Source: a bacterium (lineage in GTDB: Bacteria > Vulcanimicrobiota > Vulcanimicrobiia > Vulcanimicrobiales > Vulcanimicrobiaceae). Taken from it: a stretch of DNA of 35,896 nt. This document shows positions 1 through 35,896 of the stretch, piece after piece; the stretch's first letter is position 1, and the number at the start of each line of letters is the position of its first letter. The notes under the pieces were generated by a model. The model saw nothing but the letters and a program-made list of their open reading frames with translations. It was not told the DNA's origin and ran no database searches. The stretch spans positions 1 to 35,896 of the forward strand of contig JAJZED010000008.1 in assembly GCA_021805775.1 (NCBI GenBank), read 5' to 3'. The position numbers and the translations under genes are program-made.

Positions 1-123
1 CTGTCGGTCGCCAATCTCGATAACGGGCTCGGAGCCCGAGGCGCCTCCGGCGTGGCCGACAGGTACTTCACCCCAGATTCGAGGCAAAGCCGCCGGATCT
101 CCCGGCCAACCCCAACATATCAG
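1..123. other. Non-coding left edge of the window
   Basis: No coding frame can be supported here. The stretch holds a short perfect inverted repeat (GGGCTC at 25-30 and GAGCCC at 32-37, one base between). CTGTCGG at 1-7 is matched by CCGACAG at 55-61. It leads directly into the repeat array that starts at 124, and it may be the decayed 3' flank of a gene lying outside the window. Confidence 0.4.
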
Positions 124-471
124 GCGGTGCGAGAAACGGCCCTCGATACGCGCTTCGCGCTACTCGGGCTGACATCGGTGCGGCGCTACTCGGGCTGACA
201 TCGGTGCAGCGCTACTCGGGCTGACAAGTTGGCGCGCTTTTCACGCAGAGGCGGAGCGTTTGTCACGCCGAGTAGCTGCCGCAGGCAGCGTATCGAGGCG
301 GTGCGAGAAACGGCCCTCGATACGCGCTTCGCGCTACTCGGGCTGACATCGGTGCGGCGCTACTCGGGCTGACATCGGTGCAGCGCTACTCGGGCTGACA
401 AGTTGGCGCGCTTTTCACGCAGAGGCGGAGCGTTTGTCACGCCGAGTAGCCGCCGAAGGCAGCGTATCGAG
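124..471. repeat. 174-bp tandem repeat, two full copies, carrying GTAG-hairpin elements in opposite orientations
   Basis: The string GCGGTGCGAGAAACGG starts at 124, 298 and 472, giving an exact 174-bp period. Each unit contains a minus-oriented GTAG-hairpin (141-174 and 315-348), two further CTACTCGGGCTGACA half-copies, a spacer, and a plus-oriented GTAG-hairpin (261-298 and 435-472). The two plus-oriented hairpins differ by one base in the 5' stem (CTGCC versus CCGCC) and one in the loop (GCA versus GAA). Otherwise the units look nearly identical, which suggests recent duplication. No protein frame is supported. Confidence 0.9.
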
Positions 472-506
472 GCGGTGCGAGAAACGGCCCTCGATACGCG
501 CTTCGC

Positions 507-667
507 GCTACTCGGGCTGACATCGGTGCAGCGCTACTCGGGCTGACATCGGTGCGGCGCTACTCGGGCTGACATCGGTGCGGCGCTACTCGGGCTGACA
601 TCGGTGCGGCGCTACTCGGGCTGACATCGGTGCGGCGCTACTCGGGCTGACATCGGTGCGCCGCTAC
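507..667. repeat. 26-bp minisatellite of CTACTCGGGCTGACA half-elements
   Basis: GCTACTCGGG starts at 507, 533, 559, 585, 611 and 637, an exact 26-bp period. A truncated seventh copy (GCTAC) begins in register at 663. The unit is the GTAG-side half of the repeat element read on the opposite strand, plus a short ATCGGTGCGG linker. The array ends precisely in the stop codon of the MFS transporter gene. Confidence 0.92.
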
Positions 668-1911
668 GTCGCTGGTTTCAGCGCTTTATCGTAGATCCAA
701 AGCATCAGTGCGGTCACGACTCCGGCGCCGGTGACGATCCACCAGATCGTTGCCGGCTGCTGCCCGGCACCGCCGAAATGCTGGAGAAGAGTGCCGCCGA
801 ACCAACCTCCGACAATCGAACCGATGCCGATGGGGAGAAAGGCAAAGCCCATATACGTGCCTTGTTGCCCGGGCGGCGCGAGGCGTGAAATGTATTCATA
901 ATAGCGCGGGGATTGAATGATCTCTCCGATAGCGAGCACCACGAGGCTGAGGATCGCCATCAGAACGCTCGCCTTCGTCGCGACGAGCAACCAGCCGACC
1001 GAAGTGACTAACGTCCCAAGCGTGAGGGCTCGAAAGGACGGGATCCGTCGCGTGAGCGCATTCATCGCAACGGTGAGCGTGATGACGATGAGCGGATCGG
1101 TGATGAGAATCATCGCCGTATTAGCGTTGGGGTCGACGTAATCGTGGATGTAGATCGGAAGGATTAAGTATTGCTGCCAATAGACGATCCAGTACCCTGA
1201 AAAGATCGCGAGAAAAAGCACGAAACGCCAGTTGCGAAAGACCGTTAAGAAGTCGCGAGCGGTTTTGGCGAGCGAGGTCGATGCTTCACGTTCGCGAACT
1301 CGCGGTTCGCGAAAGAAAATAAGCACCATAAAAAACATCAAAAACACGCTGACGGCGGCGATTAAAAAGACATCTTGCGGCGGAAGGCGTGAGTGCAGCC
1401 AACCGGCGAGAAATGGTCCGAGCGTACTGCCGATGTTGACCATCGTGTAATAAATCGCATACCCGATCGAACGGACACCTTCTTTTGAAGAGCGTGCGGT
1501 AGTGCCGACGACCGAGGGTTTGACGAGCGCAACTCCGAGCGCGGGCAAGAAAAGAATGACCCCTGCGAGCAACCCGAGCGGAACGACGGAACGGACGGGT
1601 GCGAGCCACGGTGCGCCGATCGATCCAACCATAAAGTAGGCACAGGTGAGAATGAAGTATGCGGCGGAGAGCGCTCGACGAAAACCGATCCGGTCGGCGA
1701 GTGCGCCGCCGAAGATTGCCATCACCCATACCGCGCCGCCGAAGATGCCGCTCAGGCTCGCCGAGAGCGCGCTGGAGAAGCCCAGCGTCTGGTTGAGGTA
1801 GAGTGCGAGCGTGGAGAAGACGGCGTAGTACGAGAGTCGCTCGAAGATTTCGCTGATGTTGGCGACCCAGAACGGGCGCTCGAATCCATGCAGAATTTCG
1901 TCGATTTTCAT
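664..1911 (-). CDS. POT-like major facilitator superfamily transporter
   Basis: A 415-residue integral membrane transporter with about twelve hydrophobic segments. The N-terminus (FWVANISEIFERLSYYAVFS) matches the first helix of the proton-dependent oligopeptide transporter (POT/PTR) branch of the MFS, with its E-x-F-E-R signature. A motif-A-like loop, GGALADRIGFRRAL, lies at about residues 68-81 between helices 2 and 3. The family imports di- and tripeptides or related solutes with protons. The substrate here cannot be read from sequence. The start is fixed by that conserved N-terminus, although the ribosome-binding site is weak. Its TAG stop (664-666) falls inside the last, truncated copy of the adjacent 26-bp repeat. 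It is transcribed away from the lipoprotein terminator at 2011-2051 and seems to be its own unit. Confidence 0.85.
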   Translation of the reverse strand: MKIDEILHGFERPFWVANISEIFERLSYYAVFSTLALYLNQTLGFSSALSASLSGIFGGAVWVMAIFGGALADRIGFRRALSAAYFILTCAYFMVGSIGAPWLAPVRSVVPLGLLAGVILFLPALGVALVKPSVVGTTARSSKEGVRSIGYAIYYTMVNIGSTLGPFLAGWLHSRLPPQDVFLIAAVSVFLMFFMVLIFFREPRVREREASTSLAKTARDFLTVFRNWRFVLFLAIFSGYWIVYWQQYLILPIYIHDYVDPNANTAMILITDPLIVITLTVAMNALTRRIPSFRALTLGTLVTSVGWLLVATKASVLMAILSLVVLAIGEIIQSPRYYEYISRLAPPGQQGTYMGFAFLPIGIGSIVGGWFGGTLLQHFGGAGQQPATIWWIVTGAGVVTALMLWIYDKALKPAT

Positions 1912-2010
1912 TGGGCTAGACGATTCCCAATGCTCGCGTCGGAGTCCCGTTTAGGCCGTTAATGCCGCATCGCAATTTCCGGTAGCCTTTGGTGCGAAGA
2001 ACTACCGATA

Positions 2011-2051
2011 AAATAACGGACGCTCTCGACCACGGGTCGGGAGCGTCCGTT
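2011..2051 (-). terminator. Rho-independent terminator of the lipoprotein gene
   Basis: AACGGACGCTC (2015-2025) pairs perfectly with GAGCGTCCGTT (2041-2051). The stem continues through a T-G pair and CGACC/GGTCG, leaving a 3-nt loop. On the minus strand the stem is followed by ATTTTAT, a short U-tract. It sits 30 bp past the stop codon of the minus-strand lipoprotein gene. There is no T-run on the plus strand, so it works in one direction. Confidence 0.85.
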
Positions 2052-2081
2052 ATGTAGAGCCTCACGGCCTCCGTGGATTGC

Positions 2082-2900
2082 CTATTGAACGATGATGCCC
2101 GTCGTCGTAACCCCGATCGTTGCGGTAACGTGCTGCCCGTTCGTATCGGCGAAGGTTGCGGTACAGCTTCCGGCACTGACGCCGGTCACGGTGAAGGTGA
2201 AGCTCGGCCCGGTGCCGCTGCTTGGGGTTATCGTGGCGATCGTGCTGCAGGTATCGCTCTCAGTAAACGTGCCGGTGTAGCCGGTCTCCGTCACAACGAG
2301 CGTCTGTGCGTTACTCGCGCCGGTCCCGGTAATCGCTAGGGTGCTCGGAGCGATGCCGAGTGGGTTGGGCGTCGGTGTTGGTGTCGGCACGGGCGTCGGC
2401 ACAGGCGTCGGCACAGGCGTCGGCGTCGAACCCGGGCTCGGGCTCGTGCTTGGACTCGGACTCGGACTCGGGGTCGCCGCACCGATCGTAATATTCTGTA
2501 ACCCCGTCGGCACGGCGATAAGCCCGTTAAAGCCGTTCACGGTAATCGATGAGCTGCCTGGCGAGATCGCGGTCACGGTCGCTTTTCCGTTGGGGCTAAT
2601 GATCGTCTGCGGGCCCGCGCCTTTTGGGGACCGCTGCGTCGACTGCAAGTTCTGCTGTAAGCTCAGCACGGCACCGTTACTCGAGGTGATCGTGAAGGGG
2701 CCGAGATAGCCGGGCTGGCTGACCTGTAAAACGGCGATCTGCCCGACAAATTGCAATGGTCCGCTGAGGTTGACGGTGACCGGCGGCGCCGCCGGTGGCG
2801 TCGTGCTCCCGGGCCCGGAACTCGAACCCGAGGAACATGCAGCGAGCGCACCTATCGTTAGGAGCGCGAATCCCCAAAAAAACGACCGTCGAAGATACAT
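2082..2900 (-). CDS. Secreted lipoprotein with Ig-like domains and a Pro/Thr linker
   Basis: A 272-residue putative lipoprotein. I place the start at ATG 2900 rather than the upstream in-frame ATG at 2930, because AGGAG lies six bases before it and the signal peptide then begins at once (MYLRRSFFWGFALLTIGALAAC). The lipobox Cys is residue 22. Residues about 40-140 form a beta-rich, Ig-like region. Residues about 143-180 are a low-complexity Pro/Ser/Thr linker with PTPV repeats, encoded by 12-bp DNA repeats near 2370-2430. The C-terminal part (about 185-270) is a second Ig-like domain with two cysteines (DTCST and GSCTATF) that may form a disulphide. The product is probably anchored at the cell surface. 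I cannot name a specific function. It is divergent from the six-gene lipoprotein array and has its own terminator. Confidence 0.8.
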   Translation of the reverse strand: MYLRRSFFWGFALLTIGALAACSSGSSSGPGSTTPPAAPPVTVNLSGPLQFVGQIAVLQVSQPGYLGPFTITSSNGAVLSLQQNLQSTQRSPKGAGPQTIISPNGKATVTAISPGSSSITVNGFNGLIAVPTGLQNITIGAATPSPSPSPSTSPSPGSTPTPVPTPVPTPVPTPTPTPNPLGIAPSTLAITGTGASNAQTLVVTETGYTGTFTESDTCSTIATITPSSGTGPSFTFTVTGVSAGSCTATFADTNGQHVTATIGVTTTGIIVQ

Positions 2901-2949
2901 CAAGGCTCTCCTAAAAATAGCGAGTGGCACCTCGATTCGCTCGCGATAG

Positions 2950-3041
2950 GGCGCCTCCTTCTTGACGTTAGGGTGAATTGGATAAATTTATGTGAACGCC
3001 TTATTGAGAAAAAAGCGAGAAGAATCGAAGAAGGAGGCGCC
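2950..3041. repeat. 14-bp perfect inverted repeat in the divergent control region
   Basis: GGCGCCTCCTTCTT (2950-2963) is matched exactly by AAGAAGGAGGCGCC (3028-3041), with 64 bp between the arms. The region separates two divergent lipoprotein genes. The arms could be a pair of operator half-sites or, if both are transcribed, the stem of a leader structure. The right arm also contains AAGGAGG, a strong Shine-Dalgarno-like string. Confidence 0.6.
2962..2990 (+). promoter_or_regulatory. Candidate promoter of the lipoprotein array
   Basis: TTGACG at 2962-2967 resembles a -35 box. The AT-rich stretch ATAAATTTAT (about 2982-2991) could hold the -10 box with a spacer of 15-17 bases. It lies about 125 bp upstream of the first array gene and overlaps the left arm of the inverted repeat at 2950-3041. 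No other good promoter is visible in this gap. Confidence 0.35.
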
Positions 3042-3113
3042 GACTTTGCATGAAATTCCCCGCCCATCGCCACGTGGCTATGACCGCTCGATGCGTTCGT
3101 TAGAGAGGGTTTC

Positions 3114-4889
3114 ATGCGCTTTTTCCCCGACTCGCGCCTTATCGTATTTTCCGCTGCTCTGCTCTTGCTCGCCGGCTGCGGCGGCGGAGCGGCCTCCGGC
3201 GGGCTCGGCTCGACGCTGCCGAAGCAGACGAACGGAGCGACGGGGAGCGTTCGCTTCGCGATTACGGTGCCGCCGAAAACGGCGAGCAGCGGTCGCAGCC
3301 CGGCCTACGTTTCGCTGGCGACGCAATCGATGACGATTGCCGTGTTGCAGGGTACGACCAACGTGCTGAACCAAACGCTCGGTTTGACGCCGAGTTCGCC
3401 GGGGTGTACCACCTCGCTCGCGGGTACCCTCTGCACGATTTCGTTAAGTTTGGCGGCTGGTTCGTACACGGCATCGATCACGACGTACGACGGTGCGAAT
3501 GGGACGGGGAACGCGCTCTCGACGGCGCAGAGCGTTGCCTTCACCGTAACGGCGAATCAAAATAATCTCGTTCCGCTAACGCTGAGCGGCATTCCGACGG
3601 CGATCCACGTAGCGAGTGCGGGCGCGAATGCAGTCGATGTGCTGGCGCAGGATGCCGACGGCAACTTCATCGTCGGCGCGGGCGCGCCGACGTTTACGGC
3701 GAGTGCGAGCTCCGGCCCGGCGCTCGCAACGATCGTGCAACCGACGGCGAGTCACCCAAACCTGATTTCGTTCGTGCAGGCCTCGCCCACCGTTCTTGGT
3801 ACGGAGACGTTTGCAGTCGCGGCGAGCTACCCGGCGGGGGAGAGCAACGCGTGCACGCAGACGGGGGCGGTCTGCTCGCTTTCTTCGGCGCTGACGGCGA
3901 AAGTATCGGCACCGATGGCGATGGTCGCGGACTATGGCAACTCTCTCGTCCTCGGGTACACACTGCCGCTTACGAGTGCGATGCAACCCCCCGCCGTTTC
4001 CATTCCACTGAACAATGGCGGTTATCTTGCTGAAGACGCAAGCGGCAATGTTTTTGCTGCGAGCTATAGCATCCCGACGACCGTGTTGGAGATTCCTCCG
4101 CCGTACACCGCTGCGACAGTCACCAACTCCCTCGGAGGGGAGAATGTCAAACAAATAGCGGTGGCGCCGAATGGCGATCTCGCGTTGGCTAATATCGCCG
4201 GAAGCGTGGGCGGCTCGCTCTACGCCCCGCCCTACACGGCCGCCCCGACCGCGCTCTCAAACGGACTGAGCCGTCCGTACGGGGTCGCTTTCGATGCGAG
4301 CAACAACCTCTATTTCGGAAACAACGGCGCCAGCACGCTAACGATGCTCGCGCCGCCCTACACCGGAGCGCCGACGACCGTGAGCATTTCCGCGGCTGCC
4401 AATGGGCTCACCGTATCGGGCACGACGCTCTTCGTTAATGAGTATGCTGCTGTCGACGTCTTTTCGTTGCCGCTCACCGCTTCGAGCACGCCGATGGCTA
4501 AGCTTACTAGGGGTATTGGGACTGCCTATCGGAGCGCGGTCGATGCAAGCGGAAATCTCTGGGTTGCCAGCATTAGCGGCGGAGCGAGCAATGCGGGCTC
4601 GATCGAAGAGTTCACCAAGCCGTTTAGCACCGGCGAAACTCCGGCGGTGACGATCTCTATGCCGGTCGGCGGTGGATCGACCAGCTACTACCCATGGGGG
4701 ATCGCTTTCGATGCGGCGGGCAATCTCTATGTGACAAATGAATCTGGTGGCGCAGGGAGCGGTGGGTTGTTGGAGTTCTCTCCACCGATTACGAGTACGA
4801 GCAAGCCGACGTTTGCGATCGAGACCTCGGATTTCCAGTACTTATCCGACATCGTCATCACCCCGTCGCTGTTCTCGGTAACCCCGTAA
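3114..4889 (+). CDS. Array paralog 1: Ig-like / beta-propeller lipoprotein
   Basis: First of six tandem paralogs, 591 residues. A signal peptide ends at the lipobox LLAGC (Cys22), followed by a glycine/serine tether. Residues about 43-160 and 160-265 are two beta-rich, Ig-like domains, each with a close Cys pair (CTTSLAGTLC and CTQTGAVC). From about 268 to the end there are seven NHL/SGL-like blades with the recurring pattern G-h-A-x-D-A-x-G-N-L-h-V-x-N. The last strand (DIVIT) probably closes the ring with the first blade. The start has GAGAGGG five bases upstream and a signal sequence (MRFFPDSRLIVFSA) unlike the MRSVSG start of the other copies. It is the most divergent copy. A role in binding a ligand at the cell surface is inferred from the fold. 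No enzyme motif is seen. Confidence 0.85.
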   Translation: MRFFPDSRLIVFSAALLLLAGCGGGAASGGLGSTLPKQTNGATGSVRFAITVPPKTASSGRSPAYVSLATQSMTIAVLQGTTNVLNQTLGLTPSSPGCTTSLAGTLCTISLSLAAGSYTASITTYDGANGTGNALSTAQSVAFTVTANQNNLVPLTLSGIPTAIHVASAGANAVDVLAQDADGNFIVGAGAPTFTASASSGPALATIVQPTASHPNLISFVQASPTVLGTETFAVAASYPAGESNACTQTGAVCSLSSALTAKVSAPMAMVADYGNSLVLGYTLPLTSAMQPPAVSIPLNNGGYLAEDASGNVFAASYSIPTTVLEIPPPYTAATVTNSLGGENVKQIAVAPNGDLALANIAGSVGGSLYAPPYTAAPTALSNGLSRPYGVAFDASNNLYFGNNGASTLTMLAPPYTGAPTTVSISAAANGLTVSGTTLFVNEYAAVDVFSLPLTASSTPMAKLTRGIGTAYRSAVDASGNLWVASISGGASNAGSIEEFTKPFSTGETPAVTISMPVGGGSTSYYPWGIAFDAAGNLYVTNESGGAGSGGLLEFSPPITSTSKPTFAIETSDFQYLSDIVITPSLFSVTP

Positions 4890-4961
4890 TTCGGTAGCCC
4901 CGTAATGATGAAACGATATCGCCCCGCTCGCGCGGTTCATACCGCCATGAAGGAGATTCCT

Positions 4962-6737
4962 ATGCGTTCTGTTTCCGGTTCGCGCGTTGCGGCCGCATTG
5001 ACCGCCCTGCTCTTGCTCGCCGGCTGCGGCGGCGGGGCCTCCTCCGGCGGGCTCGGTTCGACGCTACCGAAGCAGGCAAACGGAGCGACGAACAGCGTTC
5101 GTTTCGCGATTACGGTGCCGCCGAAAACGGCGAGCAGCGGCCGCAGCCCGGCGTATGTCTCGCCGGCGACGCAATCGATGACGATTGCCGTGTTGCAGGG
5201 CACGACCAACGTGCTGAACCAAACGCTCGGTTTGACGCCGAGTTCGCCGGGGTGTACCACCTCGCTCGCGGGTACCGTCTGCACGATTTCGTTAAGTTTG
5301 GCGGCTGGTTCGTACACGGCGTCGATCACGACGTACGACGGTGCGAACGGGACGGGGAACGCGCTCTCGACAGCGCAGAGCGTTGGCTTTTCCGTAACGG
5401 CGAATCAAAATAATCTCGTTCCGCTGACGCTCAGCGGCATTCCGAGGGCGATCCACGTAGCGAGTGCGGGCGTAAATGCAGTCGACGTGGTGGCACAGGA
5501 TGCCGACGGCAACTTCATCGTCGGCGCGGGCGCGCCGACCTTTACGGCGAGCGCGAGTTCGGGCCCGGCGCTCGCAACGATCGTGCAACCGACGGCGAGT
5601 CACCCGAACCTGATTTCGTTCGTTCGGGCCTCGCCCGCCGTTCTTGGTACGGAGACGTTTGCAGTCGCGGCGAGCTACCCGGCGGGGGAGAGCAACGCGT
5701 GCACGCAGACGGGGGCGGTCTGTTCGCTCGCGTCGGCGGTAACGGCGAACGTATCGGTGCCGATAGCGATGATCGCGAACGCTGGCAGTAATACTGTCCT
5801 CGGGTACACGCTGCCGCTTACGAGTGCGACGCAGAGCCCCAGTTTTTCCATTGCGCTGGGCGGCGCTTTCCTTCTTGCCGAAGATGCAAGCGGCAATGTT
5901 TTTGCCGCGAACTATAACTCCCCGGAGAGCGTCGTCGAGATTCCTCCGCCGTACGCTGTGGCGACAGTCACGAACTCCCTCGGGGGCGACGAGAGCGAAC
6001 AAATGGCGGTGGCGCCGAATGGCGATCTCGCGTTGGCTAATATCCCCGGAACCGTTGGCGGCTCGCTCTACACCCCGCCCTACACGGCCGCCCCGACCCC
6101 GCTCTCAAACGGACTGAGCACACCGTACGGGGTCGCCTTCGATGCGAGCAACAACCTCTATTTCGCAAACAGGGGCGCCAGCACGCTAACGATGCTGGCA
6201 CCGCCCTACACCGGCTCGCCGACGACCGTAAATACATCCTCAGTCCCCTTCGGCCTCACCGTATCGGGCACGACGCTCTTCGTCGGTGAGAGTACTGCTG
6301 TCGACGTCTTTTCGTTGCCGCTGACCGCTTCGAGTACGCCGATCGCGACGCTGAGTAGCGGTATCAGCTATGTCCATCGGAGCGCGGTCGATGCAAGTGG
6401 AAATCTCTGGGTTGCCAACGAGAGCGGCGGAGCGAGCAATGAGGGCTCGGTCGAGGAGTTCACCAAGCCTTTTACTACCGGCGAAACGCCGACGGTGACG
6501 ATCTCTATGCCGGCCGGGGGCGGATCCATCAGCCACGTTCCATGGGGAATCGCTTTCGACGCGGCGGGCAATCTCTATGTTACAAATGTAAATGGTGGCG
6601 CAGGGCAGGGTGGGTTGTTGGAGTTCTCTCCACCGATTACGAGTGCGAGCACGCCGACCGTTGCGATCGAGAGCTCGAATTTATCTTTCGTAGCTGACCT
6701 CGTCATCACCCCGCCGCCGCTTTTGGTAACCCCGTAA
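4962..6737 (+). CDS. Array paralog 2: Ig-like / beta-propeller lipoprotein
   Basis: 591 residues, with the same domain order as paralog 1. I start it at ATG 4962 (MRSVSGSRVAAALTALLLLAGC, lipobox Cys22), because AAGGAG lies seven bases upstream. The in-frame ATG at 4905 would put a 19-residue polar extension before the signal peptide. The second Ig domain begins IPRAIHVASAGVNAVDV, a version shared only with paralog 6. In the propeller, top-loop positions differ from the neighbours: AGSN after the first VAN/IAN strand, GGAFL before LAEDASG, and SYVH before RSAVDASG. It reads on into paralog 3: the stop codon TAA overlaps an ATG at 6737, and there is no terminator between them. Confidence 0.85.
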   Translation: MRSVSGSRVAAALTALLLLAGCGGGASSGGLGSTLPKQANGATNSVRFAITVPPKTASSGRSPAYVSPATQSMTIAVLQGTTNVLNQTLGLTPSSPGCTTSLAGTVCTISLSLAAGSYTASITTYDGANGTGNALSTAQSVGFSVTANQNNLVPLTLSGIPRAIHVASAGVNAVDVVAQDADGNFIVGAGAPTFTASASSGPALATIVQPTASHPNLISFVRASPAVLGTETFAVAASYPAGESNACTQTGAVCSLASAVTANVSVPIAMIANAGSNTVLGYTLPLTSATQSPSFSIALGGAFLLAEDASGNVFAANYNSPESVVEIPPPYAVATVTNSLGGDESEQMAVAPNGDLALANIPGTVGGSLYTPPYTAAPTPLSNGLSTPYGVAFDASNNLYFANRGASTLTMLAPPYTGSPTTVNTSSVPFGLTVSGTTLFVGESTAVDVFSLPLTASSTPIATLSSGISYVHRSAVDASGNLWVANESGGASNEGSVEEFTKPFTTGETPTVTISMPAGGGSISHVPWGIAFDAAGNLYVTNVNGGAGQGGLLEFSPPITSASTPTVAIESSNLSFVADLVITPPPLLVTP

Positions 6738-6793
6738 TGATGAAACCGTATCGCCCCGCTCGCACGGTTCATACCGCCATAAAGGAAATTCCT

Positions 6794-8569
6794 ATGCGTT
6801 CTGTTTCCGGTTTGCGCGTTGCGGCCGCATTGACCGCCCTGTTCTTGCTCGCCGGCTGCGGCGGCGGGGCCTCCTCCGGCGGGCTCGGTTCGACGCTGCC
6901 GAAGCAGGCAAACGGAGCGACGAACAACGTTCGTTTCGCGATTACGGTGCCGCCGAAAACGGCGAGCAGCGGCCGCAGCCCCGCGTACGTCTCGCCGGCG
7001 ACGCAATCGATGACGATTGCCGTGTTGCAGGGCACGACCAACGTGCTGAACCAAACGCTCGGTTTGACGCCGAGTTCGCCGGGGTGTACCACCTCGCTCG
7101 CGAGTACCGTCTGCACGATTTCATTGAGTTTGGCGGCTGGTTCGTACACGGCGTCGATTACGACGTACGACGGTGCGAATGGGACGGGGAACGCGCTCTC
7201 GACGGCGCAGAGCGTTGCCTTCACCGTAACGGCGAATCAAAATAATCTCGTTCCGCTGACGCTGAGCGGCATCCCGACGGCGATCCAGGTATCGAGTTTG
7301 GGCACGAATGCAGTCGACGTGCTGGCGCAGGATGCCGACGGCAACTTCATCGTCGGCGCGGGCGCGCCGACATTTACGGCGAGCGCGAGCTCGGGACCGG
7401 CGGTCGCAACGATCGTGCAACCGACGGCGAGTCACCCGAACCTGATTTCGTTCGTTCAGGCCTCGCCCACCGTTCTTGGTACGGAGACGTTTGCGGTCGC
7501 GGCGAGCTACCCGGCGGGGGAGAGCAATGCATGCACGCAGACGGGGGCGGTCTGCTCGCTTGCGTCGGCGATGACGGCGACAGTATCGGTGCCGATGGCG
7601 ATGATCGCGAACTCTGTCGGTAACACTGTCCTCGGGTACACGCTGCCGCTTACGAGTGCGACGCAAAGCCCCGCCGTATCCATTGCGCTGGGCGGCGCTA
7701 CCCGTCTTGCCGAAGACGCAAGCGGCAATGTTTTTGCCGCGAACTATGGCTCCCCGGAGAGCGTCGTCGAGATTCCTCCGCCGTACGCTGCAGCGACGGT
7801 TACGAACTCCCTCGGGGGCGACTATGTCCTCCAAATGGCGATCGCGCCGAACGGCGACCTCGCATTGGCTAATGCCACCGGAAGCGTGGACGGCTCGCTC
7901 TACGCGCCGCCCTATACGGCCGCCCCGACCGCGCTCTCAAACGGACTGAGCAGTCCGTACGGGGTCGCCTTCGATGCGAGCAACAACCTCTATTTCGGAA
8001 ACAACGGCGCCAGCACGCTAACGATGCTGGCGCCGCCCTACACCGGAGCGCCGACGACCGTGAGCCTTTCCTCGTACGCCGACGGGCTCACCGTTTCGGG
8101 CACGACGCTCTTCGTCGGCGAGAGTGCTGATGTCGACATTTTTTCGTTGCCGTTGACCGCTTCGAGCACGCCGATCGCGACGCTGAGTAGCGGTATCAGC
8201 GCGGCCTATCGGAGCGCGGTCGATGCAAGTGGAAATCTCTGGGTTGCCAACAATGCCGGCGGAGCGAGCAATAAGGGCTCGATCGAGGAGTTCACCACGC
8301 CGTTTACTACGGGAGAGGCTCCGACGGTGACGATCTCTATGCCGGTCGGCGGCGGATCGACCAGTTACAATCCATGGGGGATCGCTTTCGATGCGGCGGG
8401 TAACCTCTATGTTACAAACAGATCTGGTGGCGCAGCAGGCGGCGGGTTGTTGGATTTCTCTCCACCGATTACGAGTGCGAGCAAGCCGACGTTTGCGATC
8501 GAGACCTCGAATTTGAATAGTTTATTCGACCTCGTCATCACCCGGCCGCCGCTTTCGGTAACCCCGTAA
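6794..8569 (+). CDS. Array paralog 3: Ig-like / beta-propeller lipoprotein
   Basis: 591 residues, started at ATG 6794 with AAAGGAAA upstream, a slightly weaker ribosome-binding site than in paralogs 2, 4 and 5. The signal peptide and lipobox are as in paralog 2. The first Ig domain belongs to the NQTLGLTPSSPGC type (paralogs 1, 2, 3, 6), but the second begins IQVSSLGTNAVDV, the type of paralogs 4 and 5, so the gene looks recombinant. The C-terminal end (TSNLNSLFDLVITRPPLSVTP) is nearly the same as in paralog 6. Variable loops include SVGN, GGATR, DYVL and RSGGAAG. Confidence 0.85.
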   Translation: MRSVSGLRVAAALTALFLLAGCGGGASSGGLGSTLPKQANGATNNVRFAITVPPKTASSGRSPAYVSPATQSMTIAVLQGTTNVLNQTLGLTPSSPGCTTSLASTVCTISLSLAAGSYTASITTYDGANGTGNALSTAQSVAFTVTANQNNLVPLTLSGIPTAIQVSSLGTNAVDVLAQDADGNFIVGAGAPTFTASASSGPAVATIVQPTASHPNLISFVQASPTVLGTETFAVAASYPAGESNACTQTGAVCSLASAMTATVSVPMAMIANSVGNTVLGYTLPLTSATQSPAVSIALGGATRLAEDASGNVFAANYGSPESVVEIPPPYAAATVTNSLGGDYVLQMAIAPNGDLALANATGSVDGSLYAPPYTAAPTALSNGLSSPYGVAFDASNNLYFGNNGASTLTMLAPPYTGAPTTVSLSSYADGLTVSGTTLFVGESADVDIFSLPLTASSTPIATLSSGISAAYRSAVDASGNLWVANNAGGASNKGSIEEFTTPFTTGEAPTVTISMPVGGGSTSYNPWGIAFDAAGNLYVTNRSGGAAGGGLLDFSPPITSASKPTFAIETSNLNSLFDLVITRPPLSVTP

Positions 8570-8570
8570 C

Positions 8571-8594
8571 GATGAAACGATGAAACGATGAAAC
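8571..8594 (+). repeat. Three copies of GATGAAAC in the leader of paralog 4
   Basis: The octamer GATGAAAC is repeated three times immediately after the stop codon of paralog 3, placing ATG triplets at 8572, 8580 and 8588. The equivalent leader of paralog 5 has two copies (10407-10422), and those of paralogs 2 and 3 have one. Because the period is 8, only the last ATG is in frame with the downstream gene. The first two open ATG AAA CGA TGA mini-frames. Confidence 0.8.
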
Positions 8595-8641
8595 GATATC
8601 GCCCCGCTCGCGCGGTTCATACCGCCATAAAGGAGATTCCT

Positions 8642-10405
8642 ATGCGTTCTGTTTCCGGTTCGCGCGTTGCGGCCGCATTGACCGCCCTGTTCTTGCTCGC
8701 CGGCTGCGGCGGGGCCTCCTCGGGCGGGCTCGGTTCGACGCTGCCGAAGCAGACGAACGGAGCGACGGGGAGCGTTCGCTTCGCGATTACGGTGCCGCCG
8801 AAAACGGCGAGCAGCGGCCGCAGCCCGGCGTATGTCTCGCCGGCGACGCAATCGATGACGATTGCCGTGTTGCAGGGTACGACCAACGTGCTGAACCAGA
8901 CGGTCGGCCTCACATCGAGTTCGACCGGATGCACGAGTTCGGCTGCGAGTACCACCTGCACCCTCGAACTCAGTCTCAATGCGGGCTCCTACACGGCGTC
9001 GATCACGACGTACGACGGAGCGAACGGGACGGGGAACGCGCTCTCGACCGCGCAGAGCGTTGCCTTCACCGTAACGGCGAATCAGAGTACGCTCGTTCCG
9101 CTGACGCTGAGCGGCATTCCGACGGCGATCCAGGTATCGAGTGCGGGCACGAATGCAGTCGACGTGGTGGCGCAGGATGCCGACGGCAACTTCATCGTCG
9201 GCGCGGGCGCGCCGACCTTTACGGCGAGCGCGAGCTCCGGCCCGGCGCTCGCAACGATTGTGCAACCGACGGCGAGTCACCCGAACCTGATTTCGTTCGT
9301 TCAGGCCTCGCCCACCGTCTCGGGTACGGAGACGTTTGCAGTCGCGGCGAGCTACCCGGCGGGGGAGAGCAACGCGTGCACGCAGACGGGGGCGGTCTGC
9401 TCGCTTTCCTCGGCGATGACGGCGAAAATACCGGCGCCGATGGCGATGGTCGCGAATCAGTCCCATAATACGGTCCTCGGGTACACGCTGCCGCTTACGA
9501 GTGCGACGCAGAGCCCCGCCGTTTCCATCGGACTGAACAATCCCGAGTATCTTGCTGAAGACGCAAGCGGCAATGTTTTTGCCGCGAACCTTGGCGGCCC
9601 GACGATCGTCCTCGAGATTCCGCCGCCGTACACCGCAGCGACGGTTACGAACTCCCTCGGGAACAACGATGCCCTCCAAATGGCATTGGCGCCGAACGGC
9701 GATCTCGCGTTGGCTAATGTCGGGGACGGCTCGCTCTACGCGCCGCCCTATACGGCCGCCCCGACCGCGCTCTCAAACGGACTGAGCAGTCCGTACGGGG
9801 TCGCCTTCGATGCGAGCAACAACCTCTATTTCGGAAACAACGGCGCGGTCACGCTAGCGATGCTCGCGCCGCCCTACACCGGAGCGCCGACGACCGTGAG
9901 CCTTTCCTCGTACGCCGACGGGCTCACCGTATCGGGCACGACGCTCTTCGTCGGCGAGAATGCTGATGTCGACATTTTTTCGCTGCCGCTCACCGCTTCG
10001 AGCACGCCGATTGCGACGCTGAGTAGCGGTATCAGCAGGGTCTTTCGGAGCGCGGTCGATGCAAGCGGAAATCTCTGGGTTGCCAACCAGCACGGCGGAG
10101 CGAGCAATGAGGGCTCGATCGAGGAGTTCACCAAGCCGTTTAGCACCGGCGAAATTCCGGCGGTGAGGATCTCTATGCCGGTCGGCGGCGGATCCACTAG
10201 CTACAATCCATGGGGGATCGCTTTCGATGCGGCGGGCAATCTCTATGTTACAAACACTTACGGTGGCACAGGGAATGGCGGGTTGTTGGAGTTCTCTCCA
10301 CCGATTACGAGTGCGAGCAAGCCGACCGTTGCGATCGAGACCGCGAATTTGTATAACCTATACGACCTCGTGATCACCCGGCCGCCGCTTTCGGTAACCC
10401 CGTAA
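8642..10405 (+). CDS. Array paralog 4: Ig-like / beta-propeller lipoprotein
   Basis: 587 residues, the shortest copy. It starts at ATG 8642 behind AAAGGAGATTCCT. One Gly is missing from the tether after the lipobox, and a blade-3 loop is shortened (ANVGDGSLY where the others have about four more residues). Its first Ig domain carries an alternative block (NQTVGLTSSSTGC, then TTCTLELSLNAGS and NQSTLVPL) shared almost base for base with paralog 5 only. The propeller loops QSHN, NNPEY, NDAL and TYGGTGN are distinct. It lies in the same transcription direction as its neighbours, with no terminator. Confidence 0.85.
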   Translation: MRSVSGSRVAAALTALFLLAGCGGASSGGLGSTLPKQTNGATGSVRFAITVPPKTASSGRSPAYVSPATQSMTIAVLQGTTNVLNQTVGLTSSSTGCTSSAASTTCTLELSLNAGSYTASITTYDGANGTGNALSTAQSVAFTVTANQSTLVPLTLSGIPTAIQVSSAGTNAVDVVAQDADGNFIVGAGAPTFTASASSGPALATIVQPTASHPNLISFVQASPTVSGTETFAVAASYPAGESNACTQTGAVCSLSSAMTAKIPAPMAMVANQSHNTVLGYTLPLTSATQSPAVSIGLNNPEYLAEDASGNVFAANLGGPTIVLEIPPPYTAATVTNSLGNNDALQMALAPNGDLALANVGDGSLYAPPYTAAPTALSNGLSSPYGVAFDASNNLYFGNNGAVTLAMLAPPYTGAPTTVSLSSYADGLTVSGTTLFVGENADVDIFSLPLTASSTPIATLSSGISRVFRSAVDASGNLWVANQHGGASNEGSIEEFTKPFSTGEIPAVRISMPVGGGSTSYNPWGIAFDAAGNLYVTNTYGGTGNGGLLEFSPPITSASKPTVAIETANLYNLYDLVITRPPLSVTP

Positions 10406-10469
10406 CGATGAAACGATGAAACGATATCGCCCTGCTCGCATGGTTCATACCGCTATGAAGGAGATTCCT

Positions 10470-12245
10470 ATGCGTTCTGTTTCCGGTTCGCGCGTTGCGG
10501 CCTTATTGACCGCCCTGCTCTTGCTCGCCGGCTGCGGCGGCGGCGGGGCCTCCTCCGGCGGGCTCGGTTCGACGCTACCGAAGCAGGCAAACGGAGCGAC
10601 GGGGAGCGTGCGCTTCGCGATCGTGGTGCCGCCGAAAACGGCGAGCAGCGGCCGCAGCCCCGCGTATGTCTCGCCGGCGACGCAATCGATGACGATTGCC
10701 GTGTTGCAGGGTACGACCAACGTGCTGAACCAGACGGTCGGCCTCACATCGAGTTCGACCGGATGCACGAGTTCGGCTGCGAGTACCACCTGCACCCTCG
10801 AACTCAGTCTCAATGCGGGCTCCTACACGGCGTCGATCACGACGTACGACGGAGCGAACGGGACGGGGAACGCGCTCTCGACCGCGCAGAGCGTTGCCTT
10901 CACCGTGACGGCGAATCAGAGTACGCTCGTTCCGCTGACGCTGAGCGGCATTCCGACGGCGATCCAGGTATCGAGTGCGGGCACGAATGCAGTCGACGTG
11001 CTGGCGCAGGATGCCGACGGCAACTTCATCGTCGGCGCGGGCGCGCCGACGTTTACGGCGAGCGCGAGCTCGGGACCGGCGGTCGCGACGATCGTGCAAC
11101 CGACGGCGAGTCACCCGAACCTGATTTCGTTCGTTCAGGCCTCGCCCACCGTTCTTGGTACGGAGACGTTTGCAGTCGCGGCGAGCTACCCGGCGGGGGA
11201 GAGTAATGCGTGCACGCAGACGGGGGCGGTCTGCTCGCTTTCCGCGGCGGTAACGGCGAAAGTATCGGCACCGATGGCGATGGTCGCGAATCAGTCCAAT
11301 AATACTGTCCTTGGGTACACGCTGCCGCTTACGAGTGCGACGCAGAGCCCCGCCGTTTCCATTCCACTGAGCGTCGCTTACCGTCTTACTGAAGACGCAA
11401 GCGGCAATGTTTTTGCCGCGAACTATGGCTCCCCGGAGAGCGTCCTCGAGATTCCTCCGCCGTACACTTCTGCGACGCTTACCAACTCTCTCGGAGGCGA
11501 TGATTCCTTCCAAATGGCGGTGGCGCCGAACGGCGACCTCGCGTTGGCTAATTTCACTGGAAGCGCGGGCGGCTCGCTCTACACCCCGCCCTACACGGGC
11601 GCCCCGACCACGCTTTCAAACGGACTGAGCAGTCCGTACGGGGTCGCCTTCGATGCGAGCAATAACCTCTATTTCGCAAACAGCGGCGCCAGCACGCTAA
11701 CGATGCTGGCACCGCCCTACACCGGAGCGCCGACGACCGTAAGCATTTCCTCGGTTGCCTATGGGCTCACCGTATCGGGCACGACGCTCTTCGTCGGCAA
11801 GAGTGCCGCTGTCGACATCTTTTCGCTGCCGTTGACCGCTTCGAGCACGCCGATCGCGACGCTGAGTAGCGGTATCAGCGGGGTCCATCGGAGCGCGGTC
11901 GATGCAAGCGGAAATCTCTGGGTTGCCAACGATACCGGCGGAGCGAGCTATGAGGGCTCGATCGAAGAGTTCACCAAGCCGTTTACTACGGGCGAGGCTC
12001 CGGCGGTGACGATCCTTATGCCGGTCGGCGGCGGATCGAGCAGCTACAATCCATTTGGAATCGCTTTCGATGCGGCGGGCAATCTCTATGTTACAAACAC
12101 TTCCGGTGGCGCAGGGAGCGGCGGATTGTTGGAGTTCTCTCCACCGATTACGAGTGCGAGCAAGCCGACCGTTGCGATCGAGACCGCGAATTTGAATAGC
12201 CTATATGACCTCGTCATCACCCCGTCCTTCTCGGTAACCCCATAA
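10470..12245 (+). CDS. Array paralog 5: Ig-like / beta-propeller lipoprotein
   Basis: 591 residues, started at ATG 10470 with AAGGAG seven bases upstream. Four glycines follow the lipobox Cys, one more than in paralog 2. Over roughly 270 bp of the first Ig domain (10729-11000) it appears identical to paralog 4 apart from one synonymous change, the clearest gene-conversion tract in the array. Its propeller differs from paralog 4: SVAYR, DDSF, SGVH and YNPF in the variable loops. It ends two bases before the start of paralog 6, so the two may be translationally coupled. Confidence 0.85.
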   Translation: MRSVSGSRVAALLTALLLLAGCGGGGASSGGLGSTLPKQANGATGSVRFAIVVPPKTASSGRSPAYVSPATQSMTIAVLQGTTNVLNQTVGLTSSSTGCTSSAASTTCTLELSLNAGSYTASITTYDGANGTGNALSTAQSVAFTVTANQSTLVPLTLSGIPTAIQVSSAGTNAVDVLAQDADGNFIVGAGAPTFTASASSGPAVATIVQPTASHPNLISFVQASPTVLGTETFAVAASYPAGESNACTQTGAVCSLSAAVTAKVSAPMAMVANQSNNTVLGYTLPLTSATQSPAVSIPLSVAYRLTEDASGNVFAANYGSPESVLEIPPPYTSATLTNSLGGDDSFQMAVAPNGDLALANFTGSAGGSLYTPPYTGAPTTLSNGLSSPYGVAFDASNNLYFANSGASTLTMLAPPYTGAPTTVSISSVAYGLTVSGTTLFVGKSAAVDIFSLPLTASSTPIATLSSGISGVHRSAVDASGNLWVANDTGGASYEGSIEEFTKPFTTGEAPAVTILMPVGGGSSSYNPFGIAFDAAGNLYVTNTSGGAGSGGLLEFSPPITSASKPTVAIETANLNSLYDLVITPSFSVTP

Positions 12246-12247
12246 CG

Positions 12248-14044
12248 ATGAAACGAGATCGCCTGCGTTCTGTTTCCGGTTCGCGCGTTGCGGCCGCATT
12301 GACCGCCCTGTTCTTGCTCGCCGGCTGCGGCGGCGGAGCGGCCTCCGGCGGGCTCGGTTCGACGCTGCCGAAGCAGGCAAATGGAGCGACGAACAGCGTT
12401 CGTTTCGCGATTACGGTGCCGCCGAAAACGGCGAGCAGCGGTCGCAGCCCGGCCTACGTTTCGCCGGCGACGCAATCGATGACGATTGCCGTGTTGCAGG
12501 GCACGACCAACGTGCTGAACCAAACGCTCGGTTTGACGCCGAGTTCGCCGGGGTGTACCACCTCGCTCGCGGGTACCCTCTGCACGATTTCGTTAAGTTT
12601 GGCGGCTGGTTCGTACACGGCGTCGATTACGACGTACGACGGTGCGAATGGGACGGGGAACGCGCTCTCGACGGCGCAGAGCGTTGCCTTCACCGTAACG
12701 GCGAATCAAAATAATCTCGTTCCGCTGACGCTGAGCGGCATTCCGAGGGCGATCCACGTAGCGAGTGCGGGCGTAAATGCAGTCGATGTGGTGGCACAGG
12801 ATGTCGACGGCAACTTCATCGTCGGCGCGGGCGCGCCGACCTTTACGGCGAGCGCGAGTTCGGGCCCGGCGCTCGCAACGATCGTGCAACCGACGGCGAG
12901 TCACCCGAACCTGATTTCGTTCGTTCAGGCCTCGCCCACCGTTCTTGGTACGGAGACGTTTGCAGTCGCGGCGGGCTACCCGGCGGGGGAGAGTAATGCG
13001 TGCACGCAGACGGGGGCGGTCTGCTCGCTCGCGTCGGCGATGACGGCGACAGTATCGGCGCCGATGGCGATGGTCGCGAACTCTGGCGGTAATACTGTCC
13101 TCGGGTACACGCTGCCGCTTACGAGTGCGACGCAGAGCCCCGCCGTTTCCATTCCACTGTACACCGCTTACCTTCTTACCGAAGACGCAAGCGGCAATGT
13201 TTTTGCTGCGAGCTTTACCTCCCCGACGACGACCGTCCTCGAGATTCCTCCGCCGTACACTTCTGCGACGCTTACCAATTCTCTCGGAGGCGATGATTCC
13301 TACCAAATGGCGGTGGCGCCGAACGGCGATCTCGCGTTGGCTAATATCGCCGGAATCGCGGGCGGCTCGCTCTACGCGCCGCCCTATACGGCCGCCCCGT
13401 CCGCGATTACCAGCGGACTTAGTGGAGGAGCCGTCGCAGTCGCCTTCGATGCGAGCAACAACCTCTATTTCGGCAACAGCGGCGCCAGCACGCTAGCGAT
13501 GCTCGCGCCGCCCTACACCGGCTCGCCGACGACCGTGAGCCTTTCCTCGGTTGCCAACGGGCTCACCGTATCGGGCACGACGCTCTTCGTCGGCGAGACT
13601 TCTGATGTTGACGTCTTTTCGTTGCCGTTGACCGCTTCGAGCACGCCGATCGCGACGCTGAGTAACGGTATCGGGACTGCCTATCGGAGTGCGGTCGATG
13701 CAAGCGGAAATATCTGGGTTGCCAACTCTTCCGGTGGAACTTCTAGTAATGGCTCGATCGAGGAGTTCACCGAGCCGTTTAGCACCGGCGAAACTCCGGC
13801 GGTGACGATCTCTATGCCGGTCGGCGGCGGATCCACCAGCTACAATACATTGGGTATCGCTTTCGATGCGGCGGGCAATCTCTATGTTACAAACAGATCT
13901 GGTGGCGCAGGGAGCGGCGGATTGTTGGAGTTCTCTCCACCGATTACGAGTGCGAGCAAGCCGACGTTTGCGATCGAGACCTCGAATTTAAATAGTTTAT
14001 TCGACCTCGTCATCACCCGGCCGGCGCTTTCGGTAACCCCGTAA
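12248..14044 (+). CDS. Array paralog 6: Ig-like / beta-propeller lipoprotein with a rebuilt 5' end
   Basis: 598 residues. The leader that supplies AAGGAG and ATG in the other copies has been deleted. The former start codon position now reads CTG within MKRDRLRSVSGSR, so translation must begin at ATG 12248, two bases after the stop of paralog 5. No ribosome-binding site is visible, and coupling to paralog 5 is likely. The N-terminal signal peptide and lipobox survive. The protein is a mosaic: the second Ig domain (IPRAIHVASAGVNAVDV) matches paralog 2, while the tail (TSNLNSLFDLVITRPALSVTP) matches paralog 3. Blade 4 carries the only SGGAVAVAFD variant in place of PYGVAFD. Its 3' end faces the DUF4239 gene 28 bp away. 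Confidence 0.83.
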   Translation: MKRDRLRSVSGSRVAAALTALFLLAGCGGGAASGGLGSTLPKQANGATNSVRFAITVPPKTASSGRSPAYVSPATQSMTIAVLQGTTNVLNQTLGLTPSSPGCTTSLAGTLCTISLSLAAGSYTASITTYDGANGTGNALSTAQSVAFTVTANQNNLVPLTLSGIPRAIHVASAGVNAVDVVAQDVDGNFIVGAGAPTFTASASSGPALATIVQPTASHPNLISFVQASPTVLGTETFAVAAGYPAGESNACTQTGAVCSLASAMTATVSAPMAMVANSGGNTVLGYTLPLTSATQSPAVSIPLYTAYLLTEDASGNVFAASFTSPTTTVLEIPPPYTSATLTNSLGGDDSYQMAVAPNGDLALANIAGIAGGSLYAPPYTAAPSAITSGLSGGAVAVAFDASNNLYFGNSGASTLAMLAPPYTGSPTTVSLSSVANGLTVSGTTLFVGETSDVDVFSLPLTASSTPIATLSNGIGTAYRSAVDASGNIWVANSSGGTSSNGSIEEFTEPFSTGETPAVTISMPVGGGSTSYNTLGIAFDAAGNLYVTNRSGGAGSGGLLEFSPPITSASKPTFAIETSNLNSLFDLVITRPALSVTP

Positions 14045-14072
14045 CGAAGGGCCCGTCGAAGGAAATGCCGAG

Positions 14073-14870
14073 TCACGAGGAAGGGGTGCGGCCTCCGGGG
14101 CTATGGCTTATCGAAATACTCTGCGTGACGCGTTCGAGATTCTTTGCGGCGACCGTGATGAGGCCGCCGCGTGGGCTATCCAGGTCGGCGATGATGTAAC
14201 TTGCGACCGCGAGAAGGAGAGGGAGCAAGATATAGAAACGTCGAGGTTTCTCGCTGGGCTGCTCGTAGTAGCCGATCAACGCGCACGAAAATATCGCGAT
14301 TACGAACATCAGTGCCCAGGCCGGGATCGGGACGCGATCCTCCCACGCGGCTTGCGTCGATCGCTCCGAATCCGTCACTTTGTTCATGCCGTCGGCGATC
14401 AGTGCGGTAATTGAATTCGGGTGCGCGACCGCGGGTGCCCTGACCGCATCCCAGAGTTTATTTTGTAGCGCCAACGTGTTGGCGAGGGTTTTCGCATCGG
14501 AGAGATCGTTCGGCGCGTTGTAGAAAGCGATGCGTTCCTTGACGTACGAACGAAGGAGTTGCTCGACATGCAGCGCTTGCGATTGCGGCAAGAGCTCCGC
14601 GCGTTCGTACTCGGTGCCGATGACCGCTGCTTCTTGGGCTTCGAGGCCCTTGCGATGATCGTATCTAGCCGAGGCCATCGAAAAGCTGAAACCAACGAGC
14701 AAACTGAGGAGCGTAAGCGTGGCCGAAAGGATGAGGTTAAGATCTTCCTTTTCGCCCTCGCCGAGCGTTTTGCGGCGAGCGCGGAGTTGTCTGCCGAGCA
14801 GGGCTGCGACCAGCAAGACGACGAGCCAAATAATCGCATAGAGAAATGGATGATCGAGCAGCCGATGCAT
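14073..14870 (-). CDS. DUF4239-like (bestrophin-like) membrane protein
   Basis: 265 residues with four hydrophobic segments at about 8-26, 47-66, 182-201 and 210-230. They are split into two pairs by a long soluble, helical stretch (about 70-180). The order of segments and the DLDSPRGGLI string after the last helix are typical of the DUF4239 family, which is distantly bestrophin-like. The function in bacteria is uncertain, and an ion-channel role is only inferred. It is convergent with the last lipoprotein paralog, and no terminator is recognisable in the 28-bp gap. Upstream of it, 14871-15048 is non-coding with nothing notable. Confidence 0.75.
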   Translation of the reverse strand: MHRLLDHPFLYAIIWLVVLLVAALLGRQLRARRKTLGEGEKEDLNLILSATLTLLSLLVGFSFSMASARYDHRKGLEAQEAAVIGTEYERAELLPQSQALHVEQLLRSYVKERIAFYNAPNDLSDAKTLANTLALQNKLWDAVRAPAVAHPNSITALIADGMNKVTDSERSTQAAWEDRVPIPAWALMFVIAIFSCALIGYYEQPSEKPRRFYILLPLLLAVASYIIADLDSPRGGLITVAAKNLERVTQSISISHSPGGRTPSS

Positions 14871-15048
14871 TGCGGTGTTGCCTTTCGACGAGCTGGTGCG
14901 ATGAACTCCGGACGTACGCGCGTAGGCTCGTTCCCGGATTTCCTAGGTCGCTCCTCCCGCTGTTCGCCGCATCCCCGCGAGCGCCGAGCGAATATGGCGG
15001 GGCACGACCGGCTTGCGCGGCTTTTCGAACGTCTCGGTCGCCGGCCGG

Positions 15049-15639
15049 CTACGAAAGAAGCGCCTGCAGATTGGTGCTTGAAAGAACATCGGCTTGGCGG
15101 GGGAAGACCTTCTCGACGAGCATCGCGTGAACGTCCGGGGCGGGATCGGCGCAGACGTCGGCGAGAACGAAGAGACGATAATCACGGTCGGCTGCATCGC
15201 GGAGCGTAGAGAGCACGACTCCGCTGGTGCTGATTCCCGCGAGAAATAACGTATCGATGCCGCGGCTGTCGAGCTGCTCCGCCAAATCCGTGGTTGAGAA
15301 TGCCCCGACACGCGTCTTGCGCACGATGATGTCGCCGCTCTGCGGAGCGAGCCGTCCGTCGATCGCCGTTGTCGGTGCATCGGCCTGAAACGCTCGTCCC
15401 GAGTTCTTCGCCGCCCAGAAACCCTTGTTGCGATCGGGGATCGCGGCGAACTCGGCCTCGACAAAGGCAACGCGGACGTAGCCGACATGTCCGCCGCGCT
15501 CGCGCATGCTGCGAATCGCAAAGGCGGCTCTCGCGACGAGTGCGTCCGCATCCTCAAGCATGTCAATGATTCCTGCTTGAAAATCCATCACGAGCAACGC
15601 CGCCCGCTTGGGATCGATCCGTTGGGTCATCTCCGGCAT
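15049..15639 (-). CDS. Isochorismatase-fold cysteine-hydrolase-like protein lacking the Cys
   Basis: 196 residues. I start at ATG 15639, which has AAGGAG seven bases upstream; the longer frame to 15810 adds residues with no family similarity. The Rossmann-like isochorismatase fold is recognisable: Asp19 in LLVMDFQ, Lys108 in VRKTRVGAF, and the cis-peptide region AGISTSGVVLST. In the Asp-Lys-Cys hydrolases of this family the catalytic cysteine stands where this protein has Val141. It therefore belongs to a subgroup that keeps Asp and Lys but not the nucleophile, and hydrolysis of amides by the usual mechanism is doubtful. The end (EKVFPRQADVLSS) is otherwise well conserved. The substrate is unknown. 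Confidence 0.8.
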   Translation of the reverse strand: MPEMTQRIDPKRAALLVMDFQAGIIDMLEDADALVARAAFAIRSMRERGGHVGYVRVAFVEAEFAAIPDRNKGFWAAKNSGRAFQADAPTTAIDGRLAPQSGDIIVRKTRVGAFSTTDLAEQLDSRGIDTLFLAGISTSGVVLSTLRDAADRDYRLFVLADVCADPAPDVHAMLVEKVFPRQADVLSSTNLQALLS

Positions 15640-15690
15640 CGTTGTGCTCCTTCTATGGGGTCGGGCGAACGAAAGGTATTGAGCGAACTG

Positions 15691-15719
15691 AATGTACGTA
15701 GTCGACTGCAGCCGCGCAA
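15691..15719 (-). promoter_or_regulatory. Candidate promoter of the isochorismatase-fold gene
   Basis: On the minus strand TTGCGC (15714-15719) and TACATT (15691-15696) are separated by 17 bases, placed about 50 bp before the start codon. It is a partial match to a housekeeping promoter. An 11-12-bp direct repeat (CGCAAAAACCT twice) lies just upstream, near 15715-15740. Confidence 0.35.
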
Positions 15720-15814
15720 AAACCTCGCAAAAACCTCGCAACTCTACCGAAAAGCGAGAGCATGGTTGCAAACGCGATCGCGACGACGAGCCCCCGAACC
15801 TGTCCCGCAAAATG

Positions 15815-15838
15815 AAAAAGCCCGCTGTAAATGCGGGC
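15815..15838 (-). terminator. Rho-independent terminator of the tRNA gene
   Basis: Read on the minus strand, GCCCGC and GCGGGC form a six-pair stem around a 7-nt loop (ATTTACA), followed by TTTTT (15815-15819). It lies 15 bp past the 3' end of tRNA-Ala and before the isochorismatase-fold gene. Confidence 0.88.
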
Positions 15839-15852
15839 GGTTTCTAACTTGG

Positions 15853-15925
15853 TGGAGATGAGGAGACTCGAACTCCTGACCCCTTACATGCGAAGCAAGT
15901 GCTCTACCAGCTGAGCTACATCCCC
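15853..15925 (-). tRNA. tRNA-Ala (anticodon CGC)
   Basis: The 73-nt minus-strand sequence folds into a complete cloverleaf. It has a seven-pair acceptor stem (GGGGATG with CATCTCC), a D arm GCTC...GAGC, an anticodon arm CTTGC-TTCGCAT-GTAAG, and a T arm AGGAG-TTCGAGT-CTCCT. The anticodon CGC (plus-strand 90-92 of the 15800s) reads GCG, alanine. The third acceptor pair is G3-U70, the classical alanine identity element, and the discriminator base is A. CCA is not encoded. Confidence 0.96.
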
Positions 15926-15941
15926 AAGGGCGCCGGGCTCG

Positions 15942-15971
15942 ATTCTACGCAGGGGCTGCCGGCCCTGTCAA
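15942..15971 (-). promoter_or_regulatory. Promoter of tRNA-Ala
   Basis: On the minus strand TTGACA (15966-15971, consensus -35) and TAGAAT (15942-15947, near-consensus -10) are 18 bases apart. The -10 box lies 16 bp upstream of the first tRNA base. This is the best housekeeping-type promoter in the window. Confidence 0.8.
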
Positions 15972-16057
15972 AGCGTTTGGGCGCATCCAGGAAACCCAGA
16001 AGAGCCTGAAGCTCCGCAGGAAGCCTCACCGGAGGCCCATTAGCTCGGGGGCAAAGG

Positions 16058-16080
16058 ATTTTGAGACTCTGTCTCAAAAT
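16058..16080. promoter_or_regulatory. Perfect palindromic operator, probable Fur-family (Zur-like) box
   Basis: ATTTTGAGAC (16058-16067), a 3-nt spacer TCT, then GTCTCAAAAT (16071-16080) form a flawless 10-3-10 inverted repeat. It ends eight bases before the start codon of the Fur-family regulator that heads the metal-uptake operon. Size, symmetry and position fit a Fur-family operator used for autoregulation. The sequence is not the classical Fur or Zur box, so the assignment rests on context. Confidence 0.75.
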
Positions 16081-16088
16081 CAGGGGGT

Positions 16089-16472
16089 ATGGAGACCGAA
16101 TACGAGACAAGGCCGAGGGAGGCGATCGCTCGCATCCTGCGGGCCGAGCCCCGTTTCTTCTCGGCGGCCGAGCTTTGCGCGCGCCTCGACGAATCGGGCA
16201 CACCCGTTTCGCGGGCGACCGTTTATCGGACGCTCGAACGGCTCGCAGCAAAAGGCGAAGCCGCATTGCGGCTGAACGACCGCGGCGAGGCGACCTTTAT
16301 GTCCTGCGATAACGGCCATCACCATCATGCGATCTGTCGCTCGTGCGGCCGTGTCGAAGATGTTGCATGCGGCGCGCTCGATAGTTTCGTCGATCGGTTG
16401 CGCTCGCTCCACGGGTTCCAGCTCGACGACCATTCACTCGAATTCCACGGAAAGTGTCGCTCATGCGTTTGA
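16089..16472 (+). CDS. Fur-family metal-responsive repressor (Zur-like)
   Basis: 127 residues. Residues 1-70 form the winged-helix DNA-binding domain, with recognition helix SRATVYRTLERL at 41-52. The C-terminal dimerisation part has a metal-site histidine run (HHHH, 77-80) and two structural CxxC pairs (C83/C86 and C123/C126), the arrangement of Fur, Zur and PerR proteins. It heads a metal ABC-transporter operon and overlaps the binding-protein gene by 10 bp, so a zinc- or manganese-sensing repressor of its own operon is the natural reading. The start ATG 16089 is the only good choice, although GGGGG sits only one base before it. The palindrome at 16058-16080 is the probable target site. The metal cannot be settled from sequence. 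Confidence 0.88.
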   Translation: METEYETRPREAIARILRAEPRFFSAAELCARLDESGTPVSRATVYRTLERLAAKGEAALRLNDRGEATFMSCDNGHHHHAICRSCGRVEDVACGALDSFVDRLRSLHGFQLDDHSLEFHGKCRSCV

Positions 16473-17368
16473 TCCAGCGCGCGTTCGCGCTCCTCGCTCT
16501 TCTCTCCGTCGTCGCCTGCGGCGGCTCGCAGACGTCGTCCTCGGTATCGCCATCGCCATCGAGCTCGCCCGGTGCGAGCGCTATCGATGTCGTCACGACC
16601 TTTTCGACGCTTAACTCCTTCGTGAACGGCGTCGGCGGAAAATACGTTCGTTCGACCAATATCGTTCCGGTCGGCGCATCGCCCGAGACGTTCCAACCGA
16701 CACCGAGGAGCATCGCCGTATTAAACGGAGCGCAGCTCGTCGTGGAGAACGGCACGGGCATCGATGCCTGGGTCGATCGTATGGTGCGCGGCGCCGATGT
16801 TCCGCGCTCGCGCGTCCTCGTTATTACCGACGGCATGCCGGTGGTTGGGGGGAATCCGCACCTCTGGATGGATCCCGTGCTTGCGAAAACCTACGTCGCG
16901 AAGATCCTCGCAGCGCTCGTTCGCATCGATCCCGCGCACGCATCGGCATTCAAAAGCAACGCTCGCGCCTACGATGCGAAGCTCGATGCGCTGACCGCCT
17001 GGATCCGCACGAAGATCGCCGCCATTCCGCCCGCGAAGCGTCAACTGATTGTCTTTCACGATGCATGGCCGTACTTTGCAAAGCGTTTCGGTATCCACAT
17101 CGTCGGCTCGCTCGTGCCGGCTCCGGGGCAAGAACCGAATCCGCGCCGTCTCGCGCAGCTCGTGACGCTCGCTCGAAAACTTCACGTCCGTGCGGTCTTC
17201 GCCGAGCCTGAATATAGTGCGAAACTCGCGCACGCGTTTGCCGGCAGTGCCGACATCAAAGTCGTCACCGATCTCTACGACGATTCCATCGGTCACCGCG
17301 CCGTCGTGAGCGATTATATTTCGATGATGCGGTATAACACCGAACAATTGGTGCACGCCTTACAGTGA
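16463..17368 (+). CDS. znuA: Metal ABC transporter substrate-binding lipoprotein (ZnuA/TroA family)
   Basis: 301 residues from ATG 16463 (GGAAAG eight bases upstream; a GTG at 16454 is possible). Lipobox VVAC with Cys19, then a Ser/Pro tether and the cluster A-I solute-binding fold. Three of the usual four metal ligands are visible: His133 (NPHLWMDP), His199 (FHDAWPYF) and Asp274 (LYDDSIG). At the first ligand position, normally His in a 'PHxxxP' string, this protein has Glu75 (GASPETFQPTP). It delivers Zn, Mn or Fe to the membrane permease. The acidic substitution leaves the metal open, and no histidine-rich loop typical of zinc-specific ZnuA is present in the binding protein itself. The coding region ends in a GTGA overlap with the ATPase gene. 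Confidence 0.88.
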   Translation: MRLIQRAFALLALLSVVACGGSQTSSSVSPSPSSSPGASAIDVVTTFSTLNSFVNGVGGKYVRSTNIVPVGASPETFQPTPRSIAVLNGAQLVVENGTGIDAWVDRMVRGADVPRSRVLVITDGMPVVGGNPHLWMDPVLAKTYVAKILAALVRIDPAHASAFKSNARAYDAKLDALTAWIRTKIAAIPPAKRQLIVFHDAWPYFAKRFGIHIVGSLVPAPGQEPNPRRLAQLVTLARKLHVRAVFAEPEYSAKLAHAFAGSADIKVVTDLYDDSIGHRAVVSDYISMMRYNTEQLVHALQ

Positions 17369-18150
17369 GTTGCGAAGTTGAGCTCCACAAGGTACGCGTC
17401 TGCTACGATGCCTTCTGCGCGCTCGACGGCATCGATCTTTGCGTGCAGCCTGGGGAAGCGCTCGGCATCGTCGGGCCGAACGGCTCGGGTAAATCGACGC
17501 TGCTCAAAACCATCGCCGGGCTCCTCCAGCCCGAGCGCGGTTCGCTCTGCGTCTTCGGAACCGCACCGCGAAAGTTACCGCGTGGAACGATCGCGTACGT
17601 GCCGCAAGTAGAAGCGGTCGACTGGGCCTTCCCGGCGACCGTCAGCGATGTCGTGGCGATGGGGCGCTTCGCCCACCTCCCGTGGTGGCAGCGCTTCGGG
17701 GCGACGGATCGCGCGTTGGTTGAAGAAGCACTCGAGGCCGTCGGCATGGCATCGATGGCGGGGCGCCACATCGCCGAGCTCTCCGGCGGACAGCAACAAC
17801 GTGCGTTTATCGCGCGAGCGCTTGCACAGCAGCCGCGATTGCTGTTGCTCGACGAGCCGACGACCGGCGTCGATGCCGTCACCGAAGAAGCGATGCGCGT
17901 CGTCGTGCGCGCGGTCGTCGCTCGCGGAACGCCCGTATTAATGACCACGCACGATCTCGAACGCGTCGACGAATGGTTCGATCGCCTGATGGTGCTCGAC
18001 CGCCGTACGCTGGCGTTGGGAACGCCGGCCGAGGTTGCGGCATCGGGCGCCTATGCGGCGATTCGCGAGCACACGCACACCCACGGCCACCTGCGCGTCG
18101 ACCACGATCCGCACGAAGGGCACGAAGCGCATCCCGAGGTGCGGCTATGA
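17365..18150 (+). CDS. znuC: Metal ABC transporter ATP-binding protein with His-rich tail
   Basis: 261 residues, GTG start overlapping the stop of the binding-protein gene (GTGA). Complete ABC ATPase: Walker A GPNGSGKST (37-45), signature LSGGQQQR (139-146), Walker B LLLLDE (159-164) and H-loop His196. It energises uptake with the downstream permease. The last 26 residues contain eight histidines (236-256, as HTHTHGH, DHDPH and EGHEAH), a probable metal-binding tail that most homologues lack. It overlaps the permease gene by ATGA, so translation of the three transporter genes is coupled. Confidence 0.93.
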   Translation: MSCEVELHKVRVCYDAFCALDGIDLCVQPGEALGIVGPNGSGKSTLLKTIAGLLQPERGSLCVFGTAPRKLPRGTIAYVPQVEAVDWAFPATVSDVVAMGRFAHLPWWQRFGATDRALVEEALEAVGMASMAGRHIAELSGGQQQRAFIARALAQQPRLLLLDEPTTGVDAVTEEAMRVVVRAVVARGTPVLMTTHDLERVDEWFDRLMVLDRRTLALGTPAEVAASGAYAAIREHTHTHGHLRVDHDPHEGHEAHPEVRL

Positions 18151-18965
18151 TGCACGCCTTGCTCGCGCCGTTCGCCTATTCATTCATGCAGCGCGCCCTC
18201 GTCGCCGCGTTGATCGTGGGTGCACTCTGTTCGATGATGGGCACCTACGTCGTGCTGCGAAAGCTCGCCTTCATCGGCGATGGGCTCGCGCATGCATCCT
18301 TCGCGGGTATCGTGATCGCCTATCTCCGAAATATCGATTATCAGCTCGGCGCCGCGGTCGTCGCCGTCCTCACCGCACTGGGGATCGGCTTCGTTCACCG
18401 TAAAGGGAAAGTCTCGCTCGACACCTCGATCGGCGTGCTTTTCACCGCCGCATTTGCACTCGGCATCTTTCTCATGAGTCGGCAGACGCGATACACGCTC
18501 GATCTGCAGAGCTTTCTCTTCGGCGATATTCTCTCGGTAACGCGCGGCGATCTCGTTTTTATCGTCGTCGTCGGCGCTGCAGTCTTCATCGCTGCTATGC
18601 TCGCCTATCGCGATATGTTATTCGCCTCCTTCGATCCGGTCGTCGCCGAGGCTGCCGGCCTGCCGGTGAAATGGCTCGATTACGGCCTGCTCGTCGCACT
18701 CGCGCTGACCATCGTCGTCGCGCTGCAATCGGTCGGCATCGTCTTGGTTGCGGCGCTTCTCGTAACCCCGGCGGCGGCGGCCTATCAACTCTCGAAGCGC
18801 TTTACGCCGATGCTCTTGCTATCGGCGGGCTTCGGTATCGTGAGCACCGTCGGCGGTCTCTACGCTTCGTATTTTCTTGGCAGTTCGAGCGGTGCGACGA
18901 TCGTCTTGGTGGCGACGCTGTTATTTTTCGTCGCCGTTGCGCTCAAGCGGCTCCGCCCCGCGTAG
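18147..18965 (+). CDS. znuB: Metal ABC transporter permease
   Basis: 272 residues from ATG 18147 (overlapping the ATPase stop as ATGA; ATG 18150 is equally possible). About eight transmembrane helices of the ABC-3 family. Typical strings are RKLAFIGDGLAHASFAG in the second helix region and VGIVLVAALLVTPAAAAY near the seventh. It forms the membrane channel for the metal delivered by the binding protein. The final 45 bp overlap the 3' end of the opposing SDR gene, a convergent overlap of coding sequence. Confidence 0.93.
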   Translation: MMHALLAPFAYSFMQRALVAALIVGALCSMMGTYVVLRKLAFIGDGLAHASFAGIVIAYLRNIDYQLGAAVVAVLTALGIGFVHRKGKVSLDTSIGVLFTAAFALGIFLMSRQTRYTLDLQSFLFGDILSVTRGDLVFIVVVGAAVFIAAMLAYRDMLFASFDPVVAEAAGLPVKWLDYGLLVALALTIVVALQSVGIVLVAALLVTPAAAAYQLSKRFTPMLLLSAGFGIVSTVGGLYASYFLGSSSGATIVLVATLLFFVAVALKRLRPA

Positions 18966-20069
18966 CACGCGCACCCGCTGCGGATCGATCCGCTCGAGAT
19001 AGCCTGCCTCGGTGAGTGCAGCGAAGAGCTCGCCGAGCAACGCGCGCTCGTTTTTGTTCGGCATCCCCGCCCAACGCATCGCGGCCTCATTGAGATCGAT
19101 CGTTGCGCCGGGTTGGAGGAGCGATGCGATAAACGGGAGCCCGAGTTTTGCGCGCTCCATGCGCCGCGCGAGCGGTGCGAGCGTTGTGACGAGATCGCCC
19201 TCGGGCGTCCGCGCATCTTCGTGCGGTGGCGCCGTGTCGGCACCCGGCGTCGTCATCGGCGCCGCCGTCGTCATCGGCGTCGCCGTCGGTTCTACGCCGC
19301 TCGTACGGTCGACCATGCGTGCGATCGCCGCGTCGGCGAGCCGCGGAAACGCGCGAGCGATTCCCAGCAACAACGGCTGCAAGCGGTTGGCGTCGATGCG
19401 CGGGCGTCGTTGCTCGATTCCATCGAGCAATCGTCGTGCGACCTGCCGCGGGTCGGCGCGTCGCATTCCCTTCGGCGCTGCCGTTCCTGAAACGGAGGAG
19501 AACTCCGTTGCAACGACTCCCGGGTCGCAATACGAGACGGCGATTCCGTCGACGCGGAGCTCGCGACGGAGTTGCGTGCAGGCCGCTCGTACGGCGGCCT
19601 TCGCCGCACAGTAGGCGCCGAAGCCGGGAACCGGCATGACCGCTAGCCCCGAGCCCATCATGGCGATGGCGCCGTGCGTGGCGCGGAGATCGGGTAAGAG
19701 CGATCGCGTGATACGCAGTGGGGCGGCGAGATGCAACTCCCACTGATCGCGCAGCGCGGCATCGCTCTGTTCGAGAAGGTGCCCGGCGCGCGCGGCGCCG
19801 GCATTGTGGAAGAGAATATCGATGCGGCCGAGGGCGGAACGGGCCGCCGCCGCGATGCGCGCTGGTGCGTCGGCCGAGGTGACGTCGCACGCGAGCGTTG
19901 CAAATGGTGCGCGCTCGCCGATCTCCGATGCAAGTTCGGCAAGGCGGTCGGCGCGGCGAGCGACTGCAAGCACCGCGTAGCCGCGCTCCGCGGCAAGGAG
20001 CGCGACTGCACGCCCGATGCCGCTGCTCGCACCGGTAACGATGATGCCGTGTCGCTCTTTAACGGACAT
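18921..20069 (-). CDS. SDR-family oxidoreductase with an extra C-terminal domain
   Basis: 382 residues. The first ~250 are a classical short-chain dehydrogenase: TGASSGIG (12-19) binds the NAD(P) pyrophosphate, NAG at 89-91, and the catalytic Ser140, Tyr153 and Lys157 (YCAAK). After about residue 255 comes a low-complexity Pro/Thr/Ala linker with a PMTT repeat, and then about 85 residues rich in helices (from TLAPLARRM to the end) that look like a small winged-helix-type module. That extension makes the protein about 120 residues longer than usual. The gene overlaps the end of the upstream glycosidase gene by 11 bp, so the two are one unit. Its own 3' end runs 45 bp into the convergent permease gene. 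Substrate unknown. Confidence 0.82.
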   Translation of the reverse strand: MSVKERHGIIVTGASSGIGRAVALLAAERGYAVLAVARRADRLAELASEIGERAPFATLACDVTSADAPARIAAAARSALGRIDILFHNAGAARAGHLLEQSDAALRDQWELHLAAPLRITRSLLPDLRATHGAIAMMGSGLAVMPVPGFGAYCAAKAAVRAACTQLRRELRVDGIAVSYCDPGVVATEFSSVSGTAAPKGMRRADPRQVARRLLDGIEQRRPRIDANRLQPLLLGIARAFPRLADAAIARMVDRTSGVEPTATPMTTAAPMTTPGADTAPPHEDARTPEGDLVTTLAPLARRMERAKLGLPFIASLLQPGATIDLNEAAMRWAGMPNKNERALLGELFAALTEAGYLERIDPQRVRVLRGAEPLERNGDEK

Positions 20070-21240
20070 CGGTAAGATATCGCTCGTAGTTTGCGGCGAT
20101 CGCTCCAGGCATCGCAGCGTAGTAGGCTGCTTCGTCGACGAACGGGGAGCGCGTCTGCGGCAGCACGCTCATTTCGCGAGCGGCGAGTGCGCCCAACGCG
20201 TGCGCGACGGGTTTCAACGTCCCGTCGGCGCGAACCATGCCGAAGCGAAATTCGTGCGGTGCGAGATCGAACGGCGGAAGCGATGCGAGTGCTTCATCAT
20301 AATCGCTCCAACACCACCACATCGCACCGATCGCGCCGCGACTCTGCAAGCGATCGACGACGGCGATACAATAATCGGCCATTTCGCGCTCGGTGAGGCA
20401 GGCGAAGGGTTTCGCTTGCTCGGGGTGCAGCTCGTTCGGCGCGCACGCCGGGTTTCCGAATTCCGAGAACAAGACCGGCTTCTCCGTAAACGACCGCGCG
20501 AGTTCGCAGAGATACGGAACGACCTCGGCGTCGAGTCGGTCGCGTGCGAAGGCGCTATAGACCGAGTATCCGTGCATCGTTGCAAATCGCCATGGCGCAG
20601 AGATGCTCGAGGGGCGGATATGGCGATCTCGCTCGAAATCTTCGCCGTGAATGCCGCCGGTCACGCTCGCCCCGGAGTGTTCGGCGAGAATCGCGGAGAG
20701 CGATGCGCTCCAGCGCGCCGCATCTTCGGGCGTGCGCGGCTCGCGCAGGTTGGAAAACTCGTTGCCGAGATCCCAGCACCAGAGCGCGCTGCGGCCGCGG
20801 GCGCGCTCGGCGATCCTCCGAGCAAAGAGCATCTGGGCTTCGAGCAATCGCGGGTCGGCATAGAAATCGCCGATGCCGTACGGCGATTCACCGGCAAGCG
20901 TCATGCTGCGAAAGCGCCCGTGCGCTGTTTTCGGATCGAGACTCCACTGCGGCAGCCAATTCACACCGCTCATGTGCCCGCAGAAGAGCGTAGGCATGGC
21001 GAGCAGCCCCGCCTCCCCAATCGCATCCATCACTTCGTCGAAACGAGCGAGCGCGACGTCGTCGATGCGATCGATCTCCGGCTGAAAGCTCTCCCAGCGC
21101 AGAAAAAAACGCACCACATCGAAGCCGAGGGCGGCGATGCGCTTCATGTCGGCGCGCCAATCCGCAGCCTCGAAGCGCTCCCAGGCATACATCGCGCTGC
21201 GGGCGGGCCAATAATTTACGCCTAGCCGAAATCTCTCCAT
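20059..21240 (-). CDS. GH5-like (clan GH-A) glycoside hydrolase
   Basis: 393 residues, a predicted (beta/alpha)8 barrel. Glu161 in DLGNEFS at the end of strand 4 is the expected acid/base. Glu260 in LFSEFGNP at the end of strand 7 is the expected nucleophile, and MHGYSVY (about 222-228) supplies the conserved His/Tyr of the clan. The N-terminus LGVNYWPAR fits the start of a GH5/GH42-type barrel. No signal peptide is visible, so the enzyme is probably cytoplasmic and may act on small oligosaccharides or glycosides. The start has GGAGGG nine bases upstream. It is followed by the SDR gene with an 11-bp overlap, and is divergent from purE across 73 bp. Confidence 0.8.
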
Positions 21241-21313
21241 CGGTTCGATCCCTCCAATCGCCGCGCATCGCTGCGAGGTTGCGCCCCGGTTCGGCGCGAA
21301 ACGCCCGTACTAT

Positions 21314-21799
21314 ATGGATAGCCTGCCGCCACTCGTCGGGATCGTCATGGGGAGTCGATCCGATTGGGAGACGATGCTTCCCGCACACGATACGCTCGTC
21401 GCACTGCATATCCCCTGCGAGATGCAGGTGCTCTCCGCTCATCGCATGCCCGATGAAATGTTTTCGTATGCCGCCGCTGCCGCCGGCCGAGGGCTGCGCG
21501 CCATTATCGCCGGGGCCGGCGGGGCCGCCCACCTGCCCGGCATGATCGCCGCTAAAACCCTGCTCCCGGTGATCGGCGTGCCGGTGCAGTCGAAAGCGTT
21601 GCGCGGAATCGATTCTTTGCTCTCGATCGTGCAGATGCCGCCCGGCGTTCCGGTTGCAACGATGGCGATCGGCGGGGCCGTCAATGCCGCACTCTTTGTC
21701 GCACGGATGCTAGCGCAGCACGACGCGCGCGTCGCCGAGGCATTACTCGCCTACGTTACGCGCATGCATGGTGATGCGGCGGCGAGCACGCCGCGATGA
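21314..21799 (+). CDS. purE: N5-carboxyaminoimidazole ribonucleotide mutase (PurE, class I)
   Basis: 161 residues. It converts N5-CAIR to CAIR in de novo purine synthesis, following PurK. Seen: the N-terminal [10 protein letters not shown] phosphate-binding segment, SAHRMP (41-46) with catalytic His43, and [11 protein letters not shown]. The length and the active-site string fit the bacterial class I mutase. No clear ribosome-binding site precedes ATG 21314, but later starts would remove the conserved first strand. It overlaps purK by ATGA, so the pair is translationally coupled. Confidence 0.95.
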
Positions 21800-22929
21800 T
21801 GCATCGTCTGGGGGTCATTGGGGGCGGTCAGCTCGGCCGCATGTTTGCGCTCGACGCCAAGCGCATGGGGTACCACGTAACGGTTCTCGATCCGCAGGAG
21901 CATTCGCCCTGCGGTCAGGTCGCCGACGAACAGATCGTCGCTTCCTACGACGATCTTGCGGCGATTGAGGAGTTGGGGAAAAAAAGCGATATCGTTACCT
22001 TTGAGTTCGAGAACATCTCGATTGCATCGATTGAATTTCTCGAAACTGCCGGGTTTCGGGTAACGCCGGGGAGTTCGGTCTTGCGCATAACGCAAGATCG
22101 CCTTTTAGAGAAATCGTTCGTACGCGAATGTGGAATTCCCACCGCAGATTTTGCGAAAATCGAGCGCATCGGCGATCTTTCGGAAGCGGCGATGATGGTC
22201 GGCTTTCCCGCGATCATGAAAACGGTGCGCGGTGGATACGACGGGAAAGGGCAGTGGCGAGTCGATACGCTCGACGCGGCCCAAGCGGCTTTTGCCGCCG
22301 GCAAAGGCGCCACGATGATTTTCGAGCGGCTCATTTATTTCGTAAAAGAGCTCTCCGTTATCGCAACCCGCAACGCGCACGACCAGGTCGTCACCTATCC
22401 GGTCGCCGAGAACGCTCACGATCAGGGAATTCTTTCGATGACGATCGCACCCGCTCGCATAAAAGCCGATTTAGCGGCGCGCGCCGCCGAGATGGCAACG
22501 ACGATCGGCCGGAAGCTCGACATCGTCGGGACCTATTGCGTTGAGTTTTTTCTCAACGAACGGAACGATCTTCTCGTGAACGAAATCGCACCGCGCCCGC
22601 ACAATAGCGGGCACTACACGATCGACGTCACTCCGTGTTCGCAGTACGAGCAGCACGTGCGCGCTATCTGCGAGCTGCCGCTCTCCCCGCCGCGCCTTTT
22701 TACCAACGCAATCATGATCAATATTCTCGGCGCGGGGAAGGGCGACACGCTCGGTGGCATCGACGAAATGCTCGCCGATCCGAGTATCGTCCTGCACCTC
22801 TACGGGAAACATCATGCCGTCGCGCGCCGCAAAATGGGGCACGTCACGGCGATCGTCGACGGAGCGGTCGATGAAGCTGCCATTAAACGCGCGCGTAGCG
22901 CGCACGGGCGGCTGCGCTGGCTCCCTTAG
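21796..22929 (+). CDS. purK: N5-carboxyaminoimidazole ribonucleotide synthase (PurK)
   Basis: 377 residues, an ATP-grasp enzyme making N5-CAIR from AIR, bicarbonate and ATP. Seen: the N-terminal [11 protein letters not shown], the ATP-grasp core with [13 protein letters not shown], and the metal-binding end [15 protein letters not shown]. Start ATG 21796 overlaps the purE stop; a second ATG follows at once. It is the last gene of this unit, and the GTAG-hairpin repeats begin about 10 bp past its TAG stop. Confidence 0.96.
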
Positions 22930-22938
22930 CGACTCGCT

Positions 22939-23260
22939 GATACGCCGAGTAGGGCGCCAACTGTCACGCCGAGTAGGATGTGTTGTCACGCCGAGTAGGT
23001 TGCGAAGCAACCGTATCGAGGCGCCGCCGATCGCTTGCGTTCGCCTGCGTTGCACCGCCGCTCGCTTAAGCGCTCGTCGGGTGCACGCAGGCTCCGTTCG
23101 CGCAGGCGCGCTTCGTTCGCGTGCGCCGTTGTGTTGTCACGCCGAGTAGGGCGCAGCTGTCACGCCGAGTAGGGCGCAGCTGTCACGCCGAGTAGGGCGC
23201 GCTAGCGCCCGTATCGAGGCGCGCGATGAATTTCTCGATACGCGCCGAGCGCTACTCGGG
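22939..23260. repeat. GTAG-hairpin repeat cluster between convergent genes
   Basis: This holds two complete plus-oriented elements: 22984-23020, stem GTTGC/GCAAC, loop GAA; and 23181-23219, stem GGCGC/GCGCC, loop GCTA. There is one minus-oriented element (23233-23260, stem CGC/GCG). Several half-copies TGTCACGCCGAGTAG lack the hairpin, near 22962, 23135 and 23158. Between them, 23056-23103 is a 48-bp module that recurs at 35491-35538 with one mismatch. The cluster sits between the 3' ends of purK and the glycosyltransferase gene, whose stop codon lies inside the last element. Confidence 0.9.
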
Positions 23261-24451
23261 ATGAGAACGCGCGCTGTATCGAGGAGCGTGCCCCTCATCG
23301 AAACGCAGCGAAGTCGGCCGCGGGGGAAAATCGGTAAACGCCATCGGCCGATCCCACCAGTCATGCGCGCGTGCCGCCGACTCCGTCGCGCTCGGTGCGC
23401 CCGGCAGGCGTTCGCGAAGAGCGATGCGGTAGGCTTCTATGTAACGGTCGACCATGCGCTCGATACTAAAGTGTTTCTCGACGTGCTCCCGGCAGAACGC
23501 GCGATCGATCGAAGCGAGCCGAGGAACCGCAGCGACCGCCGCGTCGATATCGTCGCAGAGTATTCCCGTTCTTCCGTCGACGACGATCTCGGGGATCGAT
23601 CCCATGCGCGCGCCGAGCACGGGCGTGCCGCAGGCCATCGCCTCGACGAGCGTAAGCCCGAATCGCTCCGGGCGCGTCGTCATATGCACGAGTGCCAAGG
23701 CACCCCCGAGCACCTCGTCACGACGAGCGCCGCGCACCTCACCGAGATACTCGACCGCATCGTCGTCGATATGCGGAGCGACGAGCTCGTTAAAATAGCG
23801 CTCGTCGTGTGGAATCCCGGCGAGCTTGATGCGAATCCCCGCACGCTTGGCTATCTCGATGGCGAGATGCGTTCCCTTTTCGGGATGAAAGCGGCCAAGA
23901 AAGAGCAGATAGTCGCCGAGGCGGTCGCGGAAGGTGAACGATGTCGCGTCGATGCCGTTGTAGGTCGTACCGAGATATCGCAGCCCCGGGTCGCGGTCGG
24001 CGTCGCTGATAGAAGTGAAGAAGCTGCGGTGCGCGCAGGCATAGTACGCTGCGAGAATTTGCGGTTGCGAAAAGCCATGAATGGTCGTCAGCATCGGCGG
24101 CGTTGGGCGCGCCAACGCATAGGTCATCGGTTTCCAATCGAAATTATTATGAATCAAGTCGTATCGGTCGGCCTCTTCAAAAAGCCTCGCAATATGCATC
24201 GCATCGAACACATTGCCGTCGAGCGCGCGATCTTCGTTCAGCGAGACCGGAACGACGCTCTGCAATCCTCCGTCGAAGCGCGAGTTGCCCGAAGCATAGA
24301 GCGTGACATCGAGGCCGCGAGCTCTCATTCCGGCGGCGATATTATAAGAAATTTGCTCCCAGGGTCCGTAGCCCGGCGGTGGCACCGGCCAAGCAATCGG
24401 CGCCAATACCGCGAGGCGGAGGCCGCGCAGATCGCCGTCGTTATCCGGCAC
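23252..24451 (-). CDS. Glycosyltransferase family 4 protein
   Basis: 399 residues, GT-B fold. The N-terminal Rossmann domain starts RLAVLAPIAWPVPPPGYGPWE, with a glycine-containing acceptor loop. The C-terminal nucleotide-sugar domain has FLGRFHPEKG and the retaining GT4 E-x7-E motif in RPERFGLTLVEAMACGTPVLG. It transfers a sugar from an activated donor; the acceptor is unknown. The GTG start at 24451 lies inside the end of the amidohydrolase gene (11-bp overlap), so it is the last gene of the liu operon. The final codons and the stop (S-H-P-E-TAG) are made from the GTAG-hairpin repeat, so the C-terminal tail may have been altered by repeat insertion. Confidence 0.87.
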   Translation of the reverse strand: MPDNDGDLRGLRLAVLAPIAWPVPPPGYGPWEQISYNIAAGMRARGLDVTLYASGNSRFDGGLQSVVPVSLNEDRALDGNVFDAMHIARLFEEADRYDLIHNNFDWKPMTYALARPTPPMLTTIHGFSQPQILAAYYACAHRSFFTSISDADRDPGLRYLGTTYNGIDATSFTFRDRLGDYLLFLGRFHPEKGTHLAIEIAKRAGIRIKLAGIPHDERYFNELVAPHIDDDAVEYLGEVRGARRDEVLGGALALVHMTTRPERFGLTLVEAMACGTPVLGARMGSIPEIVVDGRTGILCDDIDAAVAAVPRLASIDRAFCREHVEKHFSIERMVDRYIEAYRIALRERLPGAPSATESAARAHDWWDRPMAFTDFPPRPTSLRFDEGHAPRYSARSHPE

Positions 24452-25646
24452 GGTCGAAGATCCGCGATCCGTTCTTCATTACCGCAAGCGGGCTATAGAG
24501 GGTCCCAAGGTCTTCGGCGATATCGCGCTCGAGGAAGAGGAGATCGGCGGGCTCGCCCGGCGCCAGCGTGCCGCCGGTAAGTCCGACCAACTCCGATGCA
24601 ACCGCGGTCGCTGCGTGGAGCGCTTCTTGCGGGCTCATGCCTAACAGCCGATGCATCAGTTCGATCTCGTAGGCGTAGCGCTCGTGAAAGTTATAGGGTG
24701 TCCCGGCGTCGGAACCGCCGGCAATTTTCACGCCGGCGCGATAGGCGCGCGCGATGTTTACCTGCATTTCGCGTGCGACGATGCGGGCTTTCTCCAGCGC
24801 CCAGGCCGGCTGCTTGCCATCGTCGGCGTGTTCGAGAATGCAGGTCGGCGCAGTAAGCGTCGGAACGAGATATGCGCAGTTTGCCTTGAAGAGCTCGATC
24901 GCTTCATCGTCGAGCATATGTCCGTGTTCGATCGAATCGATGCCGGCGCGCAGCGCATTTTTAATGCCTTTGGTGCCGATGGCGTGAGCCGCGGTGCGCA
25001 GGCCGTGCCGGTGCGCTTCGTCGACGCCGGCGTCGAGTTCGTCGGGCGTTAATTGCGCGATTCCCGGAACCGCACCTTGCGTGAGAACGCCGCCGGTTGC
25101 GATAAATTTGATGCACGTTGCGCCGGCGAGCAATTGTTCGCGTACCGCCTTGCGCGCCTCCCACGGCGAGTCGACCTGACGGCCGAGAAACCAGCCGTGT
25201 CCGCCGGTCATGCAAATAACTGCGCCGGCAGCGGAGATGCGCGGGCCCTCGATTTTGCCGTCGGCGATGCCGGCCGCTATGCTCATCGCGCTACCGCCGG
25301 TGCAACCGACATCGCGGACGCTCGTAACGCCGGCATAGAGCGATTTACGCGCATTCTGCACCGCTGCGATCACGCGTTCGTTCGCCGAACTGCGCGACCA
25401 AGCATCTTGCGATGCAGCTTCACCGCTCCCTTCTAAATGAACGTGAGCGTTGGTGAGCCCCGGAGTCATACACGGAACTTTACGAATGCTCTCGCTTCCC
25501 GCCGCGCCTTCATCGACGGAGAGGATGCGTCCGTCGGCGATAGTGACGTCAACGTTGCGCCGTGCATCGGAGAGCGTTCCATCGTAAAAAACGCCGACGC
25601 GGAATGTTTCTTGCGGCTGCTTAGAGTTAACCTGAGAGTAGGGCAT
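24441..25646 (-). CDS. Amidohydrolase (imidazolonepropionase / prolidase-like)
   Basis: 401 residues, amidohydrolase superfamily TIM barrel flanked by a small beta domain. Metal ligands of a binuclear site are all visible: His68 and His70 (NAHVHLEG), Lys180 (IKFIATGG, probably carboxylated), His221 (AAHA), His241 (IEHGH) and Asp313 (GSDAG). This set matches the Xaa-Pro dipeptidase / imidazolonepropionase-like branch, which cleaves cyclic amides or N-acyl amino acids and dipeptides. No signal peptide, so cytoplasmic. It overlaps the HMG-CoA lyase gene by 20 bp and the glycosyltransferase gene by 11 bp. Release of amino acids feeding leucine breakdown would fit the operon, but that is inference. 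Confidence 0.88.
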   Translation of the reverse strand: MPYSQVNSKQPQETFRVGVFYDGTLSDARRNVDVTIADGRILSVDEGAAGSESIRKVPCMTPGLTNAHVHLEGSGEAASQDAWSRSSANERVIAAVQNARKSLYAGVTSVRDVGCTGGSAMSIAAGIADGKIEGPRISAAGAVICMTGGHGWFLGRQVDSPWEARKAVREQLLAGATCIKFIATGGVLTQGAVPGIAQLTPDELDAGVDEAHRHGLRTAAHAIGTKGIKNALRAGIDSIEHGHMLDDEAIELFKANCAYLVPTLTAPTCILEHADDGKQPAWALEKARIVAREMQVNIARAYRAGVKIAGGSDAGTPYNFHERYAYEIELMHRLLGMSPQEALHAATAVASELVGLTGGTLAPGEPADLLFLERDIAEDLGTLYSPLAVMKNGSRIFDRAG

Positions 25647-26544
25647 CGTGCGCCTCCATAGCCGTAAACGCTTTGCTGGTCAATGCGTGTCCGAGTTCGC
25701 GCGCGATGAAACGAGAGGCAGCGCGAACCCGTTGAAGATCGACGCCGGTTTCAATGCCCATCGAAGCGAGAAGATAGAGCAGATCTTCGGTGCCGAGATT
25801 TCCCGTCGCACCCGGGGCGTACGGGCAGCCGCCGAGGCCGCCGCAGCTGGAATCGAAAATCGAAATGCCGCAGCCGAGCGCGGCGTAAACGTTTGCGAGT
25901 GCGGTTCCGCGCGTGTCGTGGAAGTGCATCGCCAACTGCTCGAGCGGAATCCGATCGGCGAGCAGCGGAACGAGCTCCTCGACTTGGCTGGGAACGCCGA
26001 CCCCGATCGTATCGCCGATCGAAAGTTCATCGCAGCCGAGTTCCAGCAGTGCAACCGCGACCTCCACGACCTTTTGCGGCCTCACTTCGTCGCCGAACGG
26101 CGAGCCGAATGCCGTCGAAACGTAACCGCGCACCCGCAGCCCATCGGCCTTGGCATTGCGAACGACTTCACGGAATGTGGCGATCGATTCGGCGATGCTC
26201 ATGCGGATGTTCCGTTCCGTGAATCGTTCGGAGGCGGCGGTAAACACCGCGATCTCGCGCACGTCGACCGAACGCGCGCGTTCGTATCCGCGCATGTTGG
26301 GCACGAGCGCGGGGTAGCGAACGCCGGGGCGTTTGGCTATTGCGGCATAGACCTCGGCGCCGTCGGCGAGTTGAGGAATCGCCTTCGGACTGACAAACGA
26401 CGTGGCTTCGATAATCGGTAGCCCGCTCTCGGAGAGCAGATCGACGAACGCTATTTTGGTCGCGGTCGCAACGGTCTCCGGCTCGTTCTGTAAGCCGTCG
26501 CGCGGGCCCATCTCGGCAATGGTGACGCGTTTGGGCCGCTTCAT
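25627..26544 (-). CDS. liuE: Hydroxymethylglutaryl-CoA lyase
   Basis: 305 residues, a DRE-TIM metallolyase. It splits HMG-CoA into acetyl-CoA and acetoacetate, the last step of leucine degradation. Seen: GPRDGLQNE (13-21) with the Arg-Asp pair, the DTIGVG strand, the metal-binding HFHDTRG, and the cysteine-bearing loop GGLGGCPYAPGATGN. The length is normal. The start ATG follows the liuD stop directly (TAGATG), indicating tight coupling. It overlaps the following amidohydrolase gene. Confidence 0.94.
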   Translation of the reverse strand: MKRPKRVTIAEMGPRDGLQNEPETVATATKIAFVDLLSESGLPIIEATSFVSPKAIPQLADGAEVYAAIAKRPGVRYPALVPNMRGYERARSVDVREIAVFTAASERFTERNIRMSIAESIATFREVVRNAKADGLRVRGYVSTAFGSPFGDEVRPQKVVEVAVALLELGCDELSIGDTIGVGVPSQVEELVPLLADRIPLEQLAMHFHDTRGTALANVYAALGCGISIFDSSCGGLGGCPYAPGATGNLGTEDLLYLLASMGIETGVDLQRVRAASRFIARELGHALTSKAFTAMEAHDALLSG

Positions 26545-28476
26545 CTACGCTTCGATCTCCACTAACGTTGCACCGCCGGCGACCGTCGCGCCCTCGCGCG
26601 CGTGGACCGAGGCCACCGTTCCCGCACCGGGGGCTTCGATGCGGTGCTCCATCTTCATCGCTTCGAGAACCACGAGCAAGCTTCGCGCTTCGACGCGGTC
26701 GCCGGGAGCGACGGCGACGCGAAGAATCTTCCCCGGCATCGGTGCGCGAATACTACCGGAGCGTTCGTCGCCGATGCCGCCGGCGCTCTCGACTTGTGGC
26801 GCGGGTGCGAGCCCTACTTCGTATTCGATCCCTTCCCACAAAATTGCATAGCCTCGGTCGTGATGGCGCACGCGCCCGCGCGCTTCGATCTCTCCGACTG
26901 CGGCGTGCATGGTCGCGCCGTTCCCCAGCGTTCGCAGCGGCCCCGATAGGTCGCCGTGCACGATGACGCCGTCGGCAGTGCGGTCGATGCGCAACGTTGC
27001 TCGCGCGTCGTCGTGCGCGAGAAAGACCGGAATCGCAATACCGGCGATCCGCCACGGCAGTGCGCCGTCGCGCAGCAGCGCCGCCAATGCGAGAATTTGT
27101 ACCTCGCGGGGAAACGCGGTCCGTGCGAAGCGGGCCTCATCGAGCCGTTGCGCGAGAAAACTCGTGGTCGTATCCCCGCGCATGAAGGCTTCATCTTGGG
27201 CGATCCAGCGTAGCAGCGGTAAATTCGTTCGCAGGCCGCCGATCTGTGTGCGATCGAGCGCGTGCTGCAGACGACGCACCGCTTCATCGCGCGTCGGTGC
27301 CGCGACGATGAGTTTCGCCAGCAACGAATCGTAATAGAGCGTTACCTCGCTGCCAAGCGCAACGCCGCTATCGACGCGCGCCTCCCAGGGGTGCGGCACC
27401 TCCCAACGATCGATGTGCCCGGTCGATGGGAGCATCTGCATCGATGGGTCTTCGGCGCAAATGCGCACCTCGATCGCCGCGCCGCGTGGTTGAATCTGTT
27501 CCTGCGAAAACGGCAACCGCTCCCCCGATGCGACGCGGAGTTGCCATTCTACGAGATCGAGCCCGTACACAAATTCGGTAACCGGGTGCTCCACCTGTAG
27601 GCGCGCGTTCATTTCGAGAAAGTAAAACGACTCATCCGCGTCGAGCATAAACTCGGCCGTGCCGGCGTTGCTGTAGCCGACGCTGCGCGCGGCGCGGAGC
27701 GCGGCCTCGCCCATTCGCGTTCGCAACTCCGGCGAGACGACGGTGCTCGGCGCTTCTTCGAGCACCTTTTGATGGCGGCGCTGGATCGAACATTCGCGCT
27801 CGCCGAAATAGACCAAGTTACCGAAGGAATCCCCGAGAATTTGAAATTCGATATGGCGCGGCGAACGGAGATAGCGTTCGAGCAGAACGTTTTCGTCACC
27901 GAAGGCAGCGAGCGCTTCGCGTTTTGCTGCGTCGAGGGCTTCGTCGAAGTCGGCGAGCGACTCGACGACGCGCATTCCGCGCCCACCGCCGCCCGCGCTC
28001 GCCTTAATGAGCAGCGGAAAACCAACCTCTTGCGCTCGCTCGCGCAACGTCACAAGATCCTGTTCGGCGCCGTCATAGCCGGGTATTACCGGTACGTCGG
28101 CGGCACGCGCTTTGTGTTTTGCTTCGATTTTGCTGCCCATCGCCGCCATCGCTTCGGGGCTGGGACCTACGAAAATAAGCCCGGCATCGCGGACCGCGCG
28201 CGCGAAATCGGCGCGCTCGGAGAGAAAGCCGTAACCGGGATGAATGGCATCGGCCCCCATCGCGCGCGCGGCGGAAAGCACGGCTTCGACGTTTAGGTAC
28301 GATTCGCGGGCGAGCGCGGGGCCGATGCAGCGCGCCTCGTCCATCGCGCGGACATGGCAGGCTCGTTCGTCGGCGGTCGAATAGATGCCGAGCGCAGCGA
28401 TGCCCATTTCATGCGCGGTCCGTGCGACTCGGATAGCAATTTCGCCGCGATTGGCGATGAGAAGGCGACGAATCAT
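26545..28476 (-). CDS. liuD: Methylcrotonyl-CoA carboxylase biotin-carrying subunit (alpha)
   Basis: 643 residues. A biotin carboxylase domain (about 1-445: IANRGEIAIR at the N-terminus, ATP-grasp glycine loop ASAGGGGRGM at 159-168) is followed by a connecting domain and a C-terminal biotinyl domain with EAMKMEH, biotinylated at Lys608. It carboxylates biotin for transfer to 3-methylcrotonyl-CoA. Propionyl- and acetyl-CoA carboxylase alpha subunits are similar. The assignment to leucine breakdown comes from its place between liuC and liuE. The partner beta subunit (liuB) is not in the window. It overlaps liuC by ATGA. Confidence 0.9.
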   Translation of the reverse strand: MIRRLLIANRGEIAIRVARTAHEMGIAALGIYSTADERACHVRAMDEARCIGPALARESYLNVEAVLSAARAMGADAIHPGYGFLSERADFARAVRDAGLIFVGPSPEAMAAMGSKIEAKHKARAADVPVIPGYDGAEQDLVTLRERAQEVGFPLLIKASAGGGGRGMRVVESLADFDEALDAAKREALAAFGDENVLLERYLRSPRHIEFQILGDSFGNLVYFGERECSIQRRHQKVLEEAPSTVVSPELRTRMGEAALRAARSVGYSNAGTAEFMLDADESFYFLEMNARLQVEHPVTEFVYGLDLVEWQLRVASGERLPFSQEQIQPRGAAIEVRICAEDPSMQMLPSTGHIDRWEVPHPWEARVDSGVALGSEVTLYYDSLLAKLIVAAPTRDEAVRRLQHALDRTQIGGLRTNLPLLRWIAQDEAFMRGDTTTSFLAQRLDEARFARTAFPREVQILALAALLRDGALPWRIAGIAIPVFLAHDDARATLRIDRTADGVIVHGDLSGPLRTLGNGATMHAAVGEIEARGRVRHHDRGYAILWEGIEYEVGLAPAPQVESAGGIGDERSGSIRAPMPGKILRVAVAPGDRVEARSLLVVLEAMKMEHRIEAPGAGTVASVHAREGATVAGGATLVEIEA

Positions 28477-29255
28477 CGTGAAAAAGTCGGCGTCCGGCGT
28501 TCGAGAAATGCGCGCAACCCCTCTTGCCCTTCCGGGGAGGTGCGTTGCGCGGCGATCGCTTCGGCGGTCAGCGCGAGCGTTGCGTCGTAACTGCTCTCGA
28601 TGACGCGTGGGATCAGCGCCTTTGCCGCTGCGGTTGCAGCAGGCGACGCACTGAAGAGTTCGCGCAGCGTTTCGTCTATGGCATCGTCGAGGTGCGAGGC
28701 GCGCACGACTCGATGCACCAAACCGATCGCCGCAGCTCGCTGCGCATCGAAGCGCTCGCCGGTAAGAAAGAGTGCGCGCGCGTGGCTACGTCCGATCTTG
28801 GCGAGAACGAACGGGGATATCACCGCCGGAATGATGCCGAGCTTTACTTCGGTGAATCCGAAAACGGCGTCATCGGCCGCAATAACGATGTCGCAGACCG
28901 CCGCGAGCCCCGCTCCGCCGCCGAGCGCTGCGCCGTGAACGGCGGCAACCGTCGGCTTGCTGCAGCGGTCGATCGCACGAAACATCTCGCTCATCGCGCG
29001 GGCATCGGCGACGTTTTCCTCGCGGGTGAGATCGAGCGATGCGCGCATCCACGAGATGTCGGCGCCTCCGCAAAAAACCGGTCCCTCCCCTGTCAGCAAT
29101 ACGGCGCGCGTGCTGTCATCGTTATTAAAACGCTCGAAGGTCTCGCGCAACGCATCGATCATCTCGGTGTTGAATGCGTTACGGACCTTTGGCCGAGCGA
29201 GCGTGACGCGCGCGACGCCGTCGGCGAGCGCGACGCGAAGAGGTGCTTCTTTCAT
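28473..29255 (-). CDS. liuC: Enoyl-CoA hydratase family, probable methylglutaconyl-CoA hydratase
   Basis: 260 residues, crotonase fold. Oxyanion-hole segments are FCGGADISWM (61-70) and HGAALGGGAGLAAVCD (107-122). Catalytic Glu136 lies in FGFTEVKLGIIPAVISPF, a string typical of LiuC-type enzymes. Gly116 stands where two-glutamate crotonases have a second Glu. It hydrates 3-methylglutaconyl-CoA to HMG-CoA, the step between LiuD/B and LiuE. It is the first gene of the operon. The start has GAGGGG upstream, and the 40-bp gap to the divergent cytochrome gene must hold both promoters. The isovaleryl-CoA dehydrogenase gene liuA is not here. Confidence 0.88.
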   Translation of the reverse strand: MKEAPLRVALADGVARVTLARPKVRNAFNTEMIDALRETFERFNNDDSTRAVLLTGEGPVFCGGADISWMRASLDLTREENVADARAMSEMFRAIDRCSKPTVAAVHGAALGGGAGLAAVCDIVIAADDAVFGFTEVKLGIIPAVISPFVLAKIGRSHARALFLTGERFDAQRAAAIGLVHRVVRASHLDDAIDETLRELFSASPAATAAAKALIPRVIESSYDATLALTAEAIAAQRTSPEGQEGLRAFLERRTPTFSR

Positions 29256-29295
29256 ACCCCGCCCCTCTTCTCGCCGCCATCCAAAGGCGCCTTGA

Positions 29296-30111
29296 ATGCG
29301 TTATAGTTGCATCGTGCAGAGACTCGTGTACCGCTATGCCTTGCTGACGCGGCTCGCCCATTGGTTTGGGGCGCTCGCCGTTGCGGTCCTGATTTCGAGC
29401 GGGCTACAGATTTTCAACGCGGCGCCCTACCTCGACGCCGCGGATCGCAGCACCCCGGCACGCCGGGTGCTCTCCATCGATTCTCCCGCCGACGGCGTCG
29501 GCCGGACGACGATTTTCGGCCGCTCCTTCACCACGACCGGCGTCCTCGGGTGGGGGAGCGACGGTACCGGCGGCGAGGGGGCGCGAGCGTTCCCCGGCTG
29601 GCTCACGATCCCGGCCTACCAGGATCTCGCCGACGGCCGCCGGTGGCACTTTTTCTTCGCCTGGGTCGCGAGCTTCGCGTGGATTGCATGGCTGCTTTCC
29701 AGTGCGGTGAAAGGGAATCTCGGAGAGATGCTTCTGCGTCCGAGCGATCTGCGCAAACTTTGGCCGATGCAGGCGTACTATCTGCGATTGCGGCGCGAGC
29801 CGCCGCCGCACGGCACCTATAATCCGCTGCAAAAAGCCGCCTATACGTTCGTGCTTTTCGTACTCGCGCCGCTTATCGTTTTAACGGGCCTCGCGCTCTC
29901 TCCGGGAATCGATGCTATCGCCCATCCGTTGACCGTCCTTTTCGGCGGCCGTCAATTTGCGCGGCTCTGGCACTTCGTAGGGATGCTGCTCTTTGTCGGC
30001 TTCGCGCTCGTTCATATCTTTCAAGTCGTCGCGCAAGGTTTTTTCAATCAAATGCGCTCGATGATCTCCGGCTGGTATCGTTTGCGCGAAAATGAAAGCG
30101 TGGGGCCATGA
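29296..30111 (+). CDS. Cytochrome b561-type membrane subunit
   Basis: 271 residues with about four to five transmembrane helices, of the cytochrome b561 / Ni-hydrogenase cytochrome b type. Likely haem-ligand histidines lie in LTRLAHWFGAL (His22), GRRWHFFFAW and LWHFVGMLLF, with a further one in ALVHIFQVV. It probably anchors the following molybdoenzyme to the membrane and exchanges electrons with the quinone pool, as in YedYZ-like or thiosulfate-reductase-like pairs. AAAGG eight bases upstream supports ATG 29296. A GTG at 29314 is possible. It overlaps the next gene by ATGA. Confidence 0.85.
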   Translation: MRYSCIVQRLVYRYALLTRLAHWFGALAVAVLISSGLQIFNAAPYLDAADRSTPARRVLSIDSPADGVGRTTIFGRSFTTTGVLGWGSDGTGGEGARAFPGWLTIPAYQDLADGRRWHFFFAWVASFAWIAWLLSSAVKGNLGEMLLRPSDLRKLWPMQAYYLRLRREPPPHGTYNPLQKAAYTFVLFVLAPLIVLTGLALSPGIDAIAHPLTVLFGGRQFARLWHFVGMLLFVGFALVHIFQVVAQGFFNQMRSMISGWYRLRENESVGP

Positions 30112-30851
30112 AGCGGCGCCTCTTTATCGCATCGTCGATTGCCGCCGCCCTCGCCGGATGCGCGCCGATCGGAACGGCGCTCAACGATAATCCGGGCTTC
30201 CATCACTTTCTGGGCCTCGAGGGTTCGCTCGATGCAGCGTTGATGGGAAACCTTCCCGGGCTTGCGCGAGAATACTCGCTCGCCGATATCAGCAAGCATT
30301 TCCCCGTTGATAGTCTGCCGACGCCGATGACGTCGACCTACCGAAGCCTTCTCGAACATGATTTTCGGAACTATACGTTGAGCGTCGTCGGTGCGGTCGA
30401 ACGACCGCTGCGCCTGTCGCTCGCGCAACTGCAACGCATGCCGCAGCAGCGCCAGATCACGCGGCACGATTGCGTCGAAGGCTGGAGCGCGATCGGCGCG
30501 TGGACCGGGGTGCCGTTACGCCGCATCTTGCAGCTAGCGCGGCCGCGCCGCGAGGCTCGCTACGCAATTTTCCGCTGCATGGATAGCGACGACCAAGGGA
30601 TGCCCTATTACGAAAGCCTCGATATGGCGCAAGCCTACCAGCCGCAAACCCTTCTCGCCCTGCAACTTAACGGAGAGCCGATCCGTCCCGATCACGGTGC
30701 CCCCGTCCGTCTGCGCGTGCCGACCCAACTTGGGTATAAGAGTGCAAAATGGGTTCGCGAGATCGAAGTGCTTGGTTCGTTCACGCATCTCTACGGCGGG
30801 AAGGGCGGATACTGGGAGGACCAAGGTTACGAGTGGTACGCCGGGATCTAA
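30108..30851 (+). CDS. Sulfite-oxidase-fold molybdopterin oxidoreductase (lipoprotein)
   Basis: 247 residues. An N-terminal signal with twin arginine (MKRRLFIASS) runs into a lipobox ALAGC (Cys18), so it is probably exported and membrane-tethered. The oxidoreductase molybdopterin-binding domain starts near residue 85. Cys122 in HDCVEGWSAIG is the expected molybdenum ligand, and the strings APVRLRVPTQLGYKSAKWV and GYWEDQGYEWYAG close the domain as in the YedY/SUOX family. It lacks the C-terminal dimerisation domain of eukaryotic sulfite oxidase. With the cytochrome b it forms a two-gene unit. The substrate (sulfite, S- or N-oxide) cannot be told. A terminator follows at 30932. Confidence 0.9.
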   Translation: MKRRLFIASSIAAALAGCAPIGTALNDNPGFHHFLGLEGSLDAALMGNLPGLAREYSLADISKHFPVDSLPTPMTSTYRSLLEHDFRNYTLSVVGAVERPLRLSLAQLQRMPQQRQITRHDCVEGWSAIGAWTGVPLRRILQLARPRREARYAIFRCMDSDDQGMPYYESLDMAQAYQPQTLLALQLNGEPIRPDHGAPVRLRVPTQLGYKSAKWVREIEVLGSFTHLYGGKGGYWEDQGYEWYAGI

Positions 30852-31291
30852 CCTCCACTCGGGCGAGCGCGTGCGAACTGCCTACGCGCCGCTCGCCGAC
30901 CCCAGCACGCAACGCTATGTCGCCGTTCTCGGGGCGAAGAAAGCGCCCTGATTTTTTCGGTCCCCGTCCCATAAAACCCGATATCGAAATCGTCGGGTGA
31001 GTTCGCCGCATAGATGCTGTGAAAGAACGGATCTTCGTTGGGGAAGCGGACGCTGCTTCCGACCGGAATCACGAAGATGTCGGGAACGAATGCTTTATCT
31101 CGATTACGCATGATTGCATCGACCGGCGGTGCTTGCTTCGTATCGGGTATTCACGCGGCGACAAGCGTATCGCCATGCAGCAGCAATGTCGCGCCCGCCG
31201 ATGCCGGTGCGGCCGCCGCAGAGCCTGCCGCCGGAAAGCATAGGAAGGTCGCGATAAATGCGAAAGCACGAAATGCATGTGGCACCGACAT
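30848..31291 (-). pseudogene. Broken cupredoxin (plastocyanin-like) gene
   Basis: From ATG 31291 the frame encodes a clear signal peptide (MSVPHAFRAFAFIATFLC then AAGSAAAAPA) and 46 codons. It hits an in-frame TGA at 31151-31153. The same frame then resumes at once with a cupredoxin core, KAFVPDIFVIPVGSSVRFPN and EDPFFHSIY, where the His is the usual first copper ligand, and continues to DFDIGFYGTG. After that the similarity stops. The C-x-H-x4-M copper loop that should follow is absent in all three frames, and the plus-strand terminator at 30932-30957 occupies that place. So the gene has a nonsense codon and has lost its 3' end. The recognisable remnant is about 30958-31291. It overlaps the divergent gene at 31277 by 15 bp. 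Confidence 0.75.
30932..30957 (+). terminator. Rho-independent terminator of the cytochrome b / molybdoenzyme operon
   Basis: GGGCG (30932-30936) and CGCCC (30944-30948) form a stem around AAGAAAG, followed by TGATTTTTT. It lies 80 bp past the stop of the molybdoenzyme gene. It falls where the C-terminal end of the opposing cupredoxin gene would have been. Confidence 0.75.
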
Positions 31292-31978
31292 CGTGTGAAA
31301 CTTCGCCTCCTCCTCGCGCTTTCGTTGCTCGGCCTTGCTCCGTCGTCGATTGCGCTCGCCGCAGCGACGAAGGCTGCCGCTCGGCAAACGGTGGCGAGTC
31401 GCCGGGTCGATTTTGCGGGGCCGGGGCGCGGCACGTGGTTGGCAAGAGTGACGACCGAGCTACTCGGTCGAGATGACGCGCGGAGCTTCAAACAATGGCG
31501 AATCGAGATCGAGCGCCCACGGAGCCTCGGAGCGGGATTCGTCTATCGAACTCCGGGCACCGATACGCTGCTCGATCGCGTCGAGAAGGCGAGTGGAGCG
31601 AACCTCTGGTTCCCCAATCAGGAGGCGCAGTTGCTCGGCGACGGGCGCTTCCTTCCGGGCGAACGGCGCCAACTCGTCGTTCGCGTCTATCAGTCCGGCG
31701 CGGATTGTGGATCGGTGACCGTCGCTCTGCTGGGACTCCGGGGAAAGGCGGGGAGCGTCGGCCGACTGTTGAGCGTTGAGAACGCATGCTCGCTCGACGT
31801 GAAGATTCTCCGCGGCGCGAAGGGGGACGAATTGCTTCTCTCGGGCCCGTACTATGCGGAGAATGCGGCGCTCTGCTGCCCGACGAAGGCGCACGCCGAG
31901 GCCCGCTTGAGCTATCGAGGCGGACGCTGGATCGAACGGCCGCAGCTCTTTAAGATCGTGCCTCTCTCGGGGCAGTAA
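31277..31978 (+). CDS. Secreted protein of LppP/LprE-like type
   Basis: 233 residues from ATG 31277 (a GTG at 31295 would also keep the signal peptide; neither has a strong ribosome-binding site). A signal peptide (VKLRLLLALSLLGLAPSSIALAA) is followed by a mature domain with no transmembrane segment. The C-terminal string YYAENAALCCPTKAHAEARLSY with its adjacent cysteines resembles the end of LppP/LprE-type secreted proteins; two more cysteines (ADCGS and ENACS) could pair with them. Function unknown. It lies upstream of the GGDEF gene with a 29-bp gap and may be co-transcribed with it. Confidence 0.72.
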   Translation: MWHRHRVKLRLLLALSLLGLAPSSIALAAATKAAARQTVASRRVDFAGPGRGTWLARVTTELLGRDDARSFKQWRIEIERPRSLGAGFVYRTPGTDTLLDRVEKASGANLWFPNQEAQLLGDGRFLPGERRQLVVRVYQSGADCGSVTVALLGLRGKAGSVGRLLSVENACSLDVKILRGAKGDELLLSGPYYAENAALCCPTKAHAEARLSYRGGRWIERPQLFKIVPLSGQ

Positions 31979-32007
31979 AAAGGAACGCCGTAGGGGAAGG
32001 CTCCCTT

Positions 32008-35000
32008 ATGGACGGGCCTTCGCAGCCCGAACGTGCCCAGCAGCGACAACGGCGAGACCGCGATCTCGTCAAAGGCGCGGCCCTCCTGCTTTCTACCGAC
32101 CGACCGCTTCCCGATCTTTACGACGAATTCGTTTCACTGCTCGCACAGTTCGTCGATGCCTCGATCGTTCTCATCCTCGCGCCGGAGCGAGGAGCTTTGC
32201 AGTGCGTCTACGCCTATCTCGACGGGATCGGCGGCATTCCCGATAACCCCGGCGTTCCGCACGAGAGCACCAGCGCTCGTGTCTTTCGCGATGCCGACGC
32301 TCGCCTCTACGGGCGCGCTCGCGAGTGGAACGCCACGAACTATCTTCGCCTTGGCGAGCGCATTCGCGAGCCTGAATCGGCGATCTTCGTCCCCATACTC
32401 TTCGGCGGGCGAAGCATCGGCGTTCTCTCCGTTCAATCCACGCAACCCGATGCCTACGATGCCGACGATCTCGCGTTGCTCGAGACTTGCGCACTTTATC
32501 TTGGGGCGCGCATGCACAGCGATCTCGGCCGCCGCGATGCCGAGCGTTTCGAACGCCTCGCGCATGTCGACGAACTCACTGCAATTCCGAACCGGCGCAA
32601 TTTCGAAGAATGTTTCGAACGCGAAGCAACGCGCGCTCGTCGCATCGGCCGTCGACTCGCACTGTTGATGATCGACGTCGATCTCTTCAAGGAATTTAAC
32701 GATCGTTACGGCCATATCGCCGGCGATGCATGTTTGCAGCAAATCGCCGCGACGATCTCGCAGACGTTAAGGCGACCGACCGACCTCGTCGCTCGGTACG
32801 GGGGTGAGGAGTTCGTCGTCTTGCTTCCCGAGACCGAACTCTCCGGAGCGCTAGGGGTAGCCGAACTTATACGCGCATCGATCTCTGCTCTCGGCATTCC
32901 ACATGGCGGTTCGACCTTGGGGACGGTGTCGGTGAGCATCGGTTGTGCAAGCGGCACGCCGCGGGGAAACTCCGAACGCCAACAACTCATTGAAGCGGCC
33001 GACGCGGCGCTCTACCGTGCCAAACATGCCGGACGAAATCGCGTTGCGGCGGATCACCCCATAAACGTCGGCCCCTCGGTGGAGCGCCGGAGCGCGTTCG
33101 ACGGCGTTCCGACTTTCGCCGGGCGCTTTATCGAACGCTCGGAGGAAATTCGACGTCTCACCGTGGCAATCGAGCGCAGTGCCCTCGTGACATTGATCGG
33201 GAGCGCCGGAATAGGAAAAACTCGCACGGCCATCGAGGTCGTCGCTCGTCTGCTGCATCGCTTTCCCGACGGCGCGTGGTTCGTCGATCTCGCTGGGTGC
33301 GTCGACGAACGCGATGCCGAGGCTGCAATCGTGGAAGGGCTCGCTCCATTGGTGCGGCCGGGTTCCAATATGCGCGAATGCGTTCGCGCCTTTCAACGCG
33401 CGCGAGGTTTGCTGTTGCTCGATGCCTGTGACGCCGGCCTGCGAGCGGTTGGCGCGTGCATCGATCGGCTTCTCGAAGGAGCGCCCGAAATGCGCATCGT
33501 TGCAACCGCGCGTACGGCGTTCGGTGTGCTTGGTGAAGCGCCGCTCCGACTCGACCGGCTCGACTCTCGCGAGAGCGAACAATTGTTTTCGGTGCGTTTT
33601 GAAGAGTCGGCACGCGAACCGCTCGATGCGGTCTTGCTCGAGGCGCAAGTCCCGTCGTTACACGGCCATCCGCTGGCGATCGAACTCAGTGCAAATTATC
33701 TTAGCTCTCTCCCCACCGAACTTCGCGCTCGCGGAGGCGCCCTTGGCATCGAGAGTGTCGGCAGGCTTCGCGGCCTCGGCACACCCGCTCGTTCCGATCG
33801 AACCTTGGAGCGGGTCTTCAAGCGCAGTTACGCGGCACTCGACGAAGATCGTCGTCGGCTCTTGCGGAGGGTCTCGATGTTCTCGGGGGTTTGGAGCGCA
33901 ACGGCGGCACACGCGCTCTGTCGCAACGAAATACCCGATTTCAGCGCGACGGTCGCCGCGCTCGACGACCTCGTCCATCGAGGGCTTCTGCGTAAGCAAG
34001 CGCACGGCGAACGGACGCGCTATCGCATGATCGATGCTTTGTGCGCCGCGGCCCACGACAGCCTCGCGCGAGCCGGGGAGGTGACGATGGTGGCAATTCG
34101 CTATCGCGAATATTACGAAGAGCTCGCCGCTTCGATGCCGATGCGTTTTCGCGATGAGCCGTCAATGCGTTGGATTGCGCTGCTTAACGACGAATCGGCA
34201 AATATTCGCGCGGTGTTGCGAATGTTGCTCGCCGAAGGAGAATTCGAACGCGCCGCGCTTCTTCTCGACGGCCTGCGCTCGTGGACGTGGGAACGTGGCG
34301 CGCTTCATCTGCGGACCCTCGTGGAACGTCTCGAGGAAGCGGCACCGCGCGTTCGGGCATGCGGCGAACGCGCCGAAGCGGCACTTTCGTTGGCGATCGC
34401 CGGGCTATACGTACGGAACGATCCGGCGCGTACCGCGCGCTACGCTCGCATTGCCTACGATATTTACGAAAAGCTGGGGGACCGGATCCGAGCTTACCAG
34501 GCCCTCAATGCGTTTCTTGCCGGTGAGTTCATGGCGACCGGAACGATAGGCATGGAGTGGGCGTCGATTTTACAAGATGCGATCGCCATCGCCGAAGAGC
34601 ACGGTGAAGCGACGCTTGCCGTCGACCTCATGCATCGGTTGGGTGTCCTCTACGCGCAGCAAATCGATTCGGCATTGCTGGCGAGGGCTATGGAATGTTT
34701 CTCGTCGTGCATCGCTCGGCTCGAAGCAAGCGGCGATCGGGAACGAGCGGCACGGCTCTACGGAAGTAGCGCCGAGGTTGCTTTCCACTCCGGCGACATC
34801 GTCGATGCGATCGCTCGCGTTCGCCGAGCGATCGCCATCTACGAACAAAGCGATGAAATGTGGTTCATCGCCCTGCAATATATGAATCTTACCGTGTATG
34901 CTTCGTTTACGCGCGATTTCGTAACCGCCCGGGTAGCGCTTGCGAAAACTTTCGATTATGCGTTACGATTCGATGATGCGCTCGTGCAGAGCAACGGCTT

Positions 35001-35241
35001 CGATACCGCCGTTCATCTCGCGGCACTCTCCGGAAAGCACCGCGAAGCGGCGATTCTCACCGGGTATGCCGACGCTGCCCACGGCGAGCGGGGCGCGCGG
35101 CAGCCGCGCGACCAAATGTTGCTCGACCGGACGCTCGCGGAGGTACGCAAAACGGTTTTTTCCGACGAGTTCGATCGGCTCTACGAGCGTGGGCTCAATC
35201 TCTCCGCCGCTGAGGCCGATGCGTTGGCCCGCTCGCTATAA
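32008..35241 (+). CDS. GAF-GGDEF diguanylate cyclase fused to a STAND ATPase with TPR repeats
   Basis: 1077 residues, no membrane segment. Domains in order: GAF sensor (about 33-168); GGDEF domain (about 180-345) with active-site GGEEF at 265-269, the inhibitory RxxD site R256-D259 exactly five residues before it, and metal Asp in MIDVDLFKEFND; STAND/NB-ARC-like ATPase (about 370-640) with Walker A GSAGIGKT (398-405), Walker B LLLLDACD (468-475), the sensor strand RIVATARTAFGV and the GHPLAIELSA motif of AfsR/COG3903-type ATPases; a winged-helix-like segment (about 650-720); then helical TPR-type repeats to the end. The ATPase parts usually accompany LuxR or SARP regulators, but no DNA-binding output domain is present. 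It probably makes c-di-GMP under control of a ligand and of ATP-driven oligomerisation. The start has GGGGAAGG seven bases upstream. Confidence 0.88.
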   Translation: MDGPSQPERAQQRQRRDRDLVKGAALLLSTDRPLPDLYDEFVSLLAQFVDASIVLILAPERGALQCVYAYLDGIGGIPDNPGVPHESTSARVFRDADARLYGRAREWNATNYLRLGERIREPESAIFVPILFGGRSIGVLSVQSTQPDAYDADDLALLETCALYLGARMHSDLGRRDAERFERLAHVDELTAIPNRRNFEECFEREATRARRIGRRLALLMIDVDLFKEFNDRYGHIAGDACLQQIAATISQTLRRPTDLVARYGGEEFVVLLPETELSGALGVAELIRASISALGIPHGGSTLGTVSVSIGCASGTPRGNSERQQLIEAADAALYRAKHAGRNRVAADHPINVGPSVERRSAFDGVPTFAGRFIERSEEIRRLTVAIERSALVTLIGSAGIGKTRTAIEVVARLLHRFPDGAWFVDLAGCVDERDAEAAIVEGLAPLVRPGSNMRECVRAFQRARGLLLLDACDAGLRAVGACIDRLLEGAPEMRIVATARTAFGVLGEAPLRLDRLDSRESEQLFSVRFEESAREPLDAVLLEAQVPSLHGHPLAIELSANYLSSLPTELRARGGALGIESVGRLRGLGTPARSDRTLERVFKRSYAALDEDRRRLLRRVSMFSGVWSATAAHALCRNEIPDFSATVAALDDLVHRGLLRKQAHGERTRYRMIDALCAAAHDSLARAGEVTMVAIRYREYYEELAASMPMRFRDEPSMRWIALLNDESANIRAVLRMLLAEGEFERAALLLDGLRSWTWERGALHLRTLVERLEEAAPRVRACGERAEAALSLAIAGLYVRNDPARTARYARIAYDIYEKLGDRIRAYQALNAFLAGEFMATGTIGMEWASILQDAIAIAEEHGEATLAVDLMHRLGVLYAQQIDSALLARAMECFSSCIARLEASGDRERAARLYGSSAEVAFHSGDIVDAIARVRRAIAIYEQSDEMWFIALQYMNLTVYASFTRDFVTARVALAKTFDYALRFDDALVQSNGFDTAVHLAALSGKHREAAILTGYADAAHGERGARQPRDQMLLDRTLAEVRKTVFSDEFDRLYERGLNLSAAEADALARSL

Positions 35242-35277
35242 CGCGGCATCGCTTCTGTCGCGTTGAGTGGAGCGCAT

Positions 35278-35408
35278 TGTCACGCCGAGTAGAGCGCGAA
35301 GCGCTCGTATCGAGGCGCCGCCTCTGTCACGCCGAGTAGAGCGCGAAGCGCTCGTATCGAGGCGCCGCCTCTGTCACGCCGAGTAGAGCGCGAAGCGCTC
35401 GTATCGAG
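35278..35408 (+). repeat. Three tandem 47-bp copies of the plus-oriented GTAG-hairpin element
   Basis: CACGCCGAGTAG begins at 35281, 35328 and 35375, an exact 47-bp period. Each copy has stem AGCGC/GCGCT with loop GAA between GTAG and CGTATCGAG. It starts 37 bp past the stop codon of the GGDEF gene. The hairpins could act as transcription barriers or mRNA 3'-end stabilisers. Confidence 0.92.
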
Positions 35409-35591
35409 GCGTCGCGTTCGCTCGCGTTCGCCTGCGCTGCACCACTCCTCGCTAGACGCTCGCGGCTCGGACAAGCAATGTCAGGGTCCTCGCCGCTCGC
35501 TTAAGCGCTCGTCGGATGCACGCAGGCTCCGTTCGCGCGCGCGGTTGCGTTCTTAGGGCGCATAAACTCCTTGTCACGCCGAGTAGAGCTT
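35409..35591. repeat. Mosaic spacer with the shared 48-bp module
   Basis: 35491-35538 repeats the module at 23056-23103 with a single mismatch and includes the palindrome CGCTTAAGCG. Both copies are also preceded by a CGTTCGCCTGCG-GCACC string, but here about 45 extra bases lie between. Near the end is a half-element TGTCACGCCGAGTAG without a hairpin (from about 35572). No gene is supported. Confidence 0.8.
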
Positions 35592-35896
35592 TGTCACGCC
35601 GAGTAGAGCGCGAAGCGCTCGTATCGAGGCGGCATGAGGGAGCGCCCTCGATACGGCTGCTGCGCAGCCTACTCGGGCTGACAAACGCTGCGCAGCCTAC
35701 TCGGGCTGACAAACGCTGCGCAGCCTACTCGGGCTGACAAACGCCGCTGCGCAGCCTACTCGGGCTGACAAATGCTGCTGCGCAGCCTACTCGGGCTGAC
35801 AAATGCTGCTGCGCAGCCTACTCGGGCTGACAAATGCTGCTGCGCAGCCTACTCGGGCTGACAAATGCTGCTGCGCAGCCTACTCGGGCTGACAAA
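35592..35896. repeat. Inverted GTAG-hairpin pair followed by a 28/31-bp minisatellite reaching the window end
   Basis: A plus-oriented element (35592-35629, stem AGCGC/GCGCT) faces a minus-oriented one (35646-35684, stem GCTGC/GCAGC, loop GCA). Then CTACTCGGGCTGACAAA recurs at 35669, 35697, 35725, 35756, 35787, 35818, 35849 and 35880. The spacing changes from 28 to 31 bp by a gain of one trinucleotide in the TGCTGCTGCG linker. The window ends inside the array, so its true length is unknown. Confidence 0.93.

Follow-up and report, generated by a model that had tools for sequence, protein, structure and literature searches.

The 35,896-nucleotide window analyzed here, from a genome whose assembly of 2.59 Mb is 96% complete and has a Candidatus Eremiobacterota bacterium among its named relatives, carries six complete open reading frames (ORFs) of 591-610 codons in tandem on the forward strand, at positions 3114-14044 (Table 1). 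The earlier note on this DNA had placed the start of the array at 3903, which is approximately where the first propeller starts; the array itself starts at 3114. The encoded proteins have 82-87% identity to copy 1 or copy 2, and every one consists of a signal peptide with the lipobox LLAGC at its end, a conserved N-terminal region, and a seven-bladed NHL-type beta-propeller. A ribosome site of the AAGGAG/AAGGAA type precedes the ATG opening MRSVSG in four copies, the N-terminus of copy 1 is MRFFPDSR, and, counted from the likely starts, the genes are 17-72 bases apart. Copy 6 lacks the intergenic stretch that holds the ribosome site (12246-12262); its start is probably the ATG two bases past the copy 5 stop, and translational coupling of the two copies is possible. 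No Pfam match was found for the small predicted lipoprotein encoded by the divergent neighbor, a homologue of which adjoins propeller genes in three relatives (L045, L047, and L049); such a gene lies next to the propeller genes in at least four genomes.

Table 1. Genes of the propeller array, its divergent neighbor, and variable loops of copy 2
Feature	Position	Strand	Description and basis
Small predicted lipoprotein	2082..2930	-	Divergent neighbor; AACSSGSSSG with P/T-rich repeats; start context and synteny
Copy 1	3114..4889	+	Lipobox LLAGC; propeller ~3915-4862; ORF, start context, alignment, Pfam NHL PF01436 (24.4 bits, cut-off 20)
Copy 2	4962..6737	+	ORF opens 4905; likely start ATG 4962 behind AAGGAG; propeller 5763-6710; protein modeled
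BC loop, blade 7 (AGSN), copy 2	5781..5792	+	4/4 residues variable among copies; model and alignment
DA loop into blade 1 (LGGAFL), copy 2	5856..5873	+	Site of NNGGY/GGAFL in the earlier note
BC loop, blade 1 (YNSPES), copy 2	5913..5930	+	Alignment, blade assignment
DA loop into blade 2 (GGDESEQ), copy 2	5982..6002	+	Alignment, blade assignment
BC loop, blade 2 (IPGTVGG), copy 2	6042..6062	+	Alignment, blade assignment
DA loop into blade 5 (GISYVHR), copy 2	6360..6380	+	Site of GTAY/SYVH in the earlier note
BC loop, blade 5 (ESGGASNEG), copy 2	6420..6446	+	Alignment, blade assignment
BC loop, blade 6 (VNGGAGQGG), copy 2	6588..6614	+	Site of ESGG/VNGG in the earlier note
Copy 3	6794..8569	+	ORF opens 6737; likely start 6794; propeller 7595-8542
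Copy 4	8642..10405	+	ORF opens 8588; likely start 8642; propeller 9440-10378; BC loop of blade 2 shorter by 3 residues (deletion)
Copy 5	10470..12245	+	ORF opens 10416; likely start 10470; propeller 11274-12221
Copy 6	12248..14044	+	Probable start ATG 12248; shortened intergenic region; CTG in place of the other copies' ATG; propeller 13064-14017

An AlphaFold model of copy 2, made with 25 homologues, has 28 strands in order, forming the seven four-stranded blades of a closed propeller, with pLDDT mostly above 85 over the propeller. The sequence also divides into seven A-B-C-D blades, one of which joins strands B-C-D from the domain start to strand A from the C-terminus; these blade elements were set from the sequence before the model and agree with the model's DSSP. 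The PDB matches are propellers: fold and sequence searches return the designed Pizza proteins, and the PknD sensor and a propeller of an archaeal surface layer are among the nearest solved relatives. The Pfam NHL and Reg_prop repeats match weakly: copy 1 scores above the curated cut-off of PF01436, and five of the six copies match it at E up to 0.1. Because the PF01436 match is weak, we regard the array propellers as a divergent member of the NHL group, in which strands are lettered from inside to outside and the repeats span strands A to C (PMC6107167). Faces were assigned by strand order in the blades, and since every second turn of an up-down meander falls on one face no matter where the lettering begins, placing the D-A and B-C loops on one face is independent of the strand names. 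As the earlier note had stated, this face is conventionally the top and is commonly used for binding (PMC6107167).

Comparing the six copies, we found that the D-A and B-C loops, together forming one face, vary fast on a shared scaffold. Variable residues make up 34/51 positions in D-A and 29/43 in B-C loops, that is, 63 of the 94 on this face (67%), versus 18% in the other loops (A-B, 0/22; C-D, 10/35) and 25% in strands (42/165). The 52 of 115 variable propeller sites that lie outside the top loops are chiefly in the outer strand D (21) and the C-D loops (10), and all three propeller indels fall in top loops: copy 6 has insertions in both BC1 and DA3, and copy 4 lacks three residues in BC2. 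At the variable top sites, S, Y, N, T, and G are frequent, a composition common in binding surfaces. In the six-ORF alignment, the cores that had been described as almost fixed are so (VAFDASNNLYF and IAFDAAGNLYVTN invariant, SAVDASGN[LI]WVA nearly so), and all the loop variants listed for them read as written. The further claim, that the same two loops differ in every blade, had been drawn from motifs of blades 1, 5, and 6 only, but all seven blades show the effect, with a per-blade pN of 0.17-0.44 at the top versus 0-0.09 at the bottom.

This contrast lies mainly in amino acid replacement. Over the propeller, pN is 0.279 in top loops, 0.043 in bottom loops, and 0.058 in strands, with pS of 0.262, 0.169, and 0.170, respectively, so that the nonsynonymous excess of the top loops is 5-6-fold while synonymous divergence is only 1.5-fold that elsewhere. 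Mutation rate alone is thus not the cause, ruling out a mutational hotspot as the sole explanation. Differences in top loops are spread evenly over the three codon positions (405, 401, and 342) but favor position three outside them (250, 130, and 458). With loops as units, pN is higher in D-A and B-C loops than in A-B and C-D loops (Mann-Whitney p 1e-5), strands (p 2e-7), or C-D loops alone (p 1e-4), and only one of 315 circular label shifts reaches the observed contrast, the best-scoring shift being one residue. The earlier note had named variable sites on both faces and dominance of synonymous change as outcomes that would argue against it; neither was found in the loop tests, the pN and pS values, or the codon positions.

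The codon-level selection check proposed with it gave a divided answer. Under a fixed-sites codon model of the MG94 type, omega with one tree is 2.17 in B-C loops, 0.79 in D-A, 0.00 in A-B, 0.33 in C-D, and 0.26 in strands, and with a tree per blade 2.29, 0.82, 0.00, 0.37, and 0.28, respectively. The B-C value exceeds 1 in this standard model, also with a tree per blade (p 0.002), and a counting estimate with codon bootstrap gives 1.8 (1.1-3.2). However, 15 of the 43 B-C codons need a multi-base change, which makes multi-hit modeling matter, and when two- and three-base changes are allowed, B-C omega becomes 1.7-1.9 with p 0.10-0.16, D-A 0.49-0.64, and the whole top face 0.77-0.93. We therefore dropped the B-C excess as a demonstration of selection, and the codon data are suggestive of positive selection in these loops. 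For the whole top face, omega is 0.77-1.26 depending on the model, and in no six-copy model does it significantly exceed 1. Elsewhere purifying selection prevails, with omega of 0.2-0.3 in strands and bottom loops and 0.20 in the N-terminal region; in distant homologues, top-face omega is 0.26.

Other propeller lipoproteins of Eremiobacterota, encoded on contigs 3 and 8 of the same genome and by an independent array in another genus (genome G029), share a homologous N-terminal region, propeller, and lipobox with the six copies, and both the contig 8 orthologues and the G029 array have a top-face bias as well. The contig 8 gene, a single locus stable across species, gives omega of 0.51 for the top, 0.16 for the bottom, and 0.16 for strands among orthologues in six genomes. 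Its bias appears even between sister species: in the two closest genomes, pN/pS is 0.075/0.066 at the top and 0.007/0.048 in strands, though on small counts. A propeller of contig 6 has no top bias (omega, 0.10 top, 0.07 bottom, 0.10 strands). In the four-gene G029 family, top omega is 1.59 (p 0.026) and D-A omega 2.5 (p 0.0008), with 0.31 in strands and 0.24 by counting in the N-terminal region; its propeller differs from the six copies in that its sequence divides into six blades and its C-D loops vary, the latter raising bottom omega to 1.12 and making the one-face pattern less than clean in that array. The G029 genes, highly similar copies, lie at two contig ends (L054:149-3632 and L055:5878-9420), probably parts of one cluster broken by assembly. 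Since the single-locus orthologues of sister species show the same bias, we no longer regard it as peculiar to the tandem array. In the sequences compared, a variable top face is recurrent in the lipoprotein superfamily, independent of tandem arrangement, and not universal among propellers.

The main rival explanation, which we hold to be quite possible, is that constraint is merely relaxed, the D-A and B-C loops having no role and drifting while folding holds the turns and strands, with neither a repertoire nor selection for diversity. Drift of exposed loops can explain most of the face-wide rate, as omega near 1 over the whole top and the same bias in the orthologue pair of the single-locus gene suggest that a fast-evolving or little-constrained face explains much of the pattern. 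Moreover, NHLRC2, another NHL propeller, diverges between blades in strand D and the connecting loops (PMC6107167), and the A-B turns (DASGN) are structural, which alone is enough for their face to look conserved. However, drift sits poorly with a B-C point estimate of 1.7-2.3 in every six-copy model, with C-D loops that are surface turns too but far less variable in the six copies, and with the contig 6 propeller of the same genus, which lacks the bias. The constrained top loops of distant homologues also speak against it, a point weakened by saturation (pS 0.43-0.69). Of the small fixed receptor or adhesin repertoire put forward in the earlier note, the shared scaffold with one variable face stands, while selection for diversity is not borne out by the top-face omega, the multi-hit test, or the single-locus orthologues.

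The six copies are a mosaic with the signature of gene conversion. Each copy's closest relative changes from one part of the gene to the next, and a silent-site run test detects recombination among copies: none of 2000 permutations had silent-site sharing in pairwise runs as high as observed, copies 4 and 5 sharing most. An N-terminal stretch (residues 106-139, copy 2 numbering) exists in two versions. The version of copies 4 and 5 is resembled by one copy of relative G003 and by G002, and that of copies 1, 2, 3, and 6 by the other G003 copy and by G005 (homologues at L045, L046, and L047), a distribution consistent with conversion having shuffled old variants. Species differ in copy number: G003 has two copies at the same locus (L045), flanked by an MFS transporter, the small lipoprotein, and a bestrophin-like gene, while G002 has one homologue at another locus. 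In G005 and G001 the contigs end inside the first copy; relatives' contig ends inside propeller genes lie at L047:12270-13292, L048:3-824, and L049:1-516, and the copy numbers of these two relatives are therefore probably underestimated. A diversity-generating retroelement was ruled out, as variable sites span all blades and no RVT_1 match to a reverse transcriptase was found in the 96% complete genome, control genomes being positive; a phage origin was ruled out as well, phage records giving no match.

Diversity confined to one set of loops could also arise if the exposed face changed to evade phages, predators, or other attackers rather than to bind, and gene conversion with copy-number change in surface antigen families is a known theme of antigenic diversity (PMC4534519). 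We judge such escape improbable, as the organism has no known host and the six full ORFs could be co-expressed, with no silent cassettes, expression site, or switch seen among them. That reads from diverged copies or strains were joined into a false mosaic array is highly improbable: the assembly is likely a metagenome-assembled genome, as the named relatives are, two relatives have contigs broken within these genes, and a stretch of 245 bases is identical between copies 4 and 5, but no other pair shares more than 146, every reading frame is intact, the face bias is independent of copy order or number, and two copies stand at this locus in a relative.

The reading we favor, with about an even chance of being right, is that these genes encode tandemly duplicated, gene-converted, lipid-anchored NHL-type binders, each with its own specificity on one variable face and turning over between species. 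Duplications would supply the copies, and gene conversion and purifying selection would keep uniform both the N-terminal region and, in the propeller, the strands with their A-B and C-D turns. The lipid-anchored propeller, putatively exposed at the surface or in the periplasm, would point its top face outward and there hold a ligand outside the cytoplasmic membrane, possibly a glycan, protein, or debris. Changes in D-A and B-C loops would set a distinct specificity for each copy, presumably of a co-expressed set, and as species gain, lose, and reshuffle copies, each lineage would be left with a small, fixed group of binders. In favor of binding stand the B-C excess, the lower variability of C-D loops, the lack of bias in the contig 6 propeller, the residue composition at variable sites, and what propellers of this fold usually do. 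A broader proposal, that tandem lipid-anchored propeller arrays of Eremiobacterota are a recognition repertoire in which conversion keeps the scaffold, selection for new specificities diversifies one face, and the binder set turns over between species, we consider rather unlikely.

Known systems offer partial parallels to such binders. The sensor domain of PknD from Mycobacterium tuberculosis (PDB 1RWI/1RWL), matched by profile (E 3.5e-9) and by fold, also has NHL-type blades and is extracytoplasmic and membrane-tethered; its propeller is a cup with a binding surface and mediates adhesion (PMC3322341). In contrast to its six blades, single gene, and fused transmembrane kinase, the array has seven blades, a lipid anchor, and six paralogues, and no kinase domain was found in these lipobox lipoproteins of about 590 residues. 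The archaeal surface-layer protein with a YVTN propeller and PKD domain (PDB 1L0Q) likewise joins a propeller to another beta domain and covers more of the query than the other top fold matches do (TMq 0.44, 330 columns, rmsd 3.2), though at 18% identity. Leptospira Lp49, a two-domain surface antigen mentioned in PMC9218822, has a similar layout of an extra N-terminal domain plus propeller, its propeller belonging to a lactonase-like family. The csa1 cluster of Staphylococcus aureus (PMC7360770) is also a tandem set of lipoprotein paralogues whose copy number varies between genomes, but its proteins are unrelated and have no propeller, and the abstract mentions no diversity specific to one face.

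The array offers a candidate binding face and a natural variant set for a large uncharacterized lipoprotein superfamily from a phylum with few cultures. Sharing a scaffold but differing at those 63 residues of one face, the six propellers may be a natural experiment in binding specificity, and the comparable array in another genus makes the repertoire idea testable. In addition, one to three micro-repeats of the CGATGAAA type lie in each of the intergenic regions 4890-4961, 8570-8641, and 10406-10469, a possible footprint of the array duplications.

Follow-up and report, generated by a model that had tools for sequence, protein, structure and literature searches.

The window, by which we mean the entire 35,896-nucleotide stretch of DNA analyzed (contig JAJZED010000008.1 of assembly GCA_021805775.1, from a genome of the phylum Eremiobacterota), carries on its forward strand an open reading frame (ORF) at positions 32008-35241 that starts with ATG and is immediately preceded by a ribosome-binding-like stretch, GGGGAAGG. 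The encoded protein of 1077 residues combines a GAF domain, a GGDEF diguanylate cyclase domain, a STAND (NB-ARC) ATPase and a TPR array. A first-pass annotation had read this domain order in one chain from the sequence, and Pfam, family matches and fold comparison confirm that the fusion is real. The gene and its parts are listed below, together with the gene that precedes it.

31277..31978, + strand: protein of 233 aa, apparently with a signal peptide; separated from the cyclase-STAND gene by 29 bp
32008..35241, + strand: GAF-GGDEF-STAND(NB-ARC)-TPR protein, 1077 aa (Pfam, family matches, fold comparison)
32104..32502, + strand: GAF domain, residues 33-165 (Pfam GAF_2, 2.4e-10; low-confidence AF2 model)
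32461..32565, + strand: predicted continuous helix joining GAF and GGDEF, residues 152-186 (AF2 model, low confidence before residue 181)
32560..33042, + strand: GGDEF diguanylate cyclase domain, residues 185-345 (Pfam GGDEF, 4.3e-50; motifs; fold)
33103..33567, + strand: STAND/NB-ARC nucleotide-binding domain, residues 366-520 (Walker A GSAGIGKT with K404; Walker B LLLLDAC with D472)
33568..34077, + strand: helical and winged-helix part of the NB-ARC module, residues 521-690, including GHPLAIEL (model, fold, alignment)
34078..35238, + strand: TPR solenoid, residues 691-1077 (AF2, mostly pLDDT 75-96; Rap, LGN and KLC TPR matches, Z 17-20)

Domains and catalytic residues of the fusion protein

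The model of the GGDEF domain matches WspR (3bre) with a Z score of 27.1 and 1.9 Å over 172 residues, and PleD with a Z score of 26. Its GGEEF motif spans residues 265-269, and an RxxD inhibitory site (I-site) at residues 256-259 (R256, D259) lies five residues before it. The metal-binding Asp pair (D223/D225) and the guanine-contacting residues N231 and D240 are also in place, such that every catalytic residue checked is present. The GGEEF motif and intact RxxD site reported by the first-pass annotation are therefore upheld by alignment, with no key catalytic residue lost, and a degenerate GGDEF domain is ruled out for this protein. Judging from these residues, the domain is apparently an intact enzyme that makes c-di-GMP.

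The Walker A lysine named in the same annotation (K404) is likewise confirmed, and the ATPase additionally carries a Walker B motif of the hhhhD type and a GxPLA motif, the latter as GHPLAIEL. Structure comparison places residues 359-823 on Apaf-1 (Z 27, 429 residues aligned) and residues 365-1052 on the STAND-TPR protein 6mfv (Z 24, 576 aligned). Further fold matches of this part include the NB-ARC domain of tomato NRC1 (Z 25), MalT (Z 22) and Rap TPR proteins (Z ~20). The chain thus has the active site, I-site and fold of a GGDEF domain, NB-ARC motifs, and an NB-ARC fold followed by a repeat array, which is the presumed sensor of a ligand or partner.

Profile searches with the single protein are less sensitive than those with its family. 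Pfam matches to AAA_16 (1.3e-4) and TPR_12 (0.023) in the 1077-residue protein both lie under the Pfam cut-offs, and a phmmer search of its STAND-TPR half against the PDB yields no match. Across 38 family members, however, AAA_16 is matched in 36, TPR_12 in 27, NB-ARC in 23 and GAF_2 in 20, and a family profile searched against solved structures matches both AfsR (8k60, 8jke) and WspR. The ATPase and TPR assignments in the window protein are based on these matches of its relatives and on its own fold comparison. The putative GAF domain rests on the Pfam match, the AF2 model being of low confidence in this region.

Distribution, selection and genomic context

To define the family, we searched genomes with a profile composed of the GGDEF domain and the first part of the ATPase, with an Eremiobacterota sample serving as the positive control. 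The search across genomes proposed by the first-pass annotation finds the same domain order in 36 of 147 Eremiobacterota genomes (18 of 70 genera), from which 51 distinct chains were read. All of these genomes belong to the family of the window's organism, save one that is assigned to another family in the same class. At comparable cut-offs, the fusion was not found in 296 Actinomycetota or 299 Pseudomonadota genomes. The search of 151 Armatimonadota genomes returned only GGDEF-sized matches and no fusion, and that of 301 Chloroflexota genomes, with two candidates scored per genome, returned only STAND-sized matches among the matches listed. Searches centered on 'Pleurocapsa' and 'Dormiibacterota' gave the same genomes as the Chloroflexota sample and are counted as its resamples; with a shorter profile, Chloroflexota resamples were empty.

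Among the phyla sampled, the GGDEF-STAND family has so far been found only in Eremiobacterota. The samples taken outside this phylum comprise the four named above. Very divergent or independently formed fusions elsewhere might be missed, because even the weaker Eremiobacterota fusions score at ~1e-95 to 1e-110.

Full-length orthologues with 81-87% identity are present in six congeners, and identity to the window protein falls to only ~24-35% in members beyond the genus. Within the genus, dN/dS is 0.03-0.05 for GGDEF, 0.04-0.08 for GAF, 0.07-0.10 for the nucleotide-binding domain, 0.14-0.20 for the helical and winged-helix part and 0.08-0.11 for the TPRs. These low values in every part indicate that purifying selection acts along the whole chain. 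Conservation is highest in GAF and GGDEF (91-95% identity, dN/dS 0.03-0.08), and the later NB-ARC part and the TPRs vary more. A chance fusion, a misassembly or a frame artefact is excluded by the full-length orthologues in six congeners together with the low dN/dS over GGDEF.

Family members largely retain the residues that are intact in the window protein. GGEEF occurs together with Walker A in 48 of the 51 chains, and Walker A in essentially all; the RxxD site is kept in 47, the guanine-site Asp in all 51, and the GGDEF motif is altered in only three. One of the altered motifs, GEEEF, is seen at L129. Some copies depart from the usual gene layout: one genome (G026) carries two GGDEF-STAND genes in tandem (L132:5172-11740), another (G018) has four such genes, and two chains (L129:4776-8975 and L141:5867-10327, with start codons as predicted) are extended at the N-terminus by ~380-430 residues that include a PDZ match.

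The surroundings of the gene are conserved within the genus. Upstream lie genes for cytochrome b561 and a molybdopterin oxidoreductase and an acyl-CoA catabolism cluster, and downstream lies a carboxyltransferase gene, just past which one locus (L125:3747-6519) has a DUF1800-DUF1501 gene pair. The 233-residue protein encoded directly upstream has no Pfam or NCBIfam match. The six congeners retain it, one other genus (G022) has it ahead of the fusion too, and it is a likely operon partner of the cyclase-STAND gene.

Relation to class III cyclase-STAND proteins

Homologues that lack a GGDEF domain most commonly begin with a class III cyclase (27/61 in the tree set, by motif). Pfam confirms a Guanylate_cyc domain in one of these, L029, which served as the control for the window protein, where no Guanylate_cyc match was obtained. 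Other homologues begin with a TIR domain (L060), an HTH (L039) or a BTAD-like region, or have no additional N-terminal domain. The first-pass annotation had treated a second-messenger cyclase as lying outside the usual outputs of STAND ATPases. That view does not hold, as chains with an N-terminal class III cyclase followed by NB-ARC (CHD-NB-ARC) have been described in mycobacteria, M. tuberculosis included (PMC4452763), and are common among the homologues found here. Enzymatic second-messenger outputs on STANDs being already known, the GGDEF-STAND proteins are not categorically new.

With either cyclase type, the spacing to the ATPase is nearly fixed. GGEEF and Walker A are separated by 122-131 residues in each of the 51 family chains, with a median of 129. 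In the class III cyclase-STANDs, which come from five phyla, 22 of 27 chains have a corresponding motif-to-Walker A distance of exactly 202 residues, and the overall range is 200-212, an unexpectedly strict spacing (27 loci, e.g. L029, L055, L066 and L082). This near-constant distance and the restriction, so far, to one phylum are additions to what the first-pass annotation had noted.

In a tree of the STAND part, 21 Eremiobacterota chains, 14 with a class III cyclase and seven with GGDEF, form one clade with a support of 98 (97 in a reduced set), and one further STAND tree recovers the same mixed clade plus one HTH protein. The remaining GGDEF chains fall outside this clade, and class III chains are present in other phyla too. 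AU tests reject neither a single clade of all GGDEF-STANDs (p 0.089) nor a single clade of the class III set (p 0.123). Resolution in the GGDEF-domain tree is too low for counting fusion origins; the constant spacing between GGEEF and Walker A would be in keeping with a junction that arose once. Given the mixed clade, the type of cyclase on the STAND chassis has probably changed at least once. The likelier direction would be from class III to GGDEF, because class III chains are widespread and GGDEF chains are restricted. The window protein looks like a variant of the cAMP-making STAND switches in which the signal-making enzyme has been exchanged. The STAND part of its clade lies on a long branch, so its mechanism may differ from that of textbook STANDs.

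The closest precedent is the Rv0386 type of class III cyclase-NB-ARC protein (mclx genes, CHD-NB-ARC-LuxR; PMC4452763, PMC2447327), which likewise places an N-terminal cyclase before an NB-ARC/AAA ATPase; the class III homologues analyzed here share the near-fixed distance to Walker A. The window protein differs in having GAF-GGDEF rather than a class III cyclase and in ending with TPRs, with no domain match to a C-terminal LuxR HTH. AfsR (BTAD-NB-ARC-TPR; 8k60, 8jke) resembles it in the NB-ARC core, as judged by the family profile, and in the C-terminal TPRs, although the output of AfsR is DNA binding rather than a cyclase. WspR, PleD and other GGDEF diguanylate cyclases share the fold, active site and I-site, whereas they are switched by receiver or small sensor domains and not by a STAND ATPase.

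Two further systems combine some of the same parts. In VMAP/vWA-MoxR conflict systems, which are likewise linked to NTPases, GGDEF occasionally takes the place of a cNMP cyclase (PMC7159879), although with other NTPases and modular components. A Ser/Thr kinase-TPR-GGDEF protein of C. thermocellum combines TPR and GGDEF within a single large polypeptide; it differs by its N-terminal kinase and C-terminal GGDEF, and no STAND ATPase is reported for it (PMC1262709). Our literature search found no description of the GGDEF, STAND ATPase and TPR architecture among the papers examined. The GGDEF-STAND protein is a new variant on the STAND-cyclase theme, with a testable spacing rule.

A candidate switch and its alternatives

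The protein shares its chassis family with the class III adenylyl/guanylyl cyclase-NB-ARC-TPR proteins. We favor the reading, at a probability of roughly 0.55, that it works as a STAND switch with a second-messenger cyclase as output, a GAF-GGDEF module having taken the slot of the class III cyclase. A ligand or partner would be sensed by the TPR solenoid, and the N-terminal GAF domain would supply a second input. Exchange of ADP for ATP in the NB-ARC module would then open the chain and permit oligomerization, and the short, length-constrained linker would bring GGDEF domains into an antiparallel pair that could condense two GTP molecules into c-di-GMP, with the RxxD I-site providing product inhibition. 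We infer that the signal runs in this direction, from sensor to cyclase. The proposal that ATP-driven assembly controls a dimerizing cyclase, made in the first-pass annotation, is supported as plausible. The same genome encodes further GGDEF proteins, EAL-like motifs in some of them, and seven PilZ frames, so c-di-GMP signaling is present in the host and the product could be read.

A more specific version can be offered tentatively, and we hold it with less than even confidence. The family would comprise c-di-GMP synthases driven by STAND assembly into an Apaf-1-like wheel, evolved through exchange of the cyclase of a cAMP/cGMP STAND, and in the window's genus it may report the state of the conserved, presumably secreted partner. 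If true, c-di-GMP synthesis would be placed under ATP-gated assembly like that of the apoptosome and plant resistosomes. The related chassis constitute a natural experiment, in that some carry a class III cyclase and others GGDEF, with a nearly constant spacing to the ATPase for each, and they make STAND control of enzymatic N-terminal domains testable with two easily measured products.

The GAF domain alone might switch GGDEF through the linking helix, leaving the STAND-TPR part as a partner-binding scaffold that holds the enzyme near its target rather than as a gate. GAF can regulate GGDEF unaided, and the predicted helix at residues 152-186 links the two domains as in ordinary GAF-GGDEF enzymes. 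GAF-like N-termini are also common in the family (the 20 of 38 GAF_2 matches), and GAF and GGDEF are more conserved than the later NB-ARC part and the TPRs. However, a passive scaffold would need neither a Walker A motif kept in essentially all 51 chains nor a near-fixed spacing, and GAF is undetectable in several members. We therefore consider GAF-only control unlikely.

Less probable still is a reversed flow of information, wherein c-di-GMP or GTP bound at the I-site or active site of GGDEF controls the STAND oligomer and the output is a TPR-bound partner. GGDEF domains can serve as nucleotide sensors, and conservation of RxxD in 47 of 51 chains agrees with such a role, whereas GGDEF receptors usually have degenerate active sites, which only 3 of the 51 chains show.

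The first-pass annotation also raised an immunity-like sensor, which in this case would flood the cell with a cyclic dinucleotide upon infection. The fold is common to Apaf-1 and NLRs, and homologous STANDs carry other N-terminal effectors such as TIR. This suggestion nevertheless fares poorly and appears improbable, given the synteny beside metabolic genes conserved in congeners and the purifying selection that extends to the TPRs. PADLOC returns for the window protein only one weak match, to mad8, within the P-loop region (85 residues, 18.8 bits, 2.2e-4). A phage- or plasmid-borne gene was dropped as a candidate, as no plasmid or phage record covers 80% of the protein. Some GGDEF domains make another nucleotide, 3',3'-cGAMP (Hypr type), and these enzymes replace the guanine-contacting Asp; with this residue (D240) invariant in 51 of 51 chains, there is no sign of such specificity and we give it very little credence.

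Two other features of the window were noted. A short ORF at 30848-31111 on the minus strand has a sequence, SVRFPNEDPFFHSIY, that by eye looks similar to a cupredoxin-like motif, and it has no Pfam or NCBIfam match. At 3114-14044 on the plus strand lies a recent tandem array of six genes, arranged head to tail. Their products look secreted, are 591-610 residues long and share 82-84% identity with the first; they begin with a lipobox-like sequence (LLAGCGGG) and match NHL/propeller repeats weakly.
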